From: Paracoccus sp. (in: a-proteobacteria)
GTDB taxonomy: Bacteria; Pseudomonadota; Alphaproteobacteria; Rhodobacterales; Rhodobacteraceae
Direction of reading: 5' to 3'
Length of the DNA: 64,000 bases
Assembly (NCBI RefSeq): GCF_030538495.1
Contig: NZ_JAUNTW010000008.1
Location: 18,683 to 82,682, forward strand
Shown here: in pieces, positions 1 to 64,000 of the stretch
Layout of the letters: every line of letters begins with the position of its first letter
How positions within the stretch are numbered: the stretch's first letter is position 1
Program-made: the position numbers and the translations under genes
The notes under the pieces: model-generated
Told to the model about the DNA's origin: nothing
Database searches by the model: none
The model's input: only the letters and a program-made list of their open reading frames with translations

Positions 1-394
1 AGCGGGGTTTGATGCGGCGGGGCTGTTGGTCTGCGACGGGTCCGGTGCGCTGACGCTGCGGTTGGCGGCGGCGGGCTTTGCCCTGCCGCGTCCGGGTGAT
101 GGTTGCGCATTATGGCCGATTTATCAGGCGCTTGCCCAGCCGCATGTCGCCATATCCCGCGATCTGGTCACGCCCGAAGGCCGCCGGTTCCGCAGCATCA
201 GCCTGGCCACCCGTCATCAGCCGCTGGGGCTGGACGGCCCGGTTCTGACGCAGGCGCAGATGTTGCTGGTGCCGGTGCCGCCGGGGGCGGGGGCGGCAAC
301 CCCCATCGGTCCGGCCTGTCGCATTTGCCCGCGCGGAGGGTGTCCGGCGCGGCGTGAACCCTCGATCCTGTCAACGGGGCCGCGTGGTTTCTAA
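1..394 (+). CDS. XRE/short-chain acyl-type transcriptional regulator, C-terminal part (partial)
   Basis: The frame is open from base 2, so the gene begins before the window; about 130 residues remain. The end carries a cysteine cluster (CRICPRGGC) after an IGPA stretch. This matches my memory of the C-terminal domain of RamB/ScfR-like regulators (XRE helix-turn-helix, ImmA/IrrE-like middle, DUF2083 tail), which control acyl-CoA and acetate metabolism. The DNA-binding part lies outside the window. The neighbouring two-component genes on the same strand fit a carbon-source control locus. The family assignment rests on the Cys cluster and is moderately sure. Confidence 0.6.
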   Translation, partial: AGFDAAGLLVCDGSGALTLRLAAAGFALPRPGDGCALWPIYQALAQPHVAISRDLVTPEGRRFRSISLATRHQPLGLDGPVLTQAQMLLVPVPPGAGAATPIGPACRICPRGGCPARREPSILSTGPRGF

Positions 395-461
395 CCTTTG
401 ACAGTCGCGGGGTTTGCTGTTCAAACTGTCTTCGCAGCAGCAAGGGGAGGGGCCGCCGCAC

Positions 462-818
462 ATGTCCGACATTTTGATGATCGAGGATGAACCCAACATC
501 GCCGAGGCCGTGCGCTTTATCCTGACCCGCGAGGGCTGGGATTTGACGGTTCATCCCGATGGCGACGGCGGGATCGAGGCGATCCGGTCGCATCGCCCGC
601 GTCTGATTATTCTGGATCAGATGCTGCCGGGACGGTCCGGGGCCGAGATTCTGGGCGATCTGCGCGGCGAAACCGACAGCGGGCTGGCCGGAACGCCTGT
701 GCTGATGCTGACCGCGCGGGGGCAGGGCGCGACCGGGGCCGAACAGGCCGATCAGGTGCTGGCCAAGCCGTTCGACAACGAAGAACTGCGCGTCACCGTG
801 CGCCGGATGCTGACCTGA
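462..818 (+). CDS. single-domain response regulator
   Basis: This 118-residue protein is a bare receiver domain. It shows the acidic pair E8/D9, the phospho-acceptor D52 (in LIILDQMLPG), T84 and K102 in the usual order. There is no output domain, so it probably acts by protein contact or as a phosphate sink. ATG 462 is preferred because the receiver fold begins right there (MSDILMIEDE) and an upstream in-frame start at 414 would add unstructured residues. It overlaps the next gene by one base and lies just upstream of a histidine kinase, which is its likely phosphodonor. Confidence 0.88.
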   Translation: MSDILMIEDEPNIAEAVRFILTREGWDLTVHPDGDGGIEAIRSHRPRLIILDQMLPGRSGAEILGDLRGETDSGLAGTPVLMLTARGQGATGAEQADQVLAKPFDNEELRVTVRRMLT

Positions 819-1093
819 TGCCGGAACGCCCGTTGTTTCTGGAACGCGCGTCGTATCGCCGCCGCCGTTTGGGGGACGCGGCGCGGGTCTTGCCGTTTTT
901 GTCGGCATTTGCGTTGATTTTGCCGGTGCTGTGGGCGCCCTTGGCCGTCAGCTATGCCTTTGGGGCGGTGTGGTTATTTGCGCTCTGGGCCGGTCTGGTC
1001 GTGGCGATCTGGGCGCTGCATCGCGCGCTGTTGCGGGCCGAGGCCGAAACCATCCGCGCATCACAGGCCGCCGAGGATCGCGATGCCGTTTGA
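818..1093 (+). CDS. small membrane protein between response regulator and symporter-kinase
   Basis: This is a 91-residue protein with a basic N-terminus (RRRR near residues 15-18) and two hydrophobic segments at about residues 24-46 and 48-68. The family is not recognised. Its position, one base overlapping the response regulator and 11 bases overlapping the symporter-fused kinase, suggests an accessory subunit of that membrane kinase. Small two-helix partners (DUF4212/DUF485 type) of solute-symporter-like proteins are known, but I see no specific motif of those here. Confidence 0.65.
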   Translation: MPERPLFLERASYRRRRLGDAARVLPFLSAFALILPVLWAPLAVSYAFGAVWLFALWAGLVVAIWALHRALLRAEAETIRASQAAEDRDAV

Positions 1094-3731
1094 AACCCTG
1101 ATCGCCGTTTGTCTGGGCTATGTCGCGCTGATGTTTGGCGTGGCCTTCGCGGCGGATCGCGCGGCCAGTCAGGGGCGGCTGCGGTGGCTGGATCATCCGC
1201 TGGTCTATACGCTGTCGCTGTCGGTCTATTGTTCGGCATGGACGTTTTACGGCGCCGTTGGCTATGCCAGCCGGTCGGGGCTGGAATTTGCGACGATTTA
1301 TCTGGGGCCGACGATTGTGTTCACCGCCGCGTGGTGGGGGCTGCGTCGTCTGGTGCGCGTCGCGCGGATGCATCATGTCACGTCGATTGCCGATCTGGTA
1401 TCGGCGCGTTTTGGGAAATCGAACCCGCTGGCGGCACTGGTCACGCTGTTGGCGGTGATCGCGGCGACGCCCTATATTGCCCTGCAATTGCAATCGGTTA
1501 GCCTGTCGTTTCAGGTCTTTGCGACCCATGATCCCGGCACGGGCGGCGGCGCATTCGGGGGAACCGCGCTGTGGCTGGCCGCCGGGCTGGCGCTGTTTGC
1601 GATTTTGTTCGGCACGCGCAATCTGGCCGCCGATGAACGCCATCACGGCGTTGTCACGGCGGTTGCGCTTGAGGCTGTGGTCAAGCTGTTGGCCTTTGTC
1701 GCCTTGGGCGTGTTTGTGGTCTGGGGGCTGGCGGATGGTCCCGCCGATATTCTGCGCCGGATTGATGCGGCCACGAATGATCCGGTGATCGCGGATGGCT
1801 GGGCGCTGCGCCCGGATCGCTGGATCATGCTGAACATCGTGTCGGCCATTGCCATCGTCGCCCTGCCGCGCATGTTTCAGGTCATGGTGGTCGAGGCCGC
1901 CGACGAAGACCGCCTGCACGTCGCTGGCTGGGCCTTTCCGGCCTATCTGTTCGCCATGTCGCTGTTCGTGTTGCCCATCGCGGTGATGGGGCGCGAATTG
2001 CTGCCCGCAGGTTCGAATCCCGATCTGTTCGTTCTGACCCTGCCTGTGGCGCAGGGGCAGAACCTGTTGGCGTTGCTGGTGTTTTTGGGCGGGTTCTCGG
2101 CGGCAACGTCCATGGTGGTGGTCGCGGCGATTGCTGTGGCGACGATGATTTCGAACCACTGGATCGTCCCGGCCTGGCTGGCATTGCGCCAACGTCCGGC
2201 GGGCGAAGATTTGCAAGACCTGCGCCGGTTCGTTCTGAACGCGCGACGGCTGGCGATTTTGTCGGTGATGGCGGCGGGGTGGATTTACCATCAGGCGTCG
2301 GGCGGAACGGCGGCTTTGGCAGCGATGGGGCTGGTTGCCTTTACCGGCATGGCGCAGGTGATGCCCGCGATGCTGGGCGGGCTGCTGTGGCGCGGGGCGA
2401 ACAGGCGGGGGGCCTATGCCGGGGTTGGCACGGGCTTTGCGGTGTGGATTGCGCTGTTGTTTCTGCCCTCGGTCGGGGTTGGGTCGCACCTGCCTGCGCC
2501 GGCGGGGGTGGACCCGTGGGCGCTGTCGGTGTTTGTGGCTTTGGCGTTGAATACGCTGGCCTTTATCGCGGTGTCGGTGTTTTCCTTCCCGGATCCGGTG
2601 GAACGGATGCAGGGGCTTTCTTTCGTGTCCTCGATCGAACCTATCCGTCACAGCCGCATGGCCCGCACCGATGATCGGGCCGAACCATTGCTGGCCATGG
2701 CGCGGCGGGTCTTGGGCGCGGATGCGGCGCTGCGTTATTTCCAATCGGCGGCGCGGGGTCAGGGAAAATCCGGCTATCTGCCTGATTTAACGCCTCAATT
2801 CGTCACAGGGTTAGAACGGAGGCTGGCCGGGTCCATCGGATCGGCAACCGCCCATGCGATGATTGACCGCGTGGCGGGCGGCGTGTCGTTAACCATGACT
2901 GACCTGCTGCAAGTCGCGGATGAGGCGCAGCGCGCCCAGCAAGAAACGCAACGCCTGTCGGTGGCGCGCGACGAACTGGACCGCACCGCCCGCCAACTGC
3001 GCGAAGCAAACGACAAATTAACCGCGTTATCGGTGCAAAAGGATGCGTTTCTCAGCCAGATCAGCCATGAATTGCGCACGCCGATGACATCCGTTCGGGC
3101 GTTTTCCGAAATCCTGAAAACGCCGGATTTATCCGCCGATGAACGCCTGCGCTTTGCCGGAATTATCCATACCGAGGCCGGGCGTCTGACCCGCCTGCTG
3201 GATGACCTGCTGGACCTGTCGGTTTTGGAAAGCGGGCGGGCGCAACTTTCTGTTTCTGCGGCCAATTTGCACGATCTGATCGAACGCGCGCTGAATGCGG
3301 CATCGGCGGCGCGGCCGGAACGGCGCTTTACCATCGAACGCGATCAGCCAACGGAACATGTGGCGCTGATCACCGATTCGGATCGGCTGTTGCAGGTGTT
3401 GATTAACGTCATCACCAATGCCCGCAAATATTGCGATGCCGACCGCCCGGCCCTGACGATTCGCGTGCAAAAACCGCCCGAAGGCGGCGCTCTGATCGAC
3501 ATTATCGACAATGGCAGCGGCATCGACAGTTCGCGTCAGGCGCTGATTTTCGAAAAATTCGCGCGGCTGAATGACCCGGCGCGGGCCGGTGGTGCGGGGC
3601 TGGGGTTGGCGATTTGCCGGGAAATCATGGTGACTTTGGGCGGTGACATTGCCTATTTGCCGGGGCAAGGGGGGGCTGCGTTCCGCGTGACCGTGCCGCG
3701 CCGTCCCCCGCGTCAAAGCGGGGCGGCGTAA
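1083..3731 (+). CDS. sensor histidine kinase with N-terminal SLC5/solute-symporter membrane domain
   Basis: The protein has 882 residues. About residues 1-500 form many transmembrane helices resembling sodium:solute symporters (PutP/SLC5 fold; LSLSVYCSAWTFYGAVGYA near the start). A short coiled linker (about 610-650) is followed by a HisKA domain with H662 in ISHELRTP and a HATPase_c domain (N-box NARKY, DNGSGI, GLGLAI). This is the CbrA/CrbS architecture, which senses carbon source or transport state. ATG 1083 is chosen because the membrane domain begins there; an earlier in-frame start at 954 would cover the preceding gene. The partner regulator is probably the receiver at 462-818. Confidence 0.9.
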   Translation: MPFETLIAVCLGYVALMFGVAFAADRAASQGRLRWLDHPLVYTLSLSVYCSAWTFYGAVGYASRSGLEFATIYLGPTIVFTAAWWGLRRLVRVARMHHVTSIADLVSARFGKSNPLAALVTLLAVIAATPYIALQLQSVSLSFQVFATHDPGTGGGAFGGTALWLAAGLALFAILFGTRNLAADERHHGVVTAVALEAVVKLLAFVALGVFVVWGLADGPADILRRIDAATNDPVIADGWALRPDRWIMLNIVSAIAIVALPRMFQVMVVEAADEDRLHVAGWAFPAYLFAMSLFVLPIAVMGRELLPAGSNPDLFVLTLPVAQGQNLLALLVFLGGFSAATSMVVVAAIAVATMISNHWIVPAWLALRQRPAGEDLQDLRRFVLNARRLAILSVMAAGWIYHQASGGTAALAAMGLVAFTGMAQVMPAMLGGLLWRGANRRGAYAGVGTGFAVWIALLFLPSVGVGSHLPAPAGVDPWALSVFVALALNTLAFIAVSVFSFPDPVERMQGLSFVSSIEPIRHSRMARTDDRAEPLLAMARRVLGADAALRYFQSAARGQGKSGYLPDLTPQFVTGLERRLAGSIGSATAHAMIDRVAGGVSLTMTDLLQVADEAQRAQQETQRLSVARDELDRTARQLREANDKLTALSVQKDAFLSQISHELRTPMTSVRAFSEILKTPDLSADERLRFAGIIHTEAGRLTRLLDDLLDLSVLESGRAQLSVSAANLHDLIERALNAASAARPERRFTIERDQPTEHVALITDSDRLLQVLINVITNARKYCDADRPALTIRVQKPPEGGALIDIIDNGSGIDSSRQALIFEKFARLNDPARAGGAGLGLAICREIMVTLGGDIAYLPGQGGAAFRVTVPRRPPRQSGAA

Positions 3732-3786
3732 AGGATTTATCAACCTGTTCGTGCGACAGTGCCGGGGAACTGGGACGAATCGGGCA

Positions 3787-4845
3787 ATGGCGATGACGCA
3801 GGCAGATATGAACAATGCGGGGAATGTGGTGCTGCGGCGGCTGATGCGGGTGCGTGATGCCGCGCCTCTGCCGCAACCCGCGCCGCCAACTCCGGCGCGC
3901 GCGGCGGCCACGGCACTGGGGCGCGCGGCGGATCGGCTGTATGGGTTGCCGGTGCAGCCCGTTGCGGTTGATCCGGGCGCGGTGACGCTGGCCGAATTGC
4001 CGGAACTGTTGCCGGAATTGCCGTTGCTGGCCGTGTTGCAGGGACCGGGCGAATCGCTGGGCGTGCTGGCTCTGTCGCCCGAAGCGGTTTCCGCGCTGAT
4101 CGAGGTTCAGACACTGGGCCGCGTCACCGCCCGCCCGTTGGAACGCCGCCGTCCGTCGCGCAGCGATGCGATGCTGTGCGCCGATTTTGTCAACGCGCTG
4201 CTGGCGGAATTGCGGGTGGAAATGGCCGGGGTGGATGGCTTTGATCAGATGGGCGAATTTCGCTTTGCCAGCTATCTGGACGATCCGCGCCCGCTGTCGC
4301 TGATGCTGGATGACCGCGCGTTTCGCAGCTTGACGTTCGACGTGAAATTCGGCGCGGCGGGCGAACGGGCGGCCTCGCTGATGCTGGCGCTGCCGTTGTC
4401 GGATGCGCCCGTGGTGACGACCGCGCCTGCGATTGCCGCGCCCGTGACCGCCACCCCGCCCAAGCCCAGCCTGCACATGCCAATGCAAACCGCCCCGGTC
4501 GAGGTGGTCGGCGTCCTGTGCCGTCGTCAGATGAGTTTGGGCGAATTGCGCGCGCTGACGGCGGGGCGGATGCTGACCCTGCCGCGCGTGACCCTGGCCG
4601 AGGCGCGTCTGGAAACCCGCGACGGGCAATTGCTGGCCACCGGCAAATTCGGTGAGGCCGACGGCTGCCACGCCATCCGTCTGCGTGACCCCAAAGCCCG
4701 TGCCGACACCCCGCCGCTGCGTTCGGCGCAGCCGCGCAATGACGCGCTGCCGGTGGGCGATTTGGCCCAGCCTGACCCGTTCCGCGCGCCCGAACCTGCG
4801 CCCGAAAGCCGCAAAGATGCGTTAACTGTCGCGGCGTCGGCGTGA
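3787..4845 (+). CDS. FliM/FliN-family flagellar switch-like protein
   Basis: About 352 residues. The middle part resembles a FliM core (SDAMLCADFVNALLAEL), and the segment after a proline-rich linker (about residues 240-300: VEVVGVLCRRQMSLGELRAL) looks like the SpoA/FliN C-terminal domain that forms the rotor C-ring. The tail is proline- and alanine-rich. No other flagellar gene is present in the window, so this is an isolated copy of unknown role. The start is uncertain (ATG 3787 or 3793; neither has a strong ribosome-binding site). A hairpin with a T-run lies 50 bases past the stop. Confidence 0.7.
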   Translation: MAMTQADMNNAGNVVLRRLMRVRDAAPLPQPAPPTPARAAATALGRAADRLYGLPVQPVAVDPGAVTLAELPELLPELPLLAVLQGPGESLGVLALSPEAVSALIEVQTLGRVTARPLERRRPSRSDAMLCADFVNALLAELRVEMAGVDGFDQMGEFRFASYLDDPRPLSLMLDDRAFRSLTFDVKFGAAGERAASLMLALPLSDAPVVTTAPAIAAPVTATPPKPSLHMPMQTAPVEVVGVLCRRQMSLGELRALTAGRMLTLPRVTLAEARLETRDGQLLATGKFGEADGCHAIRLRDPKARADTPPLRSAQPRNDALPVGDLAQPDPFRAPEPAPESRKDALTVAASA

Positions 4846-4860
4846 TATGACGCTTTTTTC

Positions 4861-4889
4861 TTGAAATTTTCACTTTTCGGACGCATCTA
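4861..4889 (+). promoter_or_regulatory. candidate promoter for infA operon
   Basis: TTGAAA (4861-4866) lies 17 bases before CATCTA (4884-4889), a weak -10 match. The start would be near 4896. The AT-rich stretch at 4852-4878 stands out from the G+C-rich surroundings. The evidence is by eye only. Confidence 0.3.
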
Positions 4890-4919
4890 GCTTGCGTCCC
4901 GAATCTGACGGGACTTTTT
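4879..4919 (+). terminator. intrinsic terminator / possible attenuator upstream of infA
   Basis: A perfect 6-bp stem (GTCCCG 4896-4901, CGGGAC 4909-4914, 7-base loop) is followed directly by TTTTT (4915-4919), which is a textbook intrinsic terminator 12 bases before infA. A second perfect 6-bp stem (GGACGC 4879-4884 with GCGTCC 4894-4899) shares bases with its left arm, so the two cannot form together. It may simply end transcription of the FliM-like gene, or it may attenuate infA. Confidence 0.65.
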
Positions 4920-4931
4920 GATGGAGTGACC

Positions 4932-5150
4932 ATGGCCAAGGAAGAAATGCTCGAATTCCCCGGCGTCGTGAAGGAACTCTTGCCAAATGCGACATTCCGG
5001 GTCGAGCTTGAAAACGGCCATGAAATTATCGCGCATATGGCAGGCAAGATGCGGAAAAACCGCATCCGTGTTCTGGCGGGGGACAAGGTTCAGGTGGAAA
5101 TGAACACCTATGACCTGACCAAGGGGCGGATCAATTACCGCTTTAAGTGA
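4932..5150 (+). CDS. infA: translation initiation factor IF-1
   Basis: This 72-residue S1/OB-fold protein starts [13 protein letters not shown] and contains the family hallmarks [24 protein letters not shown] and the YDLTKGRI tail. It binds the 30S A site during initiation. ATG 4932 is chosen over an in-frame GTG at 4926 because MAKE is the normal N-terminus. It is followed one base later by maf and heads a tight operon infA-maf-RNase E/G-yacG, a common order in Rhodobacterales. Confidence 0.98.
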
Positions 5151-5151
5151 T

Positions 5152-5748
5152 GTGACCGGCGGCGCGCCCCGGCTGATCCTTGGATCGGCCAGCCCGCGCC
5201 GGCTGGAGCTGTTGGCGCAAATCGGCATCGTTCCCGATGGTTTGCGCCCGGCTGATATTGACGAAACGCCCCGCCGCGACGAACGCGCCCGCGACTATGT
5301 TCAGCGTATGGCGACCGAAAAGGCGGCGGCGATCCCGCTGGCCGATGACGAAGCGGCGCTGACCGCCGACACCACGGTCGCTGTGGGCCGTCGCATTTTG
5401 GGCAAACCTGTTGATCGGGCCGAGGCCGCGCAGTTCATGCGTCTGATGTCCGGGCGGCGGCATGTCGTGTTAACCGCCATGGCGCTGCGTTATCAGGGGC
5501 GTGTCCGTACGCGGCTGGTGGAAACGACGGTGCGGATGCGGGTTATCGACGCGGCGTCGCTGGAACGCTATCTGGATGCCGGCGATTGGCAGGGCAAGGC
5601 CGGCGGCTATGCCATTCAGGGCGCGGCGGCGGCGTTTATTCCGTGGCTTCAGGGCTCGTTTTCCGCCGTTGTCGGGCTGCCTTTGTCGGAAACCGCCGCG
5701 ATGCTGGCCGCCATCGGCATTTACCCACAAAAAGGATCACCACAATGA
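5152..5748 (+). CDS. maf: Maf-type nucleoside triphosphate pyrophosphatase
   Basis: The 198-residue protein opens with the Maf signature LILGSASPRRLELL and contains the other conserved blocks: ERA (DERARDYVQRMATEKA), ADTTVAVG and the GYAIQGAAAAFI element. It hydrolyses non-canonical NTPs (dTTP/UTP or modified pyrimidines) to monophosphates as house-cleaning. The start appears to be GTG 5152, one base after the infA stop, because no ATG precedes the conserved N-terminus. Its stop overlaps the next ATG by four bases. Confidence 0.95.
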   Translation: MTGGAPRLILGSASPRRLELLAQIGIVPDGLRPADIDETPRRDERARDYVQRMATEKAAAIPLADDEAALTADTTVAVGRRILGKPVDRAEAAQFMRLMSGRRHVVLTAMALRYQGRVRTRLVETTVRMRVIDAASLERYLDAGDWQGKAGGYAIQGAAAAFIPWLQGSFSAVVGLPLSETAAMLAAIGIYPQKGSPQ

Positions 5749-6788
5749 AGGGCAGGCAGGTTGTTCTGGGCCGCATCTTTGGGGCCGAGGCTGCGGCTTT
5801 GATGGTGGATGGCCAGCTGGAAGATATCCTGATCGCGACCGACCGCGTCACGCCGCTGCCGCCCGGCGCGATTTGCCGTGGCGTCACCGACCGCCTGATG
5901 AAGGGGCAGGGCGGCGCGTTCCTGCGTCTGCCCGATGGGCAGACCGGCTACCTGCGCGACCGCAAAGGCGTTCCCGAAGGCAAACCGGTTCTGGTGCAAA
6001 TCGCGGGCGTGGCGGATGAGGGCAAGGCGATCCCGGTATCGACGCGGCTGCTGTTTCGCGGGCGTGCCGCCTTGGTCACGCCGGGCGCGCCGGGGGTGAA
6101 TGTGTCGCGCCAAATCCGCGAGGATGAGACTCGCGACCATCTGACGACTTTGGGTCAGTCGGTGCTGGGCGACCGCAGCCACGGCGTCATCATTCGCAGC
6201 ATCGCGGACCAGTTGGACGATGACGACATCACCGCCGAACTGGCCCAATTGCTGGATCTGGCCGACGGCATCATGGCCGAAGGGCAGGGCGACCCCGAAT
6301 TGCTGCTGGACGCGCCGGGGCCGTGGGAACAGGCGTGGATGGAATGGGGCGACCCCGCCCCCGACGCTATCGACGAAGGCGATCACAGCTTTGACGATCA
6401 CGGCGTGACCGACGCGATCGAGGCCCTGCTGTCGTCTCAGATCCCGCTGCCGGGGGGCGGGTCGGCGGTGATCGAAGCCACACGCGCGCTGATTGCCGTG
6501 GATGTGAACACCGGCAGCGACACCAGCCCCGCCGCCGCGTTAAAGGCGAATATCGCCGTCGCCCGCGATCTGCCGCGCCAGTTGCGGCTGCGCGGTTTGG
6601 GCGGGCAGGTGGTGATTGATTTCGCGCCCATGCCCAAACGCGACCGTGCGACGCTGGATCAGGTGCTGCGCGCGTCGTTCCGGGGCGACGGCACGGAAAC
6701 CACGCTGATCGGCTGGACCGCAATGGGCCTGTATGAGCTGAACCGAAAACGCGACCGCGTGGCGCTGTCGCTGTTGGCGGGTGCGTAA
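5745..6788 (+). CDS. short ribonuclease E/G-family protein
   Basis: The 347-residue protein has an S1-like N-terminal part (GGAFLRLPDGQTGYLRD, about residues 50-70) and the RNase E/G catalytic blocks near the C-terminus: IAVDVNTG with an acidic metal ligand and VVIDFAPM. It is much shorter than E. coli RNase G (489), and the cysteine pair of the Zn-link that tetramerises RNase E is absent. It is therefore a reduced relative of the type often found after maf in alphaproteobacteria. ATG 5745 overlaps the maf stop by four bases, and the stop overlaps yacG by one. Confidence 0.88.
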   Translation: MKGRQVVLGRIFGAEAAALMVDGQLEDILIATDRVTPLPPGAICRGVTDRLMKGQGGAFLRLPDGQTGYLRDRKGVPEGKPVLVQIAGVADEGKAIPVSTRLLFRGRAALVTPGAPGVNVSRQIREDETRDHLTTLGQSVLGDRSHGVIIRSIADQLDDDDITAELAQLLDLADGIMAEGQGDPELLLDAPGPWEQAWMEWGDPAPDAIDEGDHSFDDHGVTDAIEALLSSQIPLPGGGSAVIEATRALIAVDVNTGSDTSPAAALKANIAVARDLPRQLRLRGLGGQVVIDFAPMPKRDRATLDQVLRASFRGDGTETTLIGWTAMGLYELNRKRDRVALSLLAGA

Positions 6789-6955
6789 TGGCCTGCCCGA
6801 TTTGTCAAAAACCGGGGGTTCCGGCCTATCGCCCGTTTTGTTCCAAACGCTGCGCGGATGTGGATCTGGCGAAATGGCTGCGGGGGGATTACGTCATCCC
6901 CGGCCCGGTTTTGGACGATGTTTCCAGCGATGACGACAAAGATAAAAAAATCTGA
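6788..6955 (+). CDS. yacG: DNA gyrase inhibitor YacG
   Basis: This 55-residue zinc-finger protein has the four zinc ligands CPIC (residues 3-6) and FCSKRC (17-22), then DVDLAKWLRGDY, all standard for YacG. In E. coli YacG sequesters gyrase. The tail is acidic/lysine-rich (DDDKDKK). The start ATG 6788 overlaps the RNase E/G stop by one base, so it is the last gene of the infA operon. Confidence 0.95.
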   Translation: MACPICQKPGVPAYRPFCSKRCADVDLAKWLRGDYVIPGPVLDDVSSDDDKDKKI

Positions 6956-7029
6956 CGATTAGGGCTGGACAGGGCGCGCAACTGCCCGTAAACACCCCTT
7001 CACCCGGCGCCGAACGCGGCGCCACAGAT

Positions 7030-7105
7030 GCCCGGATAGCTCAGTTGGTAGAGCAGCGGATTGAAAATCCGCGTGTCGGCGGTTCAAATCCGTCTCCGGG
7101 CACCA
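7030..7105 (+). tRNA. tRNA-Phe (GAA)
   Basis: A full cloverleaf can be drawn: acceptor GCCCGGA (7030-7036) pairs with TCCGGGC (7095-7101), the D-arm includes GCTCAGTTGGTAGAGC, the anticodon stem GCGGA/TCCGC encloses loop TTGAAAA with GAA at 7063-7065, the T-loop is GGTTCAAATCC, and ACCA is encoded. It lies 74 bases after yacG. Confidence 0.98.
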
Positions 7106-7990
7106 TTTCTTCCTGATTTTTTTCGTCTGATGCGCAATTCGGCTCAGGTTTCTTGACGACCCGAACCGCCCATCATGTCGCCCCACCCGACGCAGCAGCA
7201 ACCATAAGCCAAGCCCGCCGCGACAAAGGTCATCGGCGTGTCGCCAAGCCTGCACCCGCGAGACTGCCGCGCCCCAAAGCCAGGCGCCCCGACCGGGTTT
7301 GGCGCTCCGGGGGCGATATGGATCGCCGCGATGGCCAACCTCTTTGTTGAAAAAGCGCCCACCGTCCCTTTGATCCGTAGGGTGCCGGCTTAGACCACGC
7401 CGACCACCCTTTCCGCAGAAACGCGACCCGATGGAAACGGGGTGGCGCAATTGAACCCGGCGTCATCATCGGCAGCCATATCGGCGGGCGCGTGAAAGCG
7501 CCGCAAGTCATCAACGGCCGCCCCAGAATGAGCCACGGGCCATATCGCTGCACGCGGCAGCAACGCGCAATCCTCCGCGCAAATGGTGAGGGTATGGCAA
7601 TCGCGGCGGCGTCGTTGGCCGGTGGTGCGGCGCCGAGGCCAGTTCCTATGGCTGCCGGTCGTAATACGGGCCAGACGCGCCATATGGGCGGTGCGTCTGG
7701 CCCATATCGGAGCGTCGACCAGCAGGACGCTGGCATTGCCATGCCCGTGCCGACCTTTGACCAGCCGCTGCGTGCACAGCGATTCGACCGATCGTTGTGC
7801 GCAGTCGTGACGGGGCCCGCTTTGATAGGGCCGATGGGCGAAGGGCAAAACAAAGTGCGGCGGCAGGTGTTGTTCGTTCGTGTAAAGGGAAAGGCGTCTG
7901 GCGCAGGGCTGAACCGTTCCGTTCGTGCCAGATGCGATTCGCCAACACACATGGCGTTTATAACCGCATTTATCGTTTTATCTGAAGAAG
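7106..7990. other. 885-base region without an intact gene
   Basis: The stretch between tRNA-Phe and tRNA-Gln is open in several frames on both strands, but none has a recognisable domain, a good ribosome-binding site and a normal protein composition together. Minus-strand frames show isolated resemblances to glutamyl-Q tRNA(Asp) synthetase, split over different frames (see the pseudogene entry). Everything else here looks like non-coding or decayed DNA. Confidence 0.6.
7230..7920 (-). pseudogene. possible decayed gluQRS (glutamyl-Q tRNA synthetase) remnant
   Basis: On the minus strand one frame reads CPSPIGPIKAGPVTTAHND, close to the class I synthetase opening FAPSPTGxLHxGH of GluQRS. Further along, other frames read DDDAGFNCATPFPSGRVSAER and GDTPMTFVAAGLA, which loosely resemble the later GluQRS segments (AG..P...GDV..AR and GATP..I..MVGL). 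The pieces lie in the right order but in different frames with internal stops, as expected for a frameshifted relic. The HIGH-type histidines are not preserved. This is a pattern seen by eye and is weak. Confidence 0.25.
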
Positions 7991-7991
7991 T

Positions 7992-8066
7992 TGGCTGGGG
8001 CGGTAGGATTCGAACCTACGGTACACGGTACCAAAAACCGATGCCTTACCACTTGGCCACGCCCCA
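7992..8066 (-). tRNA. tRNA-Gln (TTG)
   Basis: Read on the minus strand, acceptor TGGGGCG (8066-8060) pairs with CGCCCCA (8002-7996), discriminator G and CCA follow, the anticodon loop is TTTTGGT with anticodon TTG, and the T-arm is GTAGGTTCGAATCCTAC. All arms fold, with one U-U mismatch at the base of the anticodon stem. Confidence 0.97.
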
Positions 8067-8134
8067 ACTGTGGAGCGGTGTTTACTCATACAGTTCGGGG
8101 GGTGCAAGGGGGGAATTGCGTAAAATGTGACATT

Positions 8135-8180
8135 TTTTTGTTCGTCGCGTATGCGGCTTTTTGTTCGTCGCGTATGCGGC
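8135..8180. repeat. tandem 23-bp duplication
   Basis: The unit TTTTTGTTCGTCGCGTATGC plus GGC occurs twice head to tail with no mismatch (8135-8157 and 8158-8180), just beyond the suhB terminator. Confidence 0.9.
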
Positions 8181-8183
8181 CAT

Positions 8184-8217
8184 GAAAAAGCCGGGGCGGC
8201 CCTGCGGCTGCCCCGGC
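8184..8217 (-). terminator. intrinsic terminator of suhB
   Basis: An 8-bp perfect stem (GCCGGGGC 8190-8197 with GCCCCGGC 8210-8217) is followed, on the minus strand, by a run of five T (AAAAA at 8185-8189 on the plus strand). It lies 26 bases past the suhB stop. Confidence 0.85.
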
Positions 8218-8242
8218 GGATGGTGTGGTGATGCGGTGCGCA

Positions 8243-9031
8243 TCAGTCGCGGGTGCGGATCACCTTGGCGAAGGGCTCCATGATCGCGGCATTGGCGGCG
8301 ATGATGCGGCCCGATTCCAGCGGGCTGTCGCCGTCGCGGATGCCGTCCACGAAACCGCCTGCCTCGCGCACCATCAGAATACCGGCGGCCACGTCCCACG
8401 GTTTAATCGCGCGTTCCCAATAGCCGTCGTAACGCCCCGCCGCGACATAGGCCAGATCAAGCGCCGCTGCGCCGAACCGGCGCACGCCTGCGGTGAACGG
8501 CATCAGGCGCGCCAGATCTTGCAGTGATGCGGGCAGGGGGCCGTTCCCGGCAAAGGGGATGCCGGTTGCGAAAATGCAGTCGATCATCCGCGACCGGCCC
8601 GACACGCGCAAACGCTGGTCGTTCATGAACGCGCCGCCGCCTTTTTCCGCGACGAACAGTTCATCCTTGGCCGCGTCAAAGATCACGGCGGCGATGATGT
8701 CGCCTTTGTGTTCCAAGGCGATGCTGACGGCCCAATGCGGCAGGCCGTGCAAAAAGTTCGTCGTCCCGTCCAGCGGGTCCACGATCCAGCGGCGGGTCGG
8801 GTCTTCGCCCGGTTCTTCGCCGGTTTCTTCGCCCAGCCAGCCGTAATTCGGGCGGGCGGTGCGCAGTTCTTCTTTGATGATGCGTTCGGCCTCGCGGTCA
8901 GCGCGGCTGACGAAATCGCCTGCGCCCTTTACGCTGACTTGCAGGTTCTCAACTTCGCGAAAATCTTTGACCAAACTGCGACCGGCTTTGCGGGCGGCCT
9001 TGATCATGACGTTCAGATTGGCGCTTGCCAT
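8243..9031 (-). CDS. suhB: inositol monophosphatase family protein (SuhB-like)
   Basis: The 262-residue protein carries the family's metal-binding motifs: GEETG (about 67-71), WIVDPLDGTTNFLHG (about 82-96) and WDVAAG near the C-terminus (about 215). It hydrolyses inositol-1-phosphate and related sugar phosphates; in enterobacteria SuhB also joins the rRNA antitermination complex. Two adjacent ATGs occur (9034, 9031); 9031 gives better spacing from GGAG. It stands alone and ends at a clear terminator. Confidence 0.93.
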   Translation of the reverse strand: MASANLNVMIKAARKAGRSLVKDFREVENLQVSVKGAGDFVSRADREAERIIKEELRTARPNYGWLGEETGEEPGEDPTRRWIVDPLDGTTNFLHGLPHWAVSIALEHKGDIIAAVIFDAAKDELFVAEKGGGAFMNDQRLRVSGRSRMIDCIFATGIPFAGNGPLPASLQDLARLMPFTAGVRRFGAAALDLAYVAAGRYDGYWERAIKPWDVAAGILMVREAGGFVDGIRDGDSPLESGRIIAANAAIMEPFAKVIRTRD

Positions 9032-9092
9032 CATATGCTCCGGGTGTTTGGGGTTGGGGCGTCATAGGGCCTTGCGCCGCAAAAGAAAAGGG

Positions 9093-10007
9093 TCACGCAA
9101 CCGCCCCCCGCAGCATTCGTAAGGGTTCGGTCCGCGACAGGCGCAGCACATGCGCCATCCATGGTTGCGCCAGATCGTTTGCGCGAACGGCGGCGTATAA
9201 CCGGCGCGACACGCCGCCGCGTCCCAGCGGCAGCATCGCCAGTTCGGGATTGGCCTGTTCACGGCGCAGCACCCAGTCGGGCATCACCGCAACGCCATGC
9301 CCGGACGCGACCAGCATCAGCGACACCGCGGTCAGTTCGACGGTGCGTTGATGCGCGGGTTCCACGCCTGCGGGGGTCAGAAACTGGCTGAACACATCCA
9401 GACGCGCCCGGTCCATGGGATAGGTGATCAGCGTTTCGGTCGCCAGATCGGCGGGATCGGCCCAGCCTTTGGCCACCAGCGGATGACCGGCGGGAACAAC
9501 CAGCGTCGGCGAATAATCAAACAGCGGCTGAAAGGTGATGTCGGGCAAATCCTCGGGGTCGGATGAGATCACGAAATCAACCTGTTCCCGCACCAAAGCG
9601 GGCAGAGCGCCAAAGGCCAGACGCTGCCGGATGTCCACGTCAATATCGGGCCAGGCGCGGCGGAAAATATCCAAGACCGGCAACAGCCAGTCAAAGCAGG
9701 CGTGACATTCCATGGCGATATGCAGCCGCCCCACGCGGCCCGCCGTCACGCCGCGAAATTCGGCTTCGGTCGCAGAGACCAGCGGCAACACCTGTTCGGC
9801 CAGCCGCAACAGCCGCATCCCCGCCGCCGACAGCCGCATCGGTTTCGCGCGGCGCACGAATAATTCGACGCCGGCCTGTTCCTCTAACGCTTTGATCTGA
9901 TGGGACAGGGCGGATTGCGTGATGTTCAGCACATCCGCTGCGCGCGCCAGACCGCCCTGTTCATGGATCGCGCGGACCGTCCGCAGATGTCGCAATTCAA
10001 GATGCAT
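9093..10007 (-). CDS. metR: LysR-family regulator, probable MetR
   Basis: The 304-residue protein has an N-terminal winged helix (LRHLRTVRAIHEQGGLARAA, ITQSALSHQIKALEEQ) and a periplasmic-binding-like effector domain. MetR, which uses homocysteine as co-inducer, has this composition, and the gene is divergent from metF with a palindrome between them, so it probably activates metF. The MetR identity depends mainly on that context; the LysR family is certain. Confidence 0.88.
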   Translation of the reverse strand: MHLELRHLRTVRAIHEQGGLARAADVLNITQSALSHQIKALEEQAGVELFVRRAKPMRLSAAGMRLLRLAEQVLPLVSATEAEFRGVTAGRVGRLHIAMECHACFDWLLPVLDIFRRAWPDIDVDIRQRLAFGALPALVREQVDFVISSDPEDLPDITFQPLFDYSPTLVVPAGHPLVAKGWADPADLATETLITYPMDRARLDVFSQFLTPAGVEPAHQRTVELTAVSLMLVASGHGVAVMPDWVLRREQANPELAMLPLGRGGVSRRLYAAVRANDLAQPWMAHVLRLSRTEPLRMLRGAVA

Positions 10008-10020
10008 GAGCCGCCTTCAA

Positions 10021-10041
10021 GTTCATGTTGAACATTATGAA
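10021..10041. promoter_or_regulatory. candidate MetR operator
   Basis: GTTCATGTTGAAC (10021-10033) is a 13-base palindrome of TTCA/TGAA half-sites, and a further TGAACATTATGAA (10029-10041) overlaps it. MetR sites in enterobacteria are TGAA-N5-TTCA, so half-site sequence and location between the divergent genes fit, though the spacing is shorter. Confidence 0.55.
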
Positions 10042-10096
10042 TTTGTCTCACGCTTGGGGGTGTGACACAAGGCGGGCAACAAAATAAGGATTCGCT

Positions 10097-10960
10097 ATGA
10101 CCGCCGCGCCGCAGATCAGTTTGGAATTTTTCCCGCCGCAGACTTTGGATGCGTCGTTCCGGTTGTGGGAAACCGCGCGCGCTTTGGCGCCGCTGTCGCC
10201 GGATTTCGTATCCGTGACCTATGGCGCGGGCGGCACCACGCGCAAACTGACGCACGAAGCCGTGACCACGATCAGCCGCCATTACGGGTTGCAGGTCGCC
10301 GCCCACCTGACCTGTGTCGAGGCGACCCGCGACGACACCATGAAGATCGTGCAGGATTATGCCGATGCGGGCGTTCACCAGATTGTCGCGCTGCGCGGGG
10401 ATGCGCCCAAGGGGCAGACCCGGTTCACGCCGCATCCTGACGGGTTCGCGAACTCGATCGAATTGATCGAGGCGATTGCCGCGCGGGGCGATATGACGAT
10501 CCGCGTCGGCGCCTATCCCGAACCGCATCCCGACAGCGCCGATACCGATGCCGATGTGGCGTGGCTGAAACGCAAAATCGACGCGGGCGCGGACAGCGCG
10601 ATTACGCAGTTTTTCTTTGACGCTGATACGTTTTTCCGGTTCCGCGACAAATGCGCGGCGGCGGGGATCTCGGCCCCGATCCTGCCGGGGATTTTGCCGA
10701 TCCAAAGCTGGGCGGGAACGAAACGGTTCGCCGCGACCTGCAACACCACCGTGCCGCAATGGGCCGAAGATGCGTTCAGCGCCGCCGACGCCGCCGATCA
10801 TCCGGCACTGGCGACCGATATGTGCGTCGATCTGTGCCAGAAACTGATCGCGGGCGGCGTGGACCGGCTGCATTTTTACACGCTGAACCGGCCGGACATG
10901 ACGGCGGCGGTGTGTTCGGCTTTGGGCGTGGTGGCGGATAAATCGCGGGCCGTGGCGTGA
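10097..10960 (+). CDS. metF: methylenetetrahydrofolate reductase
   Basis: The 287-residue TIM-barrel flavoprotein shows ISLEFFPP with the catalytic glutamate, SVTYGAGGTTR, HLTCV, RGDAPKG, and the late QFFFD and LPGILPI blocks. It reduces 5,10-methylene-THF to 5-methyl-THF for methionine synthesis. AAGGA precedes ATG 10097 at six bases. Divergent from the MetR-like gene and followed by a hairpin plus the dispersed 3' element. Confidence 0.97.
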   Translation: MTAAPQISLEFFPPQTLDASFRLWETARALAPLSPDFVSVTYGAGGTTRKLTHEAVTTISRHYGLQVAAHLTCVEATRDDTMKIVQDYADAGVHQIVALRGDAPKGQTRFTPHPDGFANSIELIEAIAARGDMTIRVGAYPEPHPDSADTDADVAWLKRKIDAGADSAITQFFFDADTFFRFRDKCAAAGISAPILPGILPIQSWAGTKRFAATCNTTVPQWAEDAFSAADAADHPALATDMCVDLCQKLIAGGVDRLHFYTLNRPDMTAAVCSALGVVADKSRAVA

Positions 10961-10970
10961 TGGGGTGAGG

Positions 10971-11021
10971 CTGGGGGCTTCGCGCCCCCAGACCCCCGCG
11001 GGATATTTTTGCACAGAAGAT
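10971..11021 (+). repeat. dispersed 3' element, copy 1 (after metF)
   Basis: A perfect hairpin (CTGGGGGC 10971-10978 / GCCCCCAG 10984-10991) is followed by GCGGGATATTTTTGCACAGA and AGAT. The core recurs at four other places, each directly 3' of a gene in the same orientation. It may work as a weak terminator. Confidence 0.8.
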
Positions 11022-11029
11022 TTGTGGCG

Positions 11030-12046
11030 TTACGCCCGGCGTCGGATGGGGGTTGCGGCGTCATCGGTCAGGTGGCCGGTCAGCAATGCGGGGCCGGGAT
11101 AGGGGCGCGGCACGGTTTCGTGCAGTGATTCGTTGTCGTATTGGCCGGCCAGACGTGGGGCGCGGACCAGAAACGCCTTGCCCCAGTTGCGCCATGATCC
11201 GACGGATGGCGATGTGGGGTCGGTGGTCATATGCGCGCGCCAGTTATCGGGCAGCGGCAGGCCCAGCGTTTCGGCGCGGTCCAGCATCCAGACCAGCGGG
11301 ATATTGGCCAGCGGGCGCGCGGGTTCATATCCGCCCAACTGCCCGCCGATGTCGCCATGTGCGCCGCGAAACCAGACCTGTTCCACCCGCATATCGCCCG
11401 CATCATCCCATAAGAGCGGCGCGAAGGCCGCCCTTGTTTCATCCAAGGCGAGCGCGTGAAAGCCGTGTTCGACTCCGTCCCCCAGATGCGCGTCGTGGAA
11501 CCGGAACCGGGGTTCGGTCAGCATCCACAACAGCGGCAGCCGCAGCCCGAAGGCGGTGACGGTATCGAAGCAGCCGACCATGCGGATGGGGGATGCGGCA
11601 TGGCAGCGGCGGCGGTGAAAGGTGGCGATCACGCCCGGACCTGCGCCCTGCCGGTAATAGCGCCACGCCAGCCGCACATAGCGTTCCGTCGCGTATTCGG
11701 GCCGGACCAGCCCGACCCGGCCAATCATCCCCGCCAGACTGCGCGCCGCAAATGCGCCCCGCGAATAACCCAGCAAAAACACCGCGTCACCGGGACGATA
11801 GGCCCCCGCCAGCCAGCCATAGGCGTCGATGATCCGCGCTTCAATCATCCGCCCCAGAGCCAGATCGGGCAAGGTTTGCCATCGCGCCCATTGCTGGCCC
11901 ATGCCGTAATACAGCCGCAGCCCCGCGCCCTGTGCCGGTGTCAGCAGGTCACGGATGCGTCCGATGGAACTGCGCCGCCCCTGCATCAGCGATGCAAAGG
12001 TGCCGTCCATCAGGATAACGTGGATCGTCGGGGGGCGAATCGTCAT
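11030..12046 (-). CDS. DUF2235 (T6SS Tle1-like) alpha/beta hydrolase
   Basis: The 338-residue protein has an early DGT (LMDGTFAS), the serine nucleophile motif GYSRGAFAARS (about residue 95) and late acidic/histidine blocks (CFDTVTAFG; WFRGAHGDIGG). These define DUF2235, a lipase/phospholipase-like fold shared with Tle1 type VI effectors. No signal peptide and no secretion gene is nearby, so an intracellular or uncharacterised hydrolase is as likely as an effector. It is transcribed convergently with metF. Confidence 0.85.
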   Translation of the reverse strand: MTIRPPTIHVILMDGTFASLMQGRRSSIGRIRDLLTPAQGAGLRLYYGMGQQWARWQTLPDLALGRMIEARIIDAYGWLAGAYRPGDAVFLLGYSRGAFAARSLAGMIGRVGLVRPEYATERYVRLAWRYYRQGAGPGVIATFHRRRCHAASPIRMVGCFDTVTAFGLRLPLLWMLTEPRFRFHDAHLGDGVEHGFHALALDETRAAFAPLLWDDAGDMRVEQVWFRGAHGDIGGQLGGYEPARPLANIPLVWMLDRAETLGLPLPDNWRAHMTTDPTSPSVGSWRNWGKAFLVRAPRLAGQYDNESLHETVPRPYPGPALLTGHLTDDAATPIRRRA

Positions 12047-12086
12047 CCCCCGACGTTACCATGGTCGCGGCGTCAGACCAGATGCG

Positions 12087-13241
12087 TCAGACCAGCGACA
12101 TCGCGGTCGCCCGCTGCATATCGCCGAACCCGTTAAACCGGGTGTTCGTGACCGTCGAATAAGCTCCGGCGCCGTGGAAGATCAGATAATCCCCTTCGGC
12201 CACGTCGGCGGGCAGCGACAATTCGCCCGGCAGACGGTCCACCGAATCGCAGGTCGGGCCGAACATCACGCGGTTCTGGCGGTCACCGGTGCGGGGGGTG
12301 CCTTGGGGGTCCACGACCTCGATCCGGTCCAGATTGCCGACGATGGGCAATTCGGTCAGCCCGCCATACACGCCGTCATTCATGAAAATCGGGCCGCCGT
12401 CGCGCACGGCCTTAACCTTAATGATCAGGGCAAAGGCATCGGCGCACAGCGCGCGGCCCGGTTCGCACACCAAGGCGGGCGCGTCATCGCCGAACATTTC
12501 CGCCGTGGTTTCGCCGATTTTGGCAAAGATCGCGTCGAAATCGGGTTCAACCCCCTGCACGCGGAACGACGGGAAGCCGCCACCGACATTCAGCCGTTTC
12601 GCCCGCACGCCCGCCATGTCGCAAATGTCGCGCGCCACGCGGATATAGCTGTCCCACGCGATCGGGTCGGTGCATTGCGTGCCGGGGTGGAAGGTCAGCG
12701 ACGGCACATAGCCGCGCGCGGCCACAGCGGCCAGCAATTCCGCCGCCAGTTCCGGCGTCGCGCCGAATTTCGACCCAAAGTCATAGGCCGCGCCCATCAC
12801 CGGCAATTTGAACCGGGGCGAGATTTCGACCGGCTGCCCATCGACCGAGACCGGCACCTGTTCAAACAGCTTGTTCAATTCGGATGTGCTGTCGACGGAC
12901 CAGGCCAGAATCCCGGCATCAACCGCGGCTTTGATTTCGGTGCGCGACCGGACGGGGTTGTGGTAATGGCGCGCGGCACCGGGTGCCATGCGGCCGATCA
13001 GGTCAATTTCCCACGGCGACGCGACGTCAAACCCGCGCAGACCGGCGGTGACCAGATTTTGAATCACGGCCTCATCCGGGTTGGATTTCACGGCATAGGT
13101 GACCAGCCCCGGAAAGCCATTCAGAAACAACCGCGCCCGTTCCTGCAAAACGGTGGGGGCAAAGACCATGACCGGATCTTCGGGGGCAAGGCGGCGGATG
13201 ATGTCGGCCGGGTTGTCCCAGACGGTCTTATGTTCTTCCAT
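12087..13241 (-). CDS. type III PLP-dependent ornithine decarboxylase
   Basis: The 384-residue alanine-racemase-fold protein has the PLP lysine in TYAVKSNPD (about residue 52), the PLP-phosphate loop GGGFPSF, CEPGRALCADA, and the catalytic-cysteine motif FGPTCDSVD. The length and motifs fit ornithine/lysine decarboxylases making putrescine or cadaverine. AAGGA lies six bases before ATG 13241. Divergent from an Lrp-type regulator 142 bases away that likely controls it; a polyamine-type ABC transporter is encoded elsewhere in the window. Confidence 0.92.
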   Translation of the reverse strand: MEEHKTVWDNPADIIRRLAPEDPVMVFAPTVLQERARLFLNGFPGLVTYAVKSNPDEAVIQNLVTAGLRGFDVASPWEIDLIGRMAPGAARHYHNPVRSRTEIKAAVDAGILAWSVDSTSELNKLFEQVPVSVDGQPVEISPRFKLPVMGAAYDFGSKFGATPELAAELLAAVAARGYVPSLTFHPGTQCTDPIAWDSYIRVARDICDMAGVRAKRLNVGGGFPSFRVQGVEPDFDAIFAKIGETTAEMFGDDAPALVCEPGRALCADAFALIIKVKAVRDGGPIFMNDGVYGGLTELPIVGNLDRIEVVDPQGTPRTGDRQNRVMFGPTCDSVDRLPGELSLPADVAEGDYLIFHGAGAYSTVTNTRFNGFGDMQRATAMSLV

Positions 13242-13383
13242 TGCGGTTCCTTTCGCGCGGGGTCAGCGTTTCAAAACAGAATGGCGCTTTTCGGTTCCGA
13301 TTTCACCGATGAAAAGGGTAGAATCGCGCGCAACTGTCGTTATTATGCCGAAAATCATGTCAATTTGACGAAATGGGCGCGCA

Positions 13384-13815
13384 ATGGACGATCTGGACCG
13401 AAATATCGTGGCGCAATTGTCCGGCGATGCGCGGCTGTCGGTGGCGGTGCTGGCGCGGCGGCTTAAGGTGGCGCGGTCCACCGTGCAGGCGCGGCTGGAA
13501 CGGTTGGAAAGCACCGGCATCATCGCGGGCTACACCCTGCGGCTGGGCAACACTGCGCAGGCGGGCCGCATCCGCGCCACCGTGTTGCTGGCGACCGAAC
13601 CGCGCAGCCTGCCCGCGATTTTGCCGCGCCTGCGGGTGCTGCCGCAGGTCGAACGCATCCACACCACCAGCGGGCGGATTGATCTGCTGCTGCAACTGGT
13701 CGCAGATTCCACGGCGGAACTGGACGACACGCTGGACCGCATCGGCGGGATTGAAGGCGTCCGGTCGTCCGAAAGCCTGATCCATCTGTCAACCAAACTG
13801 GACCGCGCGACCTAA
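13384..13815 (+). CDS. Lrp/AsnC-family transcriptional regulator
   Basis: The 143-residue protein has the AsnC helix-turn-helix (LDRNIVAQLSGDARLSVAVL, KVARSTVQARLERLE) and the RAM/ligand domain (residues 60-140, with TTSGRIDLLLQL). It is divergent from ornithine decarboxylase, the usual arrangement for a local regulator. Its stop overlaps the end of the opposite DUF1992 gene by four bases. Confidence 0.92.
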   Translation: MDDLDRNIVAQLSGDARLSVAVLARRLKVARSTVQARLERLESTGIIAGYTLRLGNTAQAGRIRATVLLATEPRSLPAILPRLRVLPQVERIHTTSGRIDLLLQLVADSTAELDDTLDRIGGIEGVRSSESLIHLSTKLDRAT

Positions 13816-14153
13816 CGCGCAAACCTCCGCCGCGCATCGGCGGCGATGTTCTGTTTTAACTCGGTCAGGGCAATGCGGCGGGACAGAGCGGCGCGCTCGG
13901 TCGGGTCGTCGATCTGGGCCAGGGTCGCCCGCATCGCGGCCACGTCCTTGGCGTGCTGAATCTCGGGCGGCAGATAACCGCTATCGGCCATCATCCGATG
14001 CAGCACGTCATCGGCGCTTTCGCGCAGGCGTTCAGGGTCCAGCGGACGACCTTCGCCCGCCAGCCCGCGCAAGTCGCCCCGCGCCTCGGCGGCATCAATC
14101 TGGCGCTGCGCCACGCGTTCAAACCAATGCACCCGCCCCCCAAACTGACGCAA
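13812..14153 (-). CDS. DUF1992 / DnaJ-homologue-subfamily-C-28-like protein
   Basis: The 113-residue protein matches DUF1992 (DNAJC28 conserved domain): FERVAQRQIDAAEARGDLRGLAGEGRPL followed by helical MMADSGYLPPEIQ. Function is unknown; YhdN-like proteins of this family lack a J-domain. ATG 14153 is taken, though a shorter start near the FERVAQR block is possible. It lies downstream of valS on the same strand, after a dispersed 3' element. Confidence 0.82.
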   Translation of the reverse strand: MRQFGGRVHWFERVAQRQIDAAEARGDLRGLAGEGRPLDPERLRESADDVLHRMMADSGYLPPEIQHAKDVAAMRATLAQIDDPTERAALSRRIALTELKQNIAADARRRFAR

Positions 14154-14161
14154 CCGCGCCT

Positions 14162-14193
14162 ATCTTCTGTGCGTAAATATCCCCGCCGGAGGC
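14162..14193 (-). repeat. dispersed 3' element, copy 2 (after valS)
   Basis: On the minus strand it reads GCCTCCGGCGGGGATATTTA then CGCACAGAAGAT, 41 bases past the valS stop. It matches the core at four other sites and again follows the gene's direction. Confidence 0.85.
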
Positions 14194-14233
14194 ATCCGCA
14201 CCCACAGCCTCACGCCACGGATGCGGATTGCGC

Positions 14234-17095
14234 TTACATCGCCGCCAGCTGATCCAAGGCCGCACGCAGGCGGGCCAGATCGTCGTCAAGCGCGGCCAGT
14301 TTGGCCTGCGTTTCCTCGATCACCTCGGCATCGGCGTTTTCGACGAATTTCGGGTTCGCCAGACGCCCGCGCAGACCGCCCGCGTCTTTTTCGGCCTTGG
14401 CAACGGATTTTTGCAACCGTGCGGTTTCGGCGGCCACGTCGATCACGTCCCCGATGGGCAGGGCGAATGACGCGCCCGCAGCCGACACCGCGATCATGCC
14501 GCGCGCCGCAGCGCCATCCACCGGCGCATTGACCCGCGCCAGCCGTTCGATCAGCGGGCTGTTCGCCGTCAGCGCCGCACGGGCGGCGTCATCGGCCTGC
14601 GTCACGATCAGGTCCAGCTTGGCCCCCGCCGGAACGCCCATTTGCGCGCGGGCGGACCGCACCGATTCAATCACCGCGATGACCCAGTTCATTTCCCGGT
14701 CGGCATCGGCGTTGATCAACTCGGCCCCGTATTCCGGCCAGTCGCCATGAACCAGCATCCCGGCGCGGTCGCCGGTCAGAGACCACAATTCTTCGGTCAC
14801 AAACGGCATGATCGGATGCAACAGAGTATAACACTGATCCAGCACCCAGCCCATCGTGGCCCGCGTTTCATCGGCATAGTCGCCGTCAAACAAAGGCTTG
14901 GCGAATTCCACATACCAATCGCAGACCTTGCCCCAGACAAACGCATACAACCCCGTCGCCGCGTCGTTGAACCGGTATGCGGTCAGCGCGTCGTCGGTGG
15001 CCATGCGGATGCGCGCCACTTCGCTGATGATCCAGCGGTTGACGGTGTGCTGCGGGTCGGGCCGCGCCGCGCCGCCGCGCACGCCGTTCATTTCGGCAAA
15101 GCGTGTCGCGTTCCAGATTTTCGTGACAAAGTTGCGGTTGCCCTCGACATGCTTCGGCCCCAGTTTGGGGTCGCGGCCCATAGCGGCCATGCTGGTCAGC
15201 GTAAACCGCAGCGCGTCGGCGCCGAAATCGTCGATCAGGGTCAGGGGATCAATCACGTTCCCCTTGGATTTCGACATTTTCGCGCCTTTTTCGTCGCGCA
15301 CCAGCCCGTGAACGTAAACGGTGCGGAACGGCACATCCTTGGCGACCTCAAGCTGCATCATCATCATCCGGGCGACCCAGAAAAAGATGATGTCAAAGCC
15401 CGTGACCAACACGTCGGTCGGGAAATAGCGTTTCAGCTCTGCCGTGTCATTCGGCCAGCCCAGCGTTCCCAGCGGCCACAGGCCGGAACTGAACCAGGTA
15501 TCCAGAACGTCGGGATCGCGGGTCAGGGTTTTGCCGGGGGCTTGGGCCTGCGCCTCGGCCTCGGTCGCGGCGCAGTATTGGTTGCCGTCGTCATCATACC
15601 ACACCGGGATCTGATGGCCCCACCACAGTTGGCGGGAAATCGTCCACGGTTCGATGTTTTCCAGCCAGTTGAAATACACCTTTTTATGCTGTTCGGGCAG
15701 AATCTGGGTGCGGCCGTCGCGCACGGCCTCCAATGCTGGGCCAACGATGCGTTGCGTATCGACGAACCACTGATCGGTCAGCATGGGTTCGATCACCACG
15801 CCGGACCGGTCGCCAAAGGGTTGCATGATCGGTTTCGCGTCCACCACGGGGCGGCGTTCCAGATGTTCGGCCCCGGTTTCGCGGTCGATTTCTTTGTGCA
15901 GATAGGTGACGGCCAGACCCTCGGCGGTGATGTCGTCGATCACCGCGCGGCGGGCATCGAACCGGTCCAACCCGCGCAGATGTTCGGGAACCAGATTGAC
16001 GTTCGACACATCGCCCACATCTTCGCCCCGCGCCGCACGGGACGCAATCGCGGCGCTGTCGGCATAGCTGAGACCGTCCGCGCGCATCGCCCCGCGCGTA
16101 TCCAGCAACGCATAGAGCGGGATGTTATTGCGCATCGCCACGCCGTAATCGTTGAAATCATGCGCGCCGGTGATTTTCACCGCGCCGGAACCGAAATGCG
16201 GGTCGGGATAGTCGTCGGTGATGATCGGGATCAGGCGGCGTTGTTCGCGCGGACCGACCGGAATTTCGCACAGCTTGCCCACAATCGGGGCATAGCGCGC
16301 ATCGTCGGGATGAACCGCAACCGCGCCGTCGCCCAGCATGGTTTCGGGCCGCGTCGTTGCGATGCTGATATAGTCGCGGGTTTCGCGCAGCGTCACATTC
16401 CCGTCGGCGTCCCGTTCGATGTATTCATAGGTCTCGCCCCCGGCCAGAGGGTATTTGAAATGCCACATATGGCCCGGCGTTTCGCGGTTTTCGACCTCAA
16501 GATCGCTGATCGCGGTTTCGAAATGCGGATCCCAGTTCACCAGCCGTTTGCCGCGATAAATGATGCCCTTGTTATACAGGTCAACAAAGACGCGGATCAC
16601 GGCGTCGTGGAAATTGCCATCTTCGCCCGCAGGGGCGCCGGGCGCGCCGGACATGGTAAAGGCGTTGCGCGACCAATCGCAGGATGCCCCCAGCCGTTTC
16701 AACTGATGGATGATCGTGCCGCCGGATTCCTGTTTCCACGACCACACCTTTTCCAGAAAGGCGTCGCGGCCAATGTCGCGCCGGTTGGGTTCCTGGCGTT
16801 CGGCCATCTGGCGTTCCACCACCATCTGGGTGGCGATGCCCGCATGGTCTTGCCCCGGCTGCCACAGCGTATCAAAGCCCCGCATCCGGTGCCAGCGGAC
16901 CAGAATATCCTGCAAGGTGTTGTTCAGCGCGTGGCCGATATGCAGGCTGCCGGTGACGTTGGGGGGCGGGATCATGACGGTAAAGGTCTCGGCCCGTTTG
17001 GCATTCGCCCCGGCGGCAAAGGCGCCCATGCGTTCCCAATCCGCCGCAATGCGCGATTCCGCAGTCGCGGCGTCAAAACTTTTGTCCATCGTCAT
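14234..17095 (-). CDS. valS: valyl-tRNA synthetase
   Basis: The 953-residue class I synthetase has the HIGH motif in [21 protein letters not shown], the KMSKSKGN loop and a C-terminal coiled-coil arm (about residues 890-953) that binds tRNA. The start ATG 17095 has AAGGGGA seven bases upstream and begins [13 protein letters not shown], the usual N-terminus; a longer in-frame extension to 17293 has abnormal composition and is rejected. Confidence 0.97.
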
Positions 17096-17160
17096 TTTTG
17101 TTCCCCTTGGCGTTGCGTTTGGGATAACGGGTGATCGGGAAAAGGCCAAGGGGGCGGGCG

Positions 17161-18135
17161 ATGCAACGCATAGTGGAACGCGCGATTGACGGGCGATTCG
17201 TGACCGGGGCGGCGGTGTCGATGGCAAAGGGCGCGCAGGAATGGCATCTGGGCGCGGGCGATCTGACCTCGGATCGCGCGTTTTTCGCCGCATCGGCGAC
17301 GAAGCTGTGCGTCACTGCGCTGATGCTGCGCGGGCAGGCTGATGGGCTGTGGCGGCTGGACGATCCGGCGGGCGCGCATCTGCCGGGCGTTGATCTGCGC
17401 GGGTTGGACCTGACCGGGGTCAGGCTGCGCGATCTGATGGCGCATACCAGCGGGCTGGCCGATTATTTCGACGCGGTTGTGGGTGATTTGCGCGCGGGGC
17501 GGGATCGGGCGTGGGGATTGCCCGAGGTGCTGGACATCGCGCGCAACAAAGGCCCCGTCGCCCGCCCCGGCGATCTGCGTCGCGCGCGGTATTCCGACAC
17601 GAATTATCAATTGCTGGGGCGCGTGATTGAGGTTGCGCAGGGTGCGCCCTTTGCCGCGATCTGCCGCGATCACCTGTTTGCGCCGCTGGGGCTGGCGCAG
17701 ACATGGATTTACGACGATGCGGGCGATACGCGGCCCGCGCCGCTGCGGTTTGGGCCGCGCGTCGTGGACATTCCCCGAGCCATGGCCAGCACGCAGGCCG
17801 ATGGCGGCATGGTCACCACAACGCGCGACGGGCTGGCCTTTCTGCGCGGGTTTTTCGGCGGGGCGTTTTTTGATCCGGGCGATCTGGCGGAGCTGATGGA
17901 GTGGCGACCGATGTTTTTTCCGCTGGACTATGGCACCGGGCTGATGCGGTTCGCACTGCCGCGCATCCTGACCGGGTTTCGGCGGCAAGAGCCTCTGATC
18001 GGTCATAGCGGGCTGAACGGGACGCTGCTCTTCGCCGCCCCGTCCAGTGGTTTTTTTATCGCGCTGACCACGAACCAAGCGCAGCGCCCCGGAGCGGGGT
18101 TCCGTCTGGCGGCCAAGCTGCGGGCGCGGGTTTGA
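17161..18135 (+). CDS. serine hydrolase, class C beta-lactamase/PBP fold
   Basis: The 324-residue protein has the SxxK motif (SATK, about residue 43), a YxN-like motif in [10 protein letters not shown], and HSG in GHSGLNG near the C-terminus, in the order of the EstB/AmpC family. No signal peptide is visible, so a cytoplasmic esterase or peptidase is likelier than a lactamase. ATG 17161 follows AGGGGGCGGGCG. Its last codons and flanking DNA match the end of the AraC-type gene at 20305. Confidence 0.8.
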
Positions 18136-18200
18136 TCCCCGACGGGGGCGCCGGAGGCGGGTGCGGGTGCCTCCGGCGGGGATATTTTGGCACAGAAGAT
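18121..18200 (+). repeat. dispersed 3' element, copy 3
   Basis: The core 18169-18200 reads GCCTCCGGCGGGGATATTTT then GGCACAGAAGAT. An upstream arm GCCGGAGGC makes a hairpin with GCCTCCGGC. The 18 bases CGGGCGCGGGTTTGATCC that include the gene's stop are identical to those at copy 4. Confidence 0.85.
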
Positions 18201-18212
18201 ATGTGGGCGGTG

Positions 18213-19205
18213 CTATAGTCCAAGCGCGTCGGCGATGTCTGCGATTAGTGCGTTGTGCGTGGCGGCGCGGTCAGTGCCGGGGGGATCGGTGCAAATCGGG
18301 TCGTCGTCATCCTGTTCCAGCAGCATGGCCCCCTGTTCCGTGCAGACCCTCAGAAAGGTGAAATGGAACGCGGGCGCAAATTCGGAATAGGTTGCGCCGG
18401 GGATGCGGGCGATCAGGTTGTGGCCATCCGGTCCGACATCGGTAGCCTTCATGCGCGTTTCGGCATCGCCCAGATTGATGAAATGGATCGGTGCTGTGTC
18501 GGTCAGGTCGGCAACCGCGCCGCCAAAGCCCGGATCGACCGCGACGGCGTGGCTTATGCGGGGGTCGCGGGTGGTGTCGCCAAAACCGCGGGCGGTGCTG
18601 AAATCCACCCCTCCGCGCAGGAACCAGCCGCAATCGGCGGCGTCGGGTCCGGTGGTGCAGTTGGCCTGTTGCGTTGCGCCGTCAAACCGGACGCCCGCCA
18701 GATTCAACGCCGTGGCGCCCCCCAGCGAAAAGCCCAGGACCGACACCCGCTCCGGGTCGATAAAGGGGGCAAAGGACGGGTCGGCCAGAGCCGCGTCCAG
18801 TGCCGCGGTCAGGTCATTGGCCCGCGCGGCAAGGTCGGTCGAGCGGCGGGGCGAGCTGTCGCCGCTGGTCGATCCGGGGTGATTGACGGCCAGCACAATC
18901 GCGCCGCGCTGCGCCAGACCTGATGACAGCCAGCCCAGACCGTCGGCATTGCCGCCCGATCCATGCGACAGCAGCACCAGCGGATGCGCCCCCGGCGCAA
19001 TCGGCGCGCCGACAAAGGCCGGCGTCGGTTCAAACAGCGCATTGCCGCCAATCGGCATCACATAACTGCGCCCGCCCGCCGGATACCAGACCGAAGCCGC
19101 GACCGGCCGCGCCCGATGCGCCGCATCCAGATCAAAGCGGTCATAGCCCGCAATATCCGCCGCGGCGGGGGTAGCCAGAATCAGGGTGATTGCGATGTGT
19201 TTCAT
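18213..19205 (-). CDS. exported alpha/beta hydrolase (dienelactone/PAF-acetylhydrolase type)
   Basis: The 330-residue protein begins with a signal peptide (MKHIAITLILATPAAA, cleavage near ADIA). It has an oxyanion-region HGSGGN, the nucleophile motif GFSLGG (about residue 180), and late Asp/His candidates, the pattern of platelet-activating-factor acetylhydrolase-like or dienelactone-like hydrolases. Six cysteines (e.g. NCTTG, DCGWF, VCTEQG, ICTDP) suggest periplasmic disulfides. ATG 19205 has AGAGGA five bases upstream. It is divergent from a membrane AraC regulator that may control it. Confidence 0.85.
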   Translation of the reverse strand: MKHIAITLILATPAAADIAGYDRFDLDAAHRARPVAASVWYPAGGRSYVMPIGGNALFEPTPAFVGAPIAPGAHPLVLLSHGSGGNADGLGWLSSGLAQRGAIVLAVNHPGSTSGDSSPRRSTDLAARANDLTAALDAALADPSFAPFIDPERVSVLGFSLGGATALNLAGVRFDGATQQANCTTGPDAADCGWFLRGGVDFSTARGFGDTTRDPRISHAVAVDPGFGGAVADLTDTAPIHFINLGDAETRMKATDVGPDGHNLIARIPGATYSEFAPAFHFTFLRVCTEQGAMLLEQDDDDPICTDPPGTDRAATHNALIADIADALGL

Positions 19206-19327
19206 GGTGTCCTCTGATGTGTTGGATGGGGTCAGGATGGGGGATTGCGGCGGCTGTGGCGTCCCAGATCCCGGATTCAGTTCGCCACTATCGCGATTTC
19301 GGACCATAACCGGGCCAGAGGTGATTC

Positions 19328-20305
19328 ATGATTATGCTGCCCATTCCCGCCTTTGCCGGGGTTATCCTGATCTGGTTGGCGATCCGGGCCATGCTGGCAG
19401 ATCGGCGGCTGCTGGCGCTGTTTTTGGGGGCCTGCGCGCTGCAATCGCTGGTCGTGGCCTTGGTTGCGGGGTGGGGGGTGGACGCGCTGCGTCCTATTGC
19501 CCCGGTGACGGCGGCGCTGATTCCGCCGCTGGCCTGGATCACGCTGCGGGTGGGGATGATGGGCGCGGTCTGTGGGCGCGCGATGCTGCCGCATCTGGCG
19601 GGGCCGGTTGCGGTGCTGGTCTGTCGGCTGGTGCTGCCTGTGGCCTTGGATGCGGTGATCCCGCTGCTGTTTGCGGGCTATGGCGGTGCGATTTTGTGGC
19701 GGCTGCGCGGGGCGGTTGATTTGCCGCAGGCGCGGATCAGCGCGGGGGAGTGGCCCGCGCGCATCTGGCGGGGCTTGGGCTGGGCGCTGATTGCCTCGGG
19801 CGTCAGTGATGTGCTGATCGGGCTGGCCTATGGGGTCGGGCGGCCCGATCTGGCGGAGCTGGTCATCAGTCTGGGATCGTCGCTGTCGATTTTGGTCATC
19901 GGCGCGCTGTCGGCCCTGCCCGAGGCCAGCGGCGGCGATGCCCCCGAACCCGCACCGGCGCCGGTGGTCGCGGATGCGGATGATGTCGACATTGTTGCGC
20001 GTCTGGATGAGGTCTTGACCCGCGACCGGGTGCATCTGGACCCGAACCTGACGCTGGCCCGTCTGGCGCGGCGGCTGCGCCTGCCGGATAAGCGGTTATC
20101 GGCGGCGGTGAACCGGGTCAGTGGCGGGAATGTGTCACGATACATCAACGGCTGGCGGGTGCGTCATGCCTGCGATTTGTTGGATCAGGGGCGCAGCGTG
20201 ACCGACGCCATGCTGGACAGCGGGTTTAACACCAAGTCCAATTTCAACCGCGAATTTCTGCGCGTGGCGGGGATGCCGCCGGGGCAGTGGCGGGCGCGGG
20301 TTTGA
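19328..20305 (+). CDS. membrane-anchored AraC-family regulator
   Basis: The 325-residue protein has about six to seven hydrophobic helices in residues 1-190 and a C-terminal AraC/XylS double HTH (LTLARLARRLRLPDKRLSAA; GRSVTDAMLDSGFNTKSNFN; final AGMPPGQWR). Such membrane AraC regulators are common in proteobacteria; their ligands are mostly unknown. Divergent from the exported hydrolase, 122 bases apart, which is the most likely target. Confidence 0.9.
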   Translation: MIMLPIPAFAGVILIWLAIRAMLADRRLLALFLGACALQSLVVALVAGWGVDALRPIAPVTAALIPPLAWITLRVGMMGAVCGRAMLPHLAGPVAVLVCRLVLPVALDAVIPLLFAGYGGAILWRLRGAVDLPQARISAGEWPARIWRGLGWALIASGVSDVLIGLAYGVGRPDLAELVISLGSSLSILVIGALSALPEASGGDAPEPAPAPVVADADDVDIVARLDEVLTRDRVHLDPNLTLARLARRLRLPDKRLSAAVNRVSGGNVSRYINGWRVRHACDLLDQGRSVTDAMLDSGFNTKSNFNREFLRVAGMPPGQWRARV

Positions 20306-20364
20306 TCCGAAGGGGATGCGCCGGGGGCGGGTGCCTCCGGCGGGGATATTTTGGCACAGAAGAT
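20291..20364 (+). repeat. dispersed 3' element, copy 4
   Basis: The core at 20333-20364 is identical to copy 3 over 32 bases, again directly 3' of a plus-strand gene, with the same 18-base sequence around the stop codon. Confidence 0.88.
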
Positions 20365-20390
20365 AGATGGGGCTGTGCTGAGGTTCGGCG

Positions 20391-21158
20391 TTATTTGGTG
20401 GTGCCGACGATGGCGAACCATGCGCCCTGTGGGTCTGTGGCCACGGTGATATAGGCGGGGCCGGGGACTTCGGCCGGGCCGTGGTGGATGGCACCGCCTG
20501 CGGCTGTGATGCGTTCGGCCACGGTGCTGACCGGATCGCTGACCCCGAAATAGGGCAGCCAGACCGGCATCGGCGCATCGCCCAGTCCCATGATCGCGCC
20601 GATATCGGCACCGGCGTGGTGGAACAGTTGATAGGTTCCCATGCTGCCCATCGGCATGGCTTGGCCCGGCGTCCAGCCCATCAGTGCGCCGTAGAATGAC
20701 AGGGCCGCGGCGGGGTCGGTGGTCATTAACTCGTTCCAGTTGCCATGACCCGCGCGGGACTGGTCAAAGGCCGCGTTTCCGGTGCCGTCCTCCATCGGTT
20801 CGGGCTGCATCAGGCCAAAGGCCGCGCCCTGCGGGTCGGTCGCCACGGCAAAGCGGCCCGTTCCCGGCATGTCCATGGCGGGCATCAGGATCTGGCCGCC
20901 TGCGTCGGTGATGGCCTGCACGGCCGCGTCGCAGTCATCGACTGCGAAATAGATCAGCCAGTTCGGCGGGATATCTGTGTCCTGTTGCGGCGCGATCCCT
21001 GCGACCATGCCCGCAGGCGTGCGCGCCAGATGATAGGTCATGTCGGCGGAGCTGGAATCGGTGACGTCCCAGCCCAGAATATCGCTGTAAAAGGCCCCTG
21101 CGCCGGGCAGGTCGGTGGTTGTCAGTTCATACCAGAACGGTGTGCCGTGGTGGGTCAT
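20391..21158 (-). CDS. two-domain VOC (glyoxalase-fold) protein
   Basis: The 255-residue protein holds two VOC modules, at about residues 6-120 (PFWYELTTTDLPGAGAFYSD … ATDPQGAAFGL) and 140-255 (WNELMTTDPAAALSFYGALM … ATDPQGAWFAI). This two-module form is like bacterial glyoxalase/bleomycin-resistance-type proteins of unknown substrate. ATG 21158 overlaps the end of the upstream VOC gene by four bases. Confidence 0.9.
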   Translation of the reverse strand: MTHHGTPFWYELTTTDLPGAGAFYSDILGWDVTDSSSADMTYHLARTPAGMVAGIAPQQDTDIPPNWLIYFAVDDCDAAVQAITDAGGQILMPAMDMPGTGRFAVATDPQGAAFGLMQPEPMEDGTGNAAFDQSRAGHGNWNELMTTDPAAALSFYGALMGWTPGQAMPMGSMGTYQLFHHAGADIGAIMGLGDAPMPVWLPYFGVSDPVSTVAERITAAGGAIHHGPAEVPGPAYITVATDPQGAWFAIVGTTK

Positions 21159-21583
21159 TTGGTATCCTCCATCCCGAAGCTGACCATCCAGCTGGTGCCG
21201 AAACGGTCTTTGCACATGCCAAAGCCTTTGGCGAAAAAGGTCGGCAGAAAGGGCATGATGACCGTGCCGCCTTGCGCCAATCCGTCAAACAGGGCGCGGG
21301 CGGCGTCGTCTGTGTCGCGCGACACAGCGATTGACACGCCCGCCTGCGGCACGCCGCCAAATTGCGGCGGCATATCCGCGCCCATCAGAACCGCGCCATC
21401 CGGCAGCGTCAGTTGCGCATGCATCGCCCAGTTTTTCTGATCATCGGGCAATGCGGGCATTTGCGGATTGGGCGGCGCATCGGAAAAGCGCATGACCTGC
21501 GCCGTGCCGCCGAACAATTCGGCGTAGCGCGCAAAGGCATCGGCACATTCGCCCTGAAACGACAGATAGGGGGTAAAACTCAT
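21155..21583 (-). CDS. PhnB-like VOC protein
   Basis: The 142-residue protein starts MSFTPYLSFQGECADAFARY and has FGGTAQVMRF and the late FGTSWMVSF, typical of the PhnB/3-demethylubiquinone-methyltransferase-like VOC family (function unclear). AAGGA lies six bases before ATG 21583. It is the first gene of a two-gene operon with the two-domain VOC gene. Confidence 0.9.
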   Translation of the reverse strand: MSFTPYLSFQGECADAFARYAELFGGTAQVMRFSDAPPNPQMPALPDDQKNWAMHAQLTLPDGAVLMGADMPPQFGGVPQAGVSIAVSRDTDDAARALFDGLAQGGTVIMPFLPTFFAKGFGMCKDRFGTSWMVSFGMEDTK

Positions 21584-21930
21584 GACCAATCCTTATGGCT
21601 GCGGTCGAATCATCCCTATGGTGCGGCAGGTTGGGCCGGTCTGGCAAGCGTGCTGACCGGGGGGTTTGGGCGTGGCGCGGAGGCCGGGCGTGCCGTGGCG
21701 TGACGTCTTGGTCAACGCAATAATGTATGCGCAATATTTTGTGTCGTCGGGTGCATCGTGCGGAAGAATATTTCATTTCAGGCTGTCGGCAATCGTGCAG
21801 GGTTGCCTTTTGTGCGTTCCTCACGTTAATCGGTATGGCAAGGCCCCGCCGCGCATGGATGGGCACAAATGCAGGCTCTATTTTTTGTGTGCATCGTGTC
21901 GTTAATAATAATGAGACCAGAGTGAGAGTT
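21584..21930. other. 347-base intergenic region upstream of luxR
   Basis: It separates the start of the minus-strand VOC operon from the plus-strand luxR. The right half (about 21715-21930) is noticeably richer in A+T than the surroundings and presumably holds the luxR promoter. I see no gene and no clear 20-bp lux-box palindrome. Confidence 0.55.
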
Positions 21931-22542
21931 ATGGCGCCTCGCCCAGAAATTAACGCCGGCCTCAAGGAGTTGGAGGGTTATGCCCCCAGCGGTTATTTCT
22001 TGGGACTTCACATTCGTTTTGCCGCGCCGCTGTTGCAGGTTCAGACCTATTCCGAAGACTGGTCGCAATTTTATTCCAACAATGGCTATGCCCTGCGTGA
22101 CCCGACAATCGCGTGGGGATTTTCCACGCTTGGCGCCTGCCGATGGTCCGCGCTGCCGGTGCCGGACCCCTTTGATATTCTGCAAGAGGCCGCGGCCCAT
22201 GGCATGACCTTTGGCGTCACCGTGTCCTGCGGCCCGATCAGTTCGCGTACGATTGCCAGCTTTACCCGCAGCGACCGGGAATATCTGGATAACGAAATCG
22301 AACATCTGGTGCGAATCGTTCATCACATGCACGAATTGGTGGAACCGCCCGCCAGCCTGACCAAAGCCCAGGTCGAGGCGTTGCGCTGCGTGGCCGAAGG
22401 GCATCGCCACGCCGCCGCCGCCGCCCGTCTGGGCATTACAGAAAGCGCGTTCAAGGCGCGGCTTATTTCGGTGCGCGACCGGTTGAATGCGCGAACAACC
22501 GCCGAGGCCTTGCAGCGCGCAAAAGAATATCGGTTGCTTTAG
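21931..22542 (+). CDS. LuxR-family quorum-sensing regulator
   Basis: The 203-residue protein has an autoinducer-binding domain with the conserved W44, Y48, D57 and P58 (DWSQFY…YALRDP) and a C-terminal LuxR HTH (about residues 138-195, LTKAQVEALRCVAEG…). It lies 54 bases upstream of a LuxI-type synthase, so it should bind that acyl-homoserine lactone. ATG 21931 is preferred since homology begins shortly after; the frame is open further upstream but of unlike composition. Confidence 0.92.
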   Translation: MAPRPEINAGLKELEGYAPSGYFLGLHIRFAAPLLQVQTYSEDWSQFYSNNGYALRDPTIAWGFSTLGACRWSALPVPDPFDILQEAAAHGMTFGVTVSCGPISSRTIASFTRSDREYLDNEIEHLVRIVHHMHELVEPPASLTKAQVEALRCVAEGHRHAAAAARLGITESAFKARLISVRDRLNARTTAEALQRAKEYRLL

Positions 22543-22557
22543 TATTTTGTTAACGAT

Positions 22558-22572
22558 CCCTTCCTATAAGGG
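22558..22572. promoter_or_regulatory. inverted repeat between luxR and luxI
   Basis: CCCTTCCTATAAGGG is a 5-bp inverted repeat with a 5-base spacer, 25 bases before luxI. It could be part of a LuxR operator but is shorter than a classical lux box. Confidence 0.3.
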
Positions 22573-22596
22573 TTCTGCTGACGCAGGAGATCATGG

Positions 22597-23187
22597 ATGC
22601 AGATCACGACCCTTTCATTTACCAACCTGCATGAACACGGAGAGCTGTTCGCGAACCTGTTCCGTGCGCGCCGTCAAAGTTTTATCGTCCAGAAAAACTG
22701 GAACCTTCCCGAATCCGAAGGGATGGAATTTGATCAATATGATACGCCGCAAAGCCGATGGATTGCCATTCACGATATGGGGCAGGTGCTGGCCGGTATT
22801 CGCCTGACGCCCACAACCGCGCGCTGCGGGATTTATTCCTATATGATCCGCGACGCTCAGGAAGGGATATTGGGCGGCAGTATCCCGCAGGATTTGCTGT
22901 TTGATCCCGCGCCGGTTGACCCGCAGATATGGGAATGTTCGCGCGTTTTTGTCAGCCACGCCATCCCGCAGGCCTATCGCCGCAAGGTTCATTTCAAGAT
23001 GGTCGAGGCGATGACATCATCCGCGCGCGATATGGGGGCCACGGGGCTGATTGCCCTGACCGGGGCGAACTGGCCGCGTTGGTATGGCCGCTGCGGGCTG
23101 GAAGCCAAGGCCATGGGGCCGGAAATGTGGATCGACGACGGCTATTTCCAGTGCGTGATGATTAACCTTGCGGGCAAGATGCACTAG
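22597..23187 (+). CDS. acyl-homoserine-lactone synthase (LuxI family)
   Basis: The 196-residue protein has the invariant LuxI residues R25, F29, W35, D46, D49 and R69 and the ECSRVFV block. It makes an acyl-HSL from S-adenosylmethionine and acyl-ACP; the acyl chain cannot be read from sequence. AGGAG at seven bases supports ATG 22597 over an out-of-frame ATG at 22593. Forms a QS pair with luxR. Confidence 0.95.
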   Translation: MQITTLSFTNLHEHGELFANLFRARRQSFIVQKNWNLPESEGMEFDQYDTPQSRWIAIHDMGQVLAGIRLTPTTARCGIYSYMIRDAQEGILGGSIPQDLLFDPAPVDPQIWECSRVFVSHAIPQAYRRKVHFKMVEAMTSSARDMGATGLIALTGANWPRWYGRCGLEAKAMGPEMWIDDGYFQCVMINLAGKMH

Positions 23188-23201
23188 GGTTCACCGCAAG
23201 G
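23166..23201 (+). terminator. stem-loop over the luxI stop
   Basis: CCTTGCGG (23166-23173) pairs perfectly with CCGCAAGG (23194-23201). There is no T-run, so it may stabilise the message or end transcription weakly. Confidence 0.35.
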
Positions 23202-23236
23202 CTGTGCGATAATCGCGCGGCTGATTGTGGGAATCT

Positions 23237-24550
23237 ATGGCTGATCTGTTTGACTCTGACCCGGCGCGCGGTGCTGAACTCGCGCGCAACCGCCCGCTGG
23301 CGGATCGCATCCGTCCGGCGCGTTTGGCGGATGTGATTGGGCAAGACCGGGTGTTGGGGTCGGATGGGCCGCTGGGTGCGATGCTGGCCGCGGGCAGTTT
23401 GTCATCGCTGATCCTGTGGGGGCCGCCGGGGGTGGGAAAAACCACCATCGCGCGGCTGCTGGCGGATGAAACCGATCTGGCCTTTGTGCAGATCAGCGCG
23501 ATTTTCACCGGGGTTCCGGATCTGCGTAAGGTCTTTGACGCCGCTAAATTGCGCCGGCAGCAGGGGCGCGGCACGCTGTTGTTTGTGGATGAAATCCACC
23601 GTTTCAATAAGGCGCAACAGGACAGTTTCCTGCCGCATATGGAGGATGGGACAATCCTGTTGGTCGGCGCCACCACGGAAAACCCGTCCTTTGAATTAAA
23701 TGCCGCCGTGTTGTCGCGCGCGCAGGTCATTGTTCTGGAACGGTTAAGCCTGTCCGATCTGGAACTGTTGGCACAACGGGCGGAACGGGAATTGGGGCGC
23801 GCGCTGTTATTGACGCCGGAGGCGCGCGCGGCGTTGTTCGATATGGCGGATGGCGACGGGCGCGCGGCGCTGAACCTGATCGAACAGGTCGCGGCATGGC
23901 GGCTGACGGCACCCCTTGATGCCGCCGCGCTGTCGCAGCGCCTGATGCGGCGCGCGGCGAAATATGACAAATCCGGGGATGAACATTACAATCTTATCAG
24001 CGCGTTGCACAAATCGGTCCGGGGCAGTGATCCCGACGCCGCGCTGTATTGGTTCGCCCGCATGTTAGAGGGGGGCGAGGATCCGCGTTATCTCGCCCGC
24101 CGCCTGAACCGTATGGCGGTTGAGGATATTGGCTTGGCCGACCCGTCCGCCGCGCGGTTCTGTCTGGATGCCTGGGCGATGTATGAACGGCTGGGCAGCC
24201 CGGAAGGTGAATTGGCCTTGGCTCAGGCGGTGATTTATCTGGCCTTGGCCCCGAAATCCAATGCGGGTTACGTTGCGTATAAGGCCGCGCGGGATCAGGC
24301 GCGGCGCACGGGCAGTTTGATGCCGCCCGCGCATATCCTGAACGCGCCCACAAAAATGATGAAAGATCAAGGCTATGGCGCGGGTTACGCCTATGATCAC
24401 GATGCCGAAGATGGGTTCAGCGGCCAGAATTATTTCCCCGACGGGATGAAGCGCCCGGTTCTGTATGTCCCGGTTGAACGCGGTTTTGAACGCGACCTGA
24501 AAAAGCGGCTGGACTGGTTTGTTCAGCAGCGGCTGCGGCGCGGCGGTTGA
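23237..24550 (+). CDS. rarA: replication-associated recombination protein A (MgsA/RarA)
   Basis: The 437-residue AAA+ ATPase has Walker A GPPGVGKTT, Walker B LLFVDEIHRFNKAQQD, sensor-1 LVGATTENPSF, and the C-terminal tetramerisation part (YLPDG-like NYFPDGM near the end). It acts at stalled replication forks with SSB. ATG 23237 opens MADLFDSD; an earlier in-frame start at 23225 is possible. Confidence 0.96.
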   Translation: MADLFDSDPARGAELARNRPLADRIRPARLADVIGQDRVLGSDGPLGAMLAAGSLSSLILWGPPGVGKTTIARLLADETDLAFVQISAIFTGVPDLRKVFDAAKLRRQQGRGTLLFVDEIHRFNKAQQDSFLPHMEDGTILLVGATTENPSFELNAAVLSRAQVIVLERLSLSDLELLAQRAERELGRALLLTPEARAALFDMADGDGRAALNLIEQVAAWRLTAPLDAAALSQRLMRRAAKYDKSGDEHYNLISALHKSVRGSDPDAALYWFARMLEGGEDPRYLARRLNRMAVEDIGLADPSAARFCLDAWAMYERLGSPEGELALAQAVIYLALAPKSNAGYVAYKAARDQARRTGSLMPPAHILNAPTKMMKDQGYGAGYAYDHDAEDGFSGQNYFPDGMKRPVLYVPVERGFERDLKKRLDWFVQQRLRRGG

Positions 24551-24684
24551 CTTTGACCCTGTGGCGCGGGACATCTGCGGGATGATGAATCCCGTGTTTC
24601 AGGTCGCAATCGGCGGGCCGGTGCGCGCTTGGGGGCAACCCGCGCGCTGCGGGCGGGGTTAACCATCGGAAAAGGATTATGGGG

Positions 24685-25734
24685 ATGAGCGGCGTTCAAA
24701 CCATCCGGGTTGGCCGGGACGAAGGCGATCAGCGGCTGGACCGTTGGCTGAAAAAGCGGTTTCCGCAGCTGACGCAAGGCGCGGTCGAAAAGATGTGCCG
24801 CACCGGGCAGTTGCGCGTGGATGGCGGGCGGGTCAAGGCCGGCGACCGGATCGAAGCGGGGTCCGAGGTGCGCGTGCCGCCTTTGCCTGACGCCGCGCCC
24901 GCGCGCCCGAAATCGGACGGGCCGCGCCTGCCTGACAGCGATGTGGCGATGATTCAGCGCGCGGTTTTGTGGAAAGACGAACATATCATCGCGCTGAACA
25001 AACCCCCCGGCCTGCCCAGTCAGGGCGGCAGCGGGCAGGGCAACCGGCATGTGGACGGGCTGACCGGCGCGCTGATGTTCGGTTTCAAGGACCGGCCGAA
25101 ACTGGTGCATCGTCTGGATAAGGACACGTCCGGCGTGTTGTTGCTGGCGCGCACCGATCGCATCGCCCGCGCCCTGTCCGAAGCGTTTCGGTCGCGCACC
25201 ACGCGCAAGATTTACTGGGCCGCTGTCGCCGGGGCGCCTCAGCCGCGCATGGGGACGATCCGGTATGGATTGGTGAAGGCCCCCGGTCATGGTCGCGGCG
25301 GTGAAGGCGAAAAGATGATCGCCGTCCTGCCCCGCGACATTGACACGACCGAGGGCGCGAAACGCGCCACGACCGATTATGCCGTGCTGGATGCGCTGGG
25401 GACGCGGGCCAGTTGGTGCGCCTTGGTTCCCATCACCGGGCGGACGCATCAGCTGCGCGCGCATATGGCCGAACTGGGCCATCCCATTGTTGGGGATGGG
25501 AAATATGGCGGCTCGGGTCAGGAAAATCTGGGCGACGGCTGGGGTGCGCAATTGGGCGGCGAAATCAGCCGCAAACTGCATTTGCACGCGCGCAGCATCA
25601 GCTTTGACCACCCGATCACGAAAAAACGCATCACGCTGACCGCGCCGTTGCCCGACCATATGGTGCGGACGTGGAAAACGCTGGGCTGGCACGAAAACGA
25701 CGTTCCCGATGATCCCTTTGCCGAGGTCGAATGA
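24685..25734 (+). CDS. RluC/RluD-family pseudouridine synthase
   Basis: The 349-residue protein has an N-terminal S4 RNA-binding domain (DQRLDRWLKKRFPQL) and the RluA-family catalytic motif HRLDKDTSG with the essential Asp, plus GRTHQLRAHM. It probably modifies 23S rRNA uridines. ATG 24685 gives eight bases to AAGGA, better than ATG 24679. Four-base overlap with the following HAD gene. Confidence 0.93.
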   Translation: MSGVQTIRVGRDEGDQRLDRWLKKRFPQLTQGAVEKMCRTGQLRVDGGRVKAGDRIEAGSEVRVPPLPDAAPARPKSDGPRLPDSDVAMIQRAVLWKDEHIIALNKPPGLPSQGGSGQGNRHVDGLTGALMFGFKDRPKLVHRLDKDTSGVLLLARTDRIARALSEAFRSRTTRKIYWAAVAGAPQPRMGTIRYGLVKAPGHGRGGEGEKMIAVLPRDIDTTEGAKRATTDYAVLDALGTRASWCALVPITGRTHQLRAHMAELGHPIVGDGKYGGSGQENLGDGWGAQLGGEISRKLHLHARSISFDHPITKKRITLTAPLPDHMVRTWKTLGWHENDVPDDPFAEVE

Positions 25735-26387
25735 AGCTGGTTATTTTTGATGTCGATGGCACGCTGGCGGACAGTCAGGGCCTGATCGACCACGCCATGC
25801 GGTTTGCGTTTCGGGCGGCGGGGCTGGACCCTCTGCCGCGCGAACGGGTGTTAAGCATCGTTGGTTTGTCGCTGCCCGAGGCGGCGGCCACGCTGTTGCC
25901 TGATGCGGATGAGGCCACGCGCGCGCAGGTCGTGCAGGGCTATCGCGAGGCTTACGCGCAGGCGCGGATGGCGCAGGCGGCGCCTCTCTATCCCGGTGCG
26001 GTTGATTGTCTGGACCGGCTGGCCGTGCGCGACGATCTGTTGCTGGCGGTTGCGACGGGAAAATCGCGGCGTGGTCTGGATGCGTTGCTGGCCGCGCATG
26101 ATTTGCAAGGGCGGTTCATCAGTTTGCAAACGGCGGATGGCCACCCGTCCAAACCGCATCCGTCGATGCTGTTTGCGGCGATGTCGGATGCGGGCGTCGA
26201 TCCGGCGGATGCGGTGATGGTGGGCGATACCAGCTTTGACATGGATATGGCGCGCGCCGCCGGAATGGCGGGGTTTGGCGTCGCGTGGGGTTATCACCCC
26301 GTTCAGGCGCTGCGTGATGCGGGCGCGGCGATGATCGCCACGGATTTTCCCGAACTGACCCAAGCGATTGAAAGGTGGGCGGAATGA
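25731..26387 (+). CDS. HAD-superfamily phosphatase (Gph-like)
   Basis: The 218-residue protein has HAD motif I FDVDGTLADS, motif II ATGKS, the lysine in KPHPS and motif IV VGDTSFDMDMA. It is similar to phosphoglycolate phosphatase and pyrophosphatase PpaX. ATG and stop overlap both neighbours (ATGA), so it is translated in a coupled operon with the pseudouridine synthase and atp12. Confidence 0.93.
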   Translation: MKLVIFDVDGTLADSQGLIDHAMRFAFRAAGLDPLPRERVLSIVGLSLPEAAATLLPDADEATRAQVVQGYREAYAQARMAQAAPLYPGAVDCLDRLAVRDDLLLAVATGKSRRGLDALLAAHDLQGRFISLQTADGHPSKPHPSMLFAAMSDAGVDPADAVMVGDTSFDMDMARAAGMAGFGVAWGYHPVQALRDAGAAMIATDFPELTQAIERWAE

Positions 26388-27103
26388 CCGAATGGAAAGC
26401 GCGCCGTTTTTGGGAACAGGCCGAACCCCGCGCGGTTGATGGCGGGTTTGAAGTCGCATTGGACGGGCGCAGCCTGCGCACGCCGGGGAAACATGCGCTG
26501 ATTTTGCCGACGCGGGCCTTGGCGCAGGCGGTTGCGGATGAATGGAACGCGCAGGGCGAATTAATCCAGCCGCAGACGATGCCGCTGACCCGCGCGGTGA
26601 ATTCGGCGGTTGAAAAGGTCGCACCACAATTTGATGGCGTGGTGGATATGCTGGCCGAATATGGCGCGACGGACCTGTTATGTTACCGCGCCACCGACCC
26701 CGAGGATTTGATTCGCGCCCAAGCCGCTGCGTGGGATCCTCTGATGGATTGGGCGGCCACGGAATTGCGCGCGCCGCTGCGGATGACGCATGGTGTGATC
26801 CCGGTGGATCAGGACGCGGGCAGTCTGGCGCGGCTGCGGGCGGAAATTGCGGGGCTGGATATATGGGGCGTCACCGCGCTGCATGATCTGGTGACGCTGC
26901 CGGGGTCGCTGATCATCGGGCTGGCGGTGATCCGTGGGCGCATCACGCCGGATCAGGCGCATGATCTGTCCCGCGTGGACGAAAATTTTCAGATCAGCCG
27001 CTGGGGCGCGGATGACGACGCGACCGAGGCCGCCGAAACCCGCCGTCAGGCGATTCTGACCGCGGGGCGGCTGTGGCACCTGCTGCGCAATGATCTTGCT
27101 TAG
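26384..27103 (+). CDS. Atp12-family F1-ATPase assembly chaperone
   Basis: The 239-residue protein matches ATP12: RFW..A, F.V.LDGR.LRTP, the ADEW and MPLTR blocks, DLLCYRA, and the WD..L.W segment. Atp12 chaperones F1 alpha in mitochondria and alphaproteobacteria, so its presence supports an alphaproteobacterial origin. ATG 26384 overlaps the HAD stop by four bases. Confidence 0.95.
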   Translation: MTEWKARRFWEQAEPRAVDGGFEVALDGRSLRTPGKHALILPTRALAQAVADEWNAQGELIQPQTMPLTRAVNSAVEKVAPQFDGVVDMLAEYGATDLLCYRATDPEDLIRAQAAAWDPLMDWAATELRAPLRMTHGVIPVDQDAGSLARLRAEIAGLDIWGVTALHDLVTLPGSLIIGLAVIRGRITPDQAHDLSRVDENFQISRWGADDDATEAAETRRQAILTAGRLWHLLRNDLA

Positions 27104-27107
27104 GTTC

Positions 27108-27136
27108 TTGACGCAGGCGCATGATCCGAACAGTAT
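27108..27136 (+). promoter_or_regulatory. candidate promoter of bztABCD
   Basis: TTGACG (27108-27113) lies 17 bases before CAGTAT (27131-27136), which gives a start about 90 bases before bztA. The -35 is good and the -10 weak, as is usual in this group. Confidence 0.45.
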
Positions 27137-27232
27137 TGCCCTATCGGTTGGCGGAAAGCTGCCGAACATCAAAGGCGGCGCAGTCCGCTGACCAAATCTT
27201 GCGCATCGCGCAGGGCCAACACAGAGGTTGAT

Positions 27233-28258
27233 ATGACGAAAAAGCTTTTCCTGGGGACGGTCGCAGCCGCGGCAATGCTGGCGGGCGGCGCCGTCGCGCA
27301 AGAGGGGTCAACCCTGCAACAGGTGCAGCAGCGCGGCGAAATGAATTGCGGCGTGAATGTGGGTCTGGTCGGATTCGCCGCACCGGATGCGAACGGCAAC
27401 TGGGCCGGTTTCGACGTCGCGCTGTGCCGCGCCGTGGCTGCCGCCGTGCTGGGTGACCCGGCCAAAGTGCGCTTTGTGCCGACCACCGGCCAGACGCGCT
27501 TCACCGTCCTGTCGTCGGGCGAAGTGGACATGATTTCGCGCAATTCGACCTGGACCTTTTCGCGGGACACCGACCTGCGTCTGGATTTCGCGGGCGTGAA
27601 TTACTATGACGGTCAGGGCTTTATGGTGAACCGCGATCTGGGCGTCACCTCGGCCAAGGAACTGGACGGGGCGACCGTCTGTATCCAGACCGGCACCACG
27701 ACGGAACTGAATCTGGCTGATTTCTTTCGCGCCAACAACATGAACTATACCCCCGTCAACATCGACAGCAACGCTGAAGGGGAACAGCGATATATGGCGG
27801 GCGCCTGTGACGCCTACACCACCGACGCATCGGGTCTGGCCGCCACCCGCGCGGCATTTGCCGACCCCGAAGCGCATATCATCCTGCCGGAAATCATCTC
27901 GAAAGAGCCGCTTGGCCCGGCTGTGCGCCACGGCGACAGCAACTGGGGTGATATTGTCCGCTGGACGCTGTATGCGCTGATCGCGGCCGAAGAATATGGC
28001 GTGACCTCGCGCAATATCGACGAATTGGTGCGGTCGTCCAACAACCCCGAAGTGCAGCGTTTGCTGGGTGTGACCGACAATCTGGGCGGTATGATCGGGC
28101 TGGACGCGGAATGGGCGAAACGCGCCATTCAGGCCGGCGGCAACTATGGCGAAATCTTTGCCGCGAATATCGGGGAACAGACTCCGATTGGTCTGGCGCG
28201 CGGTCTGAACGCGCAATGGACCCAAGGCGGCCTGCTGTATGCGATGCCGTTCCGGTAA
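27233..28258 (+). CDS. bztA: Glu/Gln/Asp/Asn ABC transporter, periplasmic binding protein
   Basis: The 341-residue protein has a signal peptide ending AGGAVAQ (residues 1-23) and the family-3 binding-protein fold with GVNVGLVGFAAPD, GFDVALCRAVAAA and DMISRNSTWT. This is the AapJ/BztA type known in Rhodobacter for glutamate/glutamine/aspartate/asparagine. It is followed by a perfect hairpin and then the permease and ATPase genes. Confidence 0.95.
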   Translation: MTKKLFLGTVAAAAMLAGGAVAQEGSTLQQVQQRGEMNCGVNVGLVGFAAPDANGNWAGFDVALCRAVAAAVLGDPAKVRFVPTTGQTRFTVLSSGEVDMISRNSTWTFSRDTDLRLDFAGVNYYDGQGFMVNRDLGVTSAKELDGATVCIQTGTTTELNLADFFRANNMNYTPVNIDSNAEGEQRYMAGACDAYTTDASGLAATRAAFADPEAHIILPEIISKEPLGPAVRHGDSNWGDIVRWTLYALIAAEEYGVTSRNIDELVRSSNNPEVQRLLGVTDNLGGMIGLDAEWAKRAIQAGGNYGEIFAANIGEQTPIGLARGLNAQWTQGGLLYAMPFR

Positions 28259-28266
28259 GAACGAAT

Positions 28267-28288
28267 GGCCGGGGTTCACGCCCCGGCC
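28267..28288 (+). other. intercistronic hairpin after bztA
   Basis: GGCCGGGG (28267-28274) pairs perfectly with CCCCGGCC (28281-28288), loop TTCACG, with no T-run. This likely protects the bztA 3' end and lets the binding protein be made in excess over the permease. Confidence 0.6.
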
Positions 28289-28362
28289 TTGCCCATCCGG
28301 GCCTATAAAAGCCTGACCAGCAAACCGCGCCAAGCGGGCGGCAGGCAACAGGGGATACATAG

Positions 28363-29619
28363 ATGACAGACCAACCGGCGCCCGCGCGGCAGTCGTTTCG
28401 GCCCTCTATGCTGATTTATGATCGGCGCTATCGGTCGATGACCTTTCAGGTTATTGTTTTCATTGCCGTTATGGCGGTTGCGTGGTGGTTGGTGGACAAC
28501 ACGATCCGCAACCTTGCCCTGATGGGTAAGACGTTCAATTTCAACTTTCTGTTTCAGCGCGCGGGCTATGACATCCCGCAAATGCCGATTCCCTATACCG
28601 CCGATGACACGCATTTGCGTGCCATGGTCGTGGGGTTGCTGAACACGCTGATCGTGTCGGTGCTGGGCTGCATCACGGCCACTGTGATCGGGGTGATCGT
28701 TGGCGTGGCGCGGCTGTCGAACAACTGGCTGTTTGCGCGGCTGATGACGGTGTTTGTGGAAATTTTCCGTAACATGCCGTTATTGCTGTGGATTTTGATT
28801 ATCTATGCGCTGTTTACGGTGGTGCTGCCGGCGCCTGCGGCCTATCGCGGAGAGAACGCGGAATGGTCCATGCTGCTGTTTGACAGCGTGGCGTTAACCA
28901 ACCGTTATACGGCGATCCCGACGATTGCGATGTCCAACGATCCCGGAGTGCTGGATCTGGGCGCGCGCATCACGGTGAGCTGGGCCACGATTGCGATCAT
29001 CGCGGCGCTGATCGGGGGCTGGCTGGTGCATCGCGCGATTTTGCGTCACGCGCAGGCGATGCAGGACCGCACCGGCCATCGTCCGACGACGTGGTGGAAA
29101 AGCCTTGCCGTGATGGTGCTGCCGTCGCTGGCGCTGATCTGGTTTTTCGGCGTGCATCTGATCCGGCCCGAATTAACCGGCTTTAACTTTACCGGCGGCA
29201 TGAATGTGTCGAACGCGCTGATCGTGCTGTGGCTGGCGCTGTCGCTGTATACGGCGGCGTTTATCGCCGAAATCGTGCGCGCGGGGATTTTGGCCGTCAG
29301 CCGTGGCCAGTCCGAGGCCGCCTTTGCCCTTGGCCTGCGTCCGAATCGCACGATGCGGCTGGTCATTCTGCCGCAGGCGCTGCGCGTGATTATCCCGCCG
29401 CTGATTTCGCAATATCTGAACCTGACCAAGAACAGTTCGCTTGCGATTGCCGTGGGTTACATGGAATTGCGCGGCACGCTGGGCGGCACAACCCTGAACC
29501 AAACCGGGCGCGAGCTGGAATCCATGCTGCTGATGATGGGAACCTATCTGGCCATCAGCCTGCTGATTTCGGGCGCGATGAACGTGTTCAACGCCCGCGT
29601 CAAATTGAAGGAGCGGTGA
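28363..29619 (+). CDS. bztB: Glu/Gln/Asp/Asn ABC transporter permease BztB
   Basis: The 418-residue membrane protein carries the histidine-type permease domain (LNTLIVSVLG start at about 90; EAA-like loop RGQSEAAFALGL near 320) with a large insert that is typical of AapQ/BztB, longer than ordinary 220-residue permeases. It pairs with BztC. Confidence 0.95.
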   Translation: MTDQPAPARQSFRPSMLIYDRRYRSMTFQVIVFIAVMAVAWWLVDNTIRNLALMGKTFNFNFLFQRAGYDIPQMPIPYTADDTHLRAMVVGLLNTLIVSVLGCITATVIGVIVGVARLSNNWLFARLMTVFVEIFRNMPLLLWILIIYALFTVVLPAPAAYRGENAEWSMLLFDSVALTNRYTAIPTIAMSNDPGVLDLGARITVSWATIAIIAALIGGWLVHRAILRHAQAMQDRTGHRPTTWWKSLAVMVLPSLALIWFFGVHLIRPELTGFNFTGGMNVSNALIVLWLALSLYTAAFIAEIVRAGILAVSRGQSEAAFALGLRPNRTMRLVILPQALRVIIPPLISQYLNLTKNSSLAIAVGYMELRGTLGGTTLNQTGRELESMLLMMGTYLAISLLISGAMNVFNARVKLKER

Positions 29620-29620
29620 G

Positions 29621-31075
29621 ATGAGCGAAACCGGCGCCCAAACAACCGCCTATGTCCGCGACACGATGTTGCCGCCCGCTCCGCCGCCGTCGCGGCAGGG
29701 TGGGGCGGTGCTGTGGCTGCGGGAAAACCTGTTCGCCGGGCCGGTGAACACGATTCTCACCATCCTTGGCGTGGTCATCATCTGGGCCATCACCGCGAAT
29801 CTGTGGGATTGGTTCGCCCATTCCGTCTGGAACGCGGGCAGTCTGGCCGAATGTCGCCAGATCATCACCGAAACATGGGGCGCAGATGCACGCGGAGCCT
29901 GTTTCGCGGTGATCCGCGACCGGTGGACTCAGTTCCTGTTCGGATTTTACCCCAGCCATCTGTATTGGCGTCCGACCATGGCCGTGGGGTTGCTGATGGT
30001 CGCGCTTGCGCCGCTGTTGTTCGGGCCGTCTCCGGGGATCCGGCGGGTGGTGCTGATCGTGACGGCGGTTGTCACGCTGTGGGCCATGGTGGCGCTGTCG
30101 GCCCCGCTCGCGTGGCTGGCCTTTGCGGCCATCGTGCTGATCGGCGGGCTGGTTTTGTCGGAAAAACATGTCGGCTGGCTGCTGCCGTTTTCTGCGCTCT
30201 ATCCGCTGTTGGGCGTGTGGTTCCTGTGGGGCGGGTCGCTGTGGGGGCCGATTTTTGTGCTGGTCGGGCCGGTGCTGGGCTGGGTCGCGTGGCGCGTTCT
30301 GTCGAACATCGCGGCCCCGGTCGCGGTCGCGGCGGCGCTGCTGATCCCGGTGCTGTTCTGGGTTCTGTATGCCGGGCCGGCCGCGCGGGACGCCGAAAAC
30401 CTGCTGTCGCTGGCGATTCCGGCGGTGCGGTCGGACCAATTCGGCGGCTTTGTTCTGTCGATCACGATTGGCGTTGCGGGCATCGCGCTGTCGCTGCCGA
30501 TGGGCATTGTGCTGGCCTTGGCGCGGCGCAGCGATATGATTCTGGTCAAAGCCCTGGCCGTGATGTTCATTGAATTCATCCGCGGAGTGCCGCTGATTAC
30601 CCTGTTGTTTGTGGCGTCGCTGCTGCTGAATTATTTCCTGCCGCCGGGGACGAATTTCGACATCATCCTGCGCGTGATCATCATGGTGACGCTGTTCGCC
30701 GCCGCCTATATGGCCGAGGTGATTCGCGGCGGTCTGGCCGCCCTGCCCAAGGGCCAGTATGAGGCCGCCGACGCCTTGGGGCTGGATTACTGGAAGGCGC
30801 AGCGTCTGATCATTCTGCCGCAGGCGTTGAAAATCAGTATTCCGGGCATCGTCTCGACCTTTATCGGGATGTTCAAGGACACGACCCTTGTGACCTTTGT
30901 GGCGCTGTATGACCCGCTGAAATCCACATCCGACGCCGTGCGCGCCACGACCGACTGGAAGGGCATTTACTGGGAGCCGTATATCTTTGTCGGCGCCATT
31001 TTCTTTATCATCTGCTTTGGCATGTCCCGATATTCAATGTATCTGGAGCGTCGCCTGCATCGTGACCATAGGTAA
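29621..31075 (+). CDS. bztC: Glu/Gln/Asp/Asn ABC transporter permease BztC
   Basis: The 484-residue protein has eight to ten membrane helices, with the permease signature near the C-terminus (AEVIRGGLAALPKGQYEAADALGL). The N-terminal extra helices match AapM/BztC. Its ATG comes one base after the bztB stop, so the two are co-translated. Confidence 0.95.
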   Translation: MSETGAQTTAYVRDTMLPPAPPPSRQGGAVLWLRENLFAGPVNTILTILGVVIIWAITANLWDWFAHSVWNAGSLAECRQIITETWGADARGACFAVIRDRWTQFLFGFYPSHLYWRPTMAVGLLMVALAPLLFGPSPGIRRVVLIVTAVVTLWAMVALSAPLAWLAFAAIVLIGGLVLSEKHVGWLLPFSALYPLLGVWFLWGGSLWGPIFVLVGPVLGWVAWRVLSNIAAPVAVAAALLIPVLFWVLYAGPAARDAENLLSLAIPAVRSDQFGGFVLSITIGVAGIALSLPMGIVLALARRSDMILVKALAVMFIEFIRGVPLITLLFVASLLLNYFLPPGTNFDIILRVIIMVTLFAAAYMAEVIRGGLAALPKGQYEAADALGLDYWKAQRLIILPQALKISIPGIVSTFIGMFKDTTLVTFVALYDPLKSTSDAVRATTDWKGIYWEPYIFVGAIFFIICFGMSRYSMYLERRLHRDHR

Positions 31076-31078
31076 ATC

Positions 31079-31867
31079 ATGAGCGAAATCATCACCCGCC
31101 CCATCGACCGCAGCCATATGCAGGTCAGCGATCAGGTCGCGATCGACATTCGCGATATGAACAAATGGTATGGCACCTTCCACGTTCTGCGGGACATCAA
31201 CCTGACCGTGAACACCGGCGAACGTATTGTTATTGCTGGACCTTCGGGGTCGGGCAAATCCACGCTGATCCGCTGCATCAACCGGCTTGAGGAACATCAG
31301 GCTGGCCAGATCATCGTCGATGGCATCGAATTAACCAACGACATCAAAAACATCGACAAAGTGCGGTCCGAAGTCGGGATGGTGTTCCAGCACTTCAACC
31401 TGTTCCCGCATCTGACGGTTCTGGAAAACTGCACCCTTGCCCCCATCTGGGTGCGCAAAGTGCCAAAAAAACAGGCCGAAGAAACCGCAATGCGGTTTCT
31501 GGAAAAGGTTAAAATCCCGGAACAGGCGGGGAAATATCCCGGCCAATTGTCCGGCGGTCAGCAACAGCGCGTGGCCATTGCCCGGTCGCTGTGTATGCAG
31601 CCGCGCATCATGCTGTTCGACGAACCGACCAGTGCGCTGGACCCCGAAATGATCAAAGAGGTGTTGGACACCATGATCGAGCTGGCCGAAGAAGGCATGA
31701 CCATGCTGTGCGTGACGCATGAAATGGGCTTTGCGCAGGCCGTGGCGAACCGGGTGATCTTTATGGATCAGGGGCAGATCGTCGAACAGAACAACCCGAC
31801 CGAGTTCTTTAACAACCCGCAATCGGAACGAACGAAATTGTTCCTAAGCCAGATTTTGGGACACTGA
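31079..31867 (+). CDS. bztD: Glu/Gln/Asp/Asn ABC transporter ATP-binding protein
   Basis: The 262-residue ATPase has Walker [10 protein letters not shown], the signature LSGGQQQR, Walker [13 protein letters not shown] and the switch histidine in CVTHEMGFA. The family is the polar amino-acid GlnQ/HisP ATPases. It starts three bases after bztC and closes the operon. Confidence 0.97.
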
Positions 31868-31890
31868 TTGATGGGATGGGCCTGACTGAT

Positions 31891-31967
31891 AGGCTGGGGG
31901 GCCAGCCCCCCTCAGCCTGCCCACAGGGCAGGCGTTCGACGGGGAAAAGGTTCACTGGACCTTTTCC
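31891..31967 (+). terminator. three hairpins in tandem after bztD
   Basis: Within 77 bases there are an imperfect G-rich hairpin (31891-31918), CCTGCCC/GGGCAGG (31916-31922/31926-31932) and GGAAAAGGT/ACCTTTTCC (31943-31951/31959-31967), the last two perfect. They probably form the end of the bzt transcript. Confidence 0.6.
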
Positions 31968-31983
31968 TGATCCGTCTCACCCC

Positions 31984-32005
31984 AGGATATTTTCACACAG
32001 AAGAT
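31984..32005 (+). repeat. dispersed 3' element, copy 5 (after bztD)
   Basis: AGGATATTTTCACACAGAAG and AT match the core with one substitution and one missing base. It is 117 bases past the bztD stop, in the same orientation. Confidence 0.75.
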
Positions 32006-32006
32006 A

Positions 32007-32525
32007 TTAGCGGCGCCCGTCCAGACGGACGAAATCCATCACGCTGCCTTGGCCGGGTCTGATATCGGCCCAGTCCTCGATCTGGAAATCCACGACCAGC
32101 GTGGCCGCCGTGGGATAGCGGCGGAAATCCGGATCCATCGGTGGGCGCGCGGGCAGCATCGCCGCAAACTCCGCGATGCCCGGATTGTGCCCCAGCATCA
32201 TCACGGTGGGTTCCGTCGCGGTTTTCAGGATGGCCAGCATTTTATCGGGGCCGGCGTGATACAGGCCGGGTTCGATGCGCAGAATGGGGCGCACCTCTAG
32301 GGGGGCAACGGCGACGCGCGCCCAGGTTTCCTGCGTGCGGGCGGCGGATGAACACAGCACCTCTTCGGGTTCGTAACCGCGGCTTGCCATCCAATCGCCC
32401 AATTCGCGCGCCGATCGACGCCCGCGATCGTTCAGCGGGCGGTCGTGATCGTCCAGCGTTGGGTCATCCCATGCGGATTTTGCGTGGCGGGTCAGGATCA
32501 GACGACGATGCCCGGCTGGAGTCAT
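32007..32525 (-). CDS. SixA-like histidine phosphatase
   Basis: The 172-residue protein has the RHG-type motif LTRHAKSAWDD (catalytic His near residue 12) and the second catalytic histidine in MLGHNPG. SixA-type enzymes dephosphorylate phospho-histidine carriers; the substrate here is unknown. ATG 32525 has AAAGGG eight bases upstream. It lies downstream of argB on the same strand. Confidence 0.9.
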   Translation of the reverse strand: MTPAGHRRLILTRHAKSAWDDPTLDDHDRPLNDRGRRSARELGDWMASRGYEPEEVLCSSAARTQETWARVAVAPLEVRPILRIEPGLYHAGPDKMLAILKTATEPTVMMLGHNPGIAEFAAMLPARPPMDPDFRRYPTAATLVVDFQIEDWADIRPGQGSVMDFVRLDGRR

Positions 32526-32600
32526 AATGATTGCCCTTTCCTGTTTTGTCCCGTTTTCGTCAGCCTGCCACATTGTCCCGCTGCGGGGCAAGTGCCGCAA

Positions 32601-33515
32601 TCAGAGCGTGTGCGTCCCCTGCCGCAGCCCACGCGGTTTAACCCTTGGTTCGGTAGAGCGGATCAGCGATCCTGCGCCGTGTTCGGTGAACAGCTCCAAC
32701 AGACAGGCATTCGGCACGCGCCCGTCCAGAATAACAACGGCACGCACGCCTTCGTCAATCGCGGCCAGTGCAGTTTCGGTTTTCGGGATCATGCCGCCGC
32801 CGATCTGCCCGTCGGCAATCATCGCGCGGACCTGATCGGGGTGCAGCTGCGTGACGACCTGACCCGAGGCATCCTTAACCCCTGCAACATCGGTCAGCAG
32901 CAACAGGCGATCCGCCCGCAGCGCGCCGGCAATCGCGCCCGCCGCCGTGTCGCCATTCACGTTAAAGGTTTCGTTATCGGCCATTCCCGTGGCGACCGGC
33001 GCAATCACGGGGATCATCCCAGCGTTATACAGGTCGCGGATGATCTGGACGTTCATCTCAATCGGGCGGCCGACGAAACCCAGTTCGGGGTCGTCGGCCT
33101 CGCACACCATCAGGTCGTCGTCTTTGCCGGAGATGCCGACGGCGCGGCCGCCTTCGTCGTTAATGGCCTGCACGATGCGTTTGTTCACCAGACCGGACAG
33201 GACCATTTCAACCACCTGCACGGTTTCTTTGGTCGTCACGCGCTTGCCGCGCACGAACCGGCTTTCGATGCCCAATTTGCCCAGCAAATCGTTGATCATC
33301 GGCCCGCCACCATGCACGACGACCGGGTTCATCCCCACCTGTTTCATCAACACAATATCGCGCGCAAACTCCGCCATGGCGGCATCATCGCCCATGGCGT
33401 TGCCGCCGAATTTCACGACGACAACCGCCCCGGAATAGCGTTGCAGATAGGGCAGCGCCTCTGACAGCGTGCGTGCGGTGGCGATCCAATCCCGATTCAT
33501 GTTCTGCGGTCTCAT
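32601..33515 (-). CDS. argB: acetylglutamate kinase
   Basis: The 304-residue amino-acid kinase has [21 protein letters not shown], the GKRVT and DGRVPN blocks and [11 protein letters not shown]. It phosphorylates N-acetylglutamate in arginine biosynthesis. Start at 33515 is taken; a second ATG at 33500 (MNRDWIATA) is an equal candidate. Next to engB as in other Rhodobacterales. Confidence 0.96.
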
Positions 33516-33563
33516 CCTTGCGGCCCCTAGGTTATGGATCGCAGCCTAGGACGGTCGCGCCGA

Positions 33564-34214
33564 TCAGTCCAGACCGGCAATGATTGCGCGCAAGGTCGCG
33601 ATGCCCTGACCCTTTTCGGATGAGGTCACGACCAGTTCCGGAAAGGCCGCAGGGTGTTTTTGCAGTTCGGTTTCGACCTGTTCCAGCACGGGTTTGATCG
33701 CGTTCGGCCCCAGTTTGTCGGCCTTGGTCAGCACGACCTGAAACGGGACAGCGGATTTATCCAGCAGGGTCATGATTTCGTGATCGACCGGCTTCACGCC
33801 ATGGCGCGAATCAATCAGGCAAAAGGCCCGGCGCAGCGTCGGCCGCCCCGCCAGATAGCTTTTCAACAGCGCCTGCCATTTCGCGACGACCGCAATCGGT
33901 GCCTTGGCGAAGCCATAGCCGGGCAGGTCAACCAGATAGGACCGATCGCCCAATGCGAAATAGTTAATTTCCTGTGTCCGGCCCGGCGTGTTCGATGCGC
34001 GCGCGATCCCTTTGCGTCCGGTCAGCGCGTTGATCAGGCTGGATTTACCCACATTGCTGCGCCCGGCAAAGCACACCTCAGGGCGGTCGGCGGGCGGCAA
34101 TCCGTCCATGGCGACCACACCTTTGACGAAATCAACCGGCCCCGCGAATAACAGCCGCGCGTTTTCCGCCGTGGCGGCATCGGGTTCGGGGGCAGGGGGG
34201 AACGAAACTTTCAC
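33564..34214 (-). CDS. engB: ribosome-biogenesis GTPase EngB (YihA/YsxC)
   Basis: The 216-residue GTPase shows G1 GRSNVGKSSLIN, G2 TPGRTQ, G3 DLPGYGFA and G4 TKAD. It assists 50S subunit assembly. Its start overlaps the MOSC remnant by four bases. Confidence 0.96.
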   Translation of the reverse strand: MKVSFPPAPEPDAATAENARLLFAGPVDFVKGVVAMDGLPPADRPEVCFAGRSNVGKSSLINALTGRKGIARASNTPGRTQEINYFALGDRSYLVDLPGYGFAKAPIAVVAKWQALLKSYLAGRPTLRRAFCLIDSRHGVKPVDHEIMTLLDKSAVPFQVVLTKADKLGPNAIKPVLEQVETELQKHPAAFPELVVTSSEKGQGIATLRAIIAGLD

Positions 34215-34495
34215 AGGGTCACCTTATCGCCGGTCGTGATGGTGCCGCCGGTCACAACCTCGGCAAAGACGCCGAAATCGGTGTGGCCAAACAGGCGGCG
34301 CAGGGTTTGGGGCATATCAATATCGGTCTGCCCGGTGGGGTTGTCAGCAGTGCAGGCGACTTTAGCGATCCAATCGCGGTCGGCCAAGGGGTTTGCGCCG
34401 TTGGTCAATCGCAGCCGTGCGACCAAGCTGGTCATAGTTTCGCCGCCAACCGATATGATCGGATGGCGGCGAATGTGATGCGGTATGATCGTCAC
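34211..34495 (-). CDS. shortened MOSC-domain protein (possible internal deletion)
   Basis: The 94-residue frame starts HHIRRHPIISVGGETM like the opening of MOSC proteins (RHPIKS..GE) and ends with FGHTDFGVFAEVVTGG, like the MOSC C-terminus. A full MOSC protein of this locus is about 250 residues, so the middle, including the cysteine-bearing core, is missing. GTG 34495 directly follows the yidC stop. It may be a small degenerate gene kept because it links yidC and engB translation. Confidence 0.5.
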   Translation of the reverse strand: MTIIPHHIRRHPIISVGGETMTSLVARLRLTNGANPLADRDWIAKVACTADNPTGQTDIDMPQTLRRLFGHTDFGVFAEVVTGGTITTGDKVTL

Positions 34496-36337
34496 TTATT
34501 TGTCCCGGCGCGGTCGTTTGGGCATCGAGGATTTGATGTTGCCAAACAAATCCGGCCGCGACCCATGCATCGACATGATGGTGTATTGCTGAATGATCGT
34601 AATCACGTTGTTGGTGATCCAGTAAAGAACCAGACCGGATGCGAAACCGCCCAACATGAACATGAAAATCCACGGCATCCACGCAAAGATCATCTTCTGC
34701 GTCGCGTCGGTGGGGGCGGGGTTCAGCTTTTGCTGCAACCACATGCTGAGGCCCAGCAGGATCGCCAGAACCGGCAGCGTCAGCGAATGCAGCAGTGTCC
34801 CCTGTGCCGGCACGCCGAAGGGCAACAGGCCATACAGGTTCAGCAGGCTGGACGGGTCCGGCGCCGACAGGTCGCGAATCCAACCAATCCAAGGCGCGTG
34901 ACGCAGTTCGATAGTGACGAAAATCACCTTATACAGCGAGAAAAAGATCGGGATTTGCAGCAGGATCGGCAAACAACCGGCGGCCGGGTTCACCTTTTCG
35001 CGCTTATACAGATCCATCACTTCTTTCTGGAATTTCGCGCGATCGTCGCCAGTGCGCTGTTTAATATCCTCCATCTGGGGCTGTAATTCCTTCATCTTCG
35101 CCATCGAGATGTAGGATTTGCGCGCCAGCGGGAAGACCAGCAGCTTCAGAACAAAGGTCAGCGCGATGATCGCCCAGCCCATATTGCCGATCAGGCCGTG
35201 CAGGAAATGCAGCAGGCGGAAAATCGGCTTGGTCAGGAAATAGAACCAACCCCAGTCGATCGAATCGACAAACCGCTGAATGCCGGGGGTGGTTTCATAG
35301 GCGCGGATCACCTCCCACACCTTGGCGCCGGCGAACAGATAGCTTTGGGCGGTGATGTTGCCGCCGGGCTGCACGGTTTGCAGCGGGAAGCGTGCCTCGG
35401 TCTGGTAAATATCGGCGCCTTCGGCGTATTTCACCACGGCGGTAAAGCCTTGACCGGGGGCGGGGGCCAGCGTGGTCATCCAATATTTATCGGTGAACCC
35501 GATCCAGCCGTTATCCGTCACGTTCAGAATACGGGCGCGGCCTTCGCGTTCGACCGGGTCCAGACCGGCCATGTCTTTGTATTTCATTTCCAGCAGGCTG
35601 CCGTCATGCATGCCGACGACACCTTCGTGCAGCACAAAGAAGTTCTGCGTGTCGGGGCGTCCGTGGCGCGCGATGATGCCATAGGGCGCGGCAGAAAATG
35701 CGGTATCGCCGTTGTTTTCCAGAGCCTGACCGATGGTGAACAGGTAATTATCGTCCACTTCGAAGGTGCGGCGGAAGATTTGGCCCGCGCCGTTATCCCA
35801 AGCCAGCGTGACCGGCTGACCGGGGGCCAGAGTGTCGCCCGATTCAACGGTCCAGACGGTTGACGGGCCGGGGACCAGCGACGGATCAACGCCCGGTCCG
35901 GGGGTCCAGCCATAGACCGCGTAATAGGGTTTGGTCAGGTTCACATTGATGCGGTCATCCGCCGTTGCCGAGGACGGCGACAACAGCCGCACATCCGGCG
36001 AATCGGCGTCCTGCGTTTCGCGGTAACGGTTCAGCATCAGGTCGTCGATGCGGCCACCCATCAGCGAAATCGATCCGGCCAATGCCTGCGACTGAATCGC
36101 AACGCGGCCCACGGGTTCGGTGGTCGCCACAGCGGTTTCCGCCGAACCCAGATCGGCACCTGTCACCGCAACGGCACCCGCGGGGGCCAGCGGCTGATCG
36201 CCAATCGACTGTTCGGCCAGCGGCACACCTGACGGCTGATCAGATACGGGGTCGGGGGCAAAGATGGTATACCATACCAAAATCACCAGAAACGACAGCA
36301 CCGTCGCCAAAATCAGATTGCGATTGTTGTCTTCCAT
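34496..36337 (-). CDS. yidC: membrane protein insertase YidC
   Basis: The 613-residue protein has one N-terminal helix (about 6-24), a large periplasmic domain and C-terminal core helices with GWAIIALTFVLKLLVFPL, the MKELQPQMEDIK cytoplasmic hairpin and PIFFSLYKV. It inserts membrane proteins with or without Sec. ATG 36337 (MEDNNRNL) is the normal start, with GGTGGGAACGA before it. Confidence 0.97.
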   Translation of the reverse strand: MEDNNRNLILATVLSFLVILVWYTIFAPDPVSDQPSGVPLAEQSIGDQPLAPAGAVAVTGADLGSAETAVATTEPVGRVAIQSQALAGSISLMGGRIDDLMLNRYRETQDADSPDVRLLSPSSATADDRINVNLTKPYYAVYGWTPGPGVDPSLVPGPSTVWTVESGDTLAPGQPVTLAWDNGAGQIFRRTFEVDDNYLFTIGQALENNGDTAFSAAPYGIIARHGRPDTQNFFVLHEGVVGMHDGSLLEMKYKDMAGLDPVEREGRARILNVTDNGWIGFTDKYWMTTLAPAPGQGFTAVVKYAEGADIYQTEARFPLQTVQPGGNITAQSYLFAGAKVWEVIRAYETTPGIQRFVDSIDWGWFYFLTKPIFRLLHFLHGLIGNMGWAIIALTFVLKLLVFPLARKSYISMAKMKELQPQMEDIKQRTGDDRAKFQKEVMDLYKREKVNPAAGCLPILLQIPIFFSLYKVIFVTIELRHAPWIGWIRDLSAPDPSSLLNLYGLLPFGVPAQGTLLHSLTLPVLAILLGLSMWLQQKLNPAPTDATQKMIFAWMPWIFMFMLGGFASGLVLYWITNNVITIIQQYTIMSMHGSRPDLFGNIKSSMPKRPRRDK

Positions 36338-36394
36338 TCGTTCCCACCGTCTTCGCGTCTGTCGCGCCGGTTCAACAGAAGGCACCCAGAAAGG

Positions 36395-37780
36395 TCAAGC
36401 AGATTTGCCACCCCGCGGCATTTTCCCACGCATGGGCTTTCCGTCCGGCGTGCCGCCCTGAGAGGGTGGGGCGCTGGTATTCACAGCGACGGCCTGAGCC
36501 AAGGACGCTGCCAGTCGTGCATGTTCATCCAGAAAATGCACCGCCTTTTCAAAGGGCATGGGGCGCGCAATCGCATAGCCCTGGGCCTCATCACAGCCCA
36601 TTTGGGCCAGAAAACCATGTTCGTCGCGGGTTTCAACGCCCTCGGCCAGAACGGAGATGCCCAGACGGTTCGCCAAGGCTAAAATCGCCAGCACCATGCG
36701 TTGCTGTTCGGGGTCGATGTCGCAGCCCAGAACAAAGCTGCGGTCAATTTTAATGCGATGCACACCGAAATGGCGGATCGCGTCCAAGCTGGCATAGCCC
36801 GTCCCGAAATCATCCAGATCAATACGGCATCCGGCCCGGGTCAGCGTCTGCAAATTGGTGCGTGCCTCGATCGTTTGGGCGATGGGGGCCGCGCTTTCCA
36901 GAATTTCCAGCGTCAGACGGTCGGGTTCGATCCCGATGCGCGACAATTCCCACAAAACCGCGTCGGCAAAGCCCGGTTCGGACAGGGAAACGGTGGCGAT
37001 ATTCACCGAAATCGTCGGGACATGCCAGCCGAGCGCGTCCCAATCCGCCAAAGCCTGCGCCGAATGGCGGATCATGTGAATCGTCAGCGCCCGCAGGTCG
37101 CTATCCGTCATCAGCCCCAGAAAGGCACCGGGCGCCTGCAGACCGTGATGGGGGTGGTCCCATCGGGCCAAAGCCTCGAACCCCGTGATTTTGCCGGAAT
37201 GACAGCTGACCTGAGGCTGAAACCACGGCCGGATTTCGTTGCGCGTCATGGCCTGCATAAAGGACGGGGTCGTCATCCCTTCGGCCATATCCTGATCATA
37301 TTCAAACAGATGCAGGTTGCCGACATCCTGTTCGGGCAGATGGTCGGCCCGTTGCCGCGCCTGCGGCATCAGTTCCTGCGCCGGGGGCAGATCATGACCG
37401 CGCCGGGTGACGACAACGGCGGTCAGCACCGGGATGACGGTGGTTCCCGCAATGGTAAAGGCGGTTTCGCCCTGTTCCTTCAACCGTTCCACGACGCGCA
37501 GAACATCGGCGTCGCCGCGTCCCGAAATCGCCAAGGCAAAGAAACCGGGCGCGGAAAATTCCACCGGATCTTCGGGGCGCAGCGACCGGCTGAGCCGCAC
37601 CGACAGCGTAACCAGCAGGTGATTTAGCCCCGCTTTGCCCAGATGCGCGTCCAGCAGCGCCATGTTTTCCAACCGAAAAAGGACCAGACTGATCGAATCA
37701 GGCACCAAGGGCGCCGCCCCACCAACGGGGCCGCCAGCCCAGCCCAGCTTGCGGGCCGCCTCCTTTAACAATGACAACAT
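36395..37780 (-). CDS. EAL-domain c-di-GMP phosphodiesterase with degenerate GGDEF half
   Basis: The 461-residue protein has a cryptic GGDEF-like N-terminal half (about 25-160) in which the GGDEF motif is replaced by SAPGFF, so it should make no c-di-GMP. The EAL half keeps FEALARW, the NIATVSL asparagine, ESAAPI, DLDDFGTGYAS, KIDRSF and EGVET, so it should be an active phosphodiesterase. It sits between yidC and ttcA on the same strand. A C-terminal Gly/Lys-rich tail follows. Confidence 0.88.
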   Translation of the reverse strand: MLSLLKEAARKLGWAGGPVGGAAPLVPDSISLVLFRLENMALLDAHLGKAGLNHLLVTLSVRLSRSLRPEDPVEFSAPGFFALAISGRGDADVLRVVERLKEQGETAFTIAGTTVIPVLTAVVVTRRGHDLPPAQELMPQARQRADHLPEQDVGNLHLFEYDQDMAEGMTTPSFMQAMTRNEIRPWFQPQVSCHSGKITGFEALARWDHPHHGLQAPGAFLGLMTDSDLRALTIHMIRHSAQALADWDALGWHVPTISVNIATVSLSEPGFADAVLWELSRIGIEPDRLTLEILESAAPIAQTIEARTNLQTLTRAGCRIDLDDFGTGYASLDAIRHFGVHRIKIDRSFVLGCDIDPEQQRMVLAILALANRLGISVLAEGVETRDEHGFLAQMGCDEAQGYAIARPMPFEKAVHFLDEHARLAASLAQAVAVNTSAPPSQGGTPDGKPMRGKMPRGGKSA

Positions 37781-37877
37781 GCCTGATCCTTTCCGTTCGT
37801 CTTGGGCCTGTTGTAACCCAAATTCCCTTGCGAACAGTTAAAGAACAGACGCTCCGCCCCAGAAAATTCCTAAAACT

Positions 37878-38708
37878 TTAACTATCGGGAAAAAGCGATG
37901 CGAAATCAAAGACCGACGGGTCCAACAAATGTGACGGGCGCACATTGGCCAAGGCGCGGAACATCACCTGACGCCGCCCCGGACGCCGCGATTCCCAGTC
38001 ATCCAGCATCTTTTTGACCTGCATCCGCTGCAATCCGTCCTGACTGCCGCACAAATCGCAGGGGATAATCGGGTAATTCATCGCGCGGGCGAAACGGTCG
38101 CAATCATCCTCGGACACATAAGCAAGGGGGCGAAGGACGGTCAAATCCCCTTCTTCGTTCAACAGTTTAGGCGGCATGGTTGCCAAACGCCCGCCATGGA
38201 ACAGGTTCATAAAGAAGGTTTCCAGAATGTCGTCGCGGTGATGGCCCAGAACGACGGCGGAACAGCCCTCTTCGCGGGCGATTCGATACAGATTGCCGCG
38301 CCGCAGCCGCGAACACAGCGAACAATAGGTGTTGCCCTGCGGGATCTTATCGGTGACGATTGAATAGGTGTCCTGATATTCAATCCGGTGTTTCACGCCG
38401 CGCTGCGCCAGAAATTCGGGCAGAACGCCGGACGGAAAACCGGGCTGGCCCTGATCCAGATTGCAGGCCAGCAGATCGACCGGCAGCACGCCACGCCATT
38501 GCAGTTCGTGCAAAATCGCCAGCAGGGTATAGCTGTCTTTGCCGCCCGACAGACAGACCAGCCAGCGATCTCCGGGACGCACCATGCCATAATCATCAAT
38601 CGCCGCGCGGGTTTCGCGCACCAGACGTTTGCGCAGTTTGCGAAACTCGGTCGTGGTGGGCGCGCCAGAAAACAGCGGGTGAATGTCGTCGTCCAGATCG
38701 TCCAGCAT
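37878..38708 (-). CDS. ttcA: tRNA 2-thiocytidine(32) synthetase TtcA
   Basis: The 276-residue PP-loop ATPase has the P-loop SGGKDS, the CxxC pairs CSLC and CDLC that hold the Fe-S cluster, and GHHRDD. It thiolates C32 in tRNA. ATG 38708 ([13 protein letters not shown]) is preferred over a longer in-frame start at 38792. Confidence 0.95.
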
Positions 38709-38710
38709 GG

Positions 38711-38941
38711 TTATTTTTCCTTTGGCGGCACGGGGTCGTAGCCCGATCCACCCCATGGGTGACAGCGGCAGATGCGGCGCAGCATCAGCCACGATCCGCG
38801 CACCCCGCCATGTTCGGCAAGCGCATCAAGGGCATAGGCCGAACAAGTCGGCTGAAACCGGCAGCCATGCCCAACCCAGGGCGAGGCCACCAAGCGATAG
38901 GCCCGCACCGGCAGCGCCACGATATACGCGAGCGGAGTCAC
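38711..38941 (-). CDS. yidD: membrane protein insertion efficiency factor YidD
   Basis: The 76-residue protein shows the YidD set: [30 protein letters not shown], and the [15 protein letters not shown] end. It is encoded between rnpA and yidC as in most bacteria. It overlaps rnpA by four bases. Confidence 0.97.
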
Positions 38942-39342
38942 GAATGCACCTTGCGCAGCGCCTGCACCAGATCGGCGCGCAGCGCGTCAAAAGGGCGCGT
39001 CGCGGTCAGTTCGGCCCGCCCGATCAGCACATAATCCCAACCGTTCCGCGCGCGCCCGTTCATTTCCAGCCGCGCAATTTCGCGCAGCCGCCGCTTGGCC
39101 CGGTTGCGCGCCACGGCGTTGCCGACCTTTTTCGAACAGGTAAAGCCCACACGCGGCGGGCCATCATCGCCACGCGCCCGCGCCTGCAACAAAAAGGCAG
39201 GCGTTCCCTGACGGCGCGCGCGGGCCGCGGCCACAAAATCGGCGCGTTTCTGCAAGATTGGCAGAGGTTTTTCCATGCGAAAAGCCGCCTTGCCGTCATC
39301 CTGTGGCTGGTGGTCAGCATGGGGATGGGGCATAGGCGGCAT
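38938..39342 (-). CDS. rnpA: ribonuclease P protein component
   Basis: The protein has the RnpA fold with [13 protein letters not shown], the RNR-type signature [14 protein letters not shown], and the late [12 protein letters not shown]. The start is uncertain: ATG 39342 has AAGG at eight bases and gives 134 residues; GTG 39372 and ATG 39276 are alternatives. It overlaps yidD by four bases and follows rpmH. Confidence 0.93.
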
Positions 39343-39383
39343 TTCACAAGCCTTATCGGGGCAGATATCCACCCCTTGCGTGA

Positions 39384-39518
39384 TTACGCGGACAGGCGTT
39401 TACGGCCTTTGGCGCGACGGGCGTTCAGCACGCGGCGGCCACCACTGGTGGCCATGCGGGCGCGAAAGCCGTGACGGCGCGCACGAACAAGGTTCGAAGG
39501 TTGGAAAGTGCGCTTCAT
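39384..39518 (-). CDS. rpmH: 50S ribosomal protein L34
   Basis: This 44-residue basic protein ([20 protein letters not shown] start, [18 protein letters not shown] end) is L34. Start ATG 39518 has GGAG eight bases upstream. It begins the rpmH-rnpA-yidD operon. Confidence 0.98.
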
Positions 39519-39765
39519 GGTCAAAACTCCGGATAGCTTGCGGGTGGCGGTTGCGGCGGGGTATGAAAACAACCCCTGCGCAGGGGCGCCGGTTATTCGA
39601 AGCCCGTCTGATACAGCCCGAAACCCCATTCGTCAACTAAAATGACCGCAAAAAGCCCGTATTTTCGGATCATCAGGTGGAACCGCGCTTTATTACAGGC
39701 GCTTGTTATGTCATATCCGTTATCCGGGGAGGCAAGCCCCGGCTCATAACGCAGAAATCGGGCAG

Positions 39766-41184
39766 ATGCGACTGAACACGATCTCGGGCCGATTCGCCGC
39801 TTTGACGATGATTTTCGTCATTTTGGCCGAATTGTTGATTCTGCTGCCGTCACTGGCGGGATTTCGGCTGGACTATTTGCAGTCGCGGCTGGAACGTGCG
39901 CAGATCGCCAGCCTTGCTTTGCTGGCCACGGACGACATGCTGGCCAGCGATCTGGAATCGGAATTGTTGCAGAATGCGGGCGTGTTCAACGTGGTTTTGC
40001 GCCGCGACGATATTCGCCAATTGGTGCTGTCATCGCCCATTCCGGGGCCGATTGCGGCAACCTATGACCTGCGCCAACAGGGGGTGTTGCAGACCGTCGA
40101 TGATGCCGTCAGCACCATGTTTGACGCGGAAAACCGGGTGATCCGGGTGATTGGCGCGCCGGTCAATCAGGCGGGGCAATTGATTGAGATCACAATGGAA
40201 ACCGGGCCGTTACGGGATGCGATGACGGAATACGGGTTGCGTTTGCTGGTCGTGTCGGCGGCGTTTTCGATTCTGACGGCGCTGCTGCTGTTTCTGGCGG
40301 CGCAGCGGTTGATTCTGGCCCCGATCCGGCGCGTGATCAGCCATATGTCGGGTTATGCCAATGCGCCCGAAGATGCGCGATTCATCATTAATCCCGACGC
40401 CCGTCTGGCCGAGCTGCATGAGGCCGAAACCGCTCTGCAATCCATGCAGAAAACCGTCACCTCGTCCTTGAAACAAAAGGAACGGATGGCGCAATTGGGG
40501 CAGGCGGTTGCGAAAATCAGCCATGATTTGCGCAATATCCTGACCACGGCGCAGATCTTTGCCGACCGTCTGGAAGACAGCGCCGACCCCAAAGTCGTGC
40601 GGGCCGCGCCGAAACTGGTTAATTCGATCACCCGCGCGGTGCATCTGTGCGAAACCACACTGGCCTTTGGCAAGGCCGAGGAACCCGCGCCCACGCTGTC
40701 GCGGTTCAACATCGCCAAGCTGGCCGCCGAGGTGATCGAGGCCGAATCGCTGGCCGCAGCCGCCGGGCAGGTCGAGTTTCTGGCCGACATCCCCCCCAGC
40801 CTGATGATCCGCGCGGATCGTGACCAACTGTATCGCGTGTTGTCGAATCTGGTCCGCAACGCCCGTCAGGCGATCGAAGGCACCGCCCAAGCTGGCACCA
40901 TCGAATTGGGCGCCGGTGAGACGGATTCGGATTGGTGGATTCGCATTGGCGATACCGGGCCGGGCCTGCCGGATAAGGCGCGCGAATATCTGTTCAAACC
41001 TTTTAGCGGCAGCGCGCGCAAGGGCGGCACCGGGCTGGGGTTAACCATTGCCGCCGATCTGATCCGCGCGCATGGCGGCCATCTGGAGCTGCTGCGCAGC
41101 GATGCGGACGGCACCGAATTTATGCTGCATATCCCGCGCGCCATGGCAATTCTGCCGCGCGGGCTGAATGGGGCCGACGCCTAA
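39766..41184 (+). CDS. orphan sensor histidine kinase
   Basis: The 472-residue protein has one transmembrane helix near residues 14-34, a periplasmic sensor stretch, a second helix (about 155-178), a HAMP-like region and a coiled dimerisation part. The phospho-acceptor is H253 in KISHDLRN, then a HATPase domain with NLVRNARQA, DTGPGLP and GTGLGLT. No response regulator is adjacent. The divergent neighbour is rpmH. Confidence 0.9.
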   Translation: MRLNTISGRFAALTMIFVILAELLILLPSLAGFRLDYLQSRLERAQIASLALLATDDMLASDLESELLQNAGVFNVVLRRDDIRQLVLSSPIPGPIAATYDLRQQGVLQTVDDAVSTMFDAENRVIRVIGAPVNQAGQLIEITMETGPLRDAMTEYGLRLLVVSAAFSILTALLLFLAAQRLILAPIRRVISHMSGYANAPEDARFIINPDARLAELHEAETALQSMQKTVTSSLKQKERMAQLGQAVAKISHDLRNILTTAQIFADRLEDSADPKVVRAAPKLVNSITRAVHLCETTLAFGKAEEPAPTLSRFNIAKLAAEVIEAESLAAAAGQVEFLADIPPSLMIRADRDQLYRVLSNLVRNARQAIEGTAQAGTIELGAGETDSDWWIRIGDTGPGLPDKAREYLFKPFSGSARKGGTGLGLTIAADLIRAHGGHLELLRSDADGTEFMLHIPRAMAILPRGLNGADA

Positions 41185-41291
41185 GCGCCTGCAATTGCTG
41201 GGGATTTCAACAAAAATCCGCGACTGTCGCATTTTTTTCATTTTTCCCCTTGCGCCCCCCCGGCAGTATCTCTAAACACCCTCCTCACAGC

Positions 41292-41368
41292 GGACCCGTA
41301 GCTCAGCTGGATAGAGCACCAGACTACGAATCTGGGGGCCGGGCGTTCGAATCGCTCCGGGTCCGCCA
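41292..41368 (+). tRNA. tRNA-Arg (ACG)
   Basis: Acceptor GGACCCG (41292-41298) pairs with CGGGTCC (41358-41364), the D-arm is GCTCAGCTGGATAGAGC, the anticodon loop is CTACGAA with ACG, and the T-arm GGGCGTTCGAATCGCTC closes. CCA is encoded. Its 3' half (from 41320) is the attachment site of the element that follows. Its own terminator now seems to lie at the far end of that element. Confidence 0.97.
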
Positions 41369-41369
41369 T
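41320..41369 (+). repeat. attL: 50-bp direct repeat in tRNA-Arg
   Basis: This sequence, from the anticodon stem through the CCA end plus one base, is identical to 55373-55422. Identity stops at 41370, where the two flanks differ (T-rich against A-rich). Confidence 0.95.
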
Positions 41370-41383
41370 TTAATATCCAGACA

Positions 41384-42523
41384 TCATTGCGTTTTTTCAC
41401 TGCTCTGCTCCTTCCTCTGGGGGCCGGTTTGCAACTTGTTTGCAAAGGCGGTGGCCGGGCTGCTCTCGAAAGCCTGAATCGCGGCCCTCGAAAGCGCAGG
41501 CGTCATCGCCAGATACTTTTCTAGAATGCGGGTCGCCGATTGCAGCGTGTGCCCGGTGATCGATGCGATCTGGGGCACCTCGCAGCCAGCTTCGGCCAGC
41601 AAGGTGACCGCCGTGCCCCGCAGGTCATTGAAGCGCAGGAAGTGCGATTTTTCCTGCTGCGTAAGGGTCGCATAGTTCTGGGGACGCAGCCCGCAGGCGA
41701 TCATGTGGGCGGACCATTCCTTGCTCAGGGCTTTGTCGTTGGCGTCGGTAAACCACGGGCGCCCGTCCGCGCGCGTCAGGACGTTCTCGCCCTGCCGTGG
41801 CATTCCGTCCAGCATCTGCCGCAGGCTTCGCGAGGTGTGGATCGGGACTAGGACCTTGGTTTTCCGCTGGCGCAGGAGGATAGTCATGCCGGAATACTGC
41901 GACCATTCCAGTCGGATCAGATCGCCGTAACGCTGGCCAGTGTGCAGCGCCAGGATCATCGCGCGTTGCAGTTCTACCGGGGCATCGGCCATAAAGGTGG
42001 TGATGTCGCTGGCTGTCCAGATCTTCTCTGACCTGTCACCGGAATAGATACGCTCGAAGCCGCGCAGCGGATTGTCCTTGATACGCCCCTTCCGTGCCGC
42101 ATGGCTGAAGACGGCGGACAGCACGGAAAGCCGGTTGTCAGCCTCGCGCGGGCGCGTGCGGCCGATCTGCTCCTGATAGTCGAGAAACACGCCACGTACG
42201 CGCGGGCTGTCGAGCGCACGAAGCGGGAGCTTGCCAAACTTTTCGCCAAGCAGCAGGAGCATTCGCCTGTACTCCCGCTGCGTGCTGTCCTCTTTGCGCG
42301 AAAAGCCAAGGCTTCCCAGATAGTCGCGTATGAGAGCGTTGATGTTTGCTACATCCTTCGGGGCGATCCGCTCCGCCTCCGCAAAGGCAGCGATGAACTC
42401 GGGGTCACCGGGCCGTCCTGGCAGCGCCGCCCCGGTCGCCCGATGGTAGTGATAGACCCGCACGGAGCCGTTCGCGAGGCGCTTGCGAACAGTATTCACC
42501 CCTTTGATCTTGGCCTTAACCAT
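41384..42523 (-). CDS. int: tyrosine-type integrase
   Basis: The 379-residue protein has an SAM-like core-binding part (about 60-160) and a catalytic domain with R198 (HTGQRYGDLIRL), R302 in FNDLRGTA, H325 in TGHTLQ and nucleophile Y337 (EKYL). The first His of the HxxR box is Asn (N299), a known variation. The gene ends 15 bases from attL and probably catalyses insertion into tRNA-Arg. It is overlapped by eight bases by a small upstream gene. Confidence 0.95.
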   Translation of the reverse strand: MVKAKIKGVNTVRKRLANGSVRVYHYHRATGAALPGRPGDPEFIAAFAEAERIAPKDVANINALIRDYLGSLGFSRKEDSTQREYRRMLLLLGEKFGKLPLRALDSPRVRGVFLDYQEQIGRTRPREADNRLSVLSAVFSHAARKGRIKDNPLRGFERIYSGDRSEKIWTASDITTFMADAPVELQRAMILALHTGQRYGDLIRLEWSQYSGMTILLRQRKTKVLVPIHTSRSLRQMLDGMPRQGENVLTRADGRPWFTDANDKALSKEWSAHMIACGLRPQNYATLTQQEKSHFLRFNDLRGTAVTLLAEAGCEVPQIASITGHTLQSATRILEKYLAMTPALSRAAIQAFESSPATAFANKLQTGPQRKEQSSEKTQ

Positions 42524-42695
42524 TCTGTGTTTTCAGCCACTGATCGAGCGCTGCATCGGCTTGGTTCGACTGGGCGGGTGGTGAGGTCAACACGCGCACA
42601 CCGCCGTCGGCTAGAACCTCGAAACCGGCAACAGGAAGGCCCAGGTCTTGCGCGACCTTGATGGCCTTCTTCAACTGCGGGCTGCTGAACGTCAT
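42516..42695 (-). CDS. small hypothetical protein upstream of integrase
   Basis: A 59-residue protein (MTFSSPQLKKAIKVAQDLG start, DQWLKTQNG end) with a good GGGGG ribosome-binding site eight bases before ATG 42695. Its stop lies inside the integrase start, so translation is coupled. The function is unknown; proteins with GLPVAGFEV-like cores often sit beside integrases of alphaproteobacterial islands. Confidence 0.75.
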   Translation of the reverse strand: MTFSSPQLKKAIKVAQDLGLPVAGFEVLADGGVRVLTSPPAQSNQADAALDQWLKTQNG

Positions 42696-42704
42696 GCTGC
42701 CCCC

Positions 42705-42920
42705 TTACCCTTTGCGCTGATCGTCTGCATCAGGCGGGGGCGGAGCCATCAGCGCCTCGATATGATCGGGATGCAACAGCATCGTGCGGCCCAGTGAGTA
42801 ATACAGCCCCGTGGCACGTGCTTGCTTCCGCAGAGTGCGGGGCGAGACGAAAGCGCCCGTATTTTGCAGGCGCCTGCACCATACTTCCGGCGTCAGGGCC
42901 TCTTGGACCTTTGCGTTCAT
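42705..42920 (-). CDS. excisionase-like small DNA-binding protein
   Basis: The 71-residue protein has a helix-turn-helix-like middle (SPRTLRKQARATGLYYSLGRTML) and a basic, proline-containing tail. Small proteins just upstream of an integrase usually act as recombination directionality factors (Xis/AlpA), but no family signature is firm. ATG 42920 has GGAG at six bases; a longer frame upstream has poor composition. Confidence 0.6.
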   Translation of the reverse strand: MNAKVQEALTPEVWCRRLQNTGAFVSPRTLRKQARATGLYYSLGRTMLLHPDHIEALMAPPPPDADDQRKG

Positions 42921-43084
42921 CGCCAACTCCTTATTGCACGTATTTGCAAGCTTCGGCGTCGAACGGCCCTCTTTCAAGTCATTGAAAGGGCGATTAAAAT
43001 TATGGCCCCCGCAACCGGAAAGATGCTTCCGGTTCACAGGCCCAAAAATATGCCCTAGCATGCTTTCGAGCGATGGAGATCATC

Positions 43085-43741
43085 ATGCGCCGACAGGATG
43101 CGCCCGACCCAGAAATCGAACTTGGCCCTGACCCGTTCCGCGCCGACGAGGCCTGGGGCGAGGACGTTGCGATTCGGCGAGCCGGTCTGAACATCGCTCA
43201 TGGCCTGAAAACCTGCCGCAAGAAGCTCGGGCTGACGCAATGCGAACTGGCCAACATCCTGAACTGCACAGAACGCTCAGTGGCGGACTATGAGGCAGGC
43301 CGCCGGTCGATGCCAGCCGAGAGGCTTGGACGCCTGCTGGAAAGAACAACCGTAGGTCTGCATGAGCCATTCTGGGTGTTGCCCGATCAGCCGATCATCG
43401 AAGATCGCGCCGCAATAATCGACCTGGCGTTCGAACTCGTCGGCGAAATCCTGGACATTTATCCCGAAGCTGACCGCAAGGATGTCGAGGCTATGGTGAA
43501 GGGTGAAATCCTGTCCTTCCCCGACCCGCAGATGGTCCTAGTGGCCGAACGAGGACATAGAGTTCAGATGTGCGTGCAGATGCTGATGGCCCGATACGGC
43601 GAAGAATATAGTGAAAATTTGAGCGATCCGCCCGGCGCGGCCAAACCCACCATGCAGCGACGACCGCCTGAGCCTGCTGGTGCCTTCCGCTTCAGACCTG
43701 CACCACCTGCGCGTCGAGGCCGGCCTCGGAAGGCATCCTGA
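43085..43741 (+). CDS. XRE-family regulator with long C-terminal part
   Basis: About 218 residues. Residues 35-90 hold an XRE helix-turn-helix (GLKTCRKKLGLTQCELANIL, CTERSVADYEAGRRSMPAERL). The remainder (IIEDRAAIIDLAFELVGEIL) is of unknown function, and the C-terminus is proline/arginine-rich. It ends one base before the convergent small XRE gene. Probably an element regulator. Confidence 0.75.
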   Translation: MRRQDAPDPEIELGPDPFRADEAWGEDVAIRRAGLNIAHGLKTCRKKLGLTQCELANILNCTERSVADYEAGRRSMPAERLGRLLERTTVGLHEPFWVLPDQPIIEDRAAIIDLAFELVGEILDIYPEADRKDVEAMVKGEILSFPDPQMVLVAERGHRVQMCVQMLMARYGEEYSENLSDPPGAAKPTMQRRPPEPAGAFRFRPAPPARRGRPRKAS

Positions 43742-43960
43742 TCAGATCTCCGAATCCGGTGTCACCAAATCGACATGGTTGACTCCAAGCGCCTGCGCCA
43801 GCTCGTAGAGCGTGATGACCGTCGGATTACGGCGACCTTGCTCCAGTCCGCTCAGGTACTGCTGGCTGAAGCCTGAACGCTCCTCCACCTGCTCCTGCGT
43901 CAGGCCTTTTTCCCGACGAAGGCGCGCGAAGTTCCGCCCGACCAGCTTACGCATATCCAT
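43742..43960 (-). CDS. small XRE-family repressor
   Basis: The 72-residue protein is almost only a helix-turn-helix: LRREKGLTQEQVEERSGFSQ, QYLSGLEQGRRNPTVITLY. It is divergent from the gene at 44042, with a 35-bp palindrome between them, so it likely represses from that operator. Such a repressor commonly controls excision or transfer genes. Confidence 0.88.
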   Translation of the reverse strand: MDMRKLVGRNFARLRREKGLTQEQVEERSGFSQQYLSGLEQGRRNPTVITLYELAQALGVNHVDLVTPDSEI

Positions 43961-43978
43961 GCGTGGACGGATCGCAGC

Positions 43979-44013
43979 TTACATACTTTAAGTTTATCAA
44001 CTATAATATGTAA
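43979..44013. promoter_or_regulatory. 35-bp palindrome with embedded -10 (operator/promoter)
   Basis: TTACATA (43979-43985) pairs with TATGTAA (44007-44013), and inner bases TTTAAGTT / AACTATAA match six of eight. TATAAT (44002-44007) fits a -10 for the plus-strand gene at 44042. It lies between the XRE repressor and that gene. Confidence 0.7.
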
Positions 44014-44041
44014 CGTGATTGTGCCTGGATGGAGAACAGCG

Positions 44042-44689
44042 ATGCTGAACTTGGAGAACGGCTGGCGAGGTGCTGGTGCCAGAACAGTGGGAGCATTGAT
44101 CCAGGCCATCAAGGAGGGCTTCAACGAAATAAGAGAAGCTTGCCGAGAGAAGCGCGCATTGAAACTCTGGGTGAAATCGCTTCCCAAAGACTACCTGGAC
44201 GAGTTGATTGCCAAGATTGCGCTACCGGAATGGATGTTCGACGAACGCGACGCCTATCAAGGGTTTGATGCCGAGGCGGCCAGGGAGGCACCGAAGATCT
44301 ATCAAGCCTATGTCGATGCCGAGATGGCCGATCTGCCCGAGCGGAAACGGAAGGCTCTCGCCCAAGCGGTTTATCAGCGGCGCGTCATCCAGTGGCTCGA
44401 GGCCACGGCTGAACAGCGTGGGGCCGACTGGCGCATGCAGTATGAGGCCGAGCAAGCGGCAAAGTTCGCCGCTGGCGAGGCCCGCCGGGCCGCTGCCCGC
44501 GCTGTGCCTGATGCGCTGTCGCCCGAGGGCCTGCGCGCCGAAGCCGAGCGGACCTTTCGCGACACGGGCATCTACGGTCTACCCTCGCACGGCGGCAAGA
44601 TCCTGACCCGGAACCAGCGCGTGCAACTAGGCCTGCCTGGCGGGCCGGAGCGGGTCGGCGGCACTGGCCTGCTCGATGCTGGGAGATAG
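44042..44689 (+). CDS. hypothetical helical protein under XRE control
   Basis: About 215 residues, not recognised. It is rich in Ala, Glu, Arg and Lys with predicted long helices (about 90-165) and a conserved-looking end (LLDAGR). ATG 44042 has GGAGA seven bases upstream. An operator palindrome stands in front, so it may be controlled by the small XRE repressor. A role in mobilization or cargo control is only a guess. Confidence 0.65.
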   Translation: MLNLENGWRGAGARTVGALIQAIKEGFNEIREACREKRALKLWVKSLPKDYLDELIAKIALPEWMFDERDAYQGFDAEAAREAPKIYQAYVDAEMADLPERKRKALAQAVYQRRVIQWLEATAEQRGADWRMQYEAEQAAKFAAGEARRAAARAVPDALSPEGLRAEAERTFRDTGIYGLPSHGGKILTRNQRVQLGLPGGPERVGGTGLLDAGR

Positions 44690-44972
44690 ACTGTCCGCTG
44701 ACCGCCCCACATGGATTCCCGCTGGCCGAGCGTGAGACTTGCACCATCTTTGCCAGTCTTTGCCGCATTTATTGTTCCGCCAGCGCACCCTAACTTCGGA
44801 TGATTAGGCAGGCATCACGATATCACGGCCGCCCGAGCCGTTCTGTGCCGTTTCGCGGGCGGAAATCCGTGCAACGCAGTCTCTGTCTTACGGATTAGAT
44901 CACTTGGTTCTTGTCTTACGAAAAACCGTGAGCTAGGAAGAATACGTAGCGCGAACACACGGAGCACAGATT

Positions 44973-46229
44973 TTGGCACGCCCCCGAGCAGAACACCCGC
45001 GCAGCAAGGTCACCAACCTTCGCCTTACCGAGCAGGAGCGAGAGGCGTTCGAGGCCAAGGCCGACGAGTTGGGCCTTAGCAGCCTCAGCGAATACATCCG
45101 CTTTCTTCACGAAGCCTTTGCGGACAAGGAAACCGCCGAAGATGACATGCTGACCGATTATAGCAGGCAGTTTCCGGCATCAAAAATCCGCAATTTCCAC
45201 ACCACAAAGCACGGTAAAATTCTCTGGGGCGACTCCCGCTCGTTCCTCTTCAACAAGGCCAAACCCGAGAGTGTTGACCTGATCATGACCAGTCCCCCGT
45301 TCGGGCTGGTGCGCAAGAAAAGCTACGGCAACGAGGATGCCGACCAGTATTGCGACTGGTTCCGCTCCTTTGCCGAAGGCTTCAAGCGTGTCCTCAAGGA
45401 CAGCGGTAGCCTTGTCATCGACATTGGCGGCGCATGGGTGCCGGGTCAGCCGACCAGGAGCCTATATCACTTCAAGCTTCTGATCATGCTGGTTGAGGAG
45501 TTTGGCTTCCATCTTTGCCAGGAACATTACTGGTGGAACCCCTCAAAACTCCCCACGCCTGCCGAGTGGGTCAACGTCCGGCGCGTGCGGGTGAAGGATG
45601 CCGTCAACTGCGTTTGGTGGCTCTCTAAAACGCCTTATCCCAAGGCCAACAATAAGCGCGTGCTCCAGCCCTATAGCAAGTCAATGAAGCACTTGCTCAA
45701 GAACGGCTATGTGGCGAAGCTTCGCCCCTCAGGTCATGATATTTCCGAGAAGTTCTCGCGCGATAACGGCGGCTCGGTCCCACCGAACCTTCTGGCTATC
45801 GCCAATACCGAGTCAAACGGCCGGTATCAAGATCATTGCCGCGCGGAAAACATAGCGATCCACCCGGCGCGCTTCCCGGCGGCCCTGCCCGAATACTTTA
45901 TCCGTTTTCTCACCGACCCCGGTGACTATGTTGTCGATCCCTTCGGTGGGTCCTGCGTGACCGGGGCTGTTGCCGAAGCACTGGAACGCAAATGGACGTG
46001 CTGCGAGCTATCCGAAGAATATCTGATGGGCGGCAGGGCACGCTTCATACCCGAGGTCCAGCCGCTCGGCAAGCAGCGGGATGTCATCTATGAGATCGTC
46101 CCACCTTGCACGCAGCCTATTGCGGAAGAAAGCGCACCGCTCTTTGAGGATGGCGGCAGGTCGCGGCCCAAAACGCTCACGCCAGAAGGCGCTGTCTCAC
46201 CCACGCGCCAAGACCGCCAGATCGCATAG
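44973..46229 (+). CDS. ribbon-helix-helix / DNA methyltransferase fusion (beta class, N4-C/N6-A)
   Basis: The 418-residue protein starts (TTG 44973, with GGAG upstream) with a basic ribbon-helix-helix-like region (residues 1-50: KVTNLRLTEQEREAFEAKAD, LGLSSLSEYIRFL). It continues into an amino-methyltransferase with motif IV SPPF (S107-F110) before motif I DPFGGSG-like DPFGGSC (D322-C328), the order of beta-class enzymes. SPPF and TSPP suggest N4-cytosine or N6-adenine modification. It is convergent with and overlaps by 53 bases the nuclease gene, so it probably protects DNA from it. Confidence 0.88.
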   Translation: MARPRAEHPRSKVTNLRLTEQEREAFEAKADELGLSSLSEYIRFLHEAFADKETAEDDMLTDYSRQFPASKIRNFHTTKHGKILWGDSRSFLFNKAKPESVDLIMTSPPFGLVRKKSYGNEDADQYCDWFRSFAEGFKRVLKDSGSLVIDIGGAWVPGQPTRSLYHFKLLIMLVEEFGFHLCQEHYWWNPSKLPTPAEWVNVRRVRVKDAVNCVWWLSKTPYPKANNKRVLQPYSKSMKHLLKNGYVAKLRPSGHDISEKFSRDNGGSVPPNLLAIANTESNGRYQDHCRAENIAIHPARFPAALPEYFIRFLTDPGDYVVDPFGGSCVTGAVAEALERKWTCCELSEEYLMGGRARFIPEVQPLGKQRDVIYEIVPPCTQPIAEESAPLFEDGGRSRPKTLTPEGAVSPTRQDRQIA

Positions 46230-47406
46230 AAGCAAAATCAACGGCCAATGGTGTCGGGGCGCTATCATCGAGCAGCTCCGGCACTCCGGTATTCACCGCA
46301 ATAAGAGAGCGGCGGATAAGATCATCCATATCTCCGCCGCTGGCATAGCCTCGCGCATACCGGATGATCTGGCTCATGGCTTCGCGGAACCGCGTATCAG
46401 CGGTATCGCCGCCCTGGTGCTTGACCTCGATGACAGCCATGACCTTGTCCTTGTCCCGATCGACAAGGATGAGATCGGGACGCTCTGTGGATGAATACTT
46501 GCCGTAAGCGGCCAAGGCTTGCGAGATTTTTTGCTCGGAAGGCTCCGGCGCTGGCTGAGTATAGTGCGTCGTCACCTGTTGCCAATAGATCGCATAAGGA
46601 CCACAAGTCAGGATCGGAACTGATCCGCCGCCGCTCAGGATGCGCATTTTCATCGGGATGTCGGTGGCCTCAGAAAGCGCCAGCCCAACCCCTACGGCAA
46701 CGGCCAGTTCGAAGCGCCGCCAGATTTCTGCTGGGGCAATCAGTGTGCTCTGGATGATTTCGCAGATAGCGGACTCATAGCCCGATTCCATATCTGAGAG
46801 GACGCGGTATGCCGCGACCGCATGGCGGTACATGGCTTTTCGCGAGCGGGCGGCATCACGGGTCGCGCCTGGACCTGGCCGCCTAGCGGCAGAGGCGGAT
46901 TTAAGCGGCTCGCGCAGGGCATCCAGCCGCTTGATGGCGGCAAGCTCCGCCATCGCGGCCTCAACCAGGCTCCGGTAGCCGGATTCGGCGGGCTGCTCGT
47001 CTAGCAATCTACCGGCATGCAGCGAAGCATTGTGCACGACCCAGGCCACAAGCTGATTGGGGCCTGTATCAAAAGATCGCACCGGTTCATGCGCTACCAC
47101 GACCGAAGGAAGGCCGCTTCTCACGCGCAGCATAGCAGTCGCGCGGGCATCAATGCGCCCGCGCGCTATCGTATCATCGACCCGCTCCCTAAAGCTCAGC
47201 AGACTTTGGGCTTCATGCGGATGCCGAAGGACATACTGTGCGAATGAACGTACCGGCGCAGAGACAGCCCAATGGCTGCGCAGAAGATCAATGTCGCGCC
47301 GCACATCTATGGAAGGCGTAGATGTTGGCGCAAGAAGGCCGCTCCGAAAATAGCGAAGGAAAAGCCCCGCCGTATAATCGGTGATATCCTGCGCATCATC
47401 CGGCAT
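46177..47406 (-). CDS. PD-(D/E)xK nuclease, McrC-like partner of the AAA+ ATPase
   Basis: The 409-residue protein has a nuclease triad-like set in its last third: D311 (RPDLILVD) and E327/K329 (VIEVKH). This is the PD-(D/E)xK core found in McrC and many restriction subunits. The N-terminal 300 residues are mostly helical and not recognised. Its start overlaps the stop of the McrB-like gene by one base, so the two are translated together, as mcrB-mcrC are. Methylation state and specificity are not visible. Confidence 0.75.
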   Translation of the reverse strand: MPDDAQDITDYTAGLFLRYFRSGLLAPTSTPSIDVRRDIDLLRSHWAVSAPVRSFAQYVLRHPHEAQSLLSFRERVDDTIARGRIDARATAMLRVRSGLPSVVVAHEPVRSFDTGPNQLVAWVVHNASLHAGRLLDEQPAESGYRSLVEAAMAELAAIKRLDALREPLKSASAARRPGPGATRDAARSRKAMYRHAVAAYRVLSDMESGYESAICEIIQSTLIAPAEIWRRFELAVAVGVGLALSEATDIPMKMRILSGGGSVPILTCGPYAIYWQQVTTHYTQPAPEPSEQKISQALAAYGKYSSTERPDLILVDRDKDKVMAVIEVKHQGGDTADTRFREAMSQIIRYARGYASGGDMDDLIRRSLIAVNTGVPELLDDSAPTPLAVDFASMRSGGLGAWVRQRLLA

Positions 47407-49220
47407 CAGACTGCTACCGATTTCATCCGCTCGATAATGCGATCCCTATCATCGCCCTCAAGCGCGAAGGATTTGATGGCCACCTCGGTGAGTTTCTCGG
47501 CATCGCGGACTATAATCCCGTCCAGCATCGGCAGCAACACCATATCCACCGCGTCCAGCAGGGCCGTGCGCATCTCGGGCGAAGGTGCCTGGAAGAAATC
47601 GGGATTGTCCACCATAGCGCGGATCGCGGCCACCGCATCGAGGATCGGCGCTGAGCCGATGGGGCGAACCGTGTTGATCACCGCCCAGAATTCTCCCAAG
47701 GGGCAAGGCGCGCCCGCTGGTGGCGACGCCCATGCCGGGTCCTGCTTCTGGAAGTATTCCCGCATGAAGACTGTCGTATCTTTGGGGACATCGACATAGA
47801 CCCAGCCGAAACGCCGCGAGAGCGCATAAGACATCTGATAGAGCGACGCTTTGTCGATGGAGTTGATGGTTGCCAGCAAACGCCATGCGGGACCGGGCGC
47901 ATATTCATGCGGCTTGGGAAGGGCTTTGGGCTTCGGGAGGACAACAAACTGGGCGCTCTCTGGATCCTCGGCATCAATGCGGTATGGCAGCGACGTTTCC
48001 TGTCCGCTCAGCACCGTAAAGAGCGGGCCAATGACCTTGTCGATATCGCAGCGGTTCAGCTCGTCAATAATCAGCGGCCTGTCATAGTCGCGCAGCAACA
48101 CGCCCGGAAAGAACTTGATCGCGCCGCCGCCGACCGGCTGGTAGCCGCCGACAATATCCTGCGAACTCCAGTCCGCAGAGCCGGTAATCATTGTCCAGTG
48201 CACGCCTGTCAGCGCGGTTGCAACCCAGCGGGCCAGTGTCGTCTTTCCGGTCCCCGGCGGGCCGTAGAACATGATGTGCTGCTTGCCGGAATGAAGCGCT
48301 GCATTGATCTGCCGGTAAACGGCCGGATCGACGCCGATCAGCGTAGGCTCTTCCGGAATCCGGATCGTCGCGGGATCGACATAGGGAACGGCCTCGGACT
48401 CGTCATCCTCATCATCTTCCAGGTCGGCCGCGCCAGCGGCGGCAGCACCGGCGGGGAGCGCCAGCGGGGCAATCGGCGGGCCAGCCTGGACATAGGCCGC
48501 TTCCACGTCCTGGCGCAGGCGCTCCAGCTCTGCCTCTTTGGTTAGATCATAAACGGGGATGTTCCCGGCCGCGCCACCTATCGGCGTGATCTGGATCGCA
48601 GCCGCCATCGCATCGACAAGATCGCCATATGCCAGATTCACCACCTGACCTTGCAGTGTGACGGCGAGCGTCTCTGTCCGAGGATGAATGCCCAGAAGCC
48701 CGGCGAAGATATAGGGCTGGGGATGAGGGTGCTGGCCTTGCGGGCGATGGTTCATCGCGCCCGTTGCCGGATCGAACGCTGTAGGGTCCGCATTGCCGCC
48801 TTGCGCAATCGGGTCCCGGAAGTTGAAAAGGGCATGAACCTCCATGGCATCAAGTCTTTTGAACGCTCCGGGACCTTCTTCCAGCACGGGAAGGATGCGC
48901 ACCACCAGCGCAGCCTTGTTGCCCTGGCCTGTGCTCTGAAACCCAATGTTGGACATGCCCTGGTAAGCAGGTCTCGCCGTGACAGCCGCGCCGTCATAGC
49001 CAATCTGGAACAGCCAGCGTTGTGGCTTGCTCAGCGAGTGACCTGGAACGGCCCACTGACCGTTTGCTGGATTGATGGCGTGCTTGCCCTGAAGCTCGGC
49101 AAACTTGAAGCCGGACTGCGTGGGCTGGCCACCCCTCGCCCTGAGGAAGATCTTCAGCCAACTGATGAAATCACTATAGAGGGACTGGTCTGGCATTTTC
49201 CACGCTGCTTGCAGTTTCAT
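47406..49220 (-). CDS. McrB-like AAA+ ATPase
   Basis: The 604-residue protein has an N-terminal region of about 250 residues of unknown fold (probably the target-recognition part), an Asp/Glu-rich linker (EDDEDDESE), then an AAA+ domain with Walker A GPPGTGKTT (K326), Walker B IIDELNRCDID and the sensor/arginine-finger segment ATINSIDK…LSRRFGW. The DELNR type is that of McrB/MoxR ATPases. Together with the downstream nuclease it resembles a McrBC or LlaJI-like restriction complex. Start 49220 or the ATG at 49196. Confidence 0.8.
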   Translation of the reverse strand: MKLQAAWKMPDQSLYSDFISWLKIFLRARGGQPTQSGFKFAELQGKHAINPANGQWAVPGHSLSKPQRWLFQIGYDGAAVTARPAYQGMSNIGFQSTGQGNKAALVVRILPVLEEGPGAFKRLDAMEVHALFNFRDPIAQGGNADPTAFDPATGAMNHRPQGQHPHPQPYIFAGLLGIHPRTETLAVTLQGQVVNLAYGDLVDAMAAAIQITPIGGAAGNIPVYDLTKEAELERLRQDVEAAYVQAGPPIAPLALPAGAAAAGAADLEDDEDDESEAVPYVDPATIRIPEEPTLIGVDPAVYRQINAALHSGKQHIMFYGPPGTGKTTLARWVATALTGVHWTMITGSADWSSQDIVGGYQPVGGGAIKFFPGVLLRDYDRPLIIDELNRCDIDKVIGPLFTVLSGQETSLPYRIDAEDPESAQFVVLPKPKALPKPHEYAPGPAWRLLATINSIDKASLYQMSYALSRRFGWVYVDVPKDTTVFMREYFQKQDPAWASPPAGAPCPLGEFWAVINTVRPIGSAPILDAVAAIRAMVDNPDFFQAPSPEMRTALLDAVDMVLLPMLDGIIVRDAEKLTEVAIKSFALEGDDRDRIIERMKSVAV

Positions 49221-49497
49221 TCACGGCAGGAATCTTCTCGCCTTACCGCACGGTAGATGCAAGCAAATCAGAAAGATACCTGCCGAGGCTTGTCTTCCGC
49301 CAGCTCCCCTCCTTTCTGTCAGTGTCACGCCATTTACAGAAATCCTGTCTGTCGCGCTGGCCTCATCTGACCCGCCTTACTGCGACCCGAGCGCTGCGCA
49401 GGTCGCCCCCCGGACCGTGTTAGCTTCAGCCTGTACAAAGGGCCGCCAGACGTGATCTAATCGGCGGCGAAACTGATTGATCACAGGGATGTAGGGA

Positions 49498-52143
49498 TTG
49501 AGCGAGGCACTTCAGAAACTCTTCGAGCAAGGCGTGCAGTGGGTAAGGGCAGATTTTCACCTGCATACGCGGGCAGATAAGGAGTTTCGCTATGACGGCG
49601 ATGCCAGCCGCTTCGTCCCCAGCTATGTTGAGGCGCTGGAGGCTGCCGGAACGCGCCTTGCCGTCATTACCAACCACAACAAATTTGACCTGGAAGAATT
49701 CAAGGCGCTGCGCAAACGAGCGCGCAAGTCCGGCATCGGCGTGCTTCCTGGCGTAGAGCTATCGGTCAAGGACGGCGCGAACGGCGTCCACACCCTTGTT
49801 GTTTTCTCCGAGGCCTGGCTGGCCGAGGGGCAGGATTATATCAACCAGTTTCTTGGCGTAGCCTTCGCTGGCAAGGTTCGCGCGCAATACGAACACGAGA
49901 ACGGACGCAGCAATGATGACCTGATCGAGACACTAAAGAAGCTGGAATCCTATAACCGCGACTTCTTCATCATTTTTGCGCATGTCGAGGCCAATAGCGG
50001 CCTTTGGAAGGAGATGAGCGGCGGACGGATGGGTGAGCTTGCCGCCGAGCCGCTTATCCAGAAATACGCCCTTGGCTTCCAGAAGGTCCGCACCCATGAC
50101 AAGCCCCATGGTGTATGCCGCACCAAAGTCAAGGGCTGGTGGGGCGATTACTATCCGGCCGAAGTAGAAGGCTCTGACGCAAAGGAAATCGCGGAAATTG
50201 GCAAGGGGGAGAAGGTCTATCTCAAGCTTGGCGATGTCGGATTTGATGCGGTAAAATTTGCCCTGACCGATCATACCTTCCGCGTTGCGCCGGATATTCC
50301 GGCCGTGGGTCATTCCCACATCAACGCCGTTCGCTTTGAAGGCGGGCTGCTGGACGGCGAGCGCGTCACCTTCTCCCCGCACCTGAATTGCCTGATCGGC
50401 ATCCAAGGCAGCGGAAAGTCCTCGATTCTAGAAAGCGTGCGCTACGCGCTCGATATTCCGTTCGGAGAAAAGGCGCAGGACAAGGAATATAAGGACAAGC
50501 TGTTACCCCATGTCCTTAAGAGTGGCGGGAAGGTGATTGTCGAGGCGACCGACCGGCATGGCGGACGCTTCGAGGTGAGCCGTATCTTGGGACATTTGCC
50601 GGATGTTTACGTTGATGACGTGCTGCGCCCCGGTGTCTCCATCAAGGAGACGATTATCGCCAAGCCACTTTACTTCGGACAGAAGGACCTCTCGGCCGCT
50701 GGGAAAGGCTTCGGGCACGATCTTGTCGAAAAGCTCATGGGTGATAGCCTCAAGGCTGTGCGGCAAAAGATCGAGGAACGCGCGGGCGAGCTAAAGACGG
50801 CAATAGAAAGCTTCGATGCCGTTCGCAGCGATGCCGAGGACAAGCAATCGCTGGAAGGTGAGCTCAAGGATGTTGAGTTCAACTTGGAGCATTTCGACAA
50901 GCACGGCATCAAGGATAAGCTTGAAAAGCAACTGGCCTATAGCGAGGACCTGACCTATTGCCAAGGCGTCGACGAAGCGGCTGAAGGCTGGCGCAAGACG
51001 ATTGATGATGCGGCGAGCCACGCCGAGGAAGATTTCAAGCTGATCGAGGCCCATGCCTCCGATCACAACGCCGATTTCTTCACGCGCTATGCGGCCAAGG
51101 TGGAAGAGATGAAAGAGACCGTTGCTAGCGCCAAAGCCCTTGCGGCCACCATCAAATCAAAATCCGGTGATCTGGGCGTGCTGCGCCAGGAGCTTGAAGG
51201 CGTGCGCGATAGCCTGAAGGAAGAATTTGCCGAGACCGAGCGGGATCTCGTCAAGGCGCTTGAAGAGCAAGGCGTTACCTCTATCCAGCCGGATGCCTAT
51301 ATCAAGCTAACGCAGCGTAAGCAGGAGCTTGAAGCTGAAATCGCAGAGCTTGCCAAGCGTACGGGTAAAGAGAAATCCAGGCTCGATGCACTCATGACCA
51401 CCATGACATCGCTGAATGATGCGTGGCATGATGAGTTCAAGCTCATCGCGGCGGCGCTGAAAATCATCAATGAATCGCAGGGGGCGCTGAAAGTAGAGGC
51501 TGAGTTCAAGGGAGACCGTAGCGCCTTCAAAGGCCATATTGAAGCGTTGCTTCGCGGCAATAACCTTCGCAGAGAATATTATGAGGCGCTCGCCGAGGCC
51601 TATACAGATTTTGCCGAGATCTTCAAAGACCTCGAAAAAGCCTCTGCTCACACAAAGGGAAAATCTGAGGATTTCAAAAAGCTATTCATGGCGAACCTCT
51701 ATGCGCTCACCGCTTATCAGGTGCCCAACAGCTATGCGGTGACATATCACGGGAAGGCGCTCTCATCGCATTCTCTTGGGCAACGCGCCTCTGCGATGAT
51801 GCTCTTCCTGCTGAGTCAAAAGGGGAATGATCTCCTGCTCATCGACCAGCCGGAGGATGATCTCGACAGCCAGACTGTCTATGAGGAGGTGGTCAAACTG
51901 CTTCGGCGGCTCAAGCCGAACCAGCAATTCATCTTCGCAACGCATAATGCAAATTTTCCGGTGTTGGGCGATGCCGAGACTATCACAACATGCAGCGCCA
52001 GCGATGATGAAATCGTCATATCGGTTGGTAACATCGACGATAAGGCCTGTCAGGCGAATGTCATCTCCATCATGGAGGGAGGCCCGGAGGCATTTGAACG
52101 GCGTAAGGCGATCTATCAAATTTGGAAAGCCCGTGTTGTTTGA
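49498..52143 (+). CDS. PHP phosphoesterase fused to SMC/RecF-like ATPase (TrlF-type architecture)
   Basis: The 881-residue protein starts at TTG 49498. Residues 15-300 form a PHP domain: H21/H23 in DFHLHT, VITNHN, PGVELSV, IFAHVEA and VGHSH. An ABC/SMC ATPase follows: Walker A GIQGSGKSS (K307), a long coiled coil (about 420-660), signature SLGQRASA, Walker B LLLIDQPEDDLD (D783-D788) and the switch THNANF. This matches, from memory, a family labelled TrlF AAA-like ATPase, of defence-like but unclear function. It is divergent from the McrB-like gene. Confidence 0.82.
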   Translation: MSEALQKLFEQGVQWVRADFHLHTRADKEFRYDGDASRFVPSYVEALEAAGTRLAVITNHNKFDLEEFKALRKRARKSGIGVLPGVELSVKDGANGVHTLVVFSEAWLAEGQDYINQFLGVAFAGKVRAQYEHENGRSNDDLIETLKKLESYNRDFFIIFAHVEANSGLWKEMSGGRMGELAAEPLIQKYALGFQKVRTHDKPHGVCRTKVKGWWGDYYPAEVEGSDAKEIAEIGKGEKVYLKLGDVGFDAVKFALTDHTFRVAPDIPAVGHSHINAVRFEGGLLDGERVTFSPHLNCLIGIQGSGKSSILESVRYALDIPFGEKAQDKEYKDKLLPHVLKSGGKVIVEATDRHGGRFEVSRILGHLPDVYVDDVLRPGVSIKETIIAKPLYFGQKDLSAAGKGFGHDLVEKLMGDSLKAVRQKIEERAGELKTAIESFDAVRSDAEDKQSLEGELKDVEFNLEHFDKHGIKDKLEKQLAYSEDLTYCQGVDEAAEGWRKTIDDAASHAEEDFKLIEAHASDHNADFFTRYAAKVEEMKETVASAKALAATIKSKSGDLGVLRQELEGVRDSLKEEFAETERDLVKALEEQGVTSIQPDAYIKLTQRKQELEAEIAELAKRTGKEKSRLDALMTTMTSLNDAWHDEFKLIAAALKIINESQGALKVEAEFKGDRSAFKGHIEALLRGNNLRREYYEALAEAYTDFAEIFKDLEKASAHTKGKSEDFKKLFMANLYALTAYQVPNSYAVTYHGKALSSHSLGQRASAMMLFLLSQKGNDLLLIDQPEDDLDSQTVYEEVVKLLRRLKPNQQFIFATHNANFPVLGDAETITTCSASDDEIVISVGNIDDKACQANVISIMEGGPEAFERRKAIYQIWKARVV

Positions 52144-52205
52144 GAATGGCAAGGCGTGAACGGGGCGCATCGCTGTCATGATGGTCGCGAGTTCATCATA
52201 AGAAG

Positions 52206-53813
52206 CTACGGCATTTTTGACAGGTGATGAACGGCGTCCTGTAATTTCTGCCTTTCCTCGGCAGGCATTGACATAATGATGTCTATTTGTTTTGGGCGAA
52301 CCGCCGCCTCCTCAGATAGTTCTGTCGCGACAGCAGCGATTAGATCCTGTGAGCCATTTGGCCTATCGCCGCGTAGATTTCGCTCCTGCCGCCACGCCGT
52401 CAGCGCACGCGCTGCCCGATTGTCCATGCCTGTCAGTTGGGTCCACAGCGCCCTTGCCGTCGAATATAATCGAGTGTGTATCGCCTTTCCCGCAGCCGCC
52501 CTCCACGCGGGATCGCCAAGAAATTCTCCTGCGTATTCTTGCAATCTCTCTAAGCGCGGGTTGGGCCCGGAATTACCCCCTTGCCCGTAAACCCACCGTC
52601 TGGCAGCGTCGAGGAAATCAGGAATCTGCGCCTCCACTTGCTCCATATGTCGCTGCCAGACCTCGGCTGCTGCGCGGAGTGGCGCAAGGGAACGTCGCAA
52701 CGCCCGTGCTTCCTGAATAAGCGCGGTCGCCTGCTGAGCTTTTTCGTCGACCTCGCGCAATCGCCTCGCCGACGCCACCTCTTGCTCCTCAAGTTTTTCA
52801 AGGCGACTGGCCGCAGCGGCTTCCTGTCGCTGGAGATCGGCAAGGCGCATTTCGGCTTCTCGTGATCGTGCCTTTGCAGCCGCCTCGATGGTATGGGCCC
52901 GGAACCTGGCTCTGGTAGCTTTCTTCAGTGCAGCCTGTCCGGCCCGCATCTCGGCTTCCAACTTCTCAAGCTCGCTTTTGGCTTGGTCGGCACGACTGAG
53001 GTAGCGCGCGAGCGTTTTGTGGCTAGCGTCAAGGTGCTCGCCTTTCTTTTCGGCCGCAACTCGTAGCCGATCCGCCAATCTAAGGTTCTTCTGCAACCTT
53101 GTCCGCGCTGCCTCGATGCGATTCAGCAGTTCGGCCAGTTCCTCAGGCAGATCCTCATGCAACTGCCGCACGGATCGGTTGATCGTGTCGGCAAGCTTGG
53201 CGCCGGCCGCCAACCTGTCGCGCTTTCGGTGGCCCCGTTCGATCCGGGGCTCATATTTCCGCCCGACCTCGGCTGCGAGGTCCTGCAAGGCGTTCAGGAC
53301 AGATTTGGTTGCGACCTTGGAAACCGGCCGCCCGTCCCTCGTCACAGCCGCCATTTGATAATGCGCATGAATCGCGCTTTCATCGAGATGGACGACGAGC
53401 CCATGCAAGCTGGTGCCAAGCCGATCCGCGACAGCCGTTGCCACCCCAAGAAACAGCGCATTCTGATCAGCGGCGGGCATGGCCTCAACCCAATGCTGCG
53501 CCTCGTGCCCAAATGTGATGATGCCGACCGTCGAAACTGCGGCGCTGTCGCTGACACGGCGCTGCCGAATGCGACCGGATTCGTTCCGGCGGTCGTCGCA
53601 GATGCGACGCATCTCGCCGCCGGAGAGTGGGGCGACGATGACGCGGTTAAGCTGGCTACGGTCGTGGTCAACGTATTTCGGCTGCCGGCCGATGCGCAGA
53701 TCATGCTGTCGCTGCCCATTGGTTTGCACGCGAGCCTTGCTTTTGATCCGGGTCGAGATGGCGCGGGGATTGGCCTTGCTTGCCGGTGGCGCAGGGTGGG
53801 AGGATTGTTCCAT
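52206..53813 (-). CDS. MobV/Pre-family relaxase
   Basis: About 535 residues. Residues 1-170 hold the MobV relaxase: KYVDHDRSQLNRV near residue 50 and the metal/catalytic motif VVHLDESAIHAHYQ (HLDE-x3-H-x-H). The rest is a long Ala/Arg/Glu coiled-coil tail. It nicks an oriT and would mobilise the element with helper conjugation. ATG 53813 follows AGGTGG; GTG 53822 is alternative. A strong inverted repeat lies just upstream. Confidence 0.85.
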   Translation of the reverse strand: MEQSSHPAPPASKANPRAISTRIKSKARVQTNGQRQHDLRIGRQPKYVDHDRSQLNRVIVAPLSGGEMRRICDDRRNESGRIRQRRVSDSAAVSTVGIITFGHEAQHWVEAMPAADQNALFLGVATAVADRLGTSLHGLVVHLDESAIHAHYQMAAVTRDGRPVSKVATKSVLNALQDLAAEVGRKYEPRIERGHRKRDRLAAGAKLADTINRSVRQLHEDLPEELAELLNRIEAARTRLQKNLRLADRLRVAAEKKGEHLDASHKTLARYLSRADQAKSELEKLEAEMRAGQAALKKATRARFRAHTIEAAAKARSREAEMRLADLQRQEAAAASRLEKLEEQEVASARRLREVDEKAQQATALIQEARALRRSLAPLRAAAEVWQRHMEQVEAQIPDFLDAARRWVYGQGGNSGPNPRLERLQEYAGEFLGDPAWRAAAGKAIHTRLYSTARALWTQLTGMDNRAARALTAWRQERNLRGDRPNGSQDLIAAVATELSEEAAVRPKQIDIIMSMPAEERQKLQDAVHHLSKMP

Positions 53814-53832
53814 GCTCGCCACCTGCGGTTTA

Positions 53833-53866
53833 ACCTACTAGCCGCAACCAAGGTTGCGGCGTAGGT
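53833..53866. other. inverted repeat, candidate oriT of the element
   Basis: ACCTAC-TA-GCCGCAACC-AA-GGTTGCGGC-GTAGGT: a 9-bp and a 6-bp perfect arm in the same hairpin, directly upstream of the MobV-type relaxase, where oriT usually lies. The inner arms are at 53841-53849 and 53852-53860. Confidence 0.5.
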
Positions 53867-53880
53867 GAAGGGGAGCAGAC

Positions 53881-53940
53881 CCCCCTTTCAAAACCCCCAT
53901 CGCTCCGCTGGCCAAGGGGTAACCCCCTTTGGAAACCCCC
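53881..53940. repeat. imperfect 18-bp direct repeat
   Basis: CCCCCTTTCAAAACCCCC (53881-53898) and CCCCCTTTGGAAACCCCC (53923-53940), two mismatches, 24 bases apart. They resemble iterons. Confidence 0.5.
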
Positions 53941-54009
53941 GTCTGTGCCTCGTCCGCGAAGGCAGAAAAGGATCACTTGATGCCGATAGACAGCTACCTG
54001 ACGGCGGCT

Positions 54010-54059
54010 GCGGATCATCCCCGCCCCAGCCTTGTGGGGGGCGGTCGGGGATGATCCGC
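54010..54059. other. 50-base hairpin with 14-bp perfect arms
   Basis: GCGGATCATCCCCG (54010-54023) pairs perfectly with CGGGGATGATCCGC (54046-54059). The loop is C/G-rich and itself pairs partly (CCCC/GGGG). It may be an origin, oriT part or transcription stop. No T-run follows on either strand. Confidence 0.55.
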
Positions 54060-54098
54060 TAACAGGCGCCTGGCAGCCAACAAACCCTGGATCGCGCT

Positions 54099-54314
54099 TT
54101 ACTCCTCGCGCAGCACCGCCCATCGAGCCGCCGCCGTGCCTGTCAAAACGCGGCCCCGAGCTTTCGTCACGCCGCCCAGAGAATCCACCGTGATGGCGCC
54201 ACAGGGACAACTCACGGGACCGCGCATCGCTTCTGGCGGCGCCCAGAACGCTCTGTGCCAGCTTTTGGCGACCATCCCGCATGTCAGGCACCGGACACGA
54301 AAGGGCTTTTGCAT
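54099..54314 (-). CDS. small zinc-ribbon protein
   Basis: A 71-residue protein with four cysteines C9, C12, C36 and C38 (CLTCG … CPCG) that can bind zinc; no further family recognised. GGAGG lies ten bases before ATG 54314. It lies downstream of the winged-helix gene and upstream of the candidate origin. Confidence 0.7.
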   Translation of the reverse strand: MQKPFRVRCLTCGMVAKSWHRAFWAPPEAMRGPVSCPCGAITVDSLGGVTKARGRVLTGTAAARWAVLREE

Positions 54315-54371
54315 CGTCGTTCTTCCTCCACGAGAATGGCGTCGATCTGGCTCCATACGACCACCATCGGC

Positions 54372-55238
54372 TCATGGCCGCACCCCCGCCGCATGAAGCT
54401 GATCATCGGTGACCAGGCCAAGACGGATCAGTTCACCGGCCTGTTTTTCGGAAACATGGCGGCAAAGCGGATGCCGAGACGTCACCCAGGCTGCGAGTTG
54501 GGCATAGTGGGAGGCCAACTTCTCCGCATCCTGATCGGTTTGCCGCCGCATCTCGTCCACATGCCGCCGCCACTTCCCATCACGAAACCAATTGTCAGAG
54601 AAGCTGACCTTCGATCGCGTGAAGCTGGCGCTCTCGGCGGCGTATCGCTTTACGGCGGCGAGCAATTCCTCGGCCGAGGCCTCGGCCAACGCTTCCGCCG
54701 CGCGGCGAAGCGTTGTCACTCTGTCCCGGCGGCGATCCTCGGGATAGACCTCCCAAAGCATATCCAGCTTTTCAGCCTCCTCCTCCCGCGCGCTTGCGCG
54801 CGTAGGGGGATTTCCAGGATGGTTCCCTGGATGGTTTGGGGGTCGTGGTGAACCCGGTCGGGGGGTCACCCTGACCCCTCTCGGGGGTGCGGGCTGAACC
54901 GGGTTCACGGTGACCCCCGTTGGTCGGGCCGGTCTGCCGGGGCCAAGAAGCCCCAGGCTCGCCACGACCTCCAGCACCATTCGGTAAACCACCGTATGGC
55001 CATGATCGCAGGGACGCTGTTCGCCGGTTTCGACAAGGATTCCTTCGGCCAGGAACTCGCGGATGGTGCGCTTTACCGTAGCAAGGCTCAGCTCGGTATG
55101 TCGCGCCATGGTGTGTTTGGAACACCAGATCCCCGAGCCGTCATCGCTTGCCTTGTTGGCCAGATACATGGCGATCTGCTTCCGCGCCGCGCTGCCGAAC
55201 TTGCGGCAGTCGCAAAGGCTTTCGACATGGTAGCTCAT
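54372..55238 (-). CDS. winged-helix replication-type protein
   Basis: The 288-residue protein has an N-terminal winged helix-turn-helix (about 15-85: MYLANKASDDG, ELSLATVKRTIREFLAEGIL), a proline-rich linker (about 125-150) and a C-terminal helical part with SFSDNWFRDGKW. This combination occurs in plasmid and phage replication initiators and in helix-turn-helix proteins of alphaproteobacterial islands. It probably takes part in element replication or control; it could also be a regulator. Confidence 0.65.
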   Translation of the reverse strand: MSYHVESLCDCRKFGSAARKQIAMYLANKASDDGSGIWCSKHTMARHTELSLATVKRTIREFLAEGILVETGEQRPCDHGHTVVYRMVLEVVASLGLLGPGRPARPTGVTVNPVQPAPPRGVRVTPRPGSPRPPNHPGNHPGNPPTRASAREEEAEKLDMLWEVYPEDRRRDRVTTLRRAAEALAEASAEELLAAVKRYAAESASFTRSKVSFSDNWFRDGKWRRHVDEMRRQTDQDAEKLASHYAQLAAWVTSRHPLCRHVSEKQAGELIRLGLVTDDQLHAAGVRP

Positions 55239-55372
55239 CGCCCGGACCTGTCAGAAAACGGCGATTGCGAATCACCCATTCCGGTTTGTACGGGAATCGT
55301 AAGTATTTGATCTGAAAGGGACGATTTCTGCGCCAGTTGCAGAAAAAATGCTTTGGAAACAAAGGGTGCGGT

Positions 55373-55422
55373 CAGACTACGAATCTGGGGGCCGGGCGTT
55401 CGAATCGCTCCGGGTCCGCCAT
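55373..55422 (+). repeat. attR: tRNA-Arg 3' fragment
   Basis: Fifty bases identical to 41320-41369 (anticodon stem to CCA plus one base). It lacks the 5' half of a tRNA, so it is not a functional gene. It defines the right end of the element. Confidence 0.95.
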
Positions 55423-55454
55423 AAAAAAGCCCTCGCATTTGCGGGGGCTTTTTT
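55423..55454 (+). terminator. terminator (originally of tRNA-Arg)
   Basis: AAAAAAGCCCTCGC…GCGGGGGCTTTTTT: a nearly perfect stem ended by a run of six T, directly after attR. This is where the undisturbed tRNA-Arg would have its terminator. Confidence 0.8.
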
Positions 55455-55476
55455 GTCGTTTCATCGTGACCCGCGT

Positions 55477-55507
55477 AAAAAAAAGCCCCCGCAGATGCAG
55501 GGGCTTT
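55477..55507 (-). terminator. terminator of the TRAP operon
   Basis: On the minus strand AAAGCCCCTGCA…TGCGGGGGCTTT is followed by a long T-run (AAAAAAAA at 55477-55484 on the plus strand), just after the TRAP permease stop. Confidence 0.8.
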
Positions 55508-55515
55508 CGTTGGTG

Positions 55516-57546
55516 TCAGCCGGTCGCCGGTCGGGCGGTGTCGCGATACAGCCACCAGTTCAGGCCCAGCACGGCGATCAGGCCGACGGTTCCCAGCACC
55601 TCGATCCGGAAATCGGGCCAGAACAGGCAGATCACCAGCGGCACACAGGCCAGACGCGACAGCACATCCATGCGGCCGAACAGCCAGCCTTCGATTGCGG
55701 CGGCAAAGGCCACCAGCCCAAGGATCGCGATTAACCCGGTAAAGATCACATACCAGACCGGCCCGCCCATGATGATTTCCGGGTTGAACACAAAAAAGCA
55801 CGGGATCAGATACAGACCCTTGGCGTATTTCCACGCCTGAAAGCTGGTCTTCATCGGGTCCGCTTTGGCAATCGCCGCCCCGGCAAAGGCCGCAAGCGCG
55901 ACGGGTGGGGTGACGTTGCTGTCTTGGCTATACCAGAACACGACCAGATGCGCGATCAGCAGCGGGATGCCAAATTCGGTCTGCAAAGCCGGACCCATCA
56001 GCACGATCAGCACGATATAGGACGCCGTGACCGGCAGCCCCAGCCCCAGGATCAGCGATGCCAGCAGCACCAAGATCAGTGCCAGCACCAGATTGCCGCC
56101 CGACAGCGAAATCATCATCGACGAAAATTTCAGCCCCAGCCCGGTCAGGCCAACGACGCCCACGATGATCCCCGCGACGGCGCAGGCAATCGACACCGAC
56201 ACCGCGTTGCGTGCGCCCAGTTCCAGCGATTCCCAGATGATGCGGAACCCCGACATTAAGGATGCGCGTATGCGGTCCCCGGTCATCGGCCCGGATGCCA
56301 GATGCCACAGCCCGCGCAGACCCGCGACGGCCACGACCGACACAATCGCCCAGAACCCCACGCGCATGGCCGAGATGTTCATGAACAACAGGATCATCAG
56401 CACGACCAGCGGGGCCAGAAACTGCCAGCCGGTGCGCATGACGTCGCGGATGCGGGGCAGTTCGGACGCAGGCAGGCCCGCCATCCCCTGTTTGACCGCC
56501 GCCAGATGGACGAACAGATAGACCGTTCCCAGATACAAAATGGCCGGGAAAATGGACACTTTGACGATCTCGGAATACGGGATGTTGGTGTATTGCGACA
56601 TCAGGAACGCGCCCGCGCCCATCAGGGGCGGGGTGATCTGACCGCCGGTGGATGCGGCGGCCTCGATCCCGCCAGCCTGCGAGGGGCGATAGCCCAGCCG
56701 CTTCATCAGCGGGATGGTCAGCGCGCCGGTGGTCACGACGTTCGCGATGGCCGATCCCGACACCGACCCCATGCCAGCGGATGCAATAACGGCGGCCTTG
56801 GCCGGGCCGCCCGCCTTGCGCCCGGTCAGGGCAAAGGCGATGTCGATGAAAAATTTCCCCGCGCCGGTCTTTTCCAGAAACGCGCCGAACAGCACGAACA
56901 TGAACACAAAGGTCGCGGCCACGCCCAGCGGCAGGCCAAAGATCCCCTCTTGCCCCAGATACAGCAGGCCGACCAGCCGTTCGACATCCGCGCCGCGATG
57001 GGCCAGAATCCCCGGCATCCATTCGCCCAAACCCGGCAACGCGCCACGCGGACCGGCAAGCGCATAGGCGATCATCACCATGCCAATCACCGTCATCGAC
57101 ATGCCGACGGACCGGCGCGATGCTTCCAGCAGGACCAGAATACAGATGATGCCCATGGTGATGTCGGTGCTGTTCCACCACCCCGTGCGGGCGATAATAT
57201 CGTCAAGGAACACAACGATATAAATTGCACTGGCCACACCTGCGACCAGCAGCGACATATCAATCACCCATTCATGCAGCTTGCGCGGGCGCGCGCCGCC
57301 AATGGGAAACAGCAGGAAACACAGCGCCATCACAAAGGCCAGATGGATCGACCGCTGGTAAAACAGCCCCAGCGGCGCGATGCCCGCCGAATACAGCTGA
57401 AACAGCGACATGGACGCCGCAATGACGGACACCGCCATCAGGATCAGGCGGGGCTGGAACGCGTCGGCAGAATTGGCGTCCTTGGCCATTTCGGCGGCGC
57501 GGGCCACATCGTCGTCAAAGGTTTGGGGTGGCTTTTCGGTGGCCAT
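55516..57546 (-). CDS. fused TRAP transporter permease (TAXI type, DctQM fusion)
   Basis: The 676-residue protein has about 16-18 hydrophobic segments: a small DctQ-like part at the start, then the DctM domain (GSGIANVVTTGALTIPLM-like region at about 280-330, GGQITPPLMGAGAF, GLPVTASYIV). Fused 4TM/12TM subunits are typical of TAXI-TRAP systems. ATG 57546 (MATEKPPQTF) is the chosen start. Third gene of the operon binding protein-DUF1850-permease. Confidence 0.92.
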   Translation of the reverse strand: MATEKPPQTFDDDVARAAEMAKDANSADAFQPRLILMAVSVIAASMSLFQLYSAGIAPLGLFYQRSIHLAFVMALCFLLFPIGGARPRKLHEWVIDMSLLVAGVASAIYIVVFLDDIIARTGWWNSTDITMGIICILVLLEASRRSVGMSMTVIGMVMIAYALAGPRGALPGLGEWMPGILAHRGADVERLVGLLYLGQEGIFGLPLGVAATFVFMFVLFGAFLEKTGAGKFFIDIAFALTGRKAGGPAKAAVIASAGMGSVSGSAIANVVTTGALTIPLMKRLGYRPSQAGGIEAAASTGGQITPPLMGAGAFLMSQYTNIPYSEIVKVSIFPAILYLGTVYLFVHLAAVKQGMAGLPASELPRIRDVMRTGWQFLAPLVVLMILLFMNISAMRVGFWAIVSVVAVAGLRGLWHLASGPMTGDRIRASLMSGFRIIWESLELGARNAVSVSIACAVAGIIVGVVGLTGLGLKFSSMMISLSGGNLVLALILVLLASLILGLGLPVTASYIVLIVLMGPALQTEFGIPLLIAHLVVFWYSQDSNVTPPVALAAFAGAAIAKADPMKTSFQAWKYAKGLYLIPCFFVFNPEIIMGGPVWYVIFTGLIAILGLVAFAAAIEGWLFGRMDVLSRLACVPLVICLFWPDFRIEVLGTVGLIAVLGLNWWLYRDTARPATG

Positions 57547-57565
57547 ATGGATGTCCCTGTTCGTG

Positions 57566-58072
57566 TTATTTATTCTTGGGATCGTCCGACCATCGGCGGG
57601 GCGGGTCAAGATCCAAATGCAGCGTGATGCGGTCGCCCTGCGCGCCCAGATGGGACAGCGCGATCCAGCCGAAATCCCCGCGCAATTCCTGCGCCACGCG
57701 CGGGGCGGCGATGCGCAGAGGCAGGCCGCGCGGCAGGGCTTCGTCTATGTTGTCAATGACATAACCGTCAGCGACCGCCCGCACCGTGCCGCGCCCCGGC
57801 AGATCGCCAAGACCTGCGGCATAGTCATGCAGAAAACTGGTGGTCAGCGTCAGCACGCCCCGATGATTGGTGAAACAATCCGCGACCTTGCCGCCCGTCA
57901 CCGAATGGTTCCAGTGCAGGCAAAACCGCCCGCCAACGGGCAGGGGCAGCGATGCGATGATGCGGTTGTCGGACGCGCGGATTTGCAAACGGTCGGGCCG
58001 CACGGGTTGCAGGGCGTCCACCGGCGCGGTCATCGCCAGCAGCAAAAGGAAATGGCGACAGCGCGCCGCCAT
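57566..58072 (-). CDS. DUF1850 protein
   Basis: The 168-residue protein has an N-terminal hydrophobic signal (MAARCRHFLLLLAMTAP) and the DUF1850 body (FCLHWNHSVTGGKVADCF; PRGLPLRIAA; RGDFGWIALSHLGAQGD). This domain is regularly found beside TAXI-TRAP transporters, in or near the periplasm, with unknown role. ATG 58072 was chosen for the signal. Sits between binding protein and permease. Confidence 0.85.
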   Translation of the reverse strand: MAARCRHFLLLLAMTAPVDALQPVRPDRLQIRASDNRIIASLPLPVGGRFCLHWNHSVTGGKVADCFTNHRGVLTLTTSFLHDYAAGLGDLPGRGTVRAVADGYVIDNIDEALPRGLPLRIAAPRVAQELRGDFGWIALSHLGAQGDRITLHLDLDPPRRWSDDPKNK

Positions 58073-58097
58073 TTCAGGGATTATGCGGATCACGCGG

Positions 58098-59066
58098 TCA
58101 GGGCCGCTGATCGTCGCGGATCGTCGCGCCCTGTTCCTCAAGATAGCGCAGCGCGCCGGGATGGAACGGGATCGGCGTTGCGCTGACTGAAAAGTCAATC
58201 GTCATATCTTTGGCCGCCGGATGGGTGGCGATCAGGAAATCGGTGTTTTCATAGATGGTCTTAACGATCTGATAGGCCAGTTCTTCGTCCATATCCGCGT
58301 TTACGATCAACAGGTTGGGCGTGGCGATGGTGGCCACGTCCTGCGTCACCCCGTCATAGGTGCCGGCGGGCAGGGTAAAGGCCGCAAAGGTCGGCTCAAC
58401 CTCTAATGCGGCGTTCACCTGATCGTCGGACAGCGGAACAAAGGCGATCTGGCGCGTCGCCGCCAAGTTCATGATGGACGAGGTGGGGGGGCCGACGCTC
58501 CAGAACCCGGCGACAATATCGCCGTCACGCAGCGCGTCAGCGGTTTCGTTGAAATTCAGGCGTTCCGGGCTGAAATCGGCATAGGTGATGCCGTTCGCTT
58601 CCAGAATTTGCTTTGCGCTGATTTCGGTGCCGGACCCCGGCGCGCCCACGGATACGCGGCGACCCTTCAGGTCGTCCAGGCTGTCGATGCCGCTGTTGGC
58701 GGTGGTCACGATCTGCACCACATTGGGGTAAACCGCACCCAAGGCGCGCAGATTCGACAGGGCGCGGCCTTCGAACTGGCCCTGACCGTTATAGGCCTGA
58801 TACACCGTGTCGGCCAAGGCGAACGCGATGTCGCTGTTGTCGCGCGCGATCAGGGCGACGTTTTCGACCGATGCGCCGGTGACTTCGGCCGTGGCGGTGC
58901 GGCCTTCGACATGGCGGTTGATCAGTTCCGAAATCCCGCCGCCCAGCGGGAAATACACGCCGCCGGTGCCGCCGGTTGCGATGGACAATTCCTGTGCATA
59001 GACGACCGGCGCGGTCATCATCGCCGCCGCGACCGCCACGCCCAGACGTTTGCTGATAAAGGACAT
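58098..59066 (-). CDS. TAXI-family TRAP solute-binding protein
   Basis: The 322-residue protein has a signal peptide (MSFISKRLGVAVAAAMMTAP, AYAQ-like cleavage) and the TAXI features: SIATGGTGGVYFPLGGGIS, GAPGSGTEI and GFWSVGPPTS. Ligands of TAXI proteins are mostly unknown (glutamate in some). ATG 59066 has GGAGG with good spacing. First gene of the operon. Confidence 0.93.
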   Translation of the reverse strand: MSFISKRLGVAVAAAMMTAPVVYAQELSIATGGTGGVYFPLGGGISELINRHVEGRTATAEVTGASVENVALIARDNSDIAFALADTVYQAYNGQGQFEGRALSNLRALGAVYPNVVQIVTTANSGIDSLDDLKGRRVSVGAPGSGTEISAKQILEANGITYADFSPERLNFNETADALRDGDIVAGFWSVGPPTSSIMNLAATRQIAFVPLSDDQVNAALEVEPTFAAFTLPAGTYDGVTQDVATIATPNLLIVNADMDEELAYQIVKTIYENTDFLIATHPAAKDMTIDFSVSATPIPFHPGALRYLEEQGATIRDDQRP

Positions 59067-59236
59067 TTTGTTTCCTCCCATTCGTTTATGGGGATCAGCT
59101 TAGCACGCGACGGCCAAAGGGGAACCCGCTTTGGCACCTGTTGCGTGGCCGTCACATAACTGTCACACAATGTCATGAAGTGGTTACGTTCCGGGCGTAG
59201 GGCCGTGACCAGAGCAACCAACAGAAAGGTTCTGCC

Positions 59237-60361
59237 ATGAAACCTATGAATCGCCGCGGCCTGCTGCGGGGCGCCGCTGCCACCGCTGGCATCGCGCTTG
59301 CCTCGCCCTATCTGTCGCGCCGCGCGCTGGCCCAAGGTGCTGGCACTGTGAACATTTTCGCATGGGCGGGCTATGTCACCGACGACATGCTGGCCGCGTT
59401 CCGCGACGCCACCGGCATCACGCCGAACTTTACCCCCTATGGCACGAATGACGAATTGCTGAACCAGATGCGCGCCAATAATGCGCGTGGATTCGACCTG
59501 ATCTGGCCGACCGTGGACCGCGTGCCGAATTATGTCGAATATGATCTGGTGCAGCCGATTGACGAATCGCGCATCGAAATTGCCCGCGTTCTGCCCTCGG
59601 CTTGGGAAAACTCGGTCAATCTGGGCGCGGTGGTGAACGGCGCGCGTTATCAGGTTCCGACCGATTGGGGCACCGAGGCGATCGCGTTTGACCGCGACCA
59701 ATTCCCGCTGGAATACGGTCAGGCATCTTATGCCGATCTGTGGGGCGAAAACGCCAAAGGCCGCGCGATGGGCCGTGGTCATTCGCTGATGGTGGGGCTG
59801 GGCCTGCTGCTGGAATCCGAAGGCAAATTGCCGCGTCCCTTTATCGACGCGTTCAAAACGCCCGAGGCGATGACCGAAATCTATGACGTCATTCTGGCCG
59901 AAGCGATTGCCCGCAAAGGCAACTTTATCCAATTCTGGAGCAATGAAAACGAATCCCAAGGCGCGTTCCGCGTGAACGGTGCGGAAATCGGCCAAACCTG
60001 GGATTCAACCGCCGCCGCACTGGCCCGCGAAGGTCTGCCCATCGGCTACATCGCCCCGAAAGAAGGCGCGCTGGCATGGATGGAAGGGCTGTCGATCCCC
60101 AAAGGCGCGGAAAACGTCGATCAGGCCTATGAATTCATCAACTGGTTCCTGACGCCCGAAGCGGGCGCGATGTATACGAATGCGACGTCGATTAACTCGA
60201 CCGCCGTTGGTTCGGATCAGCTGATTTCGGACGAAGCCAAGGCGTTCTTTGCCGCCGCCTATCCGGGCGACGCGCTGGACAAACTGTGGTGGTGGCCGAT
60301 TCTGGAAACCTGGTTTGTGGAAAAACGCGCCGAATATCAGGACCGTTTCCTGTCCGCATAA
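59237..60361 (+). CDS. polyamine-type ABC transporter binding protein (PotD/PotF-like)
   Basis: The 374-residue protein has a Tat-type leader (NRRGLLRG, hydrophobic core, ARAL-type cleavage) and the PotD fold: VNIFAWAGYVTDDM, LIWPTVDRVPNY, VPTDWGTEAIA, SIPKGAENVDQAYEFINW. The substrate is probably putrescine/spermidine or a related cation, but other ligands in this family are common. Followed by a 9-bp hairpin and potABC-type genes. Confidence 0.9.
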   Translation: MKPMNRRGLLRGAAATAGIALASPYLSRRALAQGAGTVNIFAWAGYVTDDMLAAFRDATGITPNFTPYGTNDELLNQMRANNARGFDLIWPTVDRVPNYVEYDLVQPIDESRIEIARVLPSAWENSVNLGAVVNGARYQVPTDWGTEAIAFDRDQFPLEYGQASYADLWGENAKGRAMGRGHSLMVGLGLLLESEGKLPRPFIDAFKTPEAMTEIYDVILAEAIARKGNFIQFWSNENESQGAFRVNGAEIGQTWDSTAAALAREGLPIGYIAPKEGALAWMEGLSIPKGAENVDQAYEFINWFLTPEAGAMYTNATSINSTAVGSDQLISDEAKAFFAAAYPGDALDKLWWWPILETWFVEKRAEYQDRFLSA

Positions 60362-60368
60362 TCGCAAG

Positions 60369-60392
60369 GCGGGGGCCGGGTCTGGCCCCCGC
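60369..60392 (+). other. intercistronic hairpin after the binding-protein gene
   Basis: GCGGGGGCC (60369-60377) pairs perfectly with GGCCCCCGC (60384-60392), loop GGGTCT, no T-run. It parallels the bztA hairpin at 28267-28288. Confidence 0.6.
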
Positions 60393-60415
60393 ATCCCCTA
60401 ACACACGGATCCCCT

Positions 60416-61483
60416 ATGTCCCATTCGGTAGAGCTGACCGACATCGGCATGACTTTTGGCGCCACCCGCGCCGTCAGCGATGTGTCGTTCAAAGTAAACG
60501 CGGGCGAGTTTTTTTCCATCCTTGGCCCGTCGGGCTGTGGGAAAACCACCATCCTGCGGATGATCGCCGGGTTCATCGAACCGACCGAAGGGCGCGTGAT
60601 GATTGGCGACCGCGACATGCGCGGTCTGGGTCCGAACCAGCGGCCCACGGCGATGATTTTCCAATCGCTCGCGCTGTTTCCGCTGATGACCGTGTGGGAA
60701 AACATCGCCTTTGGGCTTGAGGCGCGGGGCGTGGGCCGGGCGCAGCGTCGGGCCAAGGCGGATGAACTGCTGCGCCTGATCGCGCTGGACGGTTACGGCG
60801 ACCGGATGCCGGGCGAATTGTCCGGTGGTCAGCGTCAGCGTGTGGCGATTGCCCGTGCGCTGGCCGTGGAACCGGGGGTGCTGCTGCTGGATGAACCGCT
60901 GTCGGCGCTGGATCTGAAGCTGCGCCAGCATATGCGCGCCGAACTGCGCGCCCTGCAACAGCGCACCGGCGTGACCTTTATCTATATCACGCATGACCAG
61001 TCCGAGGCGCTGGCCATGTCCGACCGCGTGGCCGTCATGAGCGCCGGTTTGCTGCAACAGGTCGCCAGCCCGCGCGAATTGTATGACAATCCTTCGACCG
61101 GGTTTGTGGCGCGCTTTGTGGGTGAAACCAATGGCTTGGCGGGACGTGTGACCGCCGTTCAGGGCGGGATGGCGCAGATTGATACGGGGCTGGGGCCTCT
61201 GTTGGGGCGCGCGGGTCATGGCGTCACCGCAGGCCAGAACGCCACGATCTTTGTCCGCCCCGAGGCGTTGATCCCCGGCCGCACCGAACGCAACGCGCTG
61301 CCCGCCCATGTCGAACGGCTGGATTTCGAAGGTGCGTTCGCGCTGGTGCATGGCCGGTTTGATGACGGATCGGCGCTGACCGCATCGGTTCCCAGCACGC
61401 GGCTGGCCGATGCCCCCGCACCGGGCGCGCAAACCGCGTTCAGTTTCGCGCCCGAACATGCCGTGGTGCTGGCCGATGGGTGA
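60416..61483 (+). CDS. potA: polyamine-type ABC transporter ATP-binding protein
   Basis: The 355-residue ATPase has Walker A GPSGCGKTT, LSGGQRQR, Walker B LLLDEPLSALD, the switch histidine in YITHDQSEA and a TOBE-like C-terminus (about 260-355). This matches PotA; the symbol is by family, since the substrate is not proven. It overlaps the next gene by eight bases. Confidence 0.93.
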   Translation: MSHSVELTDIGMTFGATRAVSDVSFKVNAGEFFSILGPSGCGKTTILRMIAGFIEPTEGRVMIGDRDMRGLGPNQRPTAMIFQSLALFPLMTVWENIAFGLEARGVGRAQRRAKADELLRLIALDGYGDRMPGELSGGQRQRVAIARALAVEPGVLLLDEPLSALDLKLRQHMRAELRALQQRTGVTFIYITHDQSEALAMSDRVAVMSAGLLQQVASPRELYDNPSTGFVARFVGETNGLAGRVTAVQGGMAQIDTGLGPLLGRAGHGVTAGQNATIFVRPEALIPGRTERNALPAHVERLDFEGAFALVHGRFDDGSALTASVPSTRLADAPAPGAQTAFSFAPEHAVVLADG

Positions 61484-62357
61484 TCTGTTCCAACGATTTG
61501 GCGCGGGGCTGGCGACGGTGTTTCTGGTGCTGGTCGCGATCTGGCTAGCGGGCATGGTGCTGGCCCCCAATCTGATGATGATTGATTTCGCGCTGCGCCC
61601 GAACCTGCCCCCGCAGGCCGTAGGCGGGCCGCAGGATGTGTATTCGTTTGATAACATTATGTATCTGGCGAATGAACAGGTGCATCGGTCGATCTTTTTC
61701 AAAACCGTGTGGGCCAGTGCGCTGGTTGCGCTGGTCACGTTTCTGGTCTGTTACCCGGTCGCGTTCTGGATGGCGCAGCGGGCCACGACGGGGCAATTGG
61801 CGGCGGCGCTGATGCTGCTGGTCATCCCGTTTTTCATTAACGAAGTCTTACGCACCTTGGCGTGGTTCATCCTGCTGGCCTATCGCGGGCCGCTGAATGG
61901 GGTTCTGTTGTGGCTGGGCGTGATTGACGGGCCGATCCGCTGGCAGGGCGATGGCGGCGTGCTGGCCGCGATGGTTTACGCCTATATCCTGTTTATGCTG
62001 CTGCCGATGTATAACGCCATTGAAAGTCTGGAAAAGGCCCAGATCGAGGCCGCGCGCGATCTGGGCGCGCCCGCATGGCGCATCCATTGGCGCGTGGTGA
62101 TCCCCCATGCCAAGGCGGGGATCGCGACGGGCTTCGTCTTTACCTTTATGCTGGCGGCGGGGTCCTATGTGGTGCCGGCGCTGCTGGGGTCGCCGGGCAG
62201 TCGGTGGTTCACGGAAATCATCTATACCTGGTTCTTCGAGGGCGGGAACTGGAACCGAGGCGCCGCCTATGCGCTGGTCCTGCTGGTTCTGTGTCTGGCC
62301 GTGGTTCTGATCACGCTGCGCATCGCGCGGGTTAATCTGGCGGATGTGGCAAAATGA
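61476..62357 (+). CDS. potB: polyamine-type ABC transporter permease (PotB-like)
   Basis: The 293-residue protein has about six membrane helices and the EAA loop EAARDLGAPAWRIHWRVVIP characteristic of PotB. An extended N-terminal periplasmic stretch (PQAVGGPQDVYSF) precedes the permease domain. ATG 61476 lies inside the end of potA. Confidence 0.9.
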   Translation: MGDLFQRFGAGLATVFLVLVAIWLAGMVLAPNLMMIDFALRPNLPPQAVGGPQDVYSFDNIMYLANEQVHRSIFFKTVWASALVALVTFLVCYPVAFWMAQRATTGQLAAALMLLVIPFFINEVLRTLAWFILLAYRGPLNGVLLWLGVIDGPIRWQGDGGVLAAMVYAYILFMLLPMYNAIESLEKAQIEAARDLGAPAWRIHWRVVIPHAKAGIATGFVFTFMLAAGSYVVPALLGSPGSRWFTEIIYTWFFEGGNWNRGAAYALVLLVLCLAVVLITLRIARVNLADVAK

Positions 62358-63145
62358 CCGGGGCGGATCGTATCTTTCGCGCGGTCTTTGCGCTGTATCT
62401 GGTGGCGTTTGTCGTTTACCTGTTCGCGCCGCTGATCGTGATGGGCGCGGCGGCGTTCAATACCAGCCGCTTTCCCACCGTGATGCCGTGGCAGGGAACC
62501 ACGCTGGACTGGTTTTCCGCGATGTGGGCCGACACGGCAATGTGGGCGTCGCTGCGCACATCCGCGATTGTCGCGGTCTGCGTTGTGGCGGTCACGGTGC
62601 CGGTCGGCACGGCGGCGGCCTTGGTCCTGACATCGCTTCACGCGCGGGCGCGGGGCTTTGCCTATGCCGTGATGGTGTCGCCGCTGCTGACGCCGGGGGT
62701 GGTGATCGGGATTTCAACCCTGATCCTGTGGCGGCAACTGGGCGTGGGCGGCGGGGTGTTTCTGATCGTGCTGGCGCAATCCACCTTTATCATCTGCTAT
62801 GTCATGCTGATGGTGATGGCGCGACTGCAACGGTTCGACCGCACGCAGGAAGAAGCCGCATTAGGTCTGGGCGCATCGCGGCTGATGGTGTTTCGCCGGG
62901 TGCTGCTGCCGTATCTGAGACCCGCGCTGTTGGCGTCCGCCGGGTTGGCGGTGCTGCAATCGGTTGAAAACTATAACACCACGCTGTTTGTGCGCGGGTT
63001 TGAAACGCCGCTGACCGTGTTCATCGCCACCAAAGTCCGCACGGGCCTGACGCCTGCGGTCAACGCCTTGGCGCTGATCATCATTGTGGCGGCGATTGTG
63101 GGTGCGGTGGTGGCCGAAATCCTGCGGCGCAGGCGGGCGCGCTAA
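62354..63145 (+). CDS. potC: polyamine-type ABC transporter permease (PotC-like)
   Basis: The 263-residue permease has six helices and the EAA loop EEAALGLGASRLMVFRRVLLP. It overlaps the PotB-like gene by four bases. Together with ATPase, PotB-like and binding protein, it completes the importer. Its stop overlaps that of the opposite Lrp gene by four bases. Confidence 0.92.
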   Translation: MTGADRIFRAVFALYLVAFVVYLFAPLIVMGAAAFNTSRFPTVMPWQGTTLDWFSAMWADTAMWASLRTSAIVAVCVVAVTVPVGTAAALVLTSLHARARGFAYAVMVSPLLTPGVVIGISTLILWRQLGVGGGVFLIVLAQSTFIICYVMLMVMARLQRFDRTQEEAALGLGASRLMVFRRVLLPYLRPALLASAGLAVLQSVENYNTTLFVRGFETPLTVFIATKVRTGLTPAVNALALIIIVAAIVGAVVAEILRRRRAR

Positions 63146-63621
63146 GGCGCATCCACCGGCAGCGCCCCCGATTTCAGACAGCGCAGGGTAAAGATCGTGC
63201 GCGAATGGCGGATGCCGGGGATGCGATACAGGCGGCGGCGCAGGAATTCTTCGTATCCGGCGGTGCCGTCCACGGCGACCTTCATCAGATAATCATATTC
63301 GCCGGTGGTCAGATAGACTTCCAGCACCTCGGGGATGGCGGCCATGGCGCGTTCAAAAGCGGCCAGCACGTCATCATCGTGCCGGTCCAGTGCGATTTCC
63401 ACGATCACCGTTTCGGAATAACCCAGCCGCCCCTGATCCAGAACCGCCGTATAGCCCCGGATAAAGCCGCGCTGTTCCAGCCGCCGCGTGCGCTGCCAGC
63501 AGGGGCTGGGGGACAGGCCCACGGCCTCGGCCAGTTGGGCATTGGTCAGGCGTCCATCCTGTTGCAGCGCGGCCAGAATACGGCGGTCGATTCGGTCAAG
63601 GTCATCTTTGGTGTCCGGCAT
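63142..63621 (-). CDS. Lrp/AsnC-family regulator (probable BkdR)
   Basis: The 159-residue protein has the AsnC HTH (LDRIDRRILAALQQDGRL, GLSPSPCWQRTRRLEQRG) and the RAM domain (TTGEYDYLMKV). It is divergent from a probable branched-chain oxoacid dehydrogenase gene; BkdR of Pseudomonas, also of this family, activates that operon, so the same role is likely. ATG 63621 (MPDTKDDLDR) is preferred over GTG 63645. Confidence 0.9.
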   Translation of the reverse strand: MPDTKDDLDRIDRRILAALQQDGRLTNAQLAEAVGLSPSPCWQRTRRLEQRGFIRGYTAVLDQGRLGYSETVIVEIALDRHDDDVLAAFERAMAAIPEVLEVYLTTGEYDYLMKVAVDGTAGYEEFLRRRLYRIPGIRHSRTIFTLRCLKSGALPVDAP

Positions 63622-63902
63622 CTGGCAGGTTCTTTCGTGCTGCACCGCATTTCGCGGCTATTCTTTTGCAGTTACCCCAAAATCCGAATAATAAGAAAGG
63701 AAATTCTGCCTGTTCCAGATCATATTATCGGGCTATAACTGGCGCTTGGGGGGATTATTTTGCGCACAGCCGTTTTTCGGACAATTCTGTCTGCGGATCA
63801 GCCGCACCGTTTTCACGGTCGCGCTGTCGTGGCGATTGGTCGTGCGGTGTGTCTGACCCCCGGTTCCGACCCTGCCCGCTGATCAAAAAGGAAACGCCTG
63901 CC

Positions 63903-64000
63903 GTGACCGACTTTCCGCCTCTCAGCCTGACCGTCCCGGAACCCGAGGTTCGCCCCGGCGGCGCCCCGGATTTCTCGCATGTGGACATTCCCGCCGCTGG
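63903..64000 (+). CDS. probable branched-chain 2-oxoacid dehydrogenase E1 alpha (N-terminal fragment)
   Basis: A GTG start at 63903 with AAGGA ten bases upstream begins an open frame to the window end: TDFPPLSLTVPEPEVRPG followed by APDFSHVDIPAAG. This resembles, from memory, the N-terminus of the E1-alpha subunit (BkdA1) in this order. The divergent Lrp-type gene fits BkdR control. Only about 32 residues are seen. Confidence 0.55.
   Translation, partial: MTDFPPLSLTVPEPEVRPGGAPDFSHVDIPAA

Follow-up and report, generated by a model that had tools for sequence, protein, structure and literature searches.

Three genes carried by a mobile element of Paracoccus sp., encoding a methyltransferase (M), a predicted PD-(D/E)xK nuclease subunit (N) and a McrB-type AAA+ ATPase (A), probably constitute a single mobile McrBC-like Type II restriction system in which M marks self DNA and is autorepressed through its ribbon-helix-helix (RHH) domain. 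Within the window, the whole stretch of 64,000 nucleotides that was analysed, M occupies 44973-46229 on the forward strand with a TTG start, and is followed on the reverse strand by N (46177-47406) and A (47406-49220), and on the forward strand by a PHP-SMC ATPase of the TrlF family (49498-52143). Each of the four adjacent ORFs described in the initial annotation is thus present, and the restriction cassette consists of three of them (A, N and M), not four. A and N overlap by 1 nt, with TGATG holding both the stop of A and the start of N, while the 3' ends of M and N overlap by 53 bp, giving the order A>N>|<M in which the A-N pair faces a convergent M.

The element is associated with a tRNA-Arg gene (41292-41368), which is overlapped by the first copy of a 50-bp direct repeat (41320-41369; second copy 55373-55422). 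A tyrosine-type integrase (41384-42523, reverse strand; Pfam Phage_integrase) and a Mob_Pre/MobV-type relaxase (52206-53822, reverse strand; above the cut-off for Pfam Mob_Pre and below it for NCBIfam MobV) are also encoded, in agreement with the mobile element that had been claimed. A 72-residue HTH protein (43742-43960) was considered as a C protein and rejected, since it matched PADLOC control-protein models (best E = 2.4e-9) and other Cro/C1 HTH models alike, and a relative above 60 bits occurred only in L004 among 33 loci.

A further 37 loci, some of them partial or near-identical, had the A>N>|<M order; they lie on plasmids, IMG/VR contigs and genomes, mostly from Alphaproteobacteria. 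Among the 38 loci in all, M was present at every locus with a full-length N (32/32) and was unseen at four loci, all with a truncated N (L008, L010, L027 and L031); at two more (L055, L057) M was kept, A lost and N partly lost. M adjoined N in 19 of the 21 genome-contig loci where N was found and at 4 of the 6 viral ones, and pairwise distances for N, A and M correlated at 0.94-0.97 (19 loci). In 385 genomes of the class, N occurred in two and RHH-bearing M in the same two. Ten of 11 viral M matches carried the RHH domain, and N was found in all ten (truncated in two), although four of these ten contigs were already known from the N search; the one viral M without RHH had neither A nor N. The RHH-bearing M clade was found only with A-N. 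Because the scans for N relied on two short peptide patterns and overlooked divergent loci that M later revealed, they may also have passed over A-N pairs that lack M.

The start of M at TTG aligned with residue 1 of its relatives. Approximately residues 75-361 matched PDB 1boo (E = 5e-104), with an alignment to M.PvuII over ~287 residues, and the PADLOC model MTase_II also matched (E = 3.6e-115). The domain belongs to Pfam N6_N4_Mtase and has TSPPF ahead of DPFGGS, the order of the beta class, so that the earlier description of a beta-class methyltransferase with an N-terminal RHH region, here NikA-like, stands. The kinship with M.PvuII and the boxes in the M promoter had gone unnoticed in that description. 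As a relative of M.PvuII, M is probably an N4-cytosine methyltransferase with the target CAGCTG, the PvuII site. CAGCTG was seen 12 times against 19.5 expected in 22 pooled cassettes (3 of 25 were dropped as near-identical) and 62 times against 104.8 expected in their flanks, and the window's element had none against 2.6 expected in 14,053 bp. The pooled cassettes showed no special avoidance of the site, with flanks depleted alike, so we rejected avoidance as proof of the target and base no target-site claim on it.

The RHH domain was recognized by the Pfam NikA-like model (32.7 bits, above the cut-off of 27, using the N-terminal 76 residues), with the match covering residues 9-43, and RHH methyltransferases formed a single clade in a phylogeny of the methyltransferase domain alone (support 0.918). 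Upstream of M we found a candidate RHH operator of three YGTNNNACR boxes on the forward strand (44868-44876, 44884-44892 and 44912-44920), the third of which overlaps a -35-like TTGTCT (44911-44916) that is followed, after a 17 nt gap, by TAGGAA (44934-44939), a site left unflagged by a consensus promoter scan. At least two boxes were present in 24/24 RHH-methyltransferase promoters, in 0/22 A promoters and in 1.3% of 7,200 random stretches, counts that include many close relatives and ignore kinship. As A promoters lack them, we rejected the idea that the boxes of M also control A and N. Paired boxes also occurred in 5 of 6 held-out M promoters, which represent about three lineages and differ in box position; L033 had no boxes at the usual positions and L057 a single box. 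Counting the spaced box pair in the host genome gave one occurrence, compared to 2 and 4 for the reversed control, which indicates no second site and no enrichment there. The promoter boxes suggest a job for the RHH part of M, which is likely to be the enzyme's own repressor.

N is predicted to be a PD-(D/E)xK nuclease subunit based on a motif read by eye from the alignment (D311, E327-x-K329, Q346xxRY350), in which D311, E327-x-K329 and Q346 were invariant across 22 aligned sequences and which could still be picked out by eye where identity fell to 29-40%. N fell outside every curated family tried, with no match above cut-off and all Pfam nuclease matches below it, and had no match in named phage genomes. 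Neither McrBC nor LlaJI Pfam families (the latter PF09563) were detected in the 22 members at E values up to 1. Comparison with E. coli McrC gave an hhalign probability of 0.5, and homology to McrC was rejected because no relation was detectable. Against partners of other McrB-like ATPases, each represented by one sequence, probabilities were 80.8 for Priestia, 87.1 for Natribaculum and 11.5 for Salinibacter; the apparent similarity to the Priestia and Natribaculum partners is a lead only.

A contains an AAA_5 domain (Pfam, E = 2.7e-18), as did 21/21 members of its family, with the motifs GPPGTGKT and LIIDELNR and the NxxD motif present as NSID. Residues 312-492 aligned with E. coli McrB at an hhalign probability of 98.3, although PDB searches placed midasin first and McrB next. 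Residues 1-300 had no Pfam match, to a modified-base domain of the Type IV McrBC kind or otherwise, though a remote fold may be present, and this N-terminal region of ~300 residues, of no known family, is likely to read DNA. The TGATG overlap, the invariant nuclease motif and LIIDELNR together uphold the earlier view of a PD-(D/E)xK gene coupled to a DELNR-type AAA+ gene.

LlaJI and PcaRCI are McrBC-like systems reported to restrict unmodified DNA (PMC1459862, PMC8989522). As far as the accessible text of its description goes, LlaJI of Lactococcus lactis resembles the cassette in combining a McrB-like AAA+ protein that sets specificity with a PD-(D/E)xK subunit, both needed in LlaJI, in behaving in vivo as a system restricting unmethylated DNA, and in being plasmid-borne with its methyltransferases, but has two 5mC methyltransferases and four similarly oriented genes (PMC1459862) as well as B3-type recognition, according to the excerpted source (PMC12707154). 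The cassette instead has one convergent, M.PvuII-like methyltransferase with RHH, and an N without a LlaJI Pfam match. PcaRCI of Pectobacterium carotovorum likewise has McrB-like and McrC-like subunits and a cognate methyltransferase, with mobility proposed, but its methyltransferase is Dcm-like and the accessible part of the report notes no RHH domain (PMC8989522). Of the features of McrBC-like Type II systems, the cassette has the McrB-type ATPase, the overlapping partner with a PD-(D/E)xK motif and the linked methyltransferase, but not nuclease homology to McrC or LlaJI. The PvuII system of pPvu1 shares the methyltransferase relationship, whereas its endonuclease and HTH C protein are absent from the window cassette and from the recurring order; A-N and, apparently, the fused RHH take the place of both.

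Layouts of sister systems with M.PvuII-like enzymes were read in L034, L035, L060, L061 and L063, with L062, L064 and L065 left out. In L034 and L061, an Mrr-type REase and an HNH protein accompany an M that is ~59-64% identical, but these systems have no RHH and no A-N, and their genes run in one direction. L063 has an Mrr-type gene and M with no HNH gene, while L060 and L035 have M with an HNH gene, that of L060 being recognized by eye. The available portion of the CoCoNuT census reports that NxxD and NxD McrB-like GTPases often adjoin methyltransferases and defers the details to a future publication (PMC11090510); the set may include the cassette's family. The pairing of an RHH-methyltransferase with a McrBC-like pair did not appear in the accessible text of open-licence PMC literature (including PMC3874152, PMC11779793 and PMC10745947), which is not proof of absence.

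We weighed whether A-N could be a Type IV nuclease directed at other modified bases, with M an independent gene that travels along. A is indeed a McrB-type ATPase, and a distant AAA+ relative in Natribaculum has a partner gene with no methyltransferase annotated within ~5 kb. However, every full-length N that was found had M alongside (a truncated N may be without it), the distances of M, N and A match, the RHH fusion and A-N occur together in one clade, and the cassette departs from the Type IV McrBC definition of having no cognate methyltransferase, making this reading unlikely. The constant presence of M with full-length N and the divergence of the three genes in step instead favor the LlaJI-like unit put forward in the initial annotation. 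It is also quite improbable that the RHH domain is a NikA-like mobilization part tying the methyltransferase to the element's relaxosome rather than a repressor: although its best match is the Pfam NikA-like family and a Mob_Pre protein is among the products of the element, RHH-methyltransferases are also found on IMG/VR contigs, on a plasmid typed as non-mobilizable and, in Paracoccus aeridis, on a contig where the unit includes a serine recombinase, and the paired boxes lie over the M promoter.

The initial annotation had further allowed for one system made of all four genes and held that rare adjacency elsewhere would speak against it; A, N and M do recur together, while the PHP-SMC gene was found in 0/37 other cassette loci within the surrounding DNA examined. 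The protein belongs to a named family, matching the TrlF model NF045780 (546.9 bits, above the cut-off of 350) and falling short of the Ppl anti-phage model NF042955 (153.5 against 1000). A trlF gene is known from Photorhabdus (PMC7554251) and may be the one on which the NCBI model was founded. A single defence system including TrlF might be suggested by its start lying 277 bp from A in the element, and by an E. coli plasmid whose Type I restriction operon contains a TrlF gene. Yet DNA similarity to Sulfitobacter plasmids spans the TrlF gene alone, and one such plasmid has no A, N or M annotated near it. On these gene neighbourhoods we rejected the four-gene system, which we regard as highly improbable, and TrlF is neighbouring cargo outside the restriction cassette.

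The best reading is that A, N and M would work like LlaJI and PcaRCI, with m4C-type protection. The gene set, its order, co-inheritance, motifs and promoter boxes are visible in the DNA, and we infer from them the target site, cutting, motor action, RHH binding, repression, timing and phage defence. M would methylate self DNA, most likely placing N4-methylcytosine in CAGCTG or a closely related site; the McrB-type AAA+ ring of A would read the unmodified site via its N-terminal region, recruit N and move on DNA, and N would cut with its PD-(D/E)xK centre. The RHH domain may bind the paired boxes over M's own -35 and repress M; in a new host, expression of M would thereby come first and be strong, and would later be kept low. 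The chances are about even that the cassette is a Type II subtype of its own, a motor-driven enzyme with m4C protection whose methyltransferase has timing control built in; here one RHH fusion, acquired when a PvuII-type methyltransferase was paired with A-N, would replace the C protein of PvuII systems.

Related M.PvuII-like enzymes are paired with at least three different nuclease modules, which amounts to natural module swapping. Mobile restriction systems that enter a new host face a recognized challenge, per the available text, in making the nuclease appear later than the methyltransferase (PMC3695507). M seems to bear its own repressor, with a short putative operator, and if the fused-switch subtype is real, the RHH fusion would let the cassette settle safely in new hosts.

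We recovered all four open reading frames that the initial annotation had joined into one defence cassette, encoding a methyltransferase (M, 44973-46229, + strand), a predicted PD-(D/E)xK nuclease subunit (N, 46177-47406, - strand), a McrB-type AAA+ ATPase (A, 47406-49220, - strand) and a PHP-SMC protein (49498-52143, + strand), each where it had been placed. They lie within a 14-kb element that encodes an integrase and a Mob_Pre relaxase and has copies of a 50-bp direct repeat at its two ends, one of which overlaps a tRNA-Arg gene. A 72-residue HTH regulator at 43742-43960 shares 78.6% identity with one on a cassette-bearing Novacetimonas plasmid, and short DNA matches to Shinella and Roseomonas plasmids lie nearby.

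The cassette is composed of three genes, A, N and M, and the proposed four-gene system did not hold, as the PHP-SMC gene occurred at 0 of the 37 other cassette loci within the DNA covered. Its product passed the NCBIfam cut-off for the TrlF family and fell far short of the one for Ppl. TrlF was present in 2 of 101 genomes of relatives, own genome included, and copies with 90.5% protein identity occur on three Sulfitobacter plasmids, to which the DNA match starts 28 bp ahead of the gene and stops 8 bp before its end. On the one Sulfitobacter plasmid examined, a DUF4433 gene and a macro-domain gene lie upstream of TrlF, and none of A, N or M was annotated near it. An E. coli IncC plasmid (L038) carries a TrlF gene within a Type I restriction operon, beside a Tn7-like transposition set.

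Scans for N, counting the window's own genome, matched 2 of 101 relatives and 2 of 385 class genomes, together with 2 plasmid records, 6 viral contigs and 21 loci of the genome_contigs search, with no match in the named phage genomes searched; these scans, built on short peptide patterns, failed to detect divergent loci that were later picked up via M. Gene order was A>N>|<M wherever the contig was long enough. M adjoined N at 19 of 21 genome loci and 4 of 6 viral loci, and N was shortened in all four exceptions (L027, L031, L008 and L010), among which L031 was not scored as lacking M because its contig stops ~50 bp past the N frame. Full-length N was found at 32 of 38 loci, all 32 with M, though near-identical copies make the number of independent events smaller than 38: L002, L005 and L017 share a single sequence (L002 and the Paracoccus aeridis locus L017 are identical across 4,209 bp), and L010, L016, L027, L029 and L031 share 92-98% identity with L017 where aligned. 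In the window, the 3' ends of M and N overlap by 53 bp, and such a tail-to-tail overlap recurs at 13 of 26 other loci measured, the rest being spaced by 6-102 bp (9 loci) or 402 bp (4 loci).

Where the 402-bp gap occurs, a small ORF (L017:4333-4761) lies between M and N, GIY-YIG-like by eye and with no match in a Pfam search. At L017:988-8482, and also in L016 and L029, the cassette belongs to a ~7.5 kb unit that further encodes a large serine recombinase and a small protein judged HTH-like by eye; the unit is 92-95% identical across Paracoccus aeridis, Tabrizicola thermarum and a Halothiobacillus MAG, with both alignments to L017 ending at the same right boundary. One Pseudomonadales MAG contig holds two cassette copies (L021 and L026) ~43 kb apart, whose 99.8% identity over 5.9 kb suggests recent duplication or transposition.

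The motor part of A matches McrB, and PDB searches returned midasin first and McrB second; residues 1-300 had no Pfam family match. At L054:4625-7220, A is split over two overlapping frames, one for the N-terminal part and one for the motor, which hints that the two are separable; the N-terminal frame there has an additional upstream stretch. N has the catalytic signature and no family assignment, VRR_NUC, XisH and PDDEXK_9 giving no more than weak matches in a few members. McrB-like ATPases on plasmids of Natribaculum, Paenarthrobacter, Priestia and Salinibacter (L066, L067, L068 and L069) are followed by proteins without a Pfam match, and two of the three compared resemble N weakly but over a long stretch, which points to a possible wider, unnamed partner family.

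M carries a ribbon-helix-helix (RHH) domain at residues 9-43, and residues 75-361 align with M.PvuII, whose PDB entry names it an N-4 cytosine methyltransferase. The site of M.PvuII is CAGCTG. At E below 1e-60, M matched 9 of 385 class genomes; the two with RHH-bearing M are exactly the two with N, and of the other seven matches, six begin only at residue 68-83 and one (G436) is too fragmented to score. Searching viral contigs with M gave 11 loci, 10 with the RHH, all 10 with N alongside (4 already known from the N search); A is gone and N partly gone in two of these (L055 and L057), and the remaining locus (L060) lacks RHH, A and N. In a tree of the methyltransferase domain alone (28 RHH sequences versus 10 without, rooted on L048), RHH methyltransferases formed one clade (support 0.918). 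Among relatives lacking the RHH, L034 and L061 carry consecutive genes for an Mrr-type endonuclease, M and an HNH protein, and L063, L060 and L035 have parts of this set.

Conservation upstream of M was mainly confined to a ~60 bp block spanning the upstream box through the -10 region. At least two YGTNNNACR boxes were present in 24 of 24 RHH-methyltransferase promoters (leaving out L002, at a contig edge, and the near-identical copies L017, L026 and L029), placed elsewhere than usual in L033; none of 22 A promoters reached this number, and among 7,200 random stretches 1.3% did. Among six later-found loci, from about three lineages, five had at least two boxes, partly at other positions, and the box pair was found with none of seven RHH-less methyltransferases, one of which had a single box. 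The spaced TGTNNNACR pair occurred once in the 2.67-Mb genome, at the M promoter, against 2 and 4 times for reversed-pattern controls, so that the count reveals no second site and gives no evidence of enrichment. A -35-like hexamer is partly covered by one of the paired boxes, suggesting autorepression of M; binding of the boxes by the RHH is our inference. In one sub-lineage (L024, L025 and L028), the region upstream of A contains a separate conserved block, GGGAATCCC, then a TTTTTG-CTAG stretch.

The co-inheritance of A, N and M is the pattern that would arise if A-N harmed cells lacking M. This kind of system is already known: LlaJI (PMC1459862) and PcaRCI (PMC8989522) show McrBC-like pairs to be capable of restricting unmodified DNA, and a census reports methyltransferase-linked McrB GTPases in general (PMC11090510). 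Within the literature and databases searched, the M.PvuII-like methyltransferase, built-in RHH, convergent order and family-less nuclease are new. The PcaRCI paper (PMC8989522) suggests that enzyme complexity favours the methyltransferase while the system establishes in a new host; to this we add that M here may be produced immediately and afterwards hold down its own level.
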